A stretch of DNA of 46,746 nt from Candidatus Fusobacterium pullicola (GTDB taxonomy: Bacteria > Fusobacteriota > Fusobacteriia > Fusobacteriales > Fusobacteriaceae): contig JAHLFN010000012.1 in NCBI GenBank assembly GCA_018883725.1, positions 1-46,746 of the forward strand, given 5' to 3'. The position numbers and the translations under genes were made by a program. Positions within the stretch are counted from its first letter, which is position 1; each line of letters opens with the position of its first letter. This document shows, piece after piece, positions 1-46,746 of this stretch. The notes beneath the pieces were generated by a model. That model was not told the DNA's origin. It worked only from the letters and a program-made list of their open reading frames with translations, and made no database searches.

Positions 1-6
1 TTTCAT
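1..6 (-). CDS. start of a gene running off the left edge
   Basis: Only ATG AAA is inside the window (ATG at 6-4 on the minus strand). It is preceded by a strong ribosome binding site, GGAGGTGAACC, at about the right spacing. The product cannot be identified. It lies downstream of guaA on the same strand, but the guaA terminator at 69-102 separates them, so it probably has its own promoter in the AT-rich stretch 15-65. Confidence 0.5.
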
Positions 7-68
7 AATGGTTCACCTCCTAATCAAAAAAGTACTTAAATAGTATATCATATTTTTGGCAACAAAAA

Positions 69-102
69 AAGACCTTCTTCAAATTTTTTGAAGAAAGTCT
101 TA
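69..102 (-). terminator. guaA terminator
   Basis: A stem of AAGACTTTCTTCAAA pairs with TTTGAAGAAGGTCTT (one mismatch) and is followed on the minus strand by TTTTTTTG. It lies about 130 nt after the guaA stop. A T-rich run on the other side could make it work in both directions. Confidence 0.8.
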
Positions 103-230
103 GTTTTTTAATTATAGACCTGAGTAGTTACGAAAAAATTTAATATTTTTCTAATTTTTATTGTAAGCCCATTTTGAGCCCAGCATTTTCAAAACACATT
201 GATTTTATTACTTTTATAAGGGTATTGCAA

Positions 231-1769
231 CTATTCCCATTCAATAGTTGCAGGTGGCTTAGATGAGATATCATAAGTTAATCTATTGATACCTTTTACC
301 TCATTTAAAATTCTATTTGATACTCTTTCTAAGAAATCAAATGGTAAATGAGACCAAGTTGCTGTCATGAAATCTATTGTATTAGCAGATCTTAATACAG
401 CAGTATACTCATAAGTTCTTTCGTCTCCCATTACTCCAACAGATTTAACTGGTAATAATACTACGAAAGCTTGGCTTACTTTATTGTATAGGTCAGCTTT
501 TCTTAACTCTTCGATAAATATATCATCAGCCTCTCTTAAAATATCAGCCTTTTGCTTGTCTACCTCTCCTAGTATTCTTATTCCTAGTCCTGGTCCTGGG
601 AATGGATGTCTATCAACCATATGATCTGGTATTCCTAACTCTCTTCCAACTTTTCTAACCTCATCTTTGAAAAGCTCTCTTAATGGCTCAAGAAGTTTGA
701 ATTTCATATCTTCAGGAAGTCCACCAACATTGTGGTGAGATTTTATAGTCATAGATGGTCCTTTTACAGACATAGATTCAATAACATCTGGATATATAGT
801 TCCTTGTGCTAGGAATTCAACATCTGTTAATTTTGCTGCCTCTTCATCGAAAACTTCTATAAACTCTTTTCCTATTATTTTTCTCTTAGCTTCTGGATCA
901 GATACTCCTGCTAATTTAGATAGGAATCTCTCTTCAGCATCTACACATTTTATATTCATATGGAAGTTTTCTCCATATACTTCCATTACTTTTTTAGCTT
1001 CATCTTTTCTTAAAAGTCCAGTATCTACGAAGATACAAGTTAATTGATCTCCTATTGCTCTATGAATAAGAGTAGCAGCAACAGATGAGTCAACTCCTCC
1101 AGAAAGTCCTAATAATACTTTCTTATCTCCTACTGTTTCTCTGATATTTTTTATAGTTTCTTCTATATAGTTACCCATAGACCAGTTTTGTTCACAACCA
1201 GCTACATTAAATACGAAATTTTTAAGCATTTGTGTTCCGTGCTCAGAGTGAGTTACTTCAGCATGGAATTGGATACAATAAGTGTTTAACTCTTTATTAT
1301 ATGTAGCAGCTACACAAGAATCTGTATGTCCTATTTGAACAAATCCAGGTGCCATTTTTGTTACATGGTCATTATGACTCATCCAAACTTTAGAATTATT
1401 TGGTATTCCTTGAAAAAGAGGACTGTCTACATCATCGATAATAAGTTCTGCTTTACCAAACTCTTGTTTATCAGCTCTAGCAACTTCTCCACCCATTAAG
1501 TGTGTAGTTAATTGCATTCCATAACAAATTCCTAATACAGGTATTCCTTGATGGTATAACTCTTTACTTATTGTTGGTGCTCCTTCTAAATATACAGAAG
1601 CAGGTCCCCCAGATAGAATAATTCCTTTTGGTTTTCTTTCAAGTATTTTATCTAAAGGTTCAAAGTAAGGAACAACTTCAGCATAAACACCCATTTCTCT
1701 GACTCTTCTAGCAATCAATTGATTGTATTGAGAACCAAAGTCTAGTATAACAATACTATTTTTTTTCAT
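231..1769 (-). CDS. guaA: GMP synthase (glutamine-hydrolysing)
   Basis: This enzyme converts XMP to GMP with ATP and glutamine in the cytoplasm, the last step of guanine nucleotide synthesis. The class I amidotransferase domain comes first, with GICYGMQL (nucleophile C82) and H169/E171 in QFHAEV; most family members have QFHPEV, so Pro is Ala here. The ATP-pyrophosphatase domain has the PP-loop GLSGGVDSS (about 221-229), and the C-terminal dimerisation domain ends in KPPATIEWE, the usual ending. I start at the ATG at 1769 (512 aa) because GGAGG sits just before it; an upstream in-frame ATG at 1781 would put that RBS inside the coding region. It has its own promoter, and a small hairpin lies in the leader. 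Confidence 0.97.
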   Translation of the reverse strand: MKKNSIVILDFGSQYNQLIARRVREMGVYAEVVPYFEPLDKILERKPKGIILSGGPASVYLEGAPTISKELYHQGIPVLGICYGMQLTTHLMGGEVARADKQEFGKAELIIDDVDSPLFQGIPNNSKVWMSHNDHVTKMAPGFVQIGHTDSCVAATYNKELNTYCIQFHAEVTHSEHGTQMLKNFVFNVAGCEQNWSMGNYIEETIKNIRETVGDKKVLLGLSGGVDSSVAATLIHRAIGDQLTCIFVDTGLLRKDEAKKVMEVYGENFHMNIKCVDAEERFLSKLAGVSDPEAKRKIIGKEFIEVFDEEAAKLTDVEFLAQGTIYPDVIESMSVKGPSMTIKSHHNVGGLPEDMKFKLLEPLRELFKDEVRKVGRELGIPDHMVDRHPFPGPGLGIRILGEVDKQKADILREADDIFIEELRKADLYNKVSQAFVVLLPVKSVGVMGDERTYEYTAVLRSANTIDFMTATWSHLPFDFLERVSNRILNEVKGINRLTYDISSKPPATIEWE

Positions 1770-1789
1770 TTTAACCTCCATATTTAAAA

Positions 1790-1807
1790 TAAAAGGGCTA
1801 ATAGCCC
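1790..1807 (-). promoter_or_regulatory. hairpin plus T-run in the guaA leader
   Basis: On the minus strand GGGCT-ATT-AGCCC is followed by TTTTATTTTA, and GGAGG begins within 15 nt. The stem is only 5 bp, so it may be a weak terminator, an attenuator or an mRNA-end structure. No purine-riboswitch core was recognised upstream. The hairpin lies between the guaA promoter and the gene, so it would affect guaA rather than end the upstream HAD gene. Confidence 0.4.
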
Positions 1808-1855
1808 ATTAATAACTTAAAATTTCTTCTTCTTTTACCTCTTAATTATTTATAA

Positions 1856-1884
1856 ATTCTATCATAATTTAGAAAATGTGTCAA
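1856..1884 (-). promoter_or_regulatory. guaA promoter
   Basis: On the minus strand TTGACA (1884-1879), a 17-nt spacer and TAGAAT (1861-1856) form a near-consensus sigma-70 promoter. The -35 box overlaps the stop codon of the upstream HAD gene. Transcription would start near 1849, giving about 80 nt of leader before guaA. Confidence 0.75.
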
Positions 1885-2681
1885 AAGAAATATTTCTTTA
1901 AAAATTTGGCTACACCATTATTGTCATTTGTATCAGTTACATATTTTACCTTACTTTTTAACTCTAAATCAGAGTTACCCATAGCCACTCCATACCCTAC
2001 TACTGTCAACATCTCCAAATCATTATTAGCATCTCCAAAAGCTACACACTCTTCTACTGAAATATCATAATTTTTTAAAACTTTTTCCAATATTAAACCT
2101 TTATTTACATTTTTATTCAAAATTTCAAATAAAAATTTTTGAGATTTTGCTGTATATACATTATTTCCAAATACTCTTTTTAATTCATTACAAAACTCAT
2201 TAAACTCTTTTGAATTATTCATATCTTGAATAGTAATTTTGGTCATATTATAATCTTCAAAAGTATCAAAAGATTTTTTTATAGGTGTTAAACCTGTATG
2301 TTTTGCATAATGCTGTGTTTCAAGACTTTCTAAATTTTCTACATACCACTTATTATCTTGATATAAATTTATATGAAATCCTCTTTCCTTTCCTAATTCA
2401 ATTACTTTTTTAGAAATTTTTTCTTCTAGTGGTAATTCAAAAACAACTTCATCATTTTTATAGTCTACAACTTTAGCTCCATTATAGGCTATGATATAAC
2501 TATCTATTCCTAACTCCGTTACAAAAGGCTTTGCTGATACATATGTTCTTCCTGTAACTATAAATATTTTAACTCCTTTATTTTCCAAATACTTTAACAC
2601 AGTCTTGTTAATATCTGAAATTTTCTTTTCTGATGTAAGTAATGTTCCATCTAAGTCTAGTGCTATAGCTTTTATTTTCAT
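1881..2681 (-). CDS. Cof-type HAD-IIB family phosphatase
   Basis: A cytoplasmic sugar-phosphate or cofactor phosphatase of the HAD superfamily, subclass IIB (Cof/YidA type). Motif I is LDLDGTLL near the N-terminus (nucleophile D9 and D11), a TGR motif II follows (VTGRTY), and motif III/IV is seen as K...GDANNDLEML near the C-terminus. The length of 266 aa is normal. The substrate cannot be told from sequence. The start is the ATG at 2681, 7 nt after AGGTGA; a GTG three codons upstream is part of the RBS. It has its own promoter at 2721-2749, and guaA follows with a separate promoter. Confidence 0.88.
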   Translation of the reverse strand: MKIKAIALDLDGTLLTSEKKISDINKTVLKYLENKGVKIFIVTGRTYVSAKPFVTELGIDSYIIAYNGAKVVDYKNDEVVFELPLEEKISKKVIELGKERGFHINLYQDNKWYVENLESLETQHYAKHTGLTPIKKSFDTFEDYNMTKITIQDMNNSKEFNEFCNELKRVFGNNVYTAKSQKFLFEILNKNVNKGLILEKVLKNYDISVEECVAFGDANNDLEMLTVVGYGVAMGNSDLELKSKVKYVTDTNDNNGVAKFLKKYFF

Positions 2682-2720
2682 AATATTCACCTCACAAACT
2701 TACAAACTCCCTTTTAATAA

Positions 2721-2749
2721 ATTATAATATTTTATATACTAAATATCAA
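2721..2749 (-). promoter_or_regulatory. promoter of the HAD phosphatase gene
   Basis: TTGATA (2749-2744), a 17-nt spacer and TATAAT (2726-2721) on the minus strand, about 40 nt before the start codon. The rest of 2750-2900 is nearly pure A/T and holds the regulatory region of the divergent XRE/TPR gene; nothing else was recognised there. Confidence 0.7.
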
Positions 2750-2939
2750 TAAAATTTTTTACTTATTTCTATTAATATTTTTATATATTCTTCAAAAAAT
2801 ATTTTTATTTTTTATTTTTTATAAATTTTACTTCATAAACATATTAAAAAACTATACATTTTTAAAAAAATAATATATAATATTTATGATATACTTAAAA
2901 TTTACTATATTAAAATTTTAAATCAACAGGGGGAATATT

Positions 2940-4172
2940 ATGTTTTTATCACCAGAGGAAAAACTGTTAAGACTAAGAAAAAAATATAAAATTACTCAAG
3001 GAGAATTAGTAGGAGATGACATTACTAGAGTTTTTCTAGGAATGATTGAAATTGGAAAAAGATCCTTGACAGAAAAAACAGCTAAATTATTATGTAAAAA
3101 TTTTCATAAAATTTTCGAAGAAAGAGGAATAAAAGATAAAATATCTTTAGATGAACTTATGAAAACTAAAGAGGAACAAGCTCTTGAATTTTTAAATAAT
3201 ATGTTAATGAGTGAAATAAATATAAGTAATGAAAATCTATGGATAATAGAAGAGGCTCTTTATGAGCTTGAACCTAGAGAAAGAAGTGAATTTTGTGAAA
3301 AACTTTATATAAGATTTAAAAATAGAGCTAGATATACACTTGCAAGAGAATATCTACTTAAATCATTTCATGGAATTAGAAAAGTTAAAAATCTCTTAGA
3401 AAAATTAAATGATATGTTCTTTATTTGTGAGCAACTTAATGACCCACAAGGTTCTATCTACACATATAAAAAATTTTCATCATGGCTTCCTAAGGAAAAA
3501 CTAAATCCTGAAACTGAAAAATTAAAGTATTCTTATGCTAAATCTTTAGTTGATGCTAAAGAATATGAAGAAGCTTTAAAAGTTATAAATTTTCTATATA
3601 AAAAAACTAAAAATGATGAAACCCTTTATTTAATTAGAAATTTAATGGCTAGAATTTATAAAGAAGAAAATAAATTTGAAGAAGCGATTAAAGAATACTC
3701 TTCTCTTGCAAAAAGAAAAACTAATAAAGAAAAATGTTTAGCATACTGTGAAATTATCAAAATTGCCTTAAAAATTTCAGATCAAGAGCTTATAAAAAAA
3801 TATTATGAAAAATGTAAAAATATTGTTTCTGATTATACAGATTCTGATTTAGAATTTTTAAATATTTTTTGTACTTTAGCAAGAGGAGCTCATAATCTTG
3901 GAAAATTAAAAGATGCTAAATCTTACTATATGGAAGCCTTAGTTATAGGAAGATCTCTTAAAAATATGGAAGAAGAAAGAATTAATATTATTGGAGAATT
4001 GTTTGATGTATTGGACAAAAGTGATTTTTACTCCGCTCAAAGTATTGAATTAGAATATTTAGATCTTATAAAATCTAAATCTACTCCAAATATAACTCTC
4101 AAGATTTTGAATTATTACAAAAATATTCTACCTAATGAACTTCCATATAAATTAGAATTGTTTTTAAAATAA
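2940..4172 (+). CDS. XRE-like HTH protein with TPR-type repeats
   Basis: A 410-aa protein. Residues about 8-55 look like an XRE/Cro helix-turn-helix (LRLRKKYKITQGELVG..., then IEIGKRSL). Residues about 190-345 contain helical repeats of TPR type, for example YEEALKVINFLYKK, FEEAIKEYSSLAKR and LKDAKSYYMEALVIGR. This layout (HTH plus TPR) is seen in peptide- or stress-responsive regulators of the RRNPP kind and in uncharacterised fusobacterial regulators. The ATG follows GGGGGA at 6-7 nt. It is monocistronic, divergent from the HAD gene, and ends at the hairpin 4245-4284. No signal peptide or membrane helix is seen. The target and ligand are unknown. Confidence 0.7.
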   Translation: MFLSPEEKLLRLRKKYKITQGELVGDDITRVFLGMIEIGKRSLTEKTAKLLCKNFHKIFEERGIKDKISLDELMKTKEEQALEFLNNMLMSEINISNENLWIIEEALYELEPRERSEFCEKLYIRFKNRARYTLAREYLLKSFHGIRKVKNLLEKLNDMFFICEQLNDPQGSIYTYKKFSSWLPKEKLNPETEKLKYSYAKSLVDAKEYEEALKVINFLYKKTKNDETLYLIRNLMARIYKEENKFEEAIKEYSSLAKRKTNKEKCLAYCEIIKIALKISDQELIKKYYEKCKNIVSDYTDSDLEFLNIFCTLARGAHNLGKLKDAKSYYMEALVIGRSLKNMEEERINIIGELFDVLDKSDFYSAQSIELEYLDLIKSKSTPNITLKILNYYKNILPNELPYKLELFLK

Positions 4173-4244
4173 TTTAAACAAACAACAAAACTAAGAATTA
4201 CCTTTTTATATTCTATAAAATTTATTAATTGAAGCTTATTGAAT

Positions 4245-4284
4245 AAAAAGACACCACTATTCGTTTAAATAGTTGTGTCTTTTT
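4245..4284. terminator. bidirectional terminator between XRE/TPR gene and por remnant
   Basis: AAAAAGACACCACTAT pairs with ATAGTTGTGTCTTTTT (one mismatch), with T-runs on both sides. It sits between two convergent genes and can end both. Confidence 0.85.
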
Positions 4285-4303
4285 AATTCATATATAAATA
4301 GTA

Positions 4304-4664
4304 TTATCTATCTAATTCTTCTCCACATCTTTTTAATAATCTTTCCCATTTCAAATCTACATTTGCTTGTATTCTATCTATTATATGTCTATTTTCTGGT
4401 TTAAATAGATGTTTAAATCTGCCTTGTTTTTTCAAAAACTCTTCGATTGGAAGTTTTTTCTTTGGTCTATATGTTAATTTCCACTCACCATTTATAACTT
4501 CAAATAGTGGCCAATAGCAAGTTTCCACAGCTAATCTACAAATTTCCATCAAATCTTCACTCTCATATCTCCAACCTCTTGGGCAAGGAGCTAATATATT
4601 TAAAAAAGCTGCCCCTTCTGTATAGATAGCTTTTTCTGCCTTTTCATGTAAATCTTTTATGTTT
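4304..4664 (-). pseudogene. porB: C-terminal remnant of 2-oxoacid:ferredoxin oxidoreductase beta subunit
   Basis: The minus-strand frame reads ...KDLHEKAEKAIYTEGA, then FLNILAPCPRGW, then LMEICRLAVETCYWPLFEV, and ends EELDR. That is the last part of a PorB (thiamine-diphosphate binding beta subunit); the APCPRGW motif is typical. About 115 codons remain of an expected 300 or more, so the ThDP-binding core is gone. The frame joins the end of porC at about 4640-4665 in a different reading frame, and there is no RBS or sensible start at the junction. I read it as a deletion that removed the end of porC, porD, porA and most of porB. An ATG within the remnant (4552) could start an 82-codon product, but it would have no known activity. 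Confidence 0.85.
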
Positions 4665-5156
4665 AAATGAGTCCTCCATAGCCTTTAAAAACTCTTTCTC
4701 TTCCATGACTCCACTCACTTTTACAACTGCTCCAAGCATTGGTGTATTTGGGAAATTTTTTCCTAATGTTTCTTCAGATATTGTTCTAGCATCACAAGTA
4801 AATACTTTTCCCTTATATCCCTTTAAAAAAGGGATATAATCTGAAGCTGATCTAGAAGAATTAATAATTATAGCTCCATCTTCCTTTAATCCTTTTGTAA
4901 CATCTACACTTTCTATAAGTGTTTCATCAACTACAACTACAAAATCTGGTTCATAAATATTTGAATGGACTCTTACTGGATTTTTAAAAATACGATTATA
5001 TGCCGTTATTGGAGCTCCCATTCTTTCAGGTCCATATTCTGGAAAACCTTGTACATACATACCACCACTAAATGCAGCATCTGCAAGAAGCAAAGAGGCT
5101 GTCTTAGCTCCCTGTCCACCTCTTCCATGCCATCTAATTTCAAATATTTCTCTCAT
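4644..5156 (-). pseudogene. porC: pyruvate/2-oxoacid:ferredoxin oxidoreductase gamma subunit, 3'-truncated
   Basis: The gamma subunit of a multi-subunit 2-oxoacid:ferredoxin oxidoreductase, which oxidises a 2-oxoacid to an acyl-CoA and reduces ferredoxin. The family motif RWHGRGGQGAKTA is at residues 8-20, followed by GFPEYGPERMGAP and NTPMLGAVVKVSG. The protein runs to SFKHKRFT and stops at 170 codons, roughly 15-20 residues short, where the sequence switches to porB. The N-terminal part and its RBS (AGGTAGGAT before ATG 5156) are intact, so it may be translated, but its partners are missing here. It lies downstream of a threonine ammonia-lyase and a symporter, so the lost enzyme may have acted on 2-oxobutyrate. 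Confidence 0.85.
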
Positions 5157-5175
5157 ATCCTACCTTCCTTTCATC

Positions 5176-5209
5176 TTAGATAGCTCCAAATTTATTAGGA
5201 GCTATCTAA
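5176..5209 (-). other. 12-bp perfect inverted repeat upstream of porC
   Basis: TTAGATAGCTCC and GGAGCTATCTAA are perfect complements with a 10-nt AT loop. It lies between the symporter stop and the porC start on the minus strand. No T-run follows on that strand, so it is not a classical terminator. It could be an mRNA processing or stabilising hairpin, or a protein-binding palindrome. Confidence 0.6.
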
Positions 5210-5267
5210 TTTCATACTTACAATCTACCTAATAATGTCTTTTATTATTGTTATCCTACTTCTTATT

Positions 5268-6458
5268 CTATTCTGTTCTATTCTCTACTTTTTTCCCTAA
5301 TTTAAATCCAGCTATTTTATTTACCATTATAGCTATTGCTCCGTCTCCTGTTACATTACATGCAGTTCCAAAACTATCCTGTGTTAAATAAAGAGCTATC
5401 ATTAAAGATTGTAACTCTGGTCCAAATCCTAACATACTCTCTAATAATCCAAGAGCTGCCATAACTGCTCCTCCTGGTACTCCTGGAGCAGCAACCATTG
5501 TTACTCCTAACATTAATATGAAGCCAAACATTCCTGAAAATGTTATTGGCATTCCATTTAACATCATCACAGCCATAGAACAACTTACTAAAGTAATTGT
5601 ACTTCCAGATAAGTGAATTGTTGCACATAAAGGAATTGTAAAGTCTGCTATACCATCATTAACCCCATTTTCTTTAGTTTGTCTTAAAGTTACTGGAATA
5701 GTCGCTGCTGATGACTGTGTTCCAATTGCTGTAAAATAAGCAGGCAACATTTTTCTTATTAAAACTATAGAATTAGCACTACTTAAAGTCCCTGCTACTG
5801 TATATTGAATTAATAAAATTATATAGTGTAATATTATAATTATTCCAAATACTTTGGCAAATACTGACATTATTTTTACAATTTCTCCTGCATAAGTCAT
5901 ATTAGCAAATATTCCTGCTACATATAGTGGTAAAAATGGAATAATTATATTTGTTATGATTTTTTCTACTATTGTTTGTATTTCATTCATGAAGTTTTTT
6001 ATTGTAGTTCCTTCTACAATTGCTATTCCTATCCCTAAAATAAAAGCCATTAATAAAGCTGTCATAACCCCCATAATAGGTGGCATCTCTACAGTAATAT
6101 ACCCACTTAATAGTCCAGCTTCAGGACTATTTTCTGCTATTGTCCCTAATGTACTTGGAAGTATTTTTTTTAATAAAACAGAGTTAGCAAAATAAGCAAC
6201 ACTACCTGATATAATTGTTGAACCATATGCCAATGCAGTTGTTATAGCTAATAATTTCCCAGCTTTTTTCCCAAGATCTCCAATACCTGGAGCTACGAAA
6301 CCTATAATTATCAATGGTATTACAAATTGTAAAAAGTTACCAAATATTCCATTAAAGGTTATCATTAATCTCAGTAATGGTACAAACCCCACTTTTCCTA
6401 AAATAATTCCCACAATTAATCCTAATATAAGTCTTGGTAATAATCCTAATTTTTTCAT
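5268..6458 (-). CDS. dicarboxylate/amino acid:cation symporter (DAACS), probably Ser/Thr uptake
   Basis: An inner-membrane secondary transporter of the sodium/proton:dicarboxylate family (396 aa, about eight membrane segments plus two re-entrant hairpins). The first hairpin is visible as GTQSSAATIPVTLRQ, and the binding helix as DSFGTACNVTGDGAIA, equivalent to the NVTGD motif of GltP/SstT. A PGVPGG hairpin precedes the last helix. Family members carry glutamate, aspartate, C4-dicarboxylates or serine/threonine. The substrate is inferred from its place 40 nt after threonine ammonia-lyase on the same strand, which suggests threonine or serine import. The ATG at 6458 follows AAGGGAAG. The inner gene looks intact even though the downstream por genes are broken. 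Confidence 0.88.
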   Translation of the reverse strand: MKKLGLLPRLILGLIVGIILGKVGFVPLLRLMITFNGIFGNFLQFVIPLIIIGFVAPGIGDLGKKAGKLLAITTALAYGSTIISGSVAYFANSVLLKKILPSTLGTIAENSPEAGLLSGYITVEMPPIMGVMTALLMAFILGIGIAIVEGTTIKNFMNEIQTIVEKIITNIIIPFLPLYVAGIFANMTYAGEIVKIMSVFAKVFGIIIILHYIILLIQYTVAGTLSSANSIVLIRKMLPAYFTAIGTQSSAATIPVTLRQTKENGVNDGIADFTIPLCATIHLSGSTITLVSCSMAVMMLNGMPITFSGMFGFILMLGVTMVAAPGVPGGAVMAALGLLESMLGFGPELQSLMIALYLTQDSFGTACNVTGDGAIAIMVNKIAGFKLGKKVENRTE

Positions 6459-6498
6459 AGTTGTCCACTTCCCTTTTATTTTTTAATATTTGTAGTTA

Positions 6499-7701
6499 CT
6501 ATTTCATTTCATATCCTGCTTCTTTAATTTTTTTAATAACCTCATCTCTATGCTCCATATCACTACATTCTATTACTAGTGTTACTTCCTGCATAGTTAT
6601 TCCTAAATCTCCATTATACATACTTTGTGTTATGTGAAGTATATTTGCTCTACAAGATGTTAATAATCCTAAAAGTTTTTCTACTTCTCCAAATTTGTCT
6701 TGAATTTTTACTTTAAATTGGTATCTTCTTCCTTTATTAATTAAGGCTCTATTTAATACTCTTTCAATTAAATTAATATCAATATTTCCTCCCGAAACAA
6801 CTGCACATGTTTTCTTTCCCTTACAATTAACTTTTCCAGCTAAAATAGCTGCTAATGGAGTAGCTCCTGCCCCTTCTGCTACAACCTTACTCTTTTCCAT
6901 TAAAAATAGTATTGCATCTGCTATTTCAGCTTCTGAAACTGTTACTACCTCATCTACATATTTTTTTACTAATTCTAGAGTCTTACATCCAACTTTTCTT
7001 ACAGCTATTCCATCTGCTATTGTAGGCTTTGCACATACTTCACAACACTCTCTTTTTTTTAGAGCTTCCGTCATTGAAGCTGCATTCTCAGATTCAACTC
7101 CTATAACTTTTATTTTAGGATTAATTGATTTTATAGCTATTGCTATTCCAGCTAAAATACCTCCTCCTCCAATAGGAACTACAACTGTATCTATATCTGG
7201 AGAGTCTTCTAAAATTTCTAATCCTATAGTCCCCTGACCTGCTATTACATATTCATCATCAAATGGATGTAAAAATACTGCTCCTGTAGCCTTTTGTATT
7301 TCACATGCCTTAGCAAAGGCATCATCATATACAGATCCACATAGTACAACTTCAGCTCCATATCCCTTTGTTGCTGTAACTTTAGCTATTGGTGCTGTTT
7401 CCGGCATAACAATTGTAGATTTTATCCCTTGAGCCGTAGCACCCAAAGCTATTCCTTGAGCATGATTTCCAGCTGATGAAGCAATTACTCCTCTTTTTTT
7501 CTCATCATCAGTTAAATTTGCTATTCTATTTAATGCTCCTCTTATTTTAAATGAACCTGTCTTTTGTAAATTTTCTAATTTAAAAAATACCTTTCCTCCT
7601 AATTCTTTTTCCAATGTAGGACACTCAACTAATGGTGTTCTCTTTATTGAGTTTTGAATTGTTTCCTTAGCTTTTTTTATAGTTTCTAATGTAACTTCCA
7701 T
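6499..7701 (-). CDS. ilvA/tdcB: threonine ammonia-lyase (threonine dehydratase)
   Basis: This PLP enzyme deaminates L-threonine to 2-oxobutyrate. The PLP lysine is K52 in SFKIRGA, and the phosphate-binding glycine loop is GGGGI at about 178-182. A C-terminal ACT domain spans about 325-400 (YQFKVKIQDKFGEVEKLL...), as in the 400-aa type. ACT domains bind amino acids, so allosteric control is possible. The start is the ATG at 7701 (400 aa) after AAGGGAGG; a longer open frame upstream has no RBS. It heads a likely operon with the symporter and the por remnant, which points to catabolism (threonine to propionate) rather than isoleucine synthesis. That role is inferred. Promoter at 7764-7792. Confidence 0.93.
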   Translation of the reverse strand: MEVTLETIKKAKETIQNSIKRTPLVECPTLEKELGGKVFFKLENLQKTGSFKIRGALNRIANLTDDEKKRGVIASSAGNHAQGIALGATAQGIKSTIVMPETAPIAKVTATKGYGAEVVLCGSVYDDAFAKACEIQKATGAVFLHPFDDEYVIAGQGTIGLEILEDSPDIDTVVVPIGGGGILAGIAIAIKSINPKIKVIGVESENAASMTEALKKRECCEVCAKPTIADGIAVRKVGCKTLELVKKYVDEVVTVSEAEIADAILFLMEKSKVVAEGAGATPLAAILAGKVNCKGKKTCAVVSGGNIDINLIERVLNRALINKGRRYQFKVKIQDKFGEVEKLLGLLTSCRANILHITQSMYNGDLGITMQEVTLVIECSDMEHRDEVIKKIKEAGYEMK

Positions 7702-7763
7702 ATTAATTCCTCCCTTAGTTCTATACATTTAAAAAAGTTTTCAACCACTCTTATTATGATATA

Positions 7764-7792
7764 ATTATATTCTTTTGTTATAATTTAGTCAA
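7764..7792 (-). promoter_or_regulatory. promoter of the threonine module
   Basis: TTGACT (7792-7787), a 17-nt spacer and TATAAT (7769-7764) on the minus strand, about 60 nt before the threonine ammonia-lyase start. Confidence 0.78.
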
Positions 7793-7799
7793 ATTTAAA

Positions 7800-8040
7800 A
7801 CAATAACTAAACAAAATAAGAAGTTATAAACATCAAATAAATATATAGTAATACTTTCTATCTTATATTAAATATATTATTTTTACTATTTTTTATTTTT
7901 TTAGTAAATTTTTCGTCTTTACTATCAAAAATAGCTGTTTTTATTCTAGAGACTTTTTTGTCTTTCCATTGAACTTTACTTATTTTACTTTTTTCTTTTA
8001 TATGTTTATCATTAAAATAGTTAATTTTTTAATATTATTT
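7800..8040. other. gene-free AT-rich gap with an unexplained short open frame
   Basis: About 240 bases between the threonine-module promoter and the pepP terminator. On the minus strand one frame stays open for 55 codons (about 8025 to the stop at 7858) and includes VQWKDKKVSRIK and DSKDEKFTKK. It has no ATG near its start and no RBS, so it is either chance in AT-rich DNA or the rotted end of an old gene. I see nothing else here. Confidence 0.3.
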
Positions 8041-8050
8041 TACATAAAAA

Positions 8051-8093
8051 AAGAGAAATTCCATAGTCATAAACAACTATACAAATTTCTCTT
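8051..8093 (-). terminator. pepP terminator
   Basis: AAGAGAAATT...ATAGT on the minus strand pairs with ACTAT..AATTTCTCTT and is followed by TTTTTA. It lies just after the pepP stop at 8107. Confidence 0.85.
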
Positions 8094-8106
8094 CTTATTT
8101 ACTATA

Positions 8107-9885
8107 TTAAATAGCTCTCGTATACTCTTTTAACCACTCTTTTTCCTCTAGAGTTAAATATGGTGATACTTTTTCATATACCATCTGATGATAATTATTT
8201 AAGTACTCAATCTCTTCCTTTGAAAGTAACTCTTTTATTACCCCATCTAGATCTAATGGAGCATATGTCATTGTTTCAAACTTCATAAATTGACCAAACT
8301 CTGTTTTTTCAGCCTTTTGAACAATTAATTCATTCTCTAATCTAATTCCATGAGAACCTGCTATATATACTCCTGGTTCATTTGTTACATTCATTCCCTC
8401 TTCAAGTACCTGTGGATTATATTGAACTCTTATCCCTTGTGGTCCTTCATGAACATTTAATAAAAACCCTACCCCATGACCTGTTCCACATTTGTAATCA
8501 ATTCCTATATTCCATAAAGCTTGTCTTGCTAATATATCTAAATTTGTTCCTGTAACTCCATATAAAAATTTTACTTTTGATAAATTAATCATTCCCTTTA
8601 ATACTAAAGTGAAGTGTTTCTTTAACTCTTCTGAACACTCTCCTAAAACAAAAGTTCTTGTTATATCAGTAGTTCCATCAAAATATTGTCCCCCTGAATC
8701 CACTAAAAATAAATTTTTAGCTTCCAATCTTCTATCAGTCTCAGGAGTTGATTTATAGTGCATCATTGCAGCATTAGACTCATAGGCTGCAATAGTGTCA
8801 AAACTAGGCTCAATATATAGTTCTTGCTCTTTTCTAAAACTCTCTAATTTTTGAGTTGCTGACATCTCTGTAATCTCTTCTTTTCCAATACTGTTTTTTA
8901 ACCAATACATAAACTTCGTTACAGCTACCCCATCTTTTACGTGTGAATTTCTTAAGTTTTCAAGCTCTACTTTATTTTTACAAGCCTTCATTATCGTACT
9001 TGGGTTTGATCTATTGATAACTTTTATCTCTGGATTTAATTTTTTGAAAATAGTATAATTCACCTTATTTAAATCCATCATAATTATATTTGAGTTTGAA
9101 ACTCTTTCCATATCCTCATATATTTCAAAGTAATCTCTTACCTCTACTCCATTTTTATAAAGATATTTCTCAACCTCACTATTTAATTTTTCTTCACCTA
9201 TATATAGTACTGCCTTATCTACAGTTATTGCAGCATAAGCTAAATTTACAGGATTATTTTTTACATCATTTCCTCTTATATTAAATATCCATGCTATATC
9301 ATCTAATGAAGTGATTATATTTACATCACAATTTTCCTCTTCTAAGATATTTCTTACTCTAGTTAATTTTTTTTCAACACTTTCACCAGTAAATTTTTCC
9401 TCTAAAACAAAAACTTGGCTAGCTGGTAAACTTGGTCTATCTCTCCAAATCTCTCCAACTAAATCAAACTCAAAATTAAAATTAACTTTTTTATCCTTAA
9501 ATTTTGCTTCAAAATTTAATACCGTATTTGTTGCTAAAACTTTTCCATCAAATCCTAAAGTTTCTCCAGATTGAATGTTATTAACAATGTATTGTATAAA
9601 AGTTGGAACTCCCTCTTCTCCCATTTTAAATAGTGTTATTCCACTTCCTTGTAATTGTTTTTCCGCTTGAATAAAATATCTTCCATCTGTCCAAAGTCCA
9701 ACTTCATTTTGAGTAACTACAACTGTTCCAGCTGATCCTGTAAACCCAGATATCCACTCTCTACCTTTGAAATAATCTCCAACATATTCACTTTGATGAT
9801 AATCAGCTGAAGGAATAATGTAATAATCTATACCTCTCTCCTTCATTAACTCTTTTAACTTTGCAATTCTTTCTGTAATTTTCAC
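8107..9885 (-). CDS. pepP: Xaa-Pro aminopeptidase (M24B family)
   Basis: A cytoplasmic metallopeptidase that removes an N-terminal residue preceding proline. The 592-aa three-domain form has two creatinase-like N-terminal domains (about 1-310) and the pita-bread catalytic domain (about 310-540). The metal ligands are visible in order: VDSGGQYFDGTTDITRT (two Asp), GTGHGVG (His), NEPGVY (Glu) and RLENELIV (Glu). A helical C-terminal tail of about 60 residues follows. The start is a GTG at 9885 preceded by AAGAGGTGG. It begins 13 nt after the glmS stop, so both are probably on one mRNA and pepP would share the glmS ribozyme control. Its terminator is at 8051-8093. Confidence 0.94.
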   Translation of the reverse strand: MKITERIAKLKELMKERGIDYYIIPSADYHQSEYVGDYFKGREWISGFTGSAGTVVVTQNEVGLWTDGRYFIQAEKQLQGSGITLFKMGEEGVPTFIQYIVNNIQSGETLGFDGKVLATNTVLNFEAKFKDKKVNFNFEFDLVGEIWRDRPSLPASQVFVLEEKFTGESVEKKLTRVRNILEEENCDVNIITSLDDIAWIFNIRGNDVKNNPVNLAYAAITVDKAVLYIGEEKLNSEVEKYLYKNGVEVRDYFEIYEDMERVSNSNIIMMDLNKVNYTIFKKLNPEIKVINRSNPSTIMKACKNKVELENLRNSHVKDGVAVTKFMYWLKNSIGKEEITEMSATQKLESFRKEQELYIEPSFDTIAAYESNAAMMHYKSTPETDRRLEAKNLFLVDSGGQYFDGTTDITRTFVLGECSEELKKHFTLVLKGMINLSKVKFLYGVTGTNLDILARQALWNIGIDYKCGTGHGVGFLLNVHEGPQGIRVQYNPQVLEEGMNVTNEPGVYIAGSHGIRLENELIVQKAEKTEFGQFMKFETMTYAPLDLDGVIKELLSKEEIEYLNNYHQMVYEKVSPYLTLEEKEWLKEYTRAI

Positions 9886-9898
9886 AGTACCACCTCTT

Positions 9899-11725
9899 TT
9901 ATTCTACTGTAACAGATTTTGCCAGATTTCTTGGCTTATCTACATCTAATCCCTTTTCTACTGCCGTATAATATGCTAAAAGTTGTAAAGAAATATTTGC
10001 AACTGTAGGAGCCAATATATCTTCCACATCATCTATAAGTATAATTTCATCTGAAATATCTGCTACATTCTTATATTTTTCTTTTGTTAATGCTATAACA
10101 TATGCTCCTCTTGCTTTAACTTCTTTAATATTAGATATTATCTTTTCAATCATATCCTCTTGTGTTGCAATAGCAACTACCATTGTTCCCTCTTCTATTA
10201 AAGCTATCGTTCCATGTTTTAACTCCCCAGCTGAGAAAGCCTCTGTATGTATATATGTAATCTCTTTCATTTTTAGAGATCCCTCTCTACCACACTTATC
10301 GTCTATACCTCTACCTATAAAAAATCCATTTCTCTTATCTTTTATCTTATTAGCTATAGCTCTTATTTGCTCTTTTTTATCAATTACTTTTTTCACCTGA
10401 TCTGATAGCATATGTATTGTATCTAAATAACTCTCATATTTATTACCATCAATTAACATTTTCTTTTCCCCAAAATAAAGAGCTAGAAGATAAAATAAAG
10501 TTACTTGAGCTGTATATGCCTTTGTTGAAGCAACCGATATCTCTGGTCCAGCTAAAGTATATATTACCATATCCGCCTCTCTAGAGATAGTAGATCCCAA
10601 TACATTCGTTATAGCTAATGTTGTAGCTCCTTTTTCTTTTGCCATCTTCATAGCCATCAATGTATCTAAAGTTTCTCCAGATTGACTTATGAAGATCGCT
10701 AAAGTACTTTCATCAATAAAAGGATCACTATATCTAAATTCTGAAGCTATATCTACCTCTGTTTTTATCCCAGATATTTTTTTGAAGAAATAAGCTCCTT
10801 GAAGCCCAGCATGGTAAGCAGTTCCACAAGCAACAATATAGATCTCTTTTATTTTTGATATATCTAATTTTTTTAAAGATGAAGAGAAATCAACTTTTCC
10901 ATTAGTATTCATATACACATCTAAAGTTTTTTCAATTACCTCTGGTTGCTCTTCTATCTCCTTTAACATAAAGTGTGGATATCCTCCCTTATTTGCTTGT
11001 TCCATATCCCACTCTATCTTAGATATTGCCTTTTCTAATTTTTTTCCTTGAGAATCATAAACACTCACTCTATCCTTCTCAACAATCGCCATTTCACTAT
11101 TATCTAAAAATATAACTTCTCTAGTATATTTTAAAATAGCTGGAACATCTGAAGCAATAAAATTCTTTCCTTTTCCTAAGCCAATAATTAGAGGACTCTC
11201 TTTTCTTACGCACACCAATCTATCTGGATTCTCTCTCTCAATTATTCCTAAAGCATAACTTCCTCTTATTCTTTCAGTTACTTTTCTTAAAGTTGATAAC
11301 ATATCTCCATCATAATGTTTAGAAAATAGGTGAGCTACTACTTCACTATCTGTTTGAGAGGTAAATATATATCCCTCTTTAGTTAGCTCCTCTTTTAACT
11401 CTAAATAATTTTCAATAATACCATTATGTACTACAGCAACTTTCCTATCTGAACTAAAATGAGGATGAGAATTTCCATCAGTTGGATTTCCGTGAGTTGC
11501 CCATCTAGTATGACCTATACCAATATAAGCACTCTCCTCTTTTCCTTTTAATGCGTTTCTTAAATTTTCCAATTTACCACTTTTCTTTTCAATAAAGATC
11601 TTCCCATTTTCAATGATAGCTAAACCTGCAGAGTCATATCCTCTATATTCAAGTTTACTTAACCCATCTAGGATTACCTCCATTGCTCTTTGTTCATCTC
11701 CTACATAACCAATTATTCCGCACAT
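9899..11725 (-). CDS. glmS: glutamine--fructose-6-phosphate aminotransferase (GlcN6P synthase)
   Basis: This enzyme makes glucosamine-6-phosphate from fructose-6-phosphate and glutamine, the entry step to peptidoglycan and lipid A sugars. At 608 aa it is full length. The N-terminal glutaminase starts MCGIIGYVG with nucleophile Cys2, and the GHTRWATHG motif follows. Two SIS domains hold ACGTAYHAG and SQSGETLDT. The C-terminus DKPRNLAKSVTVE is the typical ending. The ATG at 11725 follows TAGGAGGA. The leader carries a glmS ribozyme, so rising GlcN6P should trigger cleavage of the mRNA. pepP follows 13 nt downstream. Confidence 0.98.
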   Translation of the reverse strand: MCGIIGYVGDEQRAMEVILDGLSKLEYRGYDSAGLAIIENGKIFIEKKSGKLENLRNALKGKEESAYIGIGHTRWATHGNPTDGNSHPHFSSDRKVAVVHNGIIENYLELKEELTKEGYIFTSQTDSEVVAHLFSKHYDGDMLSTLRKVTERIRGSYALGIIERENPDRLVCVRKESPLIIGLGKGKNFIASDVPAILKYTREVIFLDNSEMAIVEKDRVSVYDSQGKKLEKAISKIEWDMEQANKGGYPHFMLKEIEEQPEVIEKTLDVYMNTNGKVDFSSSLKKLDISKIKEIYIVACGTAYHAGLQGAYFFKKISGIKTEVDIASEFRYSDPFIDESTLAIFISQSGETLDTLMAMKMAKEKGATTLAITNVLGSTISREADMVIYTLAGPEISVASTKAYTAQVTLFYLLALYFGEKKMLIDGNKYESYLDTIHMLSDQVKKVIDKKEQIRAIANKIKDKRNGFFIGRGIDDKCGREGSLKMKEITYIHTEAFSAGELKHGTIALIEEGTMVVAIATQEDMIEKIISNIKEVKARGAYVIALTKEKYKNVADISDEIILIDDVEDILAPTVANISLQLLAYYTAVEKGLDVDKPRNLAKSVTVE

Positions 11726-11774
11726 ACGAATCCTCCTATATATATTTAATTTTCAATGTTCATAGGAGATTGCT

Positions 11775-11955
11775 ACTTATTACCCCTTTGTCCTTTAAGT
11801 TGTCTTAAAGTTTTGTACTGGTAATGGCTGTAACCACCTCTGGAGTATCCGCCGAATTTTCGATAAACTCCAGTCCTCGTCAACTTACTTTAGAAAGAAC
11901 TTTTAAAATAAAATTTCTTCTCTAAATAAGCTCTGGCGCTCTTAAATTTAATCTC
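11775..11955 (-). ncRNA. glmS self-cleaving ribozyme
   Basis: The glmS leader on the minus strand contains the conserved blocks of the family in order: AGCGCC at the cleavage site (11940-11935), GTTGACGAGG, TTATCGAAAATTCGGCGGAT, and the 3' motif ACAAAGGGGTAATA. In known members GlcN6P acts as the cofactor for cleavage 5' of GCGCC, here between 11940 and 11939, and the cleaved mRNA is then degraded. The predicted transcription start (about 11961) leaves a leader fragment of only about 20 nt. End positions are approximate. Confidence 0.95.
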
Positions 11956-11967
11956 CTGCTGTGTTCT

Positions 11968-11996
11968 ATTATAACTGATAAAAAAAAGCTGGTCAA
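11968..11996 (-). promoter_or_regulatory. glmS promoter, overlapping the rpoN terminator
   Basis: TTGACC (11996-11991), a 17-nt spacer and TATAAT (11973-11968) on the minus strand. The -35 box and part of the spacer lie in the second arm of the rpoN terminator hairpin (11985-12016), so the two functions share DNA. Confidence 0.78.
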
Positions 11997-12016
11997 GTAT
12001 TATTTTTTCCAGCTTT
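11985..12016 (-). terminator. rpoN terminator
   Basis: AAAGCTGG and CCAGCTTT pair around an AT-rich loop and are followed by TTTTT on the minus strand, 14 nt after the rpoN stop. Confidence 0.82.
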
Positions 12017-12029
12017 TATCTCCATATAT

Positions 12030-13259
12030 TTACTTTTTTCTATCTCTTGTTGATCCAAAACCTAACTCTTCTCTATATTTAGTAACTGTTCTTCTTGCTA
12101 CTATATAGCCCTTATCTTTTAAATAAATCGAAATTCTTTCATCAGATATTGGATTTTTTTTGTTTTCCTTATTTATAAGTTCTTCTATTATTTTTTTTAT
12201 TTTTATTTTTTTACTATCAATTATAAATAAAGATTTTATTGAAATAATACCTTGAGGAGTGTCTAAATATTTATCTTTTATAGCTCTTGATATTGTAGAT
12301 TCATGTAAGTTTAATTCTGTAGCTATATCCTTTAATATTAAAGTATGTAAAAAGTTTTCCCCTCTAAAAAAGTAATCCCTTTGTTTTTTTATAAGAAATT
12401 CTAATATTTTAGTTAGAGTTTGATATCTTTTTTCTAAACATTTTACTATATTAATAGCTGTATTTATAAATTTTTTATCACTTGCTAAGCTTTCTGAATA
12501 ATATGAATTAACACTTACTTTTGGAATAACTCCCTCATTTATTTTAAAAACTAACTCTCCGTTTTTTACCTCTATTTTAGCTTCTGGCACAACATAGTTA
12601 CTAGTTGTATCTATTCTATACCCTCTAGCAGGTATAGGAGTTAATGTCTTTATCAACCTTATATAATCTAGTATTTTATTTTCATCAATCTTTAATTCTT
12701 GAGCTATTATTGAATAATTTTGATTAGCTACTTCTTCCAAATAATATTCAATCAAAGTAAAAAGTTTTTCATCATATATCCCTTTATTTCTCAATTGAAT
12801 TTTTAAACAATCTTTTAAATTTTCAGCTCCAATTCCTATTGGATCTAAAGTGTATATAATTTCAAATGCTTCATTTAATTCTTGCATATTTATCTTTAAT
12901 AATTTTTTTAACTCCACTTTTGAAATAGCCAAATAACCTCTTGAATCTAAATTATTAACTATAAATATACATATCTTTTTAATTTTTTTTGAAAGTTGCA
13001 AATATCCTATTTGTTCCTCTAGATAATCAAACAAAGTCTCCTCTTTAGTTACAAAATCTAAAGGTGAATACTCCTCTTCTGATACCCCTTTAGTTGAGAA
13101 AGTACTATATGATATCTCAATAGCTGGATTGATAGTAGCCTCTTTCTCTAGGTACTCCCTTAACTGTGATGAAGACATTTGCAATATGTTCATTGAAATT
13201 TTCATCTCTTGTGTCAATACTAATTTTGTTTCCTGTTTAAGCTTTAAAGAAAAATCCAA
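12030..13259 (-). CDS. rpoN: RNA polymerase sigma-54 factor
   Basis: The alternative sigma factor that recognises -24/-12 promoters and needs an AAA+ activator. The N-terminal region I is glutamine- and leucine-rich (LTQEMKISMNILQMSSSQLREYL), the core-binding and HTH regions follow, and the C-terminal RpoN box is ARRTVTKYRE at 388-397. The protein is 409 aa, on the short side of the family (about 430-480). The start is a TTG at 13259, 8-9 nt after GGGGGA; no ATG lies nearby in frame. It has its own terminator and follows pssA, which also has a terminator, so it is probably transcribed alone. No -24/-12 promoter was recognised in this window. Confidence 0.93.
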   Translation of the reverse strand: MDFSLKLKQETKLVLTQEMKISMNILQMSSSQLREYLEKEATINPAIEISYSTFSTKGVSEEEYSPLDFVTKEETLFDYLEEQIGYLQLSKKIKKICIFIVNNLDSRGYLAISKVELKKLLKINMQELNEAFEIIYTLDPIGIGAENLKDCLKIQLRNKGIYDEKLFTLIEYYLEEVANQNYSIIAQELKIDENKILDYIRLIKTLTPIPARGYRIDTTSNYVVPEAKIEVKNGELVFKINEGVIPKVSVNSYYSESLASDKKFINTAINIVKCLEKRYQTLTKILEFLIKKQRDYFFRGENFLHTLILKDIATELNLHESTISRAIKDKYLDTPQGIISIKSLFIIDSKKIKIKKIIEELINKENKKNPISDERISIYLKDKGYIVARRTVTKYREELGFGSTRDRKK

Positions 13260-13292
13260 ATAAAATCCCCCTCTATCTTTTCATAAAAATAA

Positions 13293-13322
13293 GGTTGTTA
13301 CAAACCACTAATTGTAACAACC
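13293..13322 (-). terminator. pssA terminator
   Basis: GGTTGTTACA and TGTAACAACC form a perfect 10-bp stem followed by TTATTTTTAT on the minus strand, 8 nt after the pssA stop. Confidence 0.85.
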
Positions 13323-13329
13323 CTATTAT

Positions 13330-14103
13330 CTATTTCTTATCTTCCTCAATTTTAACTTTTTCTTCGACTACATCTACTAACTCTTCATCACTATCATCAT
13401 TTGAGTTGTCAAATATCTTAGTTACATAACTCATTAAGTTTATAATAACATAGAAGAATGATACAATAAAAAGACTATATTTTAATGTCACTATAACTAT
13501 TACAATAAATAATCCAGCAAACTTTTTAGGGATAAAAGAAAATGATTTATCTGGAGTTTTAAACTTTATTGTACTTACCATTAATATTGCAGCTATTATA
13601 GTTATTGCCATAAAAATATCTAAATGAAAAAGATTTATATCAAAATTCTTTTGTAAATAGTAACAAATTAAGTAATATGAACAAACCATTGCCGCAGCAT
13701 TTGGAATTGGCATACCACTGAAATCTCCTTTTTCGTTTGAAGCCACAGTTATAATGTTAAATTTTACCAGTCTCATAACTCCACAAAGTGCATAGATAAA
13801 AGATACAGGTACAATAAAGGCACTAGCAGATGCATATTGCATTAAGATTGAATAAACTAAGATACTTGGAGCTAAACCGAAAGATATAGCATCACAAAAT
13901 GAGTCAAACTCCTTTCCAAATTCACTAAACGCATCTAACTTTCTTGCTGTTTTTCCATCTAATCCATCACAAACCATTGCTAATATAATGAACCAAATTG
14001 CTTGTATAAAGTTTCCTTTAATAGAAGCAGTAATACTTAAATATCCTAAAAACATATTAGCCGCTGTAATTGCATTAGGAGCAATATATTTTCTTTTTAC
14101 CAT
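13330..14103 (-). CDS. pssA: CDP-diacylglycerol--serine O-phosphatidyltransferase
   Basis: An integral membrane enzyme that makes phosphatidylserine, the precursor of phosphatidylethanolamine. The CDP-alcohol phosphotransferase signature D-G-x2-A-R-x8-G-x3-D-x3-D is complete (D49 G50, A53 R54, G63, D67, D71). The 257-aa protein has about seven to eight hydrophobic helices and a charged acidic tail of about 35 residues (SNDDSDEELVDVVEEK). The type II PssA of Bacillus is shorter, so the tail is an extension. The ATG at 14103 follows AAGGGAGATG. Its promoter is at 14139-14167 and its terminator at 13293-13322. Confidence 0.92.
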   Translation of the reverse strand: MVKRKYIAPNAITAANMFLGYLSITASIKGNFIQAIWFIILAMVCDGLDGKTARKLDAFSEFGKEFDSFCDAISFGLAPSILVYSILMQYASASAFIVPVSFIYALCGVMRLVKFNIITVASNEKGDFSGMPIPNAAAMVCSYYLICYYLQKNFDINLFHLDIFMAITIIAAILMVSTIKFKTPDKSFSFIPKKFAGLFIVIVIVTLKYSLFIVSFFYVIINLMSYVTKIFDNSNDDSDEELVDVVEEKVKIEEDKK

Positions 14104-14138
14104 TTTATTTCATCTCCCTTAAAAACTATTATCTGTAA

Positions 14139-14167
14139 ATTTTAGCATAAAAAAAAATTTTTTTCAA
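14139..14167 (-). promoter_or_regulatory. pssA promoter
   Basis: TTGAAA (14167-14162), a 17-nt spacer and TAAAAT (14144-14139) on the minus strand, about 35 nt before the pssA start. Confidence 0.6.
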
Positions 14168-14266
14168 TATTAAAAGAAAAGAATAAATTTGTAAAAATAG
14201 TTTGATATTTTGATAAAAATCCTATAAAATCATCATATAGACGTTTTATTGAAAGGAGATACATTT

Positions 14267-15040
14267 TTGGATAGAAAAAAATTTCAAAATATGTTTACAG
14301 AGGTTGATGAATTTTTAATAGCTGCTATTTGTGATGATATTGAACTCTGTGAGGAGATTGAATATCCTGTATATAGCAAGTATTTTTATCCACCTCAAAT
14401 ATGTAAAAAATTATCTGAACTCAATTTAGGAAATATAGAATTTATTTTATGTGGATTAAATGAAAATTGTGAAAAAAATATGGTAGCTATCACGCCAAAA
14501 TCTTTTCCAAAAGATGAGTTGATGTTCCCAGTAAAATTTTTCAAAATTACTAATAAATCTAAATTTAAACCTCTTGAACATAAGCATTATTTAGGAACTA
14601 TAATGTCACTTGGAGTTAAAAGGGAGCTTATTGGTGATCTAATTGTAGAAGGTAATATCTGCTATGGAATAGCTGATGATGAGATTTTTAATTTTCTCTC
14701 TACAAACCTTACAGAGATTGCTAAAAATCCAGTTACTTTTGAAGAGAGTGATAAAGAGGAGATCCCAGAATTTAAATTTCAAGAGATTACCGATAGTGTT
14801 AGCTCGCTGAGATTGGATAATATAATAGCTGCAGCTATTAATAATTCAAGGAGTAAAAGTTTAGAGTTAATAGAAGCTGGAGAAGTTTCTATTAATTATA
14901 CTGTCTCTAAAGATAAAAGTTTATTATTAAAAGAAGGGGATATCATAAGTGTAAAAAAGAAAGGAAAATTTATTTTTGATAAACTGATTGGAGAAAATAA
15001 AAAGGGGAAATACAAAGTTTTAATAAAAAAGTTTGTATAA
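14267..15040 (+). CDS. ylmH: YlmH-like S4-domain RNA-binding protein
   Basis: A 257-aa cytoplasmic protein of the YlmH / photosystem II S4 family. The N-terminal region carries the family fold, with LGTIMSLGVKRELIGDLIV as the recognisable block. The C-terminal S4 domain (about 180-245) reads RLDNIIAAAINNSRSKSLELIEAGEVSIN, a standard RNA-binding S4 helix pair. Recent work links YlmH to stalled-ribosome rescue; in Firmicutes it often sits near division genes, which are absent here. I start at the TTG at 14267, 8 nt after AAAGGAG; the longer frame from a TTG at 14249 would read through the RBS. The envelope protein gene follows after about 23 nt, so they are likely co-transcribed. Confidence 0.85.
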   Translation: MDRKKFQNMFTEVDEFLIAAICDDIELCEEIEYPVYSKYFYPPQICKKLSELNLGNIEFILCGLNENCEKNMVAITPKSFPKDELMFPVKFFKITNKSKFKPLEHKHYLGTIMSLGVKRELIGDLIVEGNICYGIADDEIFNFLSTNLTEIAKNPVTFEESDKEEIPEFKFQEITDSVSSLRLDNIIAAAINNSRSKSLELIEAGEVSINYTVSKDKSLLLKEGDIISVKKKGKFIFDKLIGENKKGKYKVLIKKFV

Positions 15041-15063
15041 TTTATTAAGAGGTGAAATGTTTT

Positions 15064-16752
15064 ATGAAAAAGAAAATAGGTATAATATTTGGAGTAATTT
15101 TTATTATTCTGTCTGGAGTATATCTATCTAGAAATTATATTATAAAAATGGTTTTAGAAAATAAACTTACAGAGATCAACAAAGGACAGGTAGATATTGG
15201 AAAAGTAGATTTCTCTCCATTTTCTAAAAAAATAGTTATCAATAATATAGATATTACTAGTAGAAAAGATGGAATGAAAAATTTTGTATCAATTGGAAAG
15301 TTTGAAACAGATTATGACATTTACTTTAAAGAGAAAAAAATTCTTGTAAGTAAGGCTGATTTTGAAAATGTACAATTTATGACTCCAAGAGAGGAGAATG
15401 GAAGCACAGGATTTGTTGTAGAAGAGGAAAATAAAGTTATTGTAAAACCTTCAAGTACAGAGGAAGATAAGGATGATAACGTTCAAGATTTAGAGGAACT
15501 TATAAAAGCTAGAGCTCTTGTAAATAAAATGACACTTGAAAATATCCTTAAATCTCAATATGAGATAGCAGAAAATAATCTTAAAGAAAAAAAGGAATAC
15601 TGGGAAAAAAGAATAAATAGATTAGAGAAAAAACCAGAATACATTATTCTTAAACAAAATTATAAAAAAATATCTCAAGAAAAGAATCCATTGAAAATAA
15701 TTAGAATGGAGAAAGAGATTAAAAATATGATTACCTCTTTTAAAACTTTAAGTAAAGAGTTTCTAAAAGATAAAGAAAATATGAAATCTGATTTTAACAG
15801 TATTGTAAGTGTTAATAATATGAATATTAATCTTGAAGATACAGTTAATGAGTTAGTTGGTAGAGGTGAATTTGTAATCACAGATCTTGATTCTATTATA
15901 AACTATTATCTTAATGAAATTTATGGTGAAAAAATTAAAAATATGGTTGTCAAATATAGAAATATTATGAGAGAAATTGAATTAAGAAGGGAAGAAGATA
16001 AAAAAGCTCAAGATAAATGGGAAATTTTTGCTGAAGAGATAGATATCACATCTAATATATATGGTATTGAACTAAATGGTCAGATTAAAAATATCTCAAG
16101 TAGACTTTCTAGAAATAAGACAAATATTGATCTATATCTAAGTGCTGACTCTCAATTTAGTCATGGAGAAGCATATGGTTATATCAACCTTAGCAAAATC
16201 CAAGGTAAATTTGATATAAAAATATCTAATTTTAACTTTAAAGATTTAGAAGATATGGATGTTCTTTATAATTATGTAACTAATGGAGAAGCAGCTCTTG
16301 TTAAAGAGGTTTTACTAAGCAGAGATAACATAGATATTCAAGGTAATGTTGAAGTACAGAAAATGACACTCAATGAAAAAGAGATTACTAACAAACTTAA
16401 TATAAAAGAGCCTCTTCTAAGAACAATGATCTCTCCATTACTAAAAGAATTAAGAAGTGGAAATATCAACTATGGTTATAACTCTTTAGACGAAAAATTG
16501 GTTATTAAAAGTGACCTTTCTGAAAGAATAATGGAAGTTTTAAATGATAGAAATGGTAGTGTTAAGAAAAAAATTATTGAAAATATGGTAGACGAAGGAA
16601 AAGCTCAAATACAAAATTATAAAGCTACTCTTGATGAAAACAATGAAGATACTTTAAAAGAGTTACAAAATAATTTGGATGAAAAATCTAAGTACTTAAA
16701 TAAAGTTCAAGAAATAATAGATAAATTTAATATTGATGGAATATTCAAATAA
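15064..16752 (+). CDS. AsmA-like envelope protein, TIGR03545 type
   Basis: A 562-aa protein with one N-terminal membrane anchor (about residues 5-23, IGIIFGVIFIILSGVYL). The rest lies outside the cytoplasm and has AsmA-like features: DFSPFSKKIVINNIDIT, a long charged coiled-coil region (about 140-235), and a late beta-rich segment with YGYINLSKIQGKFDIKI. Similar proteins form the TIGR03545 family; AsmA-like proteins are thought to move lipids between inner and outer membranes. The function here is inferred. The start is the ATG at 15064, 9 nt after GAGGTG; a GTG four codons earlier is part of the RBS. It follows ylmH closely. Confidence 0.7.
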   Translation: MKKKIGIIFGVIFIILSGVYLSRNYIIKMVLENKLTEINKGQVDIGKVDFSPFSKKIVINNIDITSRKDGMKNFVSIGKFETDYDIYFKEKKILVSKADFENVQFMTPREENGSTGFVVEEENKVIVKPSSTEEDKDDNVQDLEELIKARALVNKMTLENILKSQYEIAENNLKEKKEYWEKRINRLEKKPEYIILKQNYKKISQEKNPLKIIRMEKEIKNMITSFKTLSKEFLKDKENMKSDFNSIVSVNNMNINLEDTVNELVGRGEFVITDLDSIINYYLNEIYGEKIKNMVVKYRNIMREIELRREEDKKAQDKWEIFAEEIDITSNIYGIELNGQIKNISSRLSRNKTNIDLYLSADSQFSHGEAYGYINLSKIQGKFDIKISNFNFKDLEDMDVLYNYVTNGEAALVKEVLLSRDNIDIQGNVEVQKMTLNEKEITNKLNIKEPLLRTMISPLLKELRSGNINYGYNSLDEKLVIKSDLSERIMEVLNDRNGSVKKKIIENMVDEGKAQIQNYKATLDENNEDTLKELQNNLDEKSKYLNKVQEIIDKFNIDGIFK

Positions 16753-16768
16753 TATTTAGAAAAAATTA

Positions 16769-16797
16769 TTGACGTAATTTGAATTTATTGATATAAT
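16769..16797 (+). promoter_or_regulatory. promoter of the SRP RNA gene
   Basis: TTGACG (16769-16774), a 17-nt spacer and TATAAT (16792-16797), with the RNA start about 6 nt downstream. This is among the best promoters in the window, as expected for a stable RNA. Confidence 0.85.
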
Positions 16798-16802
16798 GAA
16801 TT

Positions 16803-16928
16803 GTCATGGAAATCATAGAGGAGTCTTATGGCGTAATAGTATCGAACCGTGTCAGGTCTGGAAGGAAGCAGCACTAAGGTATTTATTGCGGGTATAGGAT
16901 ATACTTCTTTGGTTTTCATGGCTTTTTT
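16803..16928 (+). ncRNA. ffs: signal recognition particle RNA (4.5S type)
   Basis: The conserved SRP core is present: GTGTCAGGTCTGGAAGGAAG, then CAGCACTAAGG. The 5' end GTCATGGAAATC pairs fully with the 3' end GGTTTTCATGGC (with G-U pairs), closing a rod about 120 nt long. TTTTTTTAT follows, so the terminal stem can act as terminator. This is the short bacterial SRP RNA without an Alu domain; it binds Ffh and targets membrane proteins. The next gene starts only about 20 nt after the end. Confidence 0.97.
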
Positions 16929-16948
16929 TATAAGCAGGGGGAATTTCT

Positions 16949-18175
16949 ATGTATATAATCTATAATTTAGATGAGTTAAAAAATAATTTTGGGAATCTTT
17001 CAAATATTGATAATGAGTTTATAGAAGATAAAAATGGACTATATTTTGTGATAAAATCTCAAGATACACTTATTGGTTATATATTAGTAAATGAAAGTAG
17101 AGAGAACTACTTAATTAGAAGAATTTTTGTAAAAAGTGATATGAGATATAAATCTTATGGAATGAAGCTTATAAAGTTCCTAGTCAATCATGGAGTGGAG
17201 CAGAAAAAGGAAAAGATTTTATGTAAAGATCTCTCAAAACAGGAATTTTTTAAAAAGAATGGATTCAAAGAAAATGGAGATACACTTGAAATAAATAATA
17301 TTCAAAGAGAAACCTTGAGAATGAAAGAGGGAAAAAAAGTTGTAATCTCATCTATTTTACAGAATATATTTTTAGCAACTATTAAAATTTTAGGTGGAAT
17401 TTATGGTGGATCTCGAGCTTTAATTTCTGATGGAATTAACTCTTTAGCAGATGTTGGTAGTTCCTTTGCAATCTTATTAGGAATATATTTTAGTAATAAA
17501 CCAGCTGATGAAGAGCATCCATATGGTCATGAAAAAATAGAGAGTATCATTGGAAATATGTTAGGAGTTTTTCTTCTTCTTACTGCCTTTGAGTTGGGAA
17601 AAAGTAGTGTAGAACTTTTAATTAAAGGTGAATATACCACTACTCCATCATACACTACTATTATTTGGGCTTTTATATCAATGGTTGTAAAGTTTTTTAT
17701 GTATAGATATAAATTAAAAGTTGGGCAAGCTACTGATAATAGTGCCTTAATAGCTGATGCTAAAGACAGTAAAAGTGATGTATATTCTTCCGGTGGAGTT
17801 ATTATAGGAATACTGTTATCTATTTGGATATCCCCTATCTTTGATATCCTTGTGAGTTTAATTGTCGCTCTATTAATTTTTAAAGAGGGAATATCAGTAA
17901 TTTTTGAAACATCCAATCTTATTCTTGATAAGCAAGATGATGAGTTTATTAAAGAACTTGAAAATTATCTAGCCGAAAATGATAGTATAAAGAATGTTCA
18001 TGATATATTTATGAGAAAATCTGGAGATAAAATATTTCTTTCTATGCATATTAGAGTTCCTAAAGATATGACAGTGTATGAAGCTCATCATTTAATAGAC
18101 AGTATTAGAGAAGGGATAATTCTAGATTTTGAAAATGTCAAAGATGTTATGATTCATGTTGATTACCTATATTAA
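16949..18175 (+). CDS. fusion of GNAT acetyltransferase and CDF metal exporter (Mn-type site)
   Basis: A 408-aa protein. Residues 1-120 have the look of a GNAT acetyltransferase: YLIRRIFVKSDMRYKSYGMKLIKFLV covers the acetyl-CoA loop region, and FFKKNGFKENGDTLEI the C-terminal strands. Residues about 130-408 are a cation diffusion facilitator with six membrane helices and a cytoplasmic ferredoxin-like tail. The transport site reads N164-x3-D168 and D273-x3-D277, plus HPYGHEKIE (190-198). Zn/Fe exporters such as YiiP have D-x3-D with H-x3-D; the Asp in place of that His fits Mn(II) exporters of the MntE group. The GNAT part lacks an obvious R/Q-x2-G-x-G/A match (RYKSYG), so catalysis is uncertain. 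ATG follows AGGGGGA. Confidence 0.85.
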   Translation: MYIIYNLDELKNNFGNLSNIDNEFIEDKNGLYFVIKSQDTLIGYILVNESRENYLIRRIFVKSDMRYKSYGMKLIKFLVNHGVEQKKEKILCKDLSKQEFFKKNGFKENGDTLEINNIQRETLRMKEGKKVVISSILQNIFLATIKILGGIYGGSRALISDGINSLADVGSSFAILLGIYFSNKPADEEHPYGHEKIESIIGNMLGVFLLLTAFELGKSSVELLIKGEYTTTPSYTTIIWAFISMVVKFFMYRYKLKVGQATDNSALIADAKDSKSDVYSSGGVIIGILLSIWISPIFDILVSLIVALLIFKEGISVIFETSNLILDKQDDEFIKELENYLAENDSIKNVHDIFMRKSGDKIFLSMHIRVPKDMTVYEAHHLIDSIREGIILDFENVKDVMIHVDYLY

Positions 18176-18221
18176 ATTAATAAAATCTCATTTTTAATTT
18201 AATACTCTAAAATGTGGAAAG

Positions 18222-18251
18222 TAGACACATTAACAAAAATTATGGTATAAT
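18222..18251 (+). promoter_or_regulatory. promoter of the pcrA-lpx-rdgB operon
   Basis: TAGACA (18222-18227), an 18-nt spacer and TATAAT (18246-18251), about 25-30 nt before the pcrA start. No terminator was seen from here to 27574, so the nine genes may form one transcript. Confidence 0.65.
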
Positions 18252-18279
18252 TATTAACTGAAAAGGAGTTGAAAATTTA

Positions 18280-20457
18280 ATGAGTATATTAGATAAATTA
18301 AATGATAAGCAAAGAGAAGCTGCCTCTAAGATAGATGGTGCTCTTTTAATTCTTGCTGGTGCTGGATCTGGAAAAACTAGAACTATAACTTATAGAATAG
18401 CTCATATGGTTGAAGAGATTGGAATCTCTCCTTATAAAATACTAGCTGTTACTTTTACTAACAAGGCAGCTAGAGAGATGAAGGAAAGAGTTGAATCTCT
18501 TATTGGTGAAGATGCCAAAAGAGTTATGGTATCTACATTCCACTCATTTGGACTTAGACTTTTAAGAGTGTATGGAGACAGATTGGGATATGGTGCTAAC
18601 TTTACAATTTATGATACAGATGATCAAAAAAGAGTTGTTAAAAATATAATGAAAGAGTTAGTTATTAAAGATAAAAATCTAAAAGAGGGAATTATTGCCT
18701 CTATTATCTCTAAATTAAAAGAGGAGAGCATATCTCCAGATGAATATGAAACAACTGAAAAATACAATGAAAATGGAAAGATAATAGCTGAAGTCTATAG
18801 AAGATATAACTCAGTTTTTAAAAATAATAATGCTATGGATTTTTCTGATATTTTAGTTAATACAGATAGATTATTAGATATTCCAGATATTCTTGATAAA
18901 GTTCAAGATAAATTTAGATATATTATGGTTGATGAATACCAAGATACAAACAATATACAATATAAAATAGTTAATAAAATAGCAAAAAAATATGGAAATA
19001 TCTGTGTAGTTGGAGATGAAAATCAAAGTATTTATGGATTTAGAGGAGCCAATATTCAAAACATTTTAAATTTTGAAAAAGATTATCCAGATGCTACTGT
19101 AGTTAAATTAGAAGAAAACTACCGTTCTACATCTGTTATCCTAGATGCTGCTAACTCAGTTATTAGAAACAACTCTAGTGCAAGGGATAAAAAACTTTGG
19201 ACTAAAAAAACAGTGGGAGAAAAAATTACTGTTGAGAGATGTGCTGATGGTAGAGAGGAAGCAAGTTTTGTAATTGGTGAAATTATTAAGGGAAAAGCTA
19301 AAGGAGCTAAATATAAAGATTTTACAATTCTATATAGAACTAATGCTCAATCAAGAATGTTTGAAGAGAAACTTTTACGTGAAAATATTCCATATAAGAT
19401 TTTTGGTGGAATGCAATTCTACCAAAGAGCTGAAATCAAAGATATAGTGGCTTATTTGGCTGTTATTAATAATACAACTGATAACCTTAATCTTGCAAGA
19501 ATTTTAAATGTTCCAAAAAGAAAGATCGGAGATAAAACTTTTGAAAAAATAGAGGAATTCGCTAAAGAGCAAAATCTATCTCTTTTTGAGGCTTTAGGTA
19601 AAGCAGATGATATATCTGGACTTAGTGCAAATTTAAAAATAACTATATTAGATTTTTATAAAATGATGAAAGAGTTCATTGAAATCAGTGAGGGAACTCC
19701 AGTCTCTGAACTTTTTGATACAATAGTTAGAGAGATAAAATATAGTGACTATCTAATAGCTAACTATGAAGATTATGAAACAAGAAAAGAGAATATAGAT
19801 GAGTTAAAAAATTCTATTATTGAGTTAGAAAAAGTTATTGAGACACTTACTTTAAGAGAATATCTTGAAAATATATCATTAGTTAGTGCTACAGATAATC
19901 TTGAAGATGAAAAGGATTATGTAAAATTGATGACTATACACAACTCCAAAGGATTAGAGTTTCCTACTGTATTTGTTGTAGGAGTAGAAGAGGGCCTATT
20001 CCCTAGTAATAGAGCTGACTTTGATAACAACGAACTAGAAGAAGAAAGAAGATTATGTTATGTAGCTATAACTAGAGCTGAAGACAAACTTTATATGACC
20101 TATGCTAAAAGTAGAATGATGTTTGGTAATGATGACTGGTATAGAGAGCCTTCAAGATTTTTAAATGAAATTCCTAAAGAATTGATAGAGAAAGCTAATA
20201 CTATCATTGAATATATCCCTAAAAATGAAAAGGGTAGCTTCATTACAGAAAGAGCCTTCAAAAAAATGATAACAATTGAGGATTTAAATAAGACTGCTCA
20301 AAATTTCCCATACTCTATTGGTGAAAAAGTTATGCATAAAAAATTTGGACTTGGGGTAGTAAAATCTGTAAATGATAAGAAAGTTGAAATAAACTTTGTA
20401 GATGGAAAAAGAGAGATAGCTATGGCAGTAGCTGAAAAATTTCTTACAAAGTGTTAG
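18280..20457 (+). CDS. pcrA: ATP-dependent DNA helicase UvrD/PcrA
   Basis: A superfamily 1A 3'-5' helicase for repair, replication restart and removal of RecA or RNA polymerase from DNA. Walker A is GAGSGKT at 27-33, motif Ia TFTNKAAREMKER, motif II DEYQDT at 218-223, motif III GDENQSIYGFRGA, motif V TIHNSKGLEFPTVFV and motif VI VAITRAEDKLY. The C-terminal Tudor-like domain (IGEKVMHKKFGLGVV) that contacts RNA polymerase is present. The 725-aa length is normal. ATG 18280 follows AAAAGGAG. It is the first gene of the operon, only 9 nt before lpxC. Confidence 0.97.
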   Translation: MSILDKLNDKQREAASKIDGALLILAGAGSGKTRTITYRIAHMVEEIGISPYKILAVTFTNKAAREMKERVESLIGEDAKRVMVSTFHSFGLRLLRVYGDRLGYGANFTIYDTDDQKRVVKNIMKELVIKDKNLKEGIIASIISKLKEESISPDEYETTEKYNENGKIIAEVYRRYNSVFKNNNAMDFSDILVNTDRLLDIPDILDKVQDKFRYIMVDEYQDTNNIQYKIVNKIAKKYGNICVVGDENQSIYGFRGANIQNILNFEKDYPDATVVKLEENYRSTSVILDAANSVIRNNSSARDKKLWTKKTVGEKITVERCADGREEASFVIGEIIKGKAKGAKYKDFTILYRTNAQSRMFEEKLLRENIPYKIFGGMQFYQRAEIKDIVAYLAVINNTTDNLNLARILNVPKRKIGDKTFEKIEEFAKEQNLSLFEALGKADDISGLSANLKITILDFYKMMKEFIEISEGTPVSELFDTIVREIKYSDYLIANYEDYETRKENIDELKNSIIELEKVIETLTLREYLENISLVSATDNLEDEKDYVKLMTIHNSKGLEFPTVFVVGVEEGLFPSNRADFDNNELEEERRLCYVAITRAEDKLYMTYAKSRMMFGNDDWYREPSRFLNEIPKELIEKANTIIEYIPKNEKGSFITERAFKKMITIEDLNKTAQNFPYSIGEKVMHKKFGLGVVKSVNDKKVEINFVDGKREIAMAVAEKFLTKC

Positions 20458-20466
20458 GAGGTAGGT

Positions 20467-21291
20467 ATGAAAAGAAAAACTATAGCTAAAGAGATTGAAT
20501 ATATCGGAATTGGACTTCATAAAGGTGAAAATATAAAAATGAGATTACTTCCTAGTGAAAATGGAATAATCTTTAAAAGAGTTGATTTAGAAGAGGGAAA
20601 AAATGAGATTACACTAGATATAGCTAATACTTTTGATTTAACTCGTGGTACTAATTTACAGAATGAGTATGGGGCAAAAGTACATACAATAGAACATTTT
20701 TTATCTGCTCTTTATGCTTTAGATATCACTGACTTAACAGTTGAGCTAGATGGTAATGAGCTTCCTATCTGTGATGGAAGTGCAAAAATATTTATTGATA
20801 TTTTTGAAGAAGCTGGATTAAGAGAGTTAGATATGGATATTGAGCCTTTAGTAGTGAAAGAGCCTATTTACTTAACAATAGGAGAAAAAAATATTGTAGC
20901 TCTTCCCTATGATGGCTATAAACTGACTTATGCTATAAGATTTGAACACTCATTTTTAAAATCACAACTAGCAGAATTTGAAGTAAATTTAGAAAATTAT
21001 AAAAAAGAGATTGCTTCTGCAAGGACTTTTGGATTTGATTATGAGATTGAATACTTAAAGAAAAATAATCTTGCTTTAGGTGGAACTCTTGACAATGCTA
21101 TTGTAGTAAAAAAAGATGGTGTTTTAAACCCAGATGGTCTCAGATTTGAAGATGAGTTTGTAAGACATAAAATGCTTGATATAATAGGTGATTTAAAAAT
21201 ATTAAATAGACCAATAAAAGCACATATCATAGCTATAAAAGCTGGACATGCTTTAGATATAGAGTTTGCAAAATTATTAAAAAACATGTAA
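20467..21291 (+). CDS. lpxC: UDP-3-O-acyl-N-acetylglucosamine deacetylase
   Basis: The zinc enzyme for the committed step of lipid A synthesis. Zinc ligands and catalytic residues are recognisable: HTIEHFLSAL with H77, HKMLDIIGD with His and Asp, and HIIAIKAGHALDIEF with the general-acid His. The 274-aa length is slightly short (E. coli 305) and it is not fused to FabZ. The RBS is TAGGAGG immediately after the pcrA stop. It lies upstream of fabZ and lpxA, the standard order. Confidence 0.97.
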   Translation: MKRKTIAKEIEYIGIGLHKGENIKMRLLPSENGIIFKRVDLEEGKNEITLDIANTFDLTRGTNLQNEYGAKVHTIEHFLSALYALDITDLTVELDGNELPICDGSAKIFIDIFEEAGLRELDMDIEPLVVKEPIYLTIGEKNIVALPYDGYKLTYAIRFEHSFLKSQLAEFEVNLENYKKEIASARTFGFDYEIEYLKKNNLALGGTLDNAIVVKKDGVLNPDGLRFEDEFVRHKMLDIIGDLKILNRPIKAHIIAIKAGHALDIEFAKLLKNM

Positions 21292-21325
21292 AATATAGAT
21301 AATACTATTTGAGGAGGAAAACAGA

Positions 21326-21751
21326 ATGTTAAATACTTTAGAAATAATGGAAAGAATACCACATAGATATCCATTTTTATTAGTGGATAGAATCATTGAG
21401 GTAAATAAAGAGGAGCAAAAAATAAGAGGTCTTAAAAATGTTACTATAAATGAAGAGTTCTTTAATGGACACTTCCCTGGACACCCAATTATGCCAGGAG
21501 TATTAATAGTAGAGGGAATGGCTCAATGTTTAGGTGTACTTGTTATGGAAGGACTTGAAGGAAAAGTTCCTTACTTTGTTGGAGTAGAAAGTGCTAAGTT
21601 TAAAAGCCCTATAAGACCTGGAGACCAAATAATATATGAAGTTGAAGTAGAAAAAATCAAAAGAAACTTTGTAAAAGCTCATGGAAAAGCTTTAGTAGAT
21701 GGAAATGTTGCTTGTGAAGCAAGCTTTACTTTCTGTATAGCAGATAAATAA
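21326..21751 (+). CDS. fabZ: (3R)-hydroxyacyl-ACP dehydratase
   Basis: A hot-dog-fold dehydratase of fatty acid elongation, which competes with LpxA for 3-hydroxyacyl-ACP. The active-site block FNGHFPGHPIMPGVLIVEGMAQ holds the catalytic His and Glu. At 141 aa it is full length. ATG follows GAGGAGG; the 34-nt gap after lpxC is the longest inside the operon. Confidence 0.97.
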   Translation: MLNTLEIMERIPHRYPFLLVDRIIEVNKEEQKIRGLKNVTINEEFFNGHFPGHPIMPGVLIVEGMAQCLGVLVMEGLEGKVPYFVGVESAKFKSPIRPGDQIIYEVEVEKIKRNFVKAHGKALVDGNVACEASFTFCIADK

Positions 21752-21767
21752 GAGATGGGAGGCAATT

Positions 21768-22541
21768 ATGATAGATATTCATAATACTGCTATAATTGAA
21801 GAGGGTGCTATCATAGAAGATGGAGTTAAAATAGGTCCATACTGTATAATTGGTAAGGATGTAAAAATTGGAAAAAATACTACAATTCAATCTCATGTTG
21901 TAATAGAGGGTATTACTGAAATTGGAGAAAACAATACTATTTACTCTTTTGCTTCTATTGGAAAAGCATCTCAAGATTTAAAATATAAAGGTGAACCAAC
22001 TAAAACTATTATTGGAAATAATAATACAATCAGAGAGTTTGTTACTATTCATAGAGGTACTGATCATAGATGGGAAACAAGAATAGGAAATGGAAATCTT
22101 ATTATGTCTTATGTTCATGTAGCTCATGATGTTATCATAGGAGATGGTTGTATCTTTTCAAATAATGCTACATTAGCTGGACACGTAGTAGTTGATAGTT
22201 ACGCAATAGTTGGTGGACTAACTCCTGTACACCAATTCTGTAGAATAGGTTCGTATTCTATGACTGGAGGAGCTAGTGCTGTAAACCAAGATATCTGTCC
22301 TTTTATACTAGCTGAAGGAAATAAAGCTATTCCTAGAGGACTTAATAGTGTTGGACTTAGAAGAAGAGGTTTTACAGATGAAGAGATAAGCAGACTTAAA
22401 AAAGCTTATAAAATAGTTTTTAGAAGTGGATTATCCCTAAAAGATGCCTTAGCACAGATTGAGGCTGAAATAGAACTTGATAAAAATGTATCATACTTTG
22501 TAGACTTTATAAAAAATAGTGATAGAGGTATAGCTAGATAA
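21768..22541 (+). CDS. lpxA: UDP-N-acetylglucosamine acyltransferase
   Basis: It transfers a 3-hydroxyacyl chain from ACP to UDP-GlcNAc, the first lipid A step. The N-terminal two thirds are hexapeptide repeats of a left-handed beta helix (IGPYCIIGKDVKIG, IGNNNTIREFVTIHRGT). The catalytic His is probably in HVAHDVIIGD and the GGASAVNQD segment follows. The C-terminal helical domain starts at GLRRRGFTDEEI. At 257 aa it is normal length. Its stop codon overlaps the lpxI start (TAATG). Confidence 0.97.
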   Translation: MIDIHNTAIIEEGAIIEDGVKIGPYCIIGKDVKIGKNTTIQSHVVIEGITEIGENNTIYSFASIGKASQDLKYKGEPTKTIIGNNNTIREFVTIHRGTDHRWETRIGNGNLIMSYVHVAHDVIIGDGCIFSNNATLAGHVVVDSYAIVGGLTPVHQFCRIGSYSMTGGASAVNQDICPFILAEGNKAIPRGLNSVGLRRRGFTDEEISRLKKAYKIVFRSGLSLKDALAQIEAEIELDKNVSYFVDFIKNSDRGIAR

Positions 22542-23344
22542 TGAAAAAAATAGGTATAATAGTTGGTAATGGAAAATTACCCCTCTATTTTCTTGAAGAG
22601 GCTGAAAAACAAAATATAGAAGTTTTTCCCTTAGGACTATTTGATACTATAGATGATAAAATAAAAGCTCATAAAAATTTTATAGCTTTTAATATTGGAG
22701 AGGTAGGAAGTATTGTTAAATACTTCCTTCTCAATAGTATTACAGAGATAGTTATGTTGGGAAAGGTAGAAAAAGATATAATATTTAAAAATATAAAATT
22801 TGATAGATATGGAGAGGAACTTCTGAAAAGATTACCAGATAGAAAAGATGAAACTCTCCTTTTTGCAGTTATAGCATTTTTTAGATTAAATGGAATAAAG
22901 GTTCTTCCTCAAAATCATTTACTAAAAAATTTTATGTTTCAACAGGAGTGTTATACAAATATTAAACCTAGTGAAGAGGATAAAAAGACTATAAAAATAG
23001 GTATAGAAGCTGCTAAGGCTCTAAGTGAAGTAGATGCTGGACAAACTGTTGTTTGTAAAGACTCATCTGTTGTTGCATTAGAAGGAATTGAAGGAACTGA
23101 TAAAACAATAAAAAGAGCTGGAGAGCTTGCTGGTAAAGGTTGTATCATTGTAAAAATGTCTAGACCTCAACAGGATATGAGAGTTGATATACCAGCTGTA
23201 GGAATAGAAACAATAAAAAGAGCTATAGAGATAGGAGCTAAAGGAATTGTTGGAGAAGCAGGTAGAATGCTTTTTCTAAATAGAGATGAAGCTATAAAAT
23301 TAGCAGAAGAAAACTCTCTATTTATCCTTGGAATAAAAGTTTGA
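22541..23344 (+). CDS. lpxI: UDP-2,3-diacylglucosamine diphosphatase LpxI
   Basis: It hydrolyses UDP-2,3-diacylglucosamine to lipid X and UMP, the step done by LpxH in E. coli. The DUF1009/LpxI pattern is clear: IGIIVGNGKLPLYFLEEA at the N-terminus, and in the C-terminal domain DAGQTVVCKDSSVVALEGIEGTD, then GCIIVKMSRPQQDMRVDIPAVG, with the conserved Asp. 267 aa. It overlaps lpxA by one base and precedes lpxB by 12 nt, the usual setting for lpxI. Confidence 0.95.
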   Translation: MKKIGIIVGNGKLPLYFLEEAEKQNIEVFPLGLFDTIDDKIKAHKNFIAFNIGEVGSIVKYFLLNSITEIVMLGKVEKDIIFKNIKFDRYGEELLKRLPDRKDETLLFAVIAFFRLNGIKVLPQNHLLKNFMFQQECYTNIKPSEEDKKTIKIGIEAAKALSEVDAGQTVVCKDSSVVALEGIEGTDKTIKRAGELAGKGCIIVKMSRPQQDMRVDIPAVGIETIKRAIEIGAKGIVGEAGRMLFLNRDEAIKLAEENSLFILGIKV

Positions 23345-23356
23345 TAGGAGATTATT

Positions 23357-24430
23357 ATGAAATTTTTTGTATCAACTGGAGAGGTTTCTGGAGACTTACA
23401 TCTTTCCTACTTAGTAGAAGCTATTAATAAAAAATATAAAGATGTTAAGTTTTATGGAGTTGCAGGTAAACATAGTAAAAGTGCTGGAGTAGAAGTTATC
23501 CAAGATATTAATGAACTTGCAATTATGGGATTTACTGAAGTGTTGAAAAAATATAGTTTTCTTAAAAAGAAAGCTAATGAGTATATAGATTTTATAAAAA
23601 AAGAGAATATAAAAAAGGTTATTCTTGTTGATTATGGTGGATTTAATTTAAAGTTTTTAGAACTTTTAAAAAAAGAGATACCAAATATTGAAGTTTTTTA
23701 CTATATTCCTCCTAAATTATGGATTTGGGGAGAAAAAAGAATAAAAAAATTAGTCAAAGCTGACCATATTATGGTTATCTTTCCTTGGGAAGTTGAATTT
23801 TATAAAAAACATGGAGTAGATGCAATATATTTTGGTAATCCCTTTGTGGATAAATATATTGTAGAAAAAAGAGAGGAAGAGTATATACTCCTTTTACCTG
23901 GAAGTAGAAAACAAGAGATAAAAACTCTTCTTCCAATTATGTTAGAATTAGTTAAAGAGAGTAAAGAAAGTAAGTTCTTACTAAAACTTTCTAGTGAAGA
24001 GCATTTAAAGTGGATATCTGAAAATCTATGTGAATATCCTAATCTCTATTTAGAGTTTGAAAAAAAGCTTCCAGAGTGTGTTAAAAACTCCAAAGTTGCA
24101 ATAGCTGCTTCTGGAACTGTAACTTTAGAGTTAGCTCTTATGGGACTTCCTACAATAGTGATATATAAAACTGGATTTATCAATGCTTTTATCGCTAGAC
24201 ATATTTTAAAAATTGGTTTTGTTTCTCTTCCAAATCTTACTTTGGATAGAGAGGTATTTCCAGAACTTCTACAAGAGAGATGTAATGTAGAGGAGATAAA
24301 AAAATATCTTATTAAATTGGATAAAGAGAGAGAAAGAATAGATAGAGATATTCAAGAGGTAAGAGATAAACTTTCAGGAAAAAATGTGGTAGAAAGTTAT
24401 GGAGACTTTCTTGTAAAAGGAGAGAGATGA
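23357..24430 (+). CDS. lpxB: lipid A disaccharide synthase
   Basis: A GT-B glycosyltransferase (GT19) that condenses lipid X with UDP-diacyl-GlcN to form the lipid A disaccharide at the inner membrane. The N-terminus has STGEVSGDLHLSYL, the middle YYIPPKLWIWGEKR and YFGNPFVDK, and the nucleotide-binding C-terminal half LLLPGSRKQEI and AIAASGTVTLELAL. At 357 aa it is near full length. ATG follows TAGGAG, and the end overlaps msbA by 4 nt. Confidence 0.96.
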   Translation: MKFFVSTGEVSGDLHLSYLVEAINKKYKDVKFYGVAGKHSKSAGVEVIQDINELAIMGFTEVLKKYSFLKKKANEYIDFIKKENIKKVILVDYGGFNLKFLELLKKEIPNIEVFYYIPPKLWIWGEKRIKKLVKADHIMVIFPWEVEFYKKHGVDAIYFGNPFVDKYIVEKREEEYILLLPGSRKQEIKTLLPIMLELVKESKESKFLLKLSSEEHLKWISENLCEYPNLYLEFEKKLPECVKNSKVAIAASGTVTLELALMGLPTIVIYKTGFINAFIARHILKIGFVSLPNLTLDREVFPELLQERCNVEEIKKYLIKLDKERERIDRDIQEVRDKLSGKNVVESYGDFLVKGER

Positions 24431-26202
24431 AACTAAATATATTTAAAAATAAATCATTAAATACATTCTTAAAATATAGTTTTAAATATAAATGGGCTAT
24501 GGTTGCAGTAATACTTATGTCCATATTAACTTCAACAATGGGAGCTGTACCAGCATGGCTTAGTAAGTATCTCATTGATGATGTACTTGTAAAAAAAGAT
24601 CCCAAAATGATGGTTATTGTAATATCAGCTATCTTTTTATCTACAGTTGTAAAGGTGATCTCAGCTTACTATGCTAGTATTTCATCAAACTATGTAACTG
24701 AAACAATAAAAAGAGATATCAAAATTGATGTTTTTAATCATCTACAAAAACTTCCTATCTCATATTTTAGAAAAAATAAATTAGGAGATATTATGGCTAG
24801 ACTTTCTGGAGATTCTTCTACATTGGGAAGAATAGGGTTTATGCTATTTGATATGTTAAAAGAGTTCATCACTGTTGTAGCTCTTATTTTTAGAATGTTT
24901 CAAGTTGATTGGTTGTTAGCATTAATATCTTTAACAGTTATGCCACTTATTATTTCAACGGTGAAGAAATATACTAAGAAAATTAGAAAATCTGGTAGAA
25001 TCAGACAGGATACATCAGGAGCAGTAACTGCTTTTATTCAAGAGAGTTTATCTGGTATTTTTGTAATTAAAGCTTTCAATAATAGTGATATGATTATTGA
25101 TAGATTCAAAGAGATTAGTATGGATGAATTTCAAAAGTCTTATAAAAGTACAAAGATTAAAGCCAAGGTATCACCTATAAACGAAGTTATAACTACTCTT
25201 ATGGTAGTTTTAGTAGCTGCTTATGGTGGTTATCAAATCGTTGTTACAAAAACTATGTCTCCTGGAGATTTGATATCCTTTGTAACTGCTATGGGGCTTA
25301 TGAGCCAACCTTTAAAAAGATTGATTTCTAAAAATAATGATGTACAAGAAGCTATCCCTTCTGCTGATAGAGTTATTGAGATATTAGATATCCCAGTTGA
25401 AGTAGATCACTGTGAACCTGAAGAGGAGTTAGGTGGAAAAATACAAAATATTAATTTTAAAAATGTTTCATTTACTTATTCTGATGGTAAAAGTAACGCC
25501 TTAAAAAATATAAATTTAGATATTGAAGCTGGAGAAGTTGTTGCCTTTGTTGGAAAGAGTGGAAGTGGAAAAACTACTATTGTAAACCTTATTCCTAGAT
25601 TTTTTGAAGCTACTGAAGGAAAACTTCTTATAAATGGAAAAGATATTAAGAATATATCTCTTAAAAAATATAGAGATTTAATTGGTATTGTACCTCAAGA
25701 AAGCTTCCTTTTCTCTGGAACAATTGCTGAAAATATATCTTTTGGTAAAGAAAATGTAACTATAGATGATATAATAAAAGCTGCTAAAATGGCAAATGCT
25801 TATGAATTTATAAAAAATTTACCTGAAGGATTTGAAACAGAAGTGGGAGAGAGAGGAGTTATGCTTTCAGGAGGACAAAGACAAAGAATTGCTATTGCTA
25901 GAGCATTGATACAAAATCCTGAAATATTAATCCTTGATGAAGCCACTTCAGCACTGGATACCGAATCAGAAAGATTGGTGCAAGATGCTCTTGATAGATT
26001 AATGGTTAATAGAACTACTTTTGTAATAGCTCACAGACTTTCTACTATCATTAATGCTGATAAGATTGTTGTTATGGAAAATGGTAAAATAAAAGAGGTT
26101 GGAAGACACCAAGAGCTATTGGATAAAAATGGTCTATATAAACATTTTTATGATATCCAATTTGGAAAAGAAGTAAAACAAAGAGATGAAATGAAGATAT
26201 AG
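24427..26202 (+). CDS. msbA: lipid A export-type ABC transporter (MsbA family)
   Basis: A half-transporter (591 aa): a six-helix membrane domain (about 20-300) followed by an ATPase domain. Walker A is GKSGSGKT at 376-383, the signature is LSGGQRQRIAIARAL, Walker B ILILDEATSALD, and the switch His is in IAHRLST. It works as a homodimer that flips lipids across the inner membrane. Sequence alone does not separate lipid A flippases from drug exporters; the place directly after lpxB with a 4-nt overlap supports the lipid A role. Confidence 0.88.
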   Translation: MKLNIFKNKSLNTFLKYSFKYKWAMVAVILMSILTSTMGAVPAWLSKYLIDDVLVKKDPKMMVIVISAIFLSTVVKVISAYYASISSNYVTETIKRDIKIDVFNHLQKLPISYFRKNKLGDIMARLSGDSSTLGRIGFMLFDMLKEFITVVALIFRMFQVDWLLALISLTVMPLIISTVKKYTKKIRKSGRIRQDTSGAVTAFIQESLSGIFVIKAFNNSDMIIDRFKEISMDEFQKSYKSTKIKAKVSPINEVITTLMVVLVAAYGGYQIVVTKTMSPGDLISFVTAMGLMSQPLKRLISKNNDVQEAIPSADRVIEILDIPVEVDHCEPEEELGGKIQNINFKNVSFTYSDGKSNALKNINLDIEAGEVVAFVGKSGSGKTTIVNLIPRFFEATEGKLLINGKDIKNISLKKYRDLIGIVPQESFLFSGTIAENISFGKENVTIDDIIKAAKMANAYEFIKNLPEGFETEVGERGVMLSGGQRQRIAIARALIQNPEILILDEATSALDTESERLVQDALDRLMVNRTTFVIAHRLSTIINADKIVVMENGKIKEVGRHQELLDKNGLYKHFYDIQFGKEVKQRDEMKI

Positions 26203-26211
26203 GAGAGATGT

Positions 26212-26979
26212 ATGAATATGATAAAAGAGATGATAATAGAAGCTGATATGAGGACAAGAAAACTTAGAGAAGATGGTAGAGATGTTGATGAACTTAGAGT
26301 TTTAAAAGCTACTAAAGATTTTAACCTATATGCTGAGGGATCTGTACTTATGGAATGTGGAAATACTAAAGTAATATGTACTGCTACTGTCAGTGATAAA
26401 GTTCCTCCTTTCTTAAAAAATCAAGGTAAAGGTTGGCTTACAGCTGAGTACTCTATGATACCTAGAGCAACTGGTGAAAGAAACCAAAGAGAATCTGCCA
26501 AGGGAAAATTAACTGGTAGAACTATGGAGATTCAAAGATTAATAGGAAGAACTTTAAGAACAGCTGTAGATTTAGAAAAACTAGGTGAAAGAACTATCAC
26601 TATCGACTGTGATGTTATTCAAGCTGATGGTGGAACTAGAACTACTTCTATAACTGGTGGATTTATTGCCCTTGCCCTTGCTATGAAAAAACTTGTAGCT
26701 GATGGAGTGTTAGCAGAAAATCCAATCATCTCTAATGTTGCTGCTATAAGTGTTGGAATTGTAAATGGTACTCCTGTATTAGACCTTAAGTATACTGAAG
26801 ATTCTGCTGCTGAAGTTGATATGAATGTTGTAATGAATGGTGAAGGAAAATTTGTTGAAGTACAGGGGACTGGTGAAGAAGCAACTTATACTAGAAAAGA
26901 GTTAAACGATATGCTCGATTTAGCTGAAAAAGGACTAAAAGAGATAATGGAGCTACAAAATAGAATAATTGAGGGATAA
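26212..26979 (+). CDS. rph: ribonuclease PH
   Basis: A phosphorolytic 3'-5' exoribonuclease that trims tRNA 3' ends. The family core is seen in [32 protein letters not shown] (broken over about 85-115) and [22 protein letters not shown], with the phosphate-binding Arg. At 255 aa it is full length; the N-terminus has about 10 residues before the conserved [13 protein letters not shown] 26212 follows AGGAGAG. It is paired with rdgB, as in many genomes. Confidence 0.96.
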
Positions 26980-26993
26980 TAGGAGTGGATACT

Positions 26994-27584
26994 ATGAAAA
27001 TATTTTTAGCTACTGGAAATAAACATAAAATTGATGAAATTAAAGCTATATTTAGTAATATTGAGAATGTAGAGATACTTTCTATAAAAGATGGAATTGA
27101 GATTCCAGAAGTTATAGAAGATGGTGAAACTTTTGAAGCTAACTCAGCTAAAAAAGCCTTAGAGATAGCAAAATTTACTGGAATGATAACTATAGCTGAT
27201 GATTCTGGACTATGTGTAGATGCTCTTAATGGAGCTCCTGGGGTATATTCAGCTAGATACTCTGGAGAAAATGCTACTGATGAATCAAACAACGCTAAAC
27301 TTATGGAAGTAATGAAAGATGAACCTAATAGAAAATGTCACTTTGTAAGTGTAATTACTCTTGGTAAGCCAGATGGAAGGGTATATTCTTTTAGAGGGGA
27401 GATTGAAGGAGAGTTGCTATATGAACCAAAAGGTAAAGATGGATTTGGTTATGACCCATATTTTTATGTAGCTGAGTATAAAAAATCTCTAGCTGAAATG
27501 CCAGAAATTAAAAATAAGATAAGTCATAGAGCTAATGCTTTAAAAAAATTAGAAAAAGAGTTAGCTAAAATTTTAGCGGAATAG
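26994..27584 (+). CDS. rdgB: XTP/dITP pyrophosphatase (RdgB/HAM1)
   Basis: A house-cleaning NTPase that hydrolyses non-canonical purine triphosphates (XTP, dITP) to monophosphates. The N-terminal FLATGNKHKIDEI loop binds phosphate, ITIADDSGLCVDALNGAPGVYSARYSG is the metal and substrate block, and FGYDPYF is the base-recognition motif. I start at the ATG at 26994 (196 aa), 8 nt after AGGAG; a GTG three codons earlier lies within that spacer. It ends the long operon; its stop codon lies inside the terminator stem. Confidence 0.95.
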   Translation: MKIFLATGNKHKIDEIKAIFSNIENVEILSIKDGIEIPEVIEDGETFEANSAKKALEIAKFTGMITIADDSGLCVDALNGAPGVYSARYSGENATDESNNAKLMEVMKDEPNRKCHFVSVITLGKPDGRVYSFRGEIEGELLYEPKGKDGFGYDPYFYVAEYKKSLAEMPEIKNKISHRANALKKLEKELAKILAE

Positions 27585-27617
27585 TTACAATCTTTGTAAC
27601 TACTCCGCTATTAATTT
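27574..27617 (+). terminator. terminator of the pcrA-rdgB operon
   Basis: TAGCGGAATAGTTACAA pairs with TTGTAACTACTCCGCTA (one mismatch) and is followed by TTAATTTTTATT. The stem includes the rdgB stop codon. The opposite strand could help stop kdpC transcripts. Confidence 0.88.
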
Positions 27618-27705
27618 TTATTAATGGATAATTTTTTTTTAAAATAAAATACTCATGAATACTTATAAATAACTGAATAAACTCAGATATTTATATTATT
27701 ATTGC

Positions 27706-28275
27706 TCATTTAATTAAATTTTCTAAAGCTAAATTAAGTTCTAATACATTTATTATTCCATTTTTCTCCATTTTTTTAACTAGATTAATAACCTCTTCTT
27801 TTGTAATTCTATTTACTCTAGCCACTCTTTCAACTTGAATTAAGGCTCCCTGTGTAGTAATATGTGGATCAAGTCCAGAGGCTGAAGCTGTAACCATATC
27901 TACTGGAATATCTTTTATTTCAATACTTGGATTTTCAGATAATATCTTCTCTATTCTTTCCTTTATATTTTTATTATATTCCAAATTGCTTCCTCCTAAA
28001 TTACTTCCACCAGAACTTGGGATCATTTGAGCTTCTTTCAATGTTGAATATGTATTATAGTTCAAAATTGAAGCTCTTCCATGGAAATATTTATCACTTT
28101 CAAAATTTTGACCTATATATTTACTTCCTATCCCTTCTCCATTTTTTAAAATAATACTTCCATTTGCACTTTCATGGAAAAATACTTGAGCAAAACCATT
28201 TATCATATAGGTATAAATAGTTGTTATTAAAAATAATACTAATGTTATAAGTATCCCTTTTTTTAAATTTTCCAT
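27706..28275 (-). CDS. kdpC: potassium-transporting ATPase subunit C
   Basis: The single-span accessory subunit of the KdpFABC high-affinity K+ pump, thought to aid ATP or K+ binding. It has one N-terminal membrane helix (about 7-28, ILITLVLFLITTIYTYMI). The outer domain has the family motifs GSKYIGQNF, FHGRAS, and near the end DMVTASASGLDPHI and RVARVNRI. At 189 aa it is full length. ATG follows AGGAGGAAA, 18 nt after kdpB. Last gene of the operon. Confidence 0.96.
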   Translation of the reverse strand: MENLKKGILITLVLFLITTIYTYMINGFAQVFFHESANGSIILKNGEGIGSKYIGQNFESDKYFHGRASILNYNTYSTLKEAQMIPSSGGSNLGGSNLEYNKNIKERIEKILSENPSIEIKDIPVDMVTASASGLDPHITTQGALIQVERVARVNRITKEEVINLVKKMEKNGIINVLELNLALENLIK

Positions 28276-28292
28276 CTATATTTCCTCCTATT

Positions 28293-30347
28293 CTATACTC
28301 CTAGAACTCTTAATATTGGAGTAATAATTATATCTATTAATTTAATTCCTATAAATGGAGCTATTAATCCACCAATTCCATAAATAGCTAGATTTTTAAG
28401 CAACATTAATTCTGCCTTCATAGGTTTATATGCTACTCCTCTTAAGGCGATTGGTACAAGTAATGGAATTATGATAGCATTAAATATCAAAGTTGATATA
28501 ATAGCAGTTGTTGGTGATGATAGTTTCATAATATTTAAAATCTCCATTTGAGGAATAGCAATTATAAATATTGCTGGTATTATTGCAAAATATTTTGCAA
28601 TATCATTAGCTATACTAAATGTTGTTAAAGCTCCACGAGTTATTAAAAGTTGTTTTCCAATCTCTACAACCTCTAAAATTTTAGTTGGGTCTGAATCTAA
28701 GTCTACCATATTAGCTGCTTCTTTAGCTGCTATTGTTCCACTATTCATAGCTATTCCTACATCAGCTTGGGCTAAAGCTGGAGCATCATCTGTTCCATCT
28801 CCAGTCATAGCTACAAGTTTTCCTTGTTCCTGCTCCCTTCTAATTACTTCTATCTTATTTTCTGGTGTACATTCAGCAACAAATTCATCAATTCCAGCCT
28901 CTTTAGCTATTGTTTCAGCTGTAAGAGCATTATCTCCTGTACACATTATAGTTTTTATTCCCATTCTTCTTATATTATCAAATCTCTCTTTTAATCCTGG
29001 TTTTACTGTATCCTTTAAATAGATAACTCCTAAAACTCTATTATCCACAGCTAAAACTAATGGTGTTCCTCCTAACCTAGAAACTCTATCTACTTTTTCA
29101 TCTAAATCTCTTGGTATTACACCATTTTCATTTTCTACAAATTTTTTAATTGATGAACCAGAACCTTTTCTAATCTTTCTTCCATCTTCTAAATTAACTC
29201 CACTTGTTTTTGTTTGAGCAGAAAACTCTAAAAATTCTGCTTTTGTATATTTACTTTCATCTGCAATATACCCTAATCTCTTTCCTAATTCAACTATTGA
29301 ACGTCCTTCAGGAGTTAAATCTTTTAAAGATGAAATAACTGAGTACTCCATTATTTCCTCAGAAGTTACTCCTTCCACTGGAATAAATTCACTCGCCAAT
29401 CTATTTCCAAATGTAACTGTCCCTGTTTTATCCAAAATTATAGTATTAATATCTCCACAATTTTCAACAGCTTTTCCAGACATAGCAATCACATTAAACT
29501 TATTAACTCTATCCATTCCTGCTATTCCTATTGCTGAAAGTAGACCTCCTATTGTTGTAGGTATTAAACACACAAGTAAAGCAATTAAAGTAGAAAGTGG
29601 AAGATGTATACCAACATAAAGCCCCATTGGAAGTAAAGTAACTATAACAACTAAAAAAATCAATGTCAAGCCAACTAATAAAGTATTTAACGCAATCTCA
29701 TTTGGAGTTTTCTTTCTCTCTGCTCCCTCTACTAAGTTAATCATCTTATCTAAAAATGATTCTCCAGCTGAAACAGATATCTCTATTTTTATCTTATCAC
29801 TTACTACACGTGTTCCTCCAGTTACTGCTGAAAAATCTCCTCCAGCCTCTTTAACAACTGGTGCTGATTCACCTGTTATTGCCGACTCATCTACTGAAGC
29901 TATTCCCTCTATTACAACCCCGTCATTTGGAATTATCTCTCCAGTATTTACAATTACAATATCACCTTTCTTTAATGAGCTTGCGTCAACTTGAACAGTT
30001 GTTCCATCTTCTTTCAACAGATTTGCAACTGTACTCTTTCTTGTTTTCTTTAAACTGTCTGCTTGTGCTTTTCCTCTTCCCTCAGCTATTGCTTCGGCAA
30101 AATTAGCAAAAAGAACTGTTACAAATAATATTAAACAAATTATTATATTGAATAATCTTAAATTTGCTTCTTTCTCACTAAAAATATCAGGTTTTATACT
30201 TAAAAGAAGTGTTAAGAAAAAACCTACTTCAACTATAAAAATAACTGGATTCTTCATAAGAATTTTGGGATTTAATTTTCTAAAAGCTTCTATAAATGCC
30301 TGCTTTAAAATAGTACTATCTATACTTTTTGATTTTTGTTTACTCAT
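28293..30347 (-). CDS. kdpB: potassium-transporting P-type ATPase subunit B
   Basis: The catalytic subunit of KdpFABC. DKTGT is at 306-310 (phosphorylated D306), and TGES at 158-161 in the actuator; the Ser of TGES is the inhibitory phosphorylation site in E. coli KdpB. The hinge motif reads [14 protein letters not shown], with Asp where most P-type ATPases have Asn. At 684 aa it is full length. ATG follows GGAGGTAATTAAATT; the RBS is embedded in the end of kdpA. It couples ATP hydrolysis to K+ transport through KdpA. Confidence 0.97.
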
Positions 30348-30354
30348 AATTTAA

Positions 30355-31986
30355 TTACCTCCAAATACTTAAGTGCTCTGCAATAGGTCCTAATGCTAAA
30401 GCTGGTAAAAATGTAAGAGCACCTATTGTTAATATTATAAATATTAACACCAATGAAAATATTATATTATCTGTTCTGAAACTTGTCTCAGTTGTAGGTA
30501 CAACTTTTTTCTTATAAAAAGAGTATCCAACGATTGTCATTAATACCATATTTACATATCTTCCTAAGAGAATAACTATTCCTGTCATAATATTCCAAAA
30601 AGAAGTATTATCTTTTAACCCTTCAAATCCAGAACCATTGTTAGCTGCACTTGATACATATTCATACAATACCTGAGTTATTCCGTGAAAACCTGCAGTT
30701 GATATCCCCTCATATCCATATCTCACCATCAATGATATCGCACTTGGTAATAATATAATTAATGGATGTAATAGTATTAAAAATGTTATAATTTGAATCT
30801 CTTTAGCCTCAACTTTTTTACCAAAAAATTCTGGAGTTCTTCCTACCATTAGTCCACATAAAAATACTCCTAAAATCATATACATTAGTATATTTATAAA
30901 TCCAACTCCCTTACCACCGAAAATACAGTTAAGCATCATATTTCCTAGTGCAAACATACCGGCTAATGGTGTAAGTGAATCATGCATATTATTTATGCTT
31001 CCTGTTGTAAATGAAGTTGTTATATTAGTAAATAGTGTAGAAGCAAATAATCCAAACCTTACTTCTTTTCCCTCCATATTTATTCCTGATATCCCTAATT
31101 CTTTTAAAATTGGTGTTCCTTGTTTTTCAAAATGATATATCATAAAGAATGATAATATAAATAAAATAAATACAGAGATAAAAATATACCAACCTTGCTT
31201 TTTATTTTTAGCTACAATTCCAAAAGCTATTATTGTTGCCCCTGGAAATACCATCATAGATAACATCTCTATATAGTTAGACCATATTGAAATATTTTCA
31301 AATGGATGAGCAGAGTTAGCTGTGAATAATCCTCCTCCATTATTTCCTAAATGCTTTATTGCTTGCCATGCTGCTACAGGTCCTAAAGCTATGGCTTGAT
31401 ATTTTCCTTCTAAAGTTCTTACTATTACTTGATTATCAAATGTTTGAGGTAAGCCACAAATTACTAAAAGTATTGCCACTACTAATGAGATAGGAAGTAA
31501 TAATCTTATAACCACCTTCACTAAATCCTCATAAAAGTTACCAAGCTTAATTCCCATAATTCCTCTTATTACAGCCATACAAATTACCATCCCAGTTGCT
31601 GCTGAGGTAAACATAAGGTTTATCAATATCAATCTTGAAATAGTACTATTTAAGACCTCGCCAGAATAGTGTTGTAAATTTGTATTTGTTATAAAACTTA
31701 TTGCTGTGTTAAAAGCTAGAGACAGAGAATCACCTTGTATATATAAAATTATATATGTAAAGATAAACATAATAAAATTAACACTTAAAAATGATACAAT
31801 ATAGCTCTTCAGTCCCATATTTTCATTTTTACATTTTAATAATTTAAAAATTGGAACCTCTATAGTTGTAAATAATCTTTCTCCTAATGTTTTTTCATGT
31901 GCTATTAGCTTAGATAGATACTTTCCGATTGGAACTATTAAAATAATGAACGCACATAAAAAAAGTATTAAACTTAATAAATTCAT
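30355..31986 (-). CDS. kdpA: potassium-transporting ATPase subunit A (K+-binding channel subunit)
   Basis: The ten-helix membrane subunit that selects and carries K+. Pore-loop motifs of the family are present: NNGGGLFTANSAHPFEN (second filter region), TGSINNMHDSLTPLAG, and AANNGSGFEGL. At 543 aa it is near the E. coli length (557). ATG 31986 follows AGGAGG, 15 nt after kdpF. It forms the operon kdpF-A-B-C without kdpD or kdpE on the same strand. Confidence 0.96.
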   Translation of the reverse strand: MNLLSLILFLCAFIILIVPIGKYLSKLIAHEKTLGERLFTTIEVPIFKLLKCKNENMGLKSYIVSFLSVNFIMFIFTYIILYIQGDSLSLAFNTAISFITNTNLQHYSGEVLNSTISRLILINLMFTSAATGMVICMAVIRGIMGIKLGNFYEDLVKVVIRLLLPISLVVAILLVICGLPQTFDNQVIVRTLEGKYQAIALGPVAAWQAIKHLGNNGGGLFTANSAHPFENISIWSNYIEMLSMMVFPGATIIAFGIVAKNKKQGWYIFISVFILFILSFFMIYHFEKQGTPILKELGISGINMEGKEVRFGLFASTLFTNITTSFTTGSINNMHDSLTPLAGMFALGNMMLNCIFGGKGVGFINILMYMILGVFLCGLMVGRTPEFFGKKVEAKEIQIITFLILLHPLIILLPSAISLMVRYGYEGISTAGFHGITQVLYEYVSSAANNGSGFEGLKDNTSFWNIMTGIVILLGRYVNMVLMTIVGYSFYKKKVVPTTETSFRTDNIIFSLVLIFIILTIGALTFLPALALGPIAEHLSIWR

Positions 31987-32001
31987 AATAAAATTTCCTC
32001 C

Positions 32002-32079
32002 TTAAAATTTATCTGGATTGAATAGTGCATAAATTAAATAAATAAAAAGTAAAAATACAATAATTCCTAAAATTAACAT
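32002..32079 (-). CDS. kdpF: potassium-transporting ATPase subunit F (small membrane subunit)
   Basis: A 25-codon gene: MLILGIIVFLLFIYL, then IYALFNPDKF. One membrane helix followed by a polar NP(D/E)KF-type end is exactly the KdpF pattern, and it lies directly upstream of kdpA. KdpF stabilises the Kdp complex. ATG 32079 follows AGGAGGGAGAA. It is the first annotated gene after the long kdp leader. Confidence 0.93.
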   Translation of the reverse strand: MLILGIIVFLLFIYLIYALFNPDKF

Positions 32080-32104
32080 TTCTCCCTCCTAAATTATTCA
32101 ACTT

Positions 32105-32221
32105 TTAGGCTTTTAACTTAAAAAAAAGCAAAATAAAAACTGCTCCTAATATCCTTATTCTAAGAATATTAAAAAACAGTTTATTACATAGGTATAAATT
32201 TTCAGAATAAATCCCCTTCAT
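32105..32221 (-). CDS. candidate leader ORF in the kdp 5' region
   Basis: A 38-codon frame on the minus strand (ATG 32221, TAA 32107-32105) inside the kdpFABC leader. It starts MKGIYSENLYLCNK and ends in a hydrophobic run, ILGAVFILLFFKLKA. It passes through the whole terminator hairpin 32182-32137, so translating ribosomes could block that hairpin. The RBS is weak (GAG about 8 nt before ATG). It may be a leader peptide, a tiny membrane protein or chance; I lean slightly to chance or leader peptide. It ends 25 nt before kdpF. Confidence 0.35.
   Translation of the reverse strand: MKGIYSENLYLCNKLFFNILRIRILGAVFILLFFKLKA
32121..32182 (-). terminator. terminator hairpin in the kdpFABC leader
   Basis: On the minus strand AAACTG (32182-32177) pairs with CAGTTT (32142-32137). 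Inside, TTTTTAATATTCTT pairs with AAGGATATTAGGAG (14 bp with G-U pairs) around an AGAAT loop. The stem is about 20 bp and is followed by TTATTTTGCTTTTTTTT. It lies between the kdp promoter and kdpF, about 150 nt downstream of the predicted start, so it should control read-through into the operon. A 6-bp helix UUCAGA/UCUGAA that encloses an AUCC/GGAU pairing lies upstream (about 32200-32255) and could be part of a sensor, but no known riboswitch was recognised. Confidence 0.7.
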
Positions 32222-32336
32222 AAATTAACTCGGATAAATAAATATCTGAATAAACTTAATTTTTATAAAATATATCAAAATTATATTTTTTTGTAATATA
32301 TCTTAAATGTCTAGAGGTTTTGTTTTATGATTTTGA

Positions 32337-32365
32337 ATCATATCACTTTTTTATTTTTTTGTCAA
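32337..32365 (-). promoter_or_regulatory. kdpFABC promoter
   Basis: TTGACA (32365-32360), a 17-nt spacer and TATGAT (32342-32337) on the minus strand. Transcription would start near 32330, leaving about 250 nt of leader before kdpF. Its -35 lies 24 bp from the -35 of the divergent kdpD-like promoter. Confidence 0.75.
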
Positions 32366-32389
32366 CAAAATTTTAAAAAAAAATAATAC

Positions 32390-32417
32390 TTGACTTTTTG
32401 TTATTTAAGAGTATAAT
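32390..32417 (+). promoter_or_regulatory. promoter of the riboswitch and kdpD-like gene
   Basis: TTGACT (32390-32395), a 16-nt spacer and TATAAT (32412-32417), with the riboswitch starting about 20 nt downstream. Confidence 0.8.
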
Positions 32418-32435
32418 CTACCTGTAAAAGAATAT

Positions 32436-32566
32436 TACCGATTCGCTTAATCTATTTTAAATAGAGCGGGGGACCCAACCTTCTTGGGGCGTATTTCTCT
32501 TTTAGAGAATAGGATACTTTTCAATCCGAGCCCGACAGCTAACCTCGTCAGCATTGAAAAGAGCCT
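32436..32566 (+). ncRNA. c-di-AMP riboswitch (ydaO/yuaA type)
   Basis: The hallmark blocks appear in order: CGCTTAA, GAGCGGGGGACCCA (32464-32477), GGGGCG (32486-32491), CCGAGCCCGACAGC followed by TAACCTCGTCAGC (32526-32552), with the stem CTTTTCAA/TTGAAAAG (32517-32524 with 32554-32561) around the last block. These are the conserved positions of the ydaO class, which binds cyclic di-AMP and usually turns genes off. A terminator follows at 32583-32617, then the kdpD-like gene. It is oriented with that gene, not with kdpFABC. The ends are approximate. Confidence 0.95.
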
Positions 32567-32582
32567 GGTTTTGTATAGTATC

Positions 32583-32617
32583 AACACCATGACTTTTTGT
32601 TATGGTGTTATTTTTTT
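32583..32617 (+). terminator. riboswitch expression-platform terminator
   Basis: AACACCAT pairs with ATGGTGTT and is followed by ATTTTTTT. It lies directly after the c-di-AMP aptamer and about 118 nt before the kdpD-like start. In this class ligand binding normally favours the terminator; that direction is inferred from the family. Confidence 0.85.
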
Positions 32618-32734
32618 ACAAAGTCTAGAGGTAATTTATGATATTATTTAAATGTTTTAGAGTTTGTTTATTTTACTCCTATCTTAGCTTAAAAACTAAG
32701 TTTTATTTAAATTTTTTAATTTAGGGAGATATCT

Positions 32735-33874
32735 ATGTCAGAAGAAAAGAGACTTACACCTGAAGAAGCATTAAAAATATATAATAAGGAGAAAAAAGGA
32801 AGATTAAAGATATATTTAGGATATGCTCCAGGAGTAGGAAAAACATATACAATGCTTCGTGAGGCTAATATTAGAGTCAAAAGAGGAGAAGATATCTGTA
32901 TAGGATATATAGAACCACATGATAGAAAAGCTACTACTGAACAAATTGGAATTTTGGAACAAATTCCTGTAAAAGAGATTGAGTATGCTAGTAAAATATA
33001 TAAAGAAGTCAATATTGAAAAAATTATTGAGAGAGGACCAGAAATAGTCCTAATTGATGAGCTAGCCCATACAAATATAAAAGGCAGCAAAAACGAGAAA
33101 AGATATCAAGATGTTCTTGAAATTTTAAATGCTGGTATAAATGTGCATACCACAGTTAATATCCAACATCTTGAAAGCTTAAATGATGTAGTTCAGACTA
33201 TCACTGGAATAGCTGTAAGAGAAACAGTTCCTGACACTATTTTGGCAGAAGCTGATGAGGTGGAGGTAATTGATATCTCATTTGAAAGTTTAAAAGAAAG
33301 ATTAGAAAGGGGAGAGATATACAATTTAAAAACAGCTTCTCAAGCTTTACGAAATTTTTTTAGAAAAGGAAATTTAAGTGCCTTAAGAGAGATTGCTTTA
33401 CGTCAAATAGCACAGGAGGTAGATAATAATCTCAATGAGTACTTGAATAATAAAAATATCAAAACTAACTGGTATACAGCTGAAAGAGTACTTGTTTCTA
33501 TCTCTTCAAGTCCAAAAGCTAATAAAGTTATAAGATATGGAGCTAGAATTGCTCAAAAATATAAGTGTGAATTCTATGTAATCTGTGTTGAACAAATAGG
33601 ATTTTTGGCTAAGGGATACTCTCCAGAAGATTGGAAAGTCATTGAAAAACATGAGGAATTAGCTAGAAGTTTAGGAGCAGAAACAATCAGATTACAAGGT
33701 AAAAATATTGTAAAAGAGATTTTGAAGTTTTCAGAAGAAAAAAGAATTACTCAAATAGTTTTAGGTCATAGTAAGAGAAATAAATTAACTACTTTTTTTA
33801 AGGGATCTGTAATCAACAAAATTATAGAGCATTCTAAAGGTGTTGAAATAAGAGTTGTTCCATGGGGGCTATAA
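32735..33874 (+). CDS. kdpD-like: stand-alone KdpD sensor region (ATPase plus USP), no histidine kinase
   Basis: A 379-aa cytoplasmic protein equal to the N-terminal part of KdpD. The KdpD domain has Walker A GYAPGVGKT (29-37), IGYIEPHDRKATTEQ, and Walker B VLIDELAHTN (105-114). A universal-stress-protein domain follows (about 245-379). It stops before the four membrane helices and kinase of a normal KdpD (about 900 aa), and the next bases are a terminator, so it is complete and not cut off. In S. aureus KdpD the USP domain binds c-di-AMP through SxS-x20-FTAxY; here SSS-x20-F is kept but TAxY is not. ATG follows TAGGGAG. It is divergent from kdpFABC and controlled by a c-di-AMP riboswitch. 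Confidence 0.9.
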   Translation: MSEEKRLTPEEALKIYNKEKKGRLKIYLGYAPGVGKTYTMLREANIRVKRGEDICIGYIEPHDRKATTEQIGILEQIPVKEIEYASKIYKEVNIEKIIERGPEIVLIDELAHTNIKGSKNEKRYQDVLEILNAGINVHTTVNIQHLESLNDVVQTITGIAVRETVPDTILAEADEVEVIDISFESLKERLERGEIYNLKTASQALRNFFRKGNLSALREIALRQIAQEVDNNLNEYLNNKNIKTNWYTAERVLVSISSSPKANKVIRYGARIAQKYKCEFYVICVEQIGFLAKGYSPEDWKVIEKHEELARSLGAETIRLQGKNIVKEILKFSEEKRITQIVLGHSKRNKLTTFFKGSVINKIIEHSKGVEIRVVPWGL

Positions 33875-33888
33875 CCCCCATTTTTATT
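33862..33888 (+). terminator. terminator of the kdpD-like gene
   Basis: ATGGGGG-CTATAA-CCCCCAT then TTTTATTT. The stem includes the stop codon of the kdpD-like gene and touches the end of the convergent OLD-family gene. Confidence 0.9.
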
Positions 33889-35230
33889 TAAATATAAATC
33901 TGATTTTCTCCTCCAGTTTTTCAGGAATAATAAACTCTTTATTTGTTACTGTTTTCAAGGCATAAAATGGTTTATTTTTATAGTTTTTTCTCTCTCTATT
34001 CTCCTGATATATCTCCTCTTCAATATCATTTTCAAACATTATACAACTTCCAATATCCTTCTTTATACTATTTTCTATTATTCTATTTTTTTGGTTTGAA
34101 TTCTCTATCTCTTCAGGAGTTCTCCAAAGATGGTTGTCTTTGTCATATACAGCTACATAAGGGATTTTAAAAACATTTAATAATTTTATAAATTGTGGAA
34201 TTAAACTTTTACTTCCACACTCTAAAATAGAGTAATCATATTTGTAAATATCTAATTTTTTTGAAAGGTATCCCAATACTATCTTGTCTGTTTGTCCCTC
34301 TACAAGTATAACTTTTTTAGCAAAAAATAACTCACTTCTATCTGGATTTATCCAATAGTTCATATTAAAATTTTTTATCTCGTCTCCAGAAAAAAGATAG
34401 CCTTTAAATTGAAATACTTTACTTCCACTATTTTCACTCTTTCTTACTATACAGATAGATTTATACATATGTAAATTTATAAAATTATTTGAATGCGTTG
34501 CTACATATATTTGAGTTCCGAGTTTTGTTAATACACAGATATTAAAAAATAGCTCTTTTTGTTTTTGAGGATGAAGATACAGCTCCGGTTCTTCAAATAA
34601 TATCAAGGTATTATCTAATACAGAATGTCCTGTATCTCTTGAATATTGAGCTAATACTCCAAAAATCTCAAATAGTAAATTTCTGTATAATCCTCTACTT
34701 GTATACTCACTCTGTAATTCATTAAAAGTAGCTACTATTTTATTTAAAGCTTTCGGTTGATTAATCTTCCTCTTCTCTAATATTTTTAAAAGAGATAAAA
34801 TAAAAAATTCTGTTTGTTCCTTCTCTGAAAATGATGGAATAAATAAAATAGAAACATGTTCTGTTATACTCTGATATTCCTCTTCTGTTATTCTATTCCA
34901 AATATTATTATAAAATACAAAATAATAGATATCCCCATCGTATGTCTTAGTTACTTTCAAATGAATATTTTTTCCTGTAATAGTCATATCTGCCACTTGA
35001 AAACTTTGTTTATAATAATTATAAAAAGATCCTTCTATTGATAAAAAGTTAGTACCATTTCTTAAATCTCTACTTCTAAAATTTCTATATTTTAAAAAAA
35101 ACATAATTGCTGACATTATACTTGATTTTCCACTATTACTTTGTCCAATAAAAAGCATTAAGTTTTCAAATTTTATATCAGTTTCCTCTATACATTGCCA
35201 ATTTTTAATTTTTAATTCTTTTAAATACAT
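33884..35230 (-). CDS. OLD-family AAA ATPase with TOPRIM nuclease domain
   Basis: A 448-aa protein. The ABC/SMC-like ATPase has Walker A GQSNSGKS (29-36), Walker B LILFEEPELYLHP (209-221) and the ATHS switch (244-247). The TOPRIM nuclease follows, with E311 in VILVEGQTDKI and D363/D365 in AVYDKDN. This order is typical of OLD nucleases, some of which act in phage defence or DNA repair. It has no neighbouring helicase (no GajB/UvrD-like partner), so it is the solitary type if functional. ATG 35230 follows AGGAGGG. Flanked by housekeeping genes; no att site or repeat was seen. Confidence 0.82.
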   Translation of the reverse strand: MYLKELKIKNWQCIEETDIKFENLMLFIGQSNSGKSSIMSAIMFFLKYRNFRSRDLRNGTNFLSIEGSFYNYYKQSFQVADMTITGKNIHLKVTKTYDGDIYYFVFYNNIWNRITEEEYQSITEHVSILFIPSFSEKEQTEFFILSLLKILEKRKINQPKALNKIVATFNELQSEYTSRGLYRNLLFEIFGVLAQYSRDTGHSVLDNTLILFEEPELYLHPQKQKELFFNICVLTKLGTQIYVATHSNNFINLHMYKSICIVRKSENSGSKVFQFKGYLFSGDEIKNFNMNYWINPDRSELFFAKKVILVEGQTDKIVLGYLSKKLDIYKYDYSILECGSKSLIPQFIKLLNVFKIPYVAVYDKDNHLWRTPEEIENSNQKNRIIENSIKKDIGSCIMFENDIEEEIYQENRERKNYKNKPFYALKTVTNKEFIIPEKLEEKIRFIFK

Positions 35231-35302
35231 CTTAACCCTCCTATTCTAGTAGTTTTATTATATCATATAATATTGAAAAAGATATGATAACTTCTATTTT
35301 CA

Positions 35303-35331
35303 TTGACTTTTTGATTAAAAGTAACTATAAT
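35303..35331 (+). promoter_or_regulatory. promoter of the L,D-transpeptidase-like gene
   Basis: TTGACT (35303-35308), a 17-nt spacer and TATAAT (35326-35331), about 35 nt before the start codon. Confidence 0.78.
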
Positions 35332-35371
35332 TCATATTATATAAATATTATACGAGGAGTGATTCAAAAAG

Positions 35372-36031
35372 ATGTTAAGGAAGTTATTTCTTGGACTTAC
35401 CCTATGTGGTAGTATACTGTTTGGAGCTGACTTAAGTACTGAAGAAGATATAAAAGAGATATACAAAAATTTAGGAATAGAAAATAAGTTAGAGTACTCT
35501 ACTTTTTTTAAAGCTATTCAAGGTTATAATAAAATTGAAGATAAAAAACCTGGATATATAACTATCATAGATTTTTCTAAACCATCTAATGAAGAGAGAT
35601 TCTTTGTAATTGACCTTGAAAATAAAAAAGTAGACTATGCAACTTATGTAAGTCATGGAAAAAATACTGGACTTGGAACAGCAGTAAAATTTTCTAACAA
35701 TATAAATTCCTATCAAAGTTCACTAGGATTTTATGTCACTAAAAATACCTATGAAGGAAGTAATGGTTACTCTTTGAGATTATTAGGACTAGAACCTGGA
35801 ATAAACTCTAATGCTATGGATAGACATATTGTAGTACATGGAGCTAATTATGCTACAAAGGAGTTTATGGATAAATATGGATTTTTAGGAAGAAGTCTTG
35901 GATGCCCTGCTATTCCAGAAGAGATTTCAAAAGAGGTTATTGATTATATAAAGGGTGGTACAGTTTTATATATTAATGGAAATGATGAAAATTACTTTGC
36001 AAATAGTAAATATATACAACCATCTGCTTAA
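35372..36031 (+). CDS. secreted murein L,D-transpeptidase catalytic domain protein (YkuD_2 type)
   Basis: A 219-aa exported protein. The N-terminus is a signal peptide (about 1-19, KLFLGLTLCGSILFGA). The catalytic block of the family is present: HIVVHGANY with H156, and GRSLGCPA at 173-180 with C178. YkuD-like enzymes form 3-3 cross-links or attach proteins to peptidoglycan; members of this subfamily are little studied. A cysteine inside the signal peptide (LTLCG) could also suggest a lipoprotein, but the site is not ideal. ATG follows GAGGAG. Own promoter and terminator. Confidence 0.82.
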   Translation: MLRKLFLGLTLCGSILFGADLSTEEDIKEIYKNLGIENKLEYSTFFKAIQGYNKIEDKKPGYITIIDFSKPSNEERFFVIDLENKKVDYATYVSHGKNTGLGTAVKFSNNINSYQSSLGFYVTKNTYEGSNGYSLRLLGLEPGINSNAMDRHIVVHGANYATKEFMDKYGFLGRSLGCPAIPEEISKEVIDYIKGGTVLYINGNDENYFANSKYIQPSA

Positions 36032-36044
36032 TCTTTATTTTTAT

Positions 36045-36080
36045 AAAAAGGATTGCTAAAATTACAGCAATCCTTTTTTT
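36045..36080. terminator. bidirectional terminator between L,D-transpeptidase and thrE2
   Basis: AAAAAGGATTGCT pairs with AGCAATCCTTTTTTT. The thrE2 stop codon lies inside the stem, so the convergent genes share it. Confidence 0.88.
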
Positions 36081-36544
36081 CTACTTTTATATTTCTTCTT
36101 TATAGTCTGATATCTTCTAAATTTATAATATATTTGAGAAAATGTTGAAACCATAACTATTCCTAAAGTTATAGCTATTGTTATCATCAATGTTGCAATA
36201 CCTCTTTGTGCTGCTTCAACACTCTTATTTTCTATAAAATAAGACATAGTAAAATATACCCCACTACCGGGAACCAATGGAATAAGACTAGCTATAAGTG
36301 TCGATGTTACAGGAGTTTTTAAAATTCTTGCCATTATTTCAGAATAGATTGTAATCCCTACAGCTGAATAGAAAAAAGATGCTGGCTCAGAATATTGATA
36401 ATACTTAAATAATATATAAATAGCCCAACCTAAGGCTCCTCCTATACTAGCAAAAACAAGCTTTTTCCCTTTTAAATTGAAAATAATTCCAAAGGCTAAA
36501 GTACTTCCAGCAGCAGCAATAATTTCAATTAATACCTGCTCCAT
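36062..36544 (-). CDS. thrE2: threonine/serine exporter, C-terminal half (ThrE2/YjjB type)
   Basis: A 160-aa membrane protein with about four to five helices, matching the DUF3815/YjjB half of the ThrE exporter family (IIAAAGSTLAFGIIFNLKGKKL, then TPVTSTLIASLIPLVPGSGVYFTM). In Corynebacterium both halves are fused in ThrE; in many bacteria they are two genes. The stop lies in the terminator stem. It begins one base after the thrE1 stop, so both are translated together. Confidence 0.85.
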   Translation of the reverse strand: MEQVLIEIIAAAGSTLAFGIIFNLKGKKLVFASIGGALGWAIYILFKYYQYSEPASFFYSAVGITIYSEIMARILKTPVTSTLIASLIPLVPGSGVYFTMSYFIENKSVEAAQRGIATLMITIAITLGIVMVSTFSQIYYKFRRYQTIKKKYKSRKKGLL

Positions 36545-36545
36545 A

Positions 36546-37304
36546 CTATATCTCTCCTAATTTTAAAATTATAAATAAGGCAAATCCTGTTCCAGAAGCA
36601 AGGGCTGCACCTACTAAAAAGGCCTCTACTGCCCTAGACATCCCAGAAAGTAAATCTCCAGCTACTAAATCTCTAATTGCATTTGTTAAAGCAATTCCAG
36701 GAACTAAAAGCATAATAGTTCCTATTGTTGAGTATGAAACTGTTTCTGTAAATCCTACCTTTACACTTAAATATGAAAATAAAGTACAGAAAAAACCTCC
36801 CAATGTATTTAAGAAAAAAGTATTTGTCTGTAACCTATTTGCAAAATCTGAGATTAAAAAGATAATCCCTCCACCTATAAAAGCACTAATAGCATCTCTA
36901 ATTCCACCTCTAAATAATAGTGCAAAGAAAAAAGCTCCAAAACTATATGCTAAAAAATAAATAAATTTATTATAGGGGATCTCTTTGTCTATAGCAATTA
37001 CAGCACTATAAAACTCTTCAAAACTATACTTTTTGAGATCTCTAACTAACTGATTTATTGAATGAACTTTATTTAAGTTTGTTGTTCTTGAAGCTACTCT
37101 TTCTACAGAGCTAAATAGCTCCCCTTTATAATTTCTAACAGAAGTAATAATACAAGTTATAGAAACAAAGCACTGGGCATTGAGACCATAATGTTTACAA
37201 ATTCTTGAGATAATATCTTCTACTCTATATGTCTCAGCTCCACTTTGTAGAGCTATTTTTCCTGTTAAATTGGCAAGTGTTAAAATTCTATTCTCGTTGA
37301 CCAT
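36546..37304 (-). CDS. thrE1: threonine/serine exporter, N-terminal half (ThrE1/YjjP type)
   Basis: A 252-aa protein of the DUF1212/YjjP half of ThrE. The cytoplasmic N-terminus reads LANLTGKIALQSGAETYRVEDIISRICKHYG (family core, here split), and about five membrane helices follow (FGAFFFALLFRGGIRDAISAFIGGG, then TIMLLVPGIALTNAIRDLVAGD). Exports threonine or serine, possibly to limit excess. It follows trmN6 by 12 nt and directly precedes thrE2. Confidence 0.87.
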   Translation of the reverse strand: MVNENRILTLANLTGKIALQSGAETYRVEDIISRICKHYGLNAQCFVSITCIITSVRNYKGELFSSVERVASRTTNLNKVHSINQLVRDLKKYSFEEFYSAVIAIDKEIPYNKFIYFLAYSFGAFFFALLFRGGIRDAISAFIGGGIIFLISDFANRLQTNTFFLNTLGGFFCTLFSYLSVKVGFTETVSYSTIGTIMLLVPGIALTNAIRDLVAGDLLSGMSRAVEAFLVGAALASGTGFALFIILKLGEI

Positions 37305-37316
37305 AGCTCCCCCATT

Positions 37317-38054
37317 TTATTTAAACATCTCTAAAATCGTATCTGAATAACTTCCATCTTCATTATGAGCAATAAGTGGTGGTAATACTCTCAATCCTGA
37401 ATTTCCATTCTTTACTCCTTCTATTAAAAGTATTTTTCCTTCTTTTTCTAATTTTGTATAGCAAAACTGGATTCTTTTTGGTTCAATGGAGTATTTTTTC
37501 ATTGTTTCTATTATATCAATCAATCTATCCACTCTATGTACCATTACAAAGTATCCTTTATCTTTTAAAAGGCTAGAAGCCGTTTCTAATAGTGAATCTA
37601 AATTTATAGTTATTTCATGTCTAGCTAAAGATAATTGATCTAAATCATTTAATTGTTTATCCTCTCCATGAAATTTAAAAAAAGGTGGATTGGTAACTAC
37701 TAAATCAAAGCTACCTTTTTTAAAATGGTTTTTCCAATTTTTCATATCATCATTAACTATTTCTATCTGCTCTTCTAAGCCGTTTAACTCTATATTTCTT
37801 TGTGCTAACTCACTTGAAATTTTCTGAATTTCTACCCCTATAATATTAGCCTTTGTTCTTTTAGAAAGAAATAGAGGAATAACACCATTTCCCGTCCCTA
37901 AGTCTATAATATTCTTTGTAGTTCTTGTGATTGTAGCAAACTCTGCTACTAATAAAGAATCTATTGAAAAAGAGAAGTGATCAGCTCTCTGTGTAATTTT
38001 CATACCCTTTTCTAGTAAATCTATTACTGTTTCAAATTGTTTTCCATCATTCAT
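37317..38054 (-). CDS. trmN6: tRNA1(Val) (adenine37-N6)-methyltransferase
   Basis: A class I SAM-dependent methyltransferase (245 aa). The SAM-binding motif is DLGTGNG at 51-57, and the amino-methyltransferase motif NPPF is at 122-125. The N-terminal FSFSIDSLLVAEF block and the overall length fit YfiC/TrmN6, which methylates A37 of tRNA-Val. The related PrmC/HemK family also has NPPY, so the exact substrate is inferred. I start at the ATG at 38054 after AAGGAGGT; an upstream extension of 17 codons has no RBS. It heads the trmN6-thrE1-thrE2 operon. Confidence 0.85.
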   Translation of the reverse strand: MNDGKQFETVIDLLEKGMKITQRADHFSFSIDSLLVAEFATITRTTKNIIDLGTGNGVIPLFLSKRTKANIIGVEIQKISSELAQRNIELNGLEEQIEIVNDDMKNWKNHFKKGSFDLVVTNPPFFKFHGEDKQLNDLDQLSLARHEITINLDSLLETASSLLKDKGYFVMVHRVDRLIDIIETMKKYSIEPKRIQFCYTKLEKEGKILLIEGVKNGNSGLRVLPPLIAHNEDGSYSDTILEMFK

Positions 38055-38076
38055 AAAATATAATACCTCCTTGAAT

Positions 38077-38105
38077 ATTATAGCAAATTTATAATAATAA
38101 TACAA
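38077..38105 (-). promoter_or_regulatory. promoter of the trmN6-thrE operon
   Basis: TTGTAT (38105-38100), a 17-nt spacer and TATAAT (38082-38077) on the minus strand, about 25 nt before the trmN6 start. Confidence 0.65.
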
Positions 38106-38130
38106 AAAATAAAATTATTCATTTTAATGA

Positions 38131-38173
38131 AAAAAGGATTTTGAAATTCACCTTAATAAATTTCTAAAATCCT
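38131..38173 (-). terminator. terminator of the MerR-type regulator gene
   Basis: AGGATTTTAGAAATTT pairs with AATTTCAAAATCCT and is followed by TTTTTTCATT on the minus strand, just after the stop at 38185. Confidence 0.82.
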
Positions 38174-38184
38174 AATTTATCTTA

Positions 38185-39009
38185 TTAATTTATGCTTTTT
38201 ATAGGAACTCTTAGTATGTACATTACCTCTGAAGGATCTTTTTCAAAAGCTGGTCCGGATAAAATATGAATAATTGTATCTCCTTCCATAATATATCCCT
38301 TTTCTTCTGACCATTTGATAACTTTTTTAATATTATCCCCCATCTCTGCAAATTTACCTTGGCATATCATACTAGCGTACTCTCTTTTAGAATAGTTGCA
38401 TCTCTTTTCATAGTTTATATAATCTTTTAGATATATCAGTTTATCATATTCATAATTTTCTTTTTTAATATTCTCTTCCTTCATTGCAAATGCAAACATT
38501 CCAATTGGAATACTATTTTGATTAACTGATATCAAAAATTTATCAATCTCTTTAAAAGCTTTAGAAATTCCATTATCTCTTGTATTTGGAGCTATCTTTG
38601 CATATATTCCTCTTATCTCCTCCTCCTCTATAAAAAATTTATCTATATTATTTTCAAGATTTATTAAATATCTCATCTGTAGTGCATTCTCTTTAAGTTC
38701 TAACTCAATTTTTTTCAATCTCTCTATCTCTTCTTGAGTCTGTTCTATCATCTTATTCATTAATTCCAATGTATGACTATAACTCAAATTTTCTAAGTGA
38801 CTTTTTATTTTTAAATTACTAAATCCCAATTTTTTTAGATGTACGATCATCTTAATAATTGGTATTTGAAAAAATCTATAATATCTATAGTTAGTTTTCT
38901 CATCCTTGTAATCAGGAGATATTATCCCTTCACTATCATAGTATCTTAAAGTTGAAATTGGTAAGTTTGTAATTTTTGAAATCTCTCCTATTGTTAAGTA
39001 ATCCTTCAT
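38185..39009 (-). CDS. MerR-family regulator with GyrI-like effector domain
   Basis: A 274-aa one-component regulator. The winged HTH is at the N-terminus (YLTIGEISKITNLPISTLRYYDSEGII), a coiled-coil dimer helix follows (about 75-118), and an effector domain of BmrR/GyrI type spans about 120-270. Such proteins bind drugs or hydrophobic cations and activate exporters from promoters with long spacers. No exporter lies next to it, so the target is elsewhere or it is self-regulated. The start is the ATG at 39009 after AAAGGAG; a GTG five codons earlier is less likely. Promoter not clearly recognised. Confidence 0.85.
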   Translation of the reverse strand: MKDYLTIGEISKITNLPISTLRYYDSEGIISPDYKDEKTNYRYYRFFQIPIIKMIVHLKKLGFSNLKIKSHLENLSYSHTLELMNKMIEQTQEEIERLKKIELELKENALQMRYLINLENNIDKFFIEEEEIRGIYAKIAPNTRDNGISKAFKEIDKFLISVNQNSIPIGMFAFAMKEENIKKENYEYDKLIYLKDYINYEKRCNYSKREYASMICQGKFAEMGDNIKKVIKWSEEKGYIMEGDTIIHILSGPAFEKDPSEVMYILRVPIKSIN

Positions 39010-39124
39010 CTTACTCCTTTCCACTATTAAATTCTAGTTTTTTAAAAGTTTTACTAATATTATTATATTAACATAATTTATTTTCTCTGTAAATAAAGTT
39101 TTAGAAGGTTGATAAACTAAATAT

Positions 39125-39161
39125 AAAAAGCTCAAGAATGATTAACTCACCACTCTTGAGC
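39125..39161 (-). terminator. proS terminator
   Basis: GCTCAAGA and TCTTGAGC form a perfect 8-bp stem followed by TTTTTATATTTA on the minus strand, about 30 nt after the proS stop. Confidence 0.82.
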
Positions 39162-39191
39162 CTATTTTATAACTTTTACTAAATTATCTTA

Positions 39192-40901
39192 TTAATATTG
39201 CTTCATTAATTCTCTTACTTTAGAGATAACTTCATCTTTAGAGATTTCAAAAGTTTCTCCTGTTTTTCTTATTTTTAACTCTACAATTCCCTCATTAGTT
39301 TTTTTACCACAAATTACTTTAAATGGGAATCCAATTAAGTCAGCATCTTTAAATTTGAATCCAGGTCTCTCATCTCTATCATCTATCATTGTATCTATTC
39401 CATTATCTAATAATGAATTATATAGCTCTTCTGCAAGTGCAACTTGAGCTTCATCCTTCATATTAGCTGGAATTACATCAACTACATATGGAGCTATTGC
39501 TGTAGGCCAAACAATTCCAAATTCATCATTGTTTTGCTCAATAGCAGAAGCAAGTGTTCTTGAAACTCCAATTCCATAACATCCCATTATAATTGGATGA
39601 GTTACACCTTTCTCATCTATAAATGTAGCTTCTAACTTTTCAGAATATTTAGTTCCTAATTTAAATATATGTCCTACTTCTATTCCTCTTGCTGAAGCAA
39701 GTGTTCCTCCACATTTTTCACATACATGTCCTGGTTTTACAGTTTTTACATCTTTTACTATATCAGCTTTATAATCTCTTCCATAATTTACATTGATATA
39801 GTGAGTATCTAATCTGTTTCCACCAGCTGTATGGTTAGTGATTTCTAAAACTGTATCGTCAGCTACAATTTTTATATCTCCTAAATCTTTTCCAAATGGT
39901 CCAATAAACCCTTTTACTAGTCCTAATTTTTCTAATTGCTCATCAGTTAATAGCTCAACTTCTATTGCGTCTACAGCATTTTTAAGTTTAGTCTCATTAA
40001 CTTCGTAATCTCCTCTGATTAAAACCATATATACTTGATCTGTTCCCATATCTCTGTACATCATAGCTTTAACTGTTCTTTCTACAGGGACATTTAGATA
40101 TTCAACTACATCTTCTATTTTTGATACATTTGGAGTATCTACTAATTCAGTAGCCTTTAACTCCTCTTTCTCAGCATGGAATATTTTACTTACAGCAGTT
40201 TCTACGTTTGCTGCATAATCACAGCTCTCACAGTAGATGATTTCGTCCTCTCCTGAATCAGCTAATACATGGAACTCTTTTGATCCACTTCCACCTATTG
40301 CTCCTGAATCAGCCTCAACAGGTCTGAATTTTAATCCACAGCTAGAGAAAATTCTCTTATAAGTAGCTTCCATATTATCAAACTCTTTATCTAAAGACTC
40401 CTTTGTAGAGTGGAAAGAGTAAGCATCCTTCATTATGAACTCTCTTCCTCTCATAAGTCCAAATCTTGGTCTTATCTCATCTCTGAATTTAGTTTGGATT
40501 TGATAAAGGTTTAATGGTAATTGTTTGTATGAAGCAACATCGTTTCTAATTACATCAGTTACTACCTCTTCATGTGTTGGCCCTAATACGAAATCTCTCT
40601 TTGCTCTATCTTGTAATTTCATCATTAATGGTCCCATTACTTCCCATCTTCCACTCTCTTTCCAAAGTTCAGCTGGTTGTAATACAGGCATGAATATCTC
40701 TTGAGCTCCTGCTCTATCCATCTCTCTTCTTACAATATTCTCTACTTTCTTAAGAGCTTTTAATCCTAATGGTAGGTAAGTATACACTCCACTAGTTAAT
40801 TTTTTAATCATTCCTGCTCTCAAAAGAAGCTTATGACTTGCTATTTCTGCTTCTTTTGGAGTTTCTTTAAGTGTCTTAATATAACTCTTACTGAATCTCA
40901 T
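39192..40901 (-). CDS. proS: prolyl-tRNA synthetase (bacterial type)
   Basis: A class II aminoacyl-tRNA synthetase that charges tRNA-Pro. Motif 1 and 2 regions are seen in GLKALKKVENIVRREMDRAGAQEI and FRDEIRPRFGLMRGREFIMKD. The bacterial editing insertion (INS, about 220-400) includes HTAGGNRLD. The anticodon-binding domain ends the protein (IDDRDERPGFKFKDADLIGFPF). At 569 aa it is full length. ATG 40901 follows GGAGGAAG. No T-box leader was recognised in the 80-nt gap to recG. Confidence 0.97.
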   Translation of the reverse strand: MRFSKSYIKTLKETPKEAEIASHKLLLRAGMIKKLTSGVYTYLPLGLKALKKVENIVRREMDRAGAQEIFMPVLQPAELWKESGRWEVMGPLMMKLQDRAKRDFVLGPTHEEVVTDVIRNDVASYKQLPLNLYQIQTKFRDEIRPRFGLMRGREFIMKDAYSFHSTKESLDKEFDNMEATYKRIFSSCGLKFRPVEADSGAIGGSGSKEFHVLADSGEDEIIYCESCDYAANVETAVSKIFHAEKEELKATELVDTPNVSKIEDVVEYLNVPVERTVKAMMYRDMGTDQVYMVLIRGDYEVNETKLKNAVDAIEVELLTDEQLEKLGLVKGFIGPFGKDLGDIKIVADDTVLEITNHTAGGNRLDTHYINVNYGRDYKADIVKDVKTVKPGHVCEKCGGTLASARGIEVGHIFKLGTKYSEKLEATFIDEKGVTHPIIMGCYGIGVSRTLASAIEQNNDEFGIVWPTAIAPYVVDVIPANMKDEAQVALAEELYNSLLDNGIDTMIDDRDERPGFKFKDADLIGFPFKVICGKKTNEGIVELKIRKTGETFEISKDEVISKVRELMKQY

Positions 40902-40935
40902 CTCTTCCTCCGTATTAAAATTTATTTTACTATAT

Positions 40936-40965
40936 ATTTTATCATATTGTCTCTTACTTTGTCTA
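40936..40965 (-). promoter_or_regulatory. proS promoter
   Basis: TAGACA (40965-40960), an 18-nt spacer and TAAAAT (40941-40936) on the minus strand, between recG and proS. The gap is short, so co-transcription with recG is also possible. Confidence 0.5.
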
Positions 40966-40987
40966 AAGGTTTTTAATTTTCTTAATA

Positions 40988-43039
40988 TTATTTTACCTCT
41001 TTGAATTTTTGTGAGATATCCTCAATTAGATACTCATTTTTTATCTCTCCGTTATTCTCCTTTAGATACTCATAACATATATCTTTAACCAACTTTATAG
41101 TTTTTACATCGTGTACTATATCTACAAACTTCAAATCACTAAGTCCACTTTGTTTTGTTCCAAAAATCTCTCCAGATTTTCTAAGTCTTAGGTCCTCTTC
41201 AGCTATCTTAAACCCATCTTGAGTCTCTTCCATAACTTGAAGTCTAGCCTTTGAAGTAGCATTCTCTGTCTTTGAAACTAAAAAACAATAAGATTGATGC
41301 TCTCCCCTTCCAACTCTTCCTCGAAGTTGGTGTAAAGCTGAGAGTCCAAATCTTTCAGCATTGTTGATTACAATTATAGATGAGTTTGGTACGTCTACTC
41401 CTACTTCTATTACTGTTGTAGATACCAAAATATCTAACTCTCTATTTTTAAATCTACTCATAATCTCATCTTTTTCAGAATTTTTCATCTTTCCATGTAG
41501 TACACCTATCTTGTAGCTAGGTAGAAACTTCTCCACCTCTTCCATTAACTCCTGTGTAGATTTTGCTGAAAGTTTCTCACTCTCTTCTATAAGAGGAGCT
41601 ATAAAATAAGCTTGTCTTCCCTGAGATAATTTTTTCTCTATAAATTCATACATAGTTTCTATCTCTTCATCTGTAGCTATCCATTTTGTACGTATTGGTT
41701 TTCTTCCAGGTGGTAACTCATCTATTACAGATACATCTAAATCTCCATATATACTGAGAGCTAATGAACGTGGAATAGGGGTAGCACTCATTACTACAAG
41801 ATTAGCTAGTACTCCTTTATCTCTTAAAGCTTTTCTTTGTAAAACTCCAAACCTATGCTGTTCATCTATAATTATCATTCCTAATTTATGAAAAACTACA
41901 CTCTCCTCTATAAGAGCATGTGTTCCTATAACTATTCCTACTTCACCATTAGCTATATCCTCTAAAAGTTTTTGCTTTTTCTTTCCAGTAAAGCTTCCTG
42001 TGAGTAATTCAACTCTCACTCCCAGTTTTTCAAACTTATCTTTTACAGATAAATAATGTTGAACCGCTAAAATTTCAGTTGGAGCCATTAAAACTCCTTG
42101 ATAAGAGTTTTCTAACATGTAGAGAAGAAGTACCATTGATACTGCTGTTTTTCCACTCCCAACATCTCCTTGTACCAATCTATTTACTATTCTTCCATTT
42201 GCTAAATCTCTATATATCTCTGTAATCACTCTCTTTTGGGCATTTGTTAGTTCAAAGGGAAGAGAAGCTAAGTATTGTTTTACTAACGTCTTTTTATCCT
42301 CAAGATGATATCTCTCTATATTTTGATTGTCTACTTCAAATCTTTTTTGAAGTATTCCCATCTCCAGAACTAATAATTCTTCTACAGCAAAACGTCTCTT
42401 AGCCTCCTCTAAGTTTTTATTATTTCTTGGAAAATGAATCTCTCTAAGGGCCTCTTTTCTCCCTATAAGCCTATATTTTTTTATAATCTCTTCTGGAATA
42501 TTCTCCTCTATAATTGCAAGAGTATTTTTTAAAGTTAATTCCATCAACTTTCTCAAAGAGTTTTGAGGTAACTCCTTACTTGAGCTATATATTGGTAAAA
42601 TCTCTCCCTCATCTACTCTCTTTTGATTACTACTTAACTTAAACTCTGGATTTACAAGTTGAAATATATACCCTCTCTTTACCTGTCCTATGAATATATA
42701 TTCCTCTCCTATCTTTAAACTCTTTCTAAGATATGGCATCTGAAACCAAACTAACTCTATTACTCCACTTCCATCTGTGGCTGTAGCCTTTACCATCTTA
42801 AGCCCACTACGAGTAGGAGGTGCTGAAACTGTCATAAGAGTAGCCTTTAATACTACATACTCCTCTCCTCTTAATTCTCCTATCTTTTTTATATTAGTTC
42901 TATCATCATAAGCTCTTGGAAAGTAGTAAAGCATATCAGCTATGGAGTTTATCCCTAATTTTTCTAACCTCTTTATATTTTTAGTATCTATCCCCAATTC
43001 AATACTTTCCAATGGCCAATATATTTTACTGTATATCAT
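40988..43039 (-). CDS. recG: ATP-dependent DNA helicase RecG
   Basis: A superfamily 2 double-strand translocase that rescues stalled replication forks and Holliday junctions. The N-terminal wedge domain is an OB-fold region (about 55-150, EYVVLKATLMTV...). Walker A is VQGDVGSGKT, motif II DEQH (IIIDEQHRFGVLQR), motif III VMSATPIPRSLAL, and motif VI QLRGRVGRGEHQSYC. At 683 aa it is full length. ATG 43039 follows GTGAGGAG. proS follows 86 nt downstream. Confidence 0.97.
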   Translation of the reverse strand: MIYSKIYWPLESIELGIDTKNIKRLEKLGINSIADMLYYFPRAYDDRTNIKKIGELRGEEYVVLKATLMTVSAPPTRSGLKMVKATATDGSGVIELVWFQMPYLRKSLKIGEEYIFIGQVKRGYIFQLVNPEFKLSSNQKRVDEGEILPIYSSSKELPQNSLRKLMELTLKNTLAIIEENIPEEIIKKYRLIGRKEALREIHFPRNNKNLEEAKRRFAVEELLVLEMGILQKRFEVDNQNIERYHLEDKKTLVKQYLASLPFELTNAQKRVITEIYRDLANGRIVNRLVQGDVGSGKTAVSMVLLLYMLENSYQGVLMAPTEILAVQHYLSVKDKFEKLGVRVELLTGSFTGKKKQKLLEDIANGEVGIVIGTHALIEESVVFHKLGMIIIDEQHRFGVLQRKALRDKGVLANLVVMSATPIPRSLALSIYGDLDVSVIDELPPGRKPIRTKWIATDEEIETMYEFIEKKLSQGRQAYFIAPLIEESEKLSAKSTQELMEEVEKFLPSYKIGVLHGKMKNSEKDEIMSRFKNRELDILVSTTVIEVGVDVPNSSIIVINNAERFGLSALHQLRGRVGRGEHQSYCFLVSKTENATSKARLQVMEETQDGFKIAEEDLRLRKSGEIFGTKQSGLSDLKFVDIVHDVKTIKLVKDICYEYLKENNGEIKNEYLIEDISQKFKEVK

Positions 43040-43190
43040 CTCCTCACTTCCTTTCTCATTTTATATTTTTTATTATAACATATATTCAACTATTTATTTC
43101 TTTTTTATTTTCATAACACTTACACTATTATTTCAGTTTAAAATGTATTATATTAATATTTTTTTAATAAATAACATTCATATTTTCATA

Positions 43191-43219
43191 TTGACAATTT
43201 TAAAAATTCGTGTTAATAT
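43191..43219 (+). promoter_or_regulatory. promoter of the EEP-family gene
   Basis: TTGACA (43191-43196), a 17-nt spacer and TAATAT (43214-43219), about 40 nt before the start codon. Confidence 0.72.
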
Positions 43220-43259
43220 CATTATATGAATTAAAAAAACATTTTCTTAGGAGGAAAGT

Positions 43260-44090
43260 ATGAAAAAACTTATTTTTATTTTCACATTAATTTTATCCAT
43301 TATAACATTTGCAGAAGAAAAAATTAAAGTTGTATCTTTCAATATTGCAGCTGGAGCTAAAAATTTTAAGGCAGATTTAAATAAAACTGCGGATGCAATT
43401 AAAGCTTTGGATGCAGATATTATTGGAATACAAGAAGTTGATAGACTTACAAAACGTAGTGGTTATGTTGATCAAATTAAAGTATTAGCAGATTTAACAG
43501 GATATAATTTTGTTTTTGGAAAAACTATTGATTTTGATGGTGGTGAATATGGAATAGGAATTCTAACTAAACATCCAATCTTAAAAGCAGAAAAAATTGA
43601 TTTACCAAATGAACCAAATGAAGAACCTAGAGTTGCTTTAATGGCTCAAGTAAAAGTTCCTACTATCCAAGAACCTGTGAATTTCATAAATACACATCTT
43701 GGAATAGTTTTGAATGCTAAAACTGATGAAGAATTAGCTAGAGATAGTTCAATTAGAGTTAGACAAGCTAAGGTTATTAATGATTATGCTACTAAAATAA
43801 AAGGGCTTAAATTTTTGGTTGGTGATATGAATGATAGAATTAATTCTGATTCAATGACACTACTTAAATATAATTGGAAATGTGTATTTGATGAAGAAAC
43901 TTCTAAAACATATACTTATTCTGCTACTGAGCCTTTTAAAGGTATTGATTTTATATTTGTTAGTCCTGAAAAACAATGGAATATAAATGCTTTTGTTCCG
44001 TCAACTGAAGAGTATAGAAATGAAACAGGAATAGATTGGAGAATTATAAGTGATCATCTTCCTGTGATTGCTACATTTGAAGCAAAATAA
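43260..44090 (+). CDS. secreted endonuclease/exonuclease/phosphatase family protein
   Basis: A 276-aa exported protein with a signal peptide (about 1-18, KLIFIFTLILSIITFA). The EEP fold motifs are IGIQEVDR (metal Glu at about 59), the TH in FINTHLG, GDMND, and SDHLPVIATF with the catalytic His. The family covers DNases, sphingomyelinases and inositol phosphatases; the substrate here cannot be told. Being exported, it could scavenge phosphate or nucleotides or attack host molecules; this is inference. ATG follows GGAGGAAAG. Terminator at 44098. Confidence 0.85.
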   Translation: MKKLIFIFTLILSIITFAEEKIKVVSFNIAAGAKNFKADLNKTADAIKALDADIIGIQEVDRLTKRSGYVDQIKVLADLTGYNFVFGKTIDFDGGEYGIGILTKHPILKAEKIDLPNEPNEEPRVALMAQVKVPTIQEPVNFINTHLGIVLNAKTDEELARDSSIRVRQAKVINDYATKIKGLKFLVGDMNDRINSDSMTLLKYNWKCVFDEETSKTYTYSATEPFKGIDFIFVSPEKQWNINAFVPSTEEYRNETGIDWRIISDHLPVIATFEAK

Positions 44091-44097
44091 ATTTATT

Positions 44098-44127
44098 AAG
44101 AACCCCAAATTAGGGTTCTTTCTTATT
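44098..44127 (+). terminator. terminator of the EEP-family gene
   Basis: AAGAACCC and GGGTTCTT pair around a 7-nt loop, followed by TCTTATTTTATT. Confidence 0.85.
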
Positions 44128-44152
44128 TTATTAAATTAATTGGGAGGTAAAA

Positions 44153-44488
44153 ATGAGCAATCCTAAAACAGCACTTGAACTTATGAAAGCTAGATATGAA
44201 GCATATACCAAAGGAGATATTGAATTTATAAAAAAAACTCACGACCCTAAAACTGCTAGAGGAATAGATTGGAAAGAGGCAGAGGAGTGGTCTAAAAATT
44301 CTAAATGGTTGGGTCTTGAGATTGTTGAAACTATTGCTGGAACTCAATTTGATAAAGAGGGAATTGTCGAATTTAAGGCTAAATATATTGATATGGCTAC
44401 TGGTGAAGAGATTATTCATCATGAAAGAAGCTATTTTGTAAAAAAAGGTAGACACTGGTACTATAAGGGATGGTTACCTATTAAATAA
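44153..44488 (+). CDS. YchJ-like (NTF2-fold) protein without SEC-C motif
   Basis: A 111-aa cytoplasmic protein matching the central domain of YchJ (UPF0225): RYEAYTKGDIEFIKKTHDP, LGLEIVETIAGTQFDKEGIVEFKAKY, and HHERSYFVKKGRHWYYKGW. Full YchJ (about 150 aa) has zinc-binding SEC-C cysteines at one or both ends, which are absent here, so this is the stand-alone middle domain. Function unknown. ATG follows GGGAGGT. The EFR1-like gene begins 16 nt later and may be co-transcribed. Confidence 0.78.
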   Translation: MSNPKTALELMKARYEAYTKGDIEFIKKTHDPKTARGIDWKEAEEWSKNSKWLGLEIVETIAGTQFDKEGIVEFKAKYIDMATGEEIIHHERSYFVKKGRHWYYKGWLPIK

Positions 44489-44504
44489 TAAGTGAGGTGT
44501 TACT

Positions 44505-45266
44505 ATGGAAATATATTATTTTTCTGGAACTGGTAATTCTTTGTATATTGCTAAAAGAGTAAAGAAATATATTGATAATTCTGTACTCATTCCTATCGAA
44601 AATGTTTCACAACTTAATGAGATAAAGCCACTCTCTTCTGAAGTTGGTTTTATTTTTCCTGTATACTTCGGAGATATTCCAAAGATTGTAGAATCTACAA
44701 TAAAAAAGTTTAATTTCTCAACTGTTAATTATATTTTTGTTATTCCTAATTGCTATAGTATCTTTGGAAAAACTTTTCTCACTTTTGAAAAACTTTTAAA
44801 ATCTAAAAATAAAAATATAAGTTATAGAAATGTTTTATTTATGCCTGATAATGCGATACTTTTTCCTATAGAGAAAGATCAGGAAAAACTTGAAGAAATT
44901 GAAAAAACTATCTTACCTATTCTTAATGATATTAAGAATAGAATTATTACTCCAAATACACCTACAACTTACACTCAAATACTTCAAACATTCTTTATGA
45001 AACTTTTTTCTGAATGGGAATTTTCACCTAAAAAATTTAAAGTAAATAGTAACTGTATTGGGTGTGGAATCTGTAAACAAGTATGTCCCTGTAAAAATAT
45101 AGAACTTAATAATAAGAGACCTTTATTCGGTTCTAATTGTACACATTGTTTATCCTGTTTTCATTGGTGTCCAAAAGAAGCTATCTCAATGAAAAATTTT
45201 ACAATCAAAAATAGAAGAAAATATCATAATCCCAATATTGTATTAGATGAAATTATTAGAAATTAA
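44505..45266 (+). CDS. EFR1-type flavodoxin plus 2[4Fe-4S] ferredoxin protein
   Basis: A 253-aa electron carrier. Residues 1-150 have a flavodoxin-like fold starting IYYFSGTGNSLYIAKRV, the FMN phosphate loop of the family. The C-terminal part has two [4Fe-4S] sites, CIGCGICKQVCP and CTHCLSCFHWCP, each with four Cys. This matches the EFR1 family found in anaerobes. The redox partners are unknown. GTGAGGTG precedes the ATG at 44505. It ends at the shared hairpin 45282. Confidence 0.88.
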   Translation: MEIYYFSGTGNSLYIAKRVKKYIDNSVLIPIENVSQLNEIKPLSSEVGFIFPVYFGDIPKIVESTIKKFNFSTVNYIFVIPNCYSIFGKTFLTFEKLLKSKNKNISYRNVLFMPDNAILFPIEKDQEKLEEIEKTILPILNDIKNRIITPNTPTTYTQILQTFFMKLFSEWEFSPKKFKVNSNCIGCGICKQVCPCKNIELNNKRPLFGSNCTHCLSCFHWCPKEAISMKNFTIKNRRKYHNPNIVLDEIIRN

Positions 45267-45281
45267 TTCTCTTTAAAAAAT

Positions 45282-45325
45282 AAAAAGAGTTTTCAAGTAA
45301 TATATTACTCAAAAACTCTTTTTTT
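45282..45325. terminator. bidirectional terminator after the EFR1-like gene
   Basis: AAAAAGAGTTTT pairs with AAAACTCTTTTT with an inner AGTAAT/ATTACT stem, followed by T-runs on both strands. It also stops the GNAT pseudogene on the minus strand. Confidence 0.88.
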
Positions 45326-45326
45326 A

Positions 45327-45759
45327 TTATTCATCTAATTCAGTACAAGCTTTTTCATACTCTAATTGACTTGCTTGAAATCCCTTTTCTTTATAAAGTT
45401 ATAATTGCTCTATATCCCATCTCCTTAGCTTTTTCTATTGTATAATTTATTAACTTTCTTCCCAATCCCTGTCTATGAAATTGTGGTGATATAAATACAG
45501 GTCCAAAAGAAATTATAGGATATTCTACTCCCATTTTATCTACTATCTTAGAATTATTATAAAAAATAGCTCCTTCTACTTCTCCATTTACTTCAATAAC
45601 ATAAGTTAATTCTTTTATAAAATCTGGACTTTTACGTAACTTATTTACTACTATATGTATATCTGTTCCTGGAAAATATAGATTTCAAAAAGCTTCTCTT
45701 GCAATCTCTTCAACTTTTCTATAATCTTTTTCTTCTTCTTTTCTTATAATTATATTCAT
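45327..45759 (-). pseudogene. broken GNAT acetyltransferase gene
   Basis: From ATG 45759 (RBS AAGGAG) the frame reads MNIIIRKEEEKDYRKVEE, then REAF, then a TGA at 45687-45685, then NLYFPGTDIH. Homologues have Trp at that position (AFWNLY), so TGG has become TGA. The frame continues through SFGPVFISPQFHRQGLGRKLI, the acetyl-CoA loop, to GYRAIITL and a TAA. A second frame then reads YKEKGFQASQLEYEKAC to TELDE and stops, which is the C-terminal end seen in relatives; the middle (about 50 residues or more) is missing. Two independent lesions make it non-functional. Confidence 0.85.
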
Positions 45760-45826
45760 AATTTACTCCTTCACTTTATTTTCTCTTTCATTGTACCAAC
45801 TATTTTATATCAAGTAAATAAATTTC

Positions 45827-45855
45827 TTGAACTTCTTTTTAAAATTAGATAAAAT
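45827..45855 (+). promoter_or_regulatory. yaaA promoter
   Basis: TTGAAC (45827-45832), a 17-nt spacer and TAAAAT (45850-45855), about 24 nt before the yaaA start. Confidence 0.65.
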
Positions 45856-45878
45856 ATTATAAAAAAGTGAGGTTATTT

Positions 45879-46601
45879 ATGAAAATGATTTTTTCACCTA
45901 GTAAGACAATGAAATATAAAAATATAAATTTTAAAGTAACTAAAGCTATTGAGTTTTCTAATCATACTGAAACTTTGATTAAAAAATTAAAAACTTTTTC
46001 AATAGAAGAGGTTGGTAGTTTTTTTAAATTAAAAGGTAAACTTCTAGAAGAAACATATAGTAATATTCAAAATTTTGAAATTCTTTCTGAATGTGAGGCT
46101 CTTTCTCTCTATGAAGGAGTTACCTTTAGACAATTAGAGATAGAAAAATTTACTGATAAAGAGATCGAATATCTAAATAAAAACCTTTTTATTTTTTCAG
46201 CTCTTTATGGAGTCATATCACCAAATACAAAAATTAAGCCTTATCGTTTAGATATGACTATAAATATTTTAGAAGAGAGTATGTACAAATTTTGGAGTAA
46301 AGATATTAATAATTTTCTTGAAAATTATTCCACAGAAATTTTTATTAATCTTGCCTCTAAAGAGTTTTCTAAAATTTTAGATTATAAAAAATTTAAGGTT
46401 ATTGATATTGAATTTAGGCAGAAAATTGATGAAAAATTAAAAAATATTAGTACTGAAGGGAAAAAAGCTAGAGGAATGATGCTTAATTATATGACTTTAA
46501 ACTCTATTGAAGACATAGAAAAAATAAAAAAATTCTCTGAAGATGGCTATAGATTCTCTCCAGAAAACTCTACAGAAAATAAGTTATTCTTTATAAAATA
46601 A
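45879..46601 (+). CDS. yaaA: peroxide stress protein YaaA
   Basis: A 240-aa cytoplasmic protein of the DUF328 family. The family motifs are present: FSPSKTM at the N-terminus, SALYGVISPNTKIKPYRLDM, INLASKEFSK, and KARGMMLNYM. In E. coli YaaA lowers free iron during peroxide stress and protects DNA. The start is the ATG at 45879, 7-8 nt after GTGAGG; a GTG four codons earlier is part of the RBS. Monocistronic. Confidence 0.93.
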   Translation: MKMIFSPSKTMKYKNINFKVTKAIEFSNHTETLIKKLKTFSIEEVGSFFKLKGKLLEETYSNIQNFEILSECEALSLYEGVTFRQLEIEKFTDKEIEYLNKNLFIFSALYGVISPNTKIKPYRLDMTINILEESMYKFWSKDINNFLENYSTEIFINLASKEFSKILDYKKFKVIDIEFRQKIDEKLKNISTEGKKARGMMLNYMTLNSIEDIEKIKKFSEDGYRFSPENSTENKLFFIK

Positions 46602-46665
46602 TTTAAAAAGGAGAGGGTAACTACTCAGCTATGAGTTTTTACAAAAAATAAAAATAGCCAAATAG

Positions 46666-46706
46666 AGGGAGTTTTCAACATTTTTGTTGAAGGCTCCCTT
46701 TCTATT
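46666..46706. terminator. terminator between yaaA and the gene at the right edge
   Basis: AGGGAG..TTCAACA pairs with TGTTGAA..CTCCCT around a T-rich loop, followed by TTTCTATT on the plus strand. It lies between two apparently convergent genes. Confidence 0.75.
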
Positions 46707-46746
46707 CAACTACTGGTAACATAATTTCGCATAAATCAAATATACT
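46702..46746 (-). CDS. probable C-terminal end of a gene running off the right edge
   Basis: Fifteen minus-strand codons read SIFDLCEIMLPVVE and a TAG stop at 46704-46702, just before a terminator hairpin. The placement supports a real gene end, but the piece is too short to identify. Confidence 0.4.
   Translation of the reverse strand, partial: SIFDLCEIMLPVVE

What the first reader, a model, noticed from the sequence alone, without database searches (positions are those of the whole stretch)
32390..33888. c-di-AMP riboswitch controls a KdpD that has only sensor domains
Sequence shows a ydaO-class aptamer, a terminator, and then a complete 379-aa gene with the KdpD ATPase and USP domains but no membrane helices or histidine kinase. 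KdpD USP domains bind c-di-AMP in some Firmicutes, so the same messenger may control both synthesis and activity of this protein. With no kinase and no KdpE nearby, how it signals is open: it may bind the pump, a separate kinase, or the kdp leader RNA.
Basis: partly seen in the sequence, partly recalled or inferred. Interest (0 to 1): 0.75.

Follow-up and report, generated by a model that had tools for sequence, protein, structure and literature searches.

The report
Riboswitch-controlled brake on a potassium pump
A gut Fusobacterium places a short version of the potassium-pump regulator KdpD, most likely an enzyme that switches the pump off, behind an RNA switch for the messenger cyclic di-AMP; both parts are known from other bacteria, and the new points are where the switch sits and that close relatives keep a larger potassium-signalling gene cluster behind the same switch.

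Summary
The + strand carries a c-di-AMP riboswitch (RF00379, 91.5 bits, cut-off 38), a terminator, and an intact 379-aa KdpD-domain + Usp protein without membrane or histidine-kinase parts. kdpFABC runs divergently, not behind the switch. That its signalling is open is mostly out of date: Silberberg et al. 2024 (PMC11018627) showed that the KdpD domain is an atypical serine kinase that phosphorylates KdpB and stops the pump, and that a short KdpD/Usp protein from Deinococcus is stimulated by c-di-AMP. Catalytic residues and the KdpB target motif are intact here. Of 98 genomes of the phylum, all 11 with kdpB have the short KdpD; the three with KdpD but no kdpB have full-length ones. Best reading: a stand-alone pump brake, made when c-di-AMP is low and used when it rises. 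c-di-AMP binding by this Usp domain is unsettled (2 of 5 motif positions, as in E. coli). New: six of eight kdp loci in the genus carry a histidine kinase and a receiver protein with a TPR-like tail (three also TrkA/TrkA/TrkH) in the riboswitch-headed cluster. This species has lost them, leaving a trace in its leader. New variant of a known kind.

The parts
32390..32417 (+). promoter-like site TTGACT-16-TATAAT ahead of the riboswitch
   Evidence: 11 of 12 matches; consensus only (9 sites found in the stretch against 7.3 expected from shuffles)
32434..32568 (+). c-di-AMP (ydaO/yuaA) riboswitch aptamer
   Evidence: RF00379 91.5 bits, gathering score 38
32583..32609 (+). intrinsic terminator hairpin followed by a T run; expression platform
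   Evidence: a hairpin with a T-rich tail follows the aptamer in the 8 kdp leaders and 5 of 6 opu leaders printed (the sixth was not printed)
32735..33874 (+). short kdpD, 379 aa: KdpD domain (predicted atypical serine kinase, residues 20-229) + Usp domain (250-368)
32337..32365 (-). divergent promoter-like site TTGACA-17-TATGAT, candidate promoter of kdpFABC
   Evidence: 11 of 12 matches; consensus only
32002..32079 (-). kdpF, 25 aa
   Evidence: aligned with 7 relatives
30355..31986 (-). kdpA, 543 aa
28293..30347 (-). kdpB, 684 aa; TGES motif with Ser161 = predicted phosphorylation target
27706..28275 (-). kdpC, 189 aa

Best explanation
The gene encodes a stand-alone KdpD/Usp atypical serine kinase that brakes the divergently encoded K+ pump by phosphorylating KdpB on the serine of its TGES motif. 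Its synthesis is under an OFF-type c-di-AMP riboswitch: when c-di-AMP is low (low K+), the transcript reads through the terminator and the brake is made while the pump is needed; when c-di-AMP rises (K+ plentiful), synthesis stops and the protein already present, probably stimulated by c-di-AMP on its Usp domain, shuts the pump. In this species it is the only gene left behind the riboswitch; relatives keep a histidine kinase, receiver proteins and sometimes TrkA/TrkH there. Shown here: the parts, their order and strands, catalytic residues, co-occurrence with kdpB, absence of the neighbours. Inferred from published homologues: kinase activity, direction of the riboswitch, and c-di-AMP stimulation (the weakest step).
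For: Aptamer and terminator; hairpins with T-rich tails after the aptamer in the 8 kdp leaders of the genus. Domains. Residues named by Silberberg et al. (Walker A K37/T38, Walker B D109/E110, R190 in E. coli numbering) are present in 15 of 15 aligned KdpDs, window included; KdpB T-G-E-S in 6 of 6 aligned sequences, one of them a KdpB fragment. The model matches the KdpD-domain structure 2r8r (TM 0.88 by target) and, first among Usp structures, 7ji4, the S. aureus KdpD Usp with c-di-AMP (TM 0.87 by target). Of 98 genomes of the phylum, 11 have kdpB at E <= 1e-100 and all 11 have a KdpD domain over the cut-off, in frames of 380-420 aa in 10 and broken in one. The 3 other genomes with KdpD over the cut-off and no kdpB encode full-length KdpDs with DUF4118 and histidine-kinase domains. 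The genome has a diadenylate cyclase. Literature: PMC11018627, PMC6488665.
Against: No activity was measured. The Trp39 of the adenine pair is Tyr here (as in 12 other rows of 15, D. radiodurans included). The Usp domain meets 2 of 5 positions of the c-di-AMP motif of Dutta et al., no more than E. coli KdpD does, so direct stimulation may fail. The antiterminator pairing is weak: p 0.014 to 0.234 against shuffles, under 0.05 in 2 of 11 leaders, and each tail pairs best with its own terminator in only 2 of 11. What regulates kdpFABC transcription in this species is unknown, so co-expression of brake and pump is an assumption.
Confidence: 0.72

Rival explanations
1. Brake without a sensor: the protein is a KdpB serine kinase, but its Usp domain does not bind c-di-AMP. 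c-di-AMP acts only through the riboswitch, and the kinase is constitutive or answers another ligand.
For: Only S244 and S246 of the five-position motif are kept; A242 is Ser, N249 is Ala, Y271 is Cys. E. coli KdpD, said by Dutta et al. to lack the motif, also matches 2 of 5 in my alignment.
Against: Closest match among Usp structures is the c-di-AMP-bound 7ji4.
Confidence: 0.35
2. Historical accident: the riboswitch belongs to a histidine kinase/receiver/Trk operon, and kdpD came directly under it only because those genes were deleted. Riboswitch control of kdpD has no selected purpose in this species.
For: HK and receiver-TPR orthologues occur in six of the eight genomes with the kdp riboswitch (one of the six broken) and not in the two genomes of this species. 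The sequence after the terminator matches the leader of the HK gene in a close relative up to its ribosome-binding stretch (score 43; 0 of 500 base shuffles reach it).
Against: In one relative (G024) kdpD directly follows the riboswitch while HK and Trk genes are still present, on two contigs, so kdpD-first order is not only a deletion product. kdpD lies on the riboswitch strand downstream of it in all 8 loci.
Confidence: 0.25
3. Transcriptional regulator: the protein controls kdpFABC transcription through another histidine kinase or by acting on the kdp leader RNA.
For: The genome has 13 HATPase_c matches and five proteins that align along most of KdpE at 29-33% identity. The kdpF leader can form a terminator-like hairpin.
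Against: No DUF4118 histidine kinase; the kdp-linked HK of relatives is absent. The receiver proteins linked to kdpD in relatives have no DNA-binding domain by Pfam, 5 of 5 scanned. Deletion of the short kdpD of B. thuringiensis left kdp transcription unchanged (PMC6488665, passages).
Confidence: 0.07
4. Decayed fragment of a full-length KdpD.
For: It lacks everything after the Usp domain.
Against: Intact frame of about the same length in relatives (380-420 aa in 10 of the 11 kdpB genomes, G027 broken) and conserved catalytic residues. Short KdpD/Usp proteins are a recognised class (PMC11018627; NCBIfam NF038185 is the best match, below its cut-off).
Confidence: 0.02

Closest known systems
Short KdpD/Usp atypical serine kinase of Deinococcus geothermalis (Silberberg et al. 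2024, PMC11018627)
   Same: KdpD + Usp domains only, catalytic residues, intact KdpB TGES serine, no close KdpE, diadenylate cyclase present
   Different: Here the gene is behind a c-di-AMP riboswitch and divergent from kdpFABC; the Trp of the adenine pair is Tyr; activity not shown; the D. geothermalis sequence itself was not compared
c-di-AMP riboswitch-controlled kdpFABC of the Bacillus cereus group (Wang et al. 2019, PMC6488665)
   Same: ydaO-type riboswitch with terminator, truncated KdpD, no KdpE
   Different: There the switch controls the pump operon and the truncated kdpD lies downstream of it; here the switch is on the opposite strand and leads to kdpD (and, in relatives, to HK, receiver and Trk genes). 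Wang et al. report riboswitch-controlled kdp as apparently restricted to Bacillales
KdpDE two-component system of Escherichia coli
   Same: [quoted passage not shown] neighbouring kdpFABC
   Different: No membrane domain, GAF, histidine kinase or close KdpE
S. aureus KdpD Usp domain (7ji4; Dutta et al. 2021, PMC8214093)
   Same: Usp fold, best structural match among Usp entries
   Different: Only 2 of 5 c-di-AMP motif positions

Membership tests
c-di-AMP (ydaO/yuaA) riboswitch, RF00379 | covariance-model score above the gathering score over the full model | tested here: met
   91.5 against 38 bits, model 1-134
c-di-AMP (ydaO/yuaA) riboswitch, RF00379 | expression platform: intrinsic terminator after the aptamer | tested here: met
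   32583-32609; 13 of the 14 leaders of the genus were printed and all 13 show a hairpin with a T-rich tail
c-di-AMP (ydaO/yuaA) riboswitch, RF00379 | alternative pairing of aptamer tail with terminator arm (OFF logic) | tested here: inconclusive
   the same two regions pair in 11 of 11 leaders tested (of 14), but p is under 0.05 in only 2 of 11 and own-terminator pairing is the best of its row in only 2 of 11
c-di-AMP (ydaO/yuaA) riboswitch, RF00379 | binds c-di-AMP and ends transcription | not testable with these tools
   needs in-line probing and in vitro transcription
short KdpD/Usp atypical serine kinase | KdpD + Usp domains without TM, GAF or DHp/CA domains | tested here: met
short KdpD/Usp atypical serine kinase | Walker A G-x5-GKT, Walker B Asp-Glu, Arg190 equivalent | tested here: met
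   G29...K36 T37, D108 E109, R189
short KdpD/Usp atypical serine kinase | Trp39 equivalent of the adenine pair | tested here: inconclusive
   Tyr38 here; Tyr also in D. radiodurans and 11 other rows, Cys in one, Trp only in E. coli
short KdpD/Usp atypical serine kinase | target serine in KdpB TGES | tested here: met
short KdpD/Usp atypical serine kinase | no KdpE; diadenylate cyclase in the genome (usual company of the class, not strictly defining) | tested here: met
   absence of KdpE judged by identity of at most 33%
short KdpD/Usp atypical serine kinase | phosphorylates KdpB, stimulated by c-di-AMP | not testable with these tools
   needs purified proteins
c-di-AMP-binding KdpD-Usp (motif of Dutta et al. 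2021) | (A/G/C)xSxSx2N and Y/F at five positions | tested here: not met
   S,S,S,A,C: 2 of 5
NCBIfam NF038185 KdpD_non_kinase | score above the curated cut-off | tested here: not met
   411.8 against 550, though best match; D. radiodurans short KdpD also falls below, 358.7
KdpDE two-component system | histidine-kinase domain and KdpE | tested here: not met
riboswitch-controlled kdpFABC (Bacillus cereus group type) | aptamer in the 5' leader of kdpFABC | tested here: not met
   aptamer on the opposite strand, divergent; no RF00379 match on the kdpF strand

The most novel reading that the evidence does not exclude
A c-di-AMP riboswitch heads a potassium-signalling operon in this Fusobacterium lineage whose outputs do not bind DNA: a membrane histidine kinase, a receiver protein with a TPR-like tail, TrkA/TrkH and the KdpB serine kinase. 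The operon sets K+ transporter activity after synthesis, with the messenger repressing synthesis of the brake and activating it at once; F. mortiferum keeps only the brake. HK/receiver/short-kdpD clusters divergent from kdpA in two Clostridium genomes suggest that the module is older than the riboswitch.
Probability: 0.25. Interest if true: 0.65.

Novelty: new variant of a known kind. Interest (0 to 1): 0.42.

Why it matters
It puts the recently found KdpD serine kinase, rather than its target pump, under a c-di-AMP riboswitch, in a phylum outside the Bacillales where riboswitch-controlled kdp was reported. If the protein is also c-di-AMP-activated, one messenger would stop synthesis of a brake and engage it at the same time, a simple testable design. 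The clusters of relatives name a histidine kinase and a receiver protein without a DNA-binding domain as candidates for a further layer of K+ control that I found no description of.

Tried and rejected
Full kdpDE or a DUF4118 histidine kinase elsewhere in the genome: not found. Orthologues of the kdp-linked HK and receiver-TPR protein elsewhere in the genome: not found; the matches there are 29-33% identical to the HK and 31-40% to the receiver-TPR protein, mostly over its receiver part. The copies at the kdp loci and on the second G024 contig are 56-100% and 63-100% identical, apart from decayed pieces of the broken G027 HK at 41%. The TrkHs of this genome are 28-33% identical to the operon TrkH.

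Weak KdpD matches: one search lists 32 of 98 genomes at E <= 0.001, only 14 over the cut-off. I dropped the 18 below it from the count. I scanned 6 of those 18 proteins; all 6 are SRP-receptor-type GTPases.

A conserved RNA in the divergent kdpF leader: no Rfam match and little alignment across the genus outside promoter and kdpF. Terminator-like hairpins have z from -0.6 to -3.4 in 8 leaders, at or below -2.0 in 5 of 8; left unexplained.

D. geothermalis KdpD, the short form tested in vitro, could not be fetched: 21 Deinococcus plasmid records matched, 15 D. radiodurans and six others, none named geothermalis. An automated antiterminator search found no hairpin in 6 of 13 leaders and doubtful ones in others; replaced with hand-cut pieces. 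The trkH-kdpD junction of G019 does not align significantly with this leader (p 0.156), so only one side of the deletion leaves a trace; the shuffles keep base composition only.

Papers: searches for Fusobacterium + c-di-AMP + riboswitch (9 papers), ydaO + kdpD + Fusobacteria (1, Wang et al.), KdpD + response regulator + TPR + Clostridium + kdpABC (0), c-di-AMP + riboswitch + kdpD (35, of which 20 listed), and KdpD + serine kinase + c-di-AMP + KdpB from 2024 (1) gave no title or abstract start describing this arrangement (listings only). Block et al. 2010 and Nelson et al. 2013, which Wang et al. cite for predicted riboswitches in phyla that include Fusobacteria, are not held, so earlier mention of this riboswitch cannot be excluded.

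Full report
WHAT IS THERE. The + strand at 32390-33874 holds, in order, a promoter-like site, a c-di-AMP riboswitch aptamer (RF00379, 91.5 bits, gathering score 38), a terminator with a T run and an intact 379-aa gene with a Pfam KdpD domain and a Usp domain and no other family. On the - strand lie kdpF, kdpA, kdpB and kdpC. The two promoter-like sites stand back to back, with their -35 boxes starting at 32365 and 32390, so the riboswitch can act on the kdpD transcript but not on the pump transcript, if these are the promoters. A named record of Fusobacterium mortiferum carries the same KdpD at 99% identity.

WHAT THE PROTEIN DOES. Silberberg et al. 2024 (PMC11018627; abstract, section 8 and passages seen) showed that the KdpD domain is an atypical serine kinase that phosphorylates KdpB Ser162 and stops the pump; that some species have only the KdpD and Usp parts, mostly without KdpE; and that such a short protein from Deinococcus geothermalis is stimulated by c-di-AMP. 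The residues named in that work are kept here: Walker A Lys-Thr, Walker B Asp-Glu, and the Arg of the adenine pair are present in 15 of 15 aligned sequences; the Trp of that pair is Tyr here and in 12 other rows, D. radiodurans included. The KdpB TGES motif is intact. A model (mean pLDDT 79, pTM 0.52) matches the KdpD-domain structure 2r8r and, first among Usp structures, the c-di-AMP-bound S. aureus KdpD Usp 7ji4. Both are also found by sequence, so the model adds little beyond the domain calls.

CO-OCCURRENCE. In 98 genomes of the phylum, 32 have a KdpD-domain match at E <= 0.001 and 14 over the cut-off; 6 of the 18 weak ones were scanned and all 6 are SRP-receptor-type GTPases. kdpB is found at E <= 1e-100 in 11 genomes, 10 of them over that family's cut-off; the eleventh match is cut by a contig end. 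All 11 are among the 14, with open frames of 380-420 aa in 10 and a broken gene in G027. The other 3 of the 14 have no kdpB match and encode full-length KdpDs with DUF4118, HisKA and HATPase_c domains. Short KdpD therefore goes with its presumed target.

c-di-AMP BINDING. The published motif for KdpD Usp domains has five positions (PMC8214093, abstract and passages). This protein has Ser, Ser, Ser, Ala and Cys there, so 2 of 5 are met (the phmmer alignment puts the same residues opposite). D. radiodurans short KdpD meets 1 of 5 and E. coli 2 of 5 in my alignment. The motif was built on Firmicutes and may not decide the matter, but direct activation of this protein by c-di-AMP is the weakest step. 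A diadenylate cyclase is encoded in the genome.

THE SWITCH. A hairpin with a T-rich tail follows the aptamer in the 8 kdp leaders and in the 5 of 6 opu leaders that I printed. The aptamer's 3' tail can pair with the 5' arm and loop of the terminator, in the same two regions in 11 of 11 leaders tested (of 14 in the genus). The support is weak: p from 0.014 to 0.234, under 0.05 in 2 of 11, and a tail pairs best with its own terminator in only 2 of 11 rows of the all-against-all table. The OFF direction rests mainly on published work, such as B. thuringiensis (PMC6488665, passages).

RELATIVES. RF00379 is over the cut-off in 12 of 98 genomes, which are all 12 genomes of this genus; 4 further genomes have matches below it. 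Of the 14 matches over the cut-off, 8 are at kdp loci, each divergent from kdpA, and 6 precede an OpuC-like transporter operon (domains checked by Pfam for one of the six, the others by ORF length and N-terminal sequence). Behind the 8 kdp riboswitches: kdpD alone in this species (G000, G021); kdpD and then the start of a histidine kinase at a contig end in G024, with the kinase's end, a receiver-TPR gene, TrkA, TrkA and TrkH on a second contig; HK, receiver-TPR, TrkA, TrkA, TrkH, kdpD in G019; the same with an extra single receiver in G026; HK, receiver, receiver-TPR, kdpD in G025 and G028; and a broken version of that in G027. That the two G024 contigs belong together is inferred. Of the longer receiver proteins I scanned four: the TPR match is over Pfam's cut-off in one (L082) and weak in three; none of the four, nor the single receiver of G026, shows a DNA-binding domain, so they are not KdpE. 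The other 3 kdpB genomes (G087, G088, G097) have short KdpD and no RF00379 match. Two Clostridium records show HK, a receiver protein and short kdpD on one strand and kdpA on the other, without an RF00379 match in the stretch (Pfam for the HK and receiver of L069 only). A third, L066, lacks the HK and has kdpABC convergent with kdpD.

LOSS IN THIS SPECIES. No close relative of the HK, the receiver-TPR protein or the operon TrkH was found in this genome (87 contigs, 99% complete). The KdpD tree groups this species with G019, which has the full cluster (95/93 support); the KdpA tree leaves them unresolved. The sequence after this terminator aligns with the HK leader of G019 up to its ribosome-binding stretch (score 43, 95th percentile of base shuffles 25, 0 of 500 reach it), while the other junction gives no signal (p 0.156). 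Loss of the intervening genes is the simplest account; G024 shows that kdpD can also stand first without the loss.

HOW IT MOST LIKELY WORKS. At low K+ c-di-AMP is low, the leader reads through, and the brake is made while the pump is needed. When K+ returns c-di-AMP rises, new synthesis stops, and the brake already present phosphorylates KdpB. The scheme is inferred from published homologues; nothing was measured here. What drives kdpFABC transcription remains open; its leader has a terminator-like hairpin with z at or below -2.0 in 5 of 8 genomes, not in this one (-1.6).

VERDICT. The parts are of known kinds. What is new is the placement (riboswitch on the regulator and not on the pump, outside Bacillales) and the larger riboswitch-headed cluster of relatives. 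The paper searches showed no description of this arrangement in their listings, but two older riboswitch surveys were not held.

Noticed in passing
L068 5539-5985 (+), Clostridium rhizosphaerae: A 148-aa ORF that is a lone KdpB actuator domain with TGES (51% identical to window KdpB residues 91-188) ends 3 bases before the short kdpD: possible decoy substrate or remnant.
   Followed up: partly
L068 2269-4707, L069 3517-5945 (+): Histidine kinase plus receiver protein (TPR match weak, below cut-off, in L069) upstream of short kdpD in two Clostridium genomes, without an RF00379 match in the fetched stretch.
   Followed up: partly
window 32080-32336 (-) and the same leader in 7 relatives: kdpF leaders can form terminator-like hairpins (z -0.6 to -3.4) and are poorly conserved; possible attenuation of kdpFABC.
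   Followed up: partly
L143 (G019 kdpB) and L091 (G027 kdpA, HK, kdpD): kdpB of G019 has an in-frame stop and several kdp-locus genes of G027 are broken, which may be real decay or assembly error.
   Followed up: no
L097, L098, L099 (G046, G045, G002): Full-length KdpD histidine kinases followed by a 229-230 aa ORF that looks like a response regulator, in genomes without a kdpB match: a KdpDE-like pair serving another target.
   Followed up: partly
L081, L083, L085, L086, L087, L093: c-di-AMP riboswitch ahead of an OpuC-like osmolyte transporter (permease/binding protein and CBS-ABC ATPase) in 6 genomes of the genus; domains checked in L093 only.
   Followed up: partly
window 33884-35230 (-): OLD-like AAA ATPase with TOPRIM domain, convergent with kdpD with a gap of about 10 bases.
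   Followed up: no
window 11769-11951 (-) and 16815-16913 (+): glmS ribozyme and small SRP RNA, ordinary.
   Followed up: no
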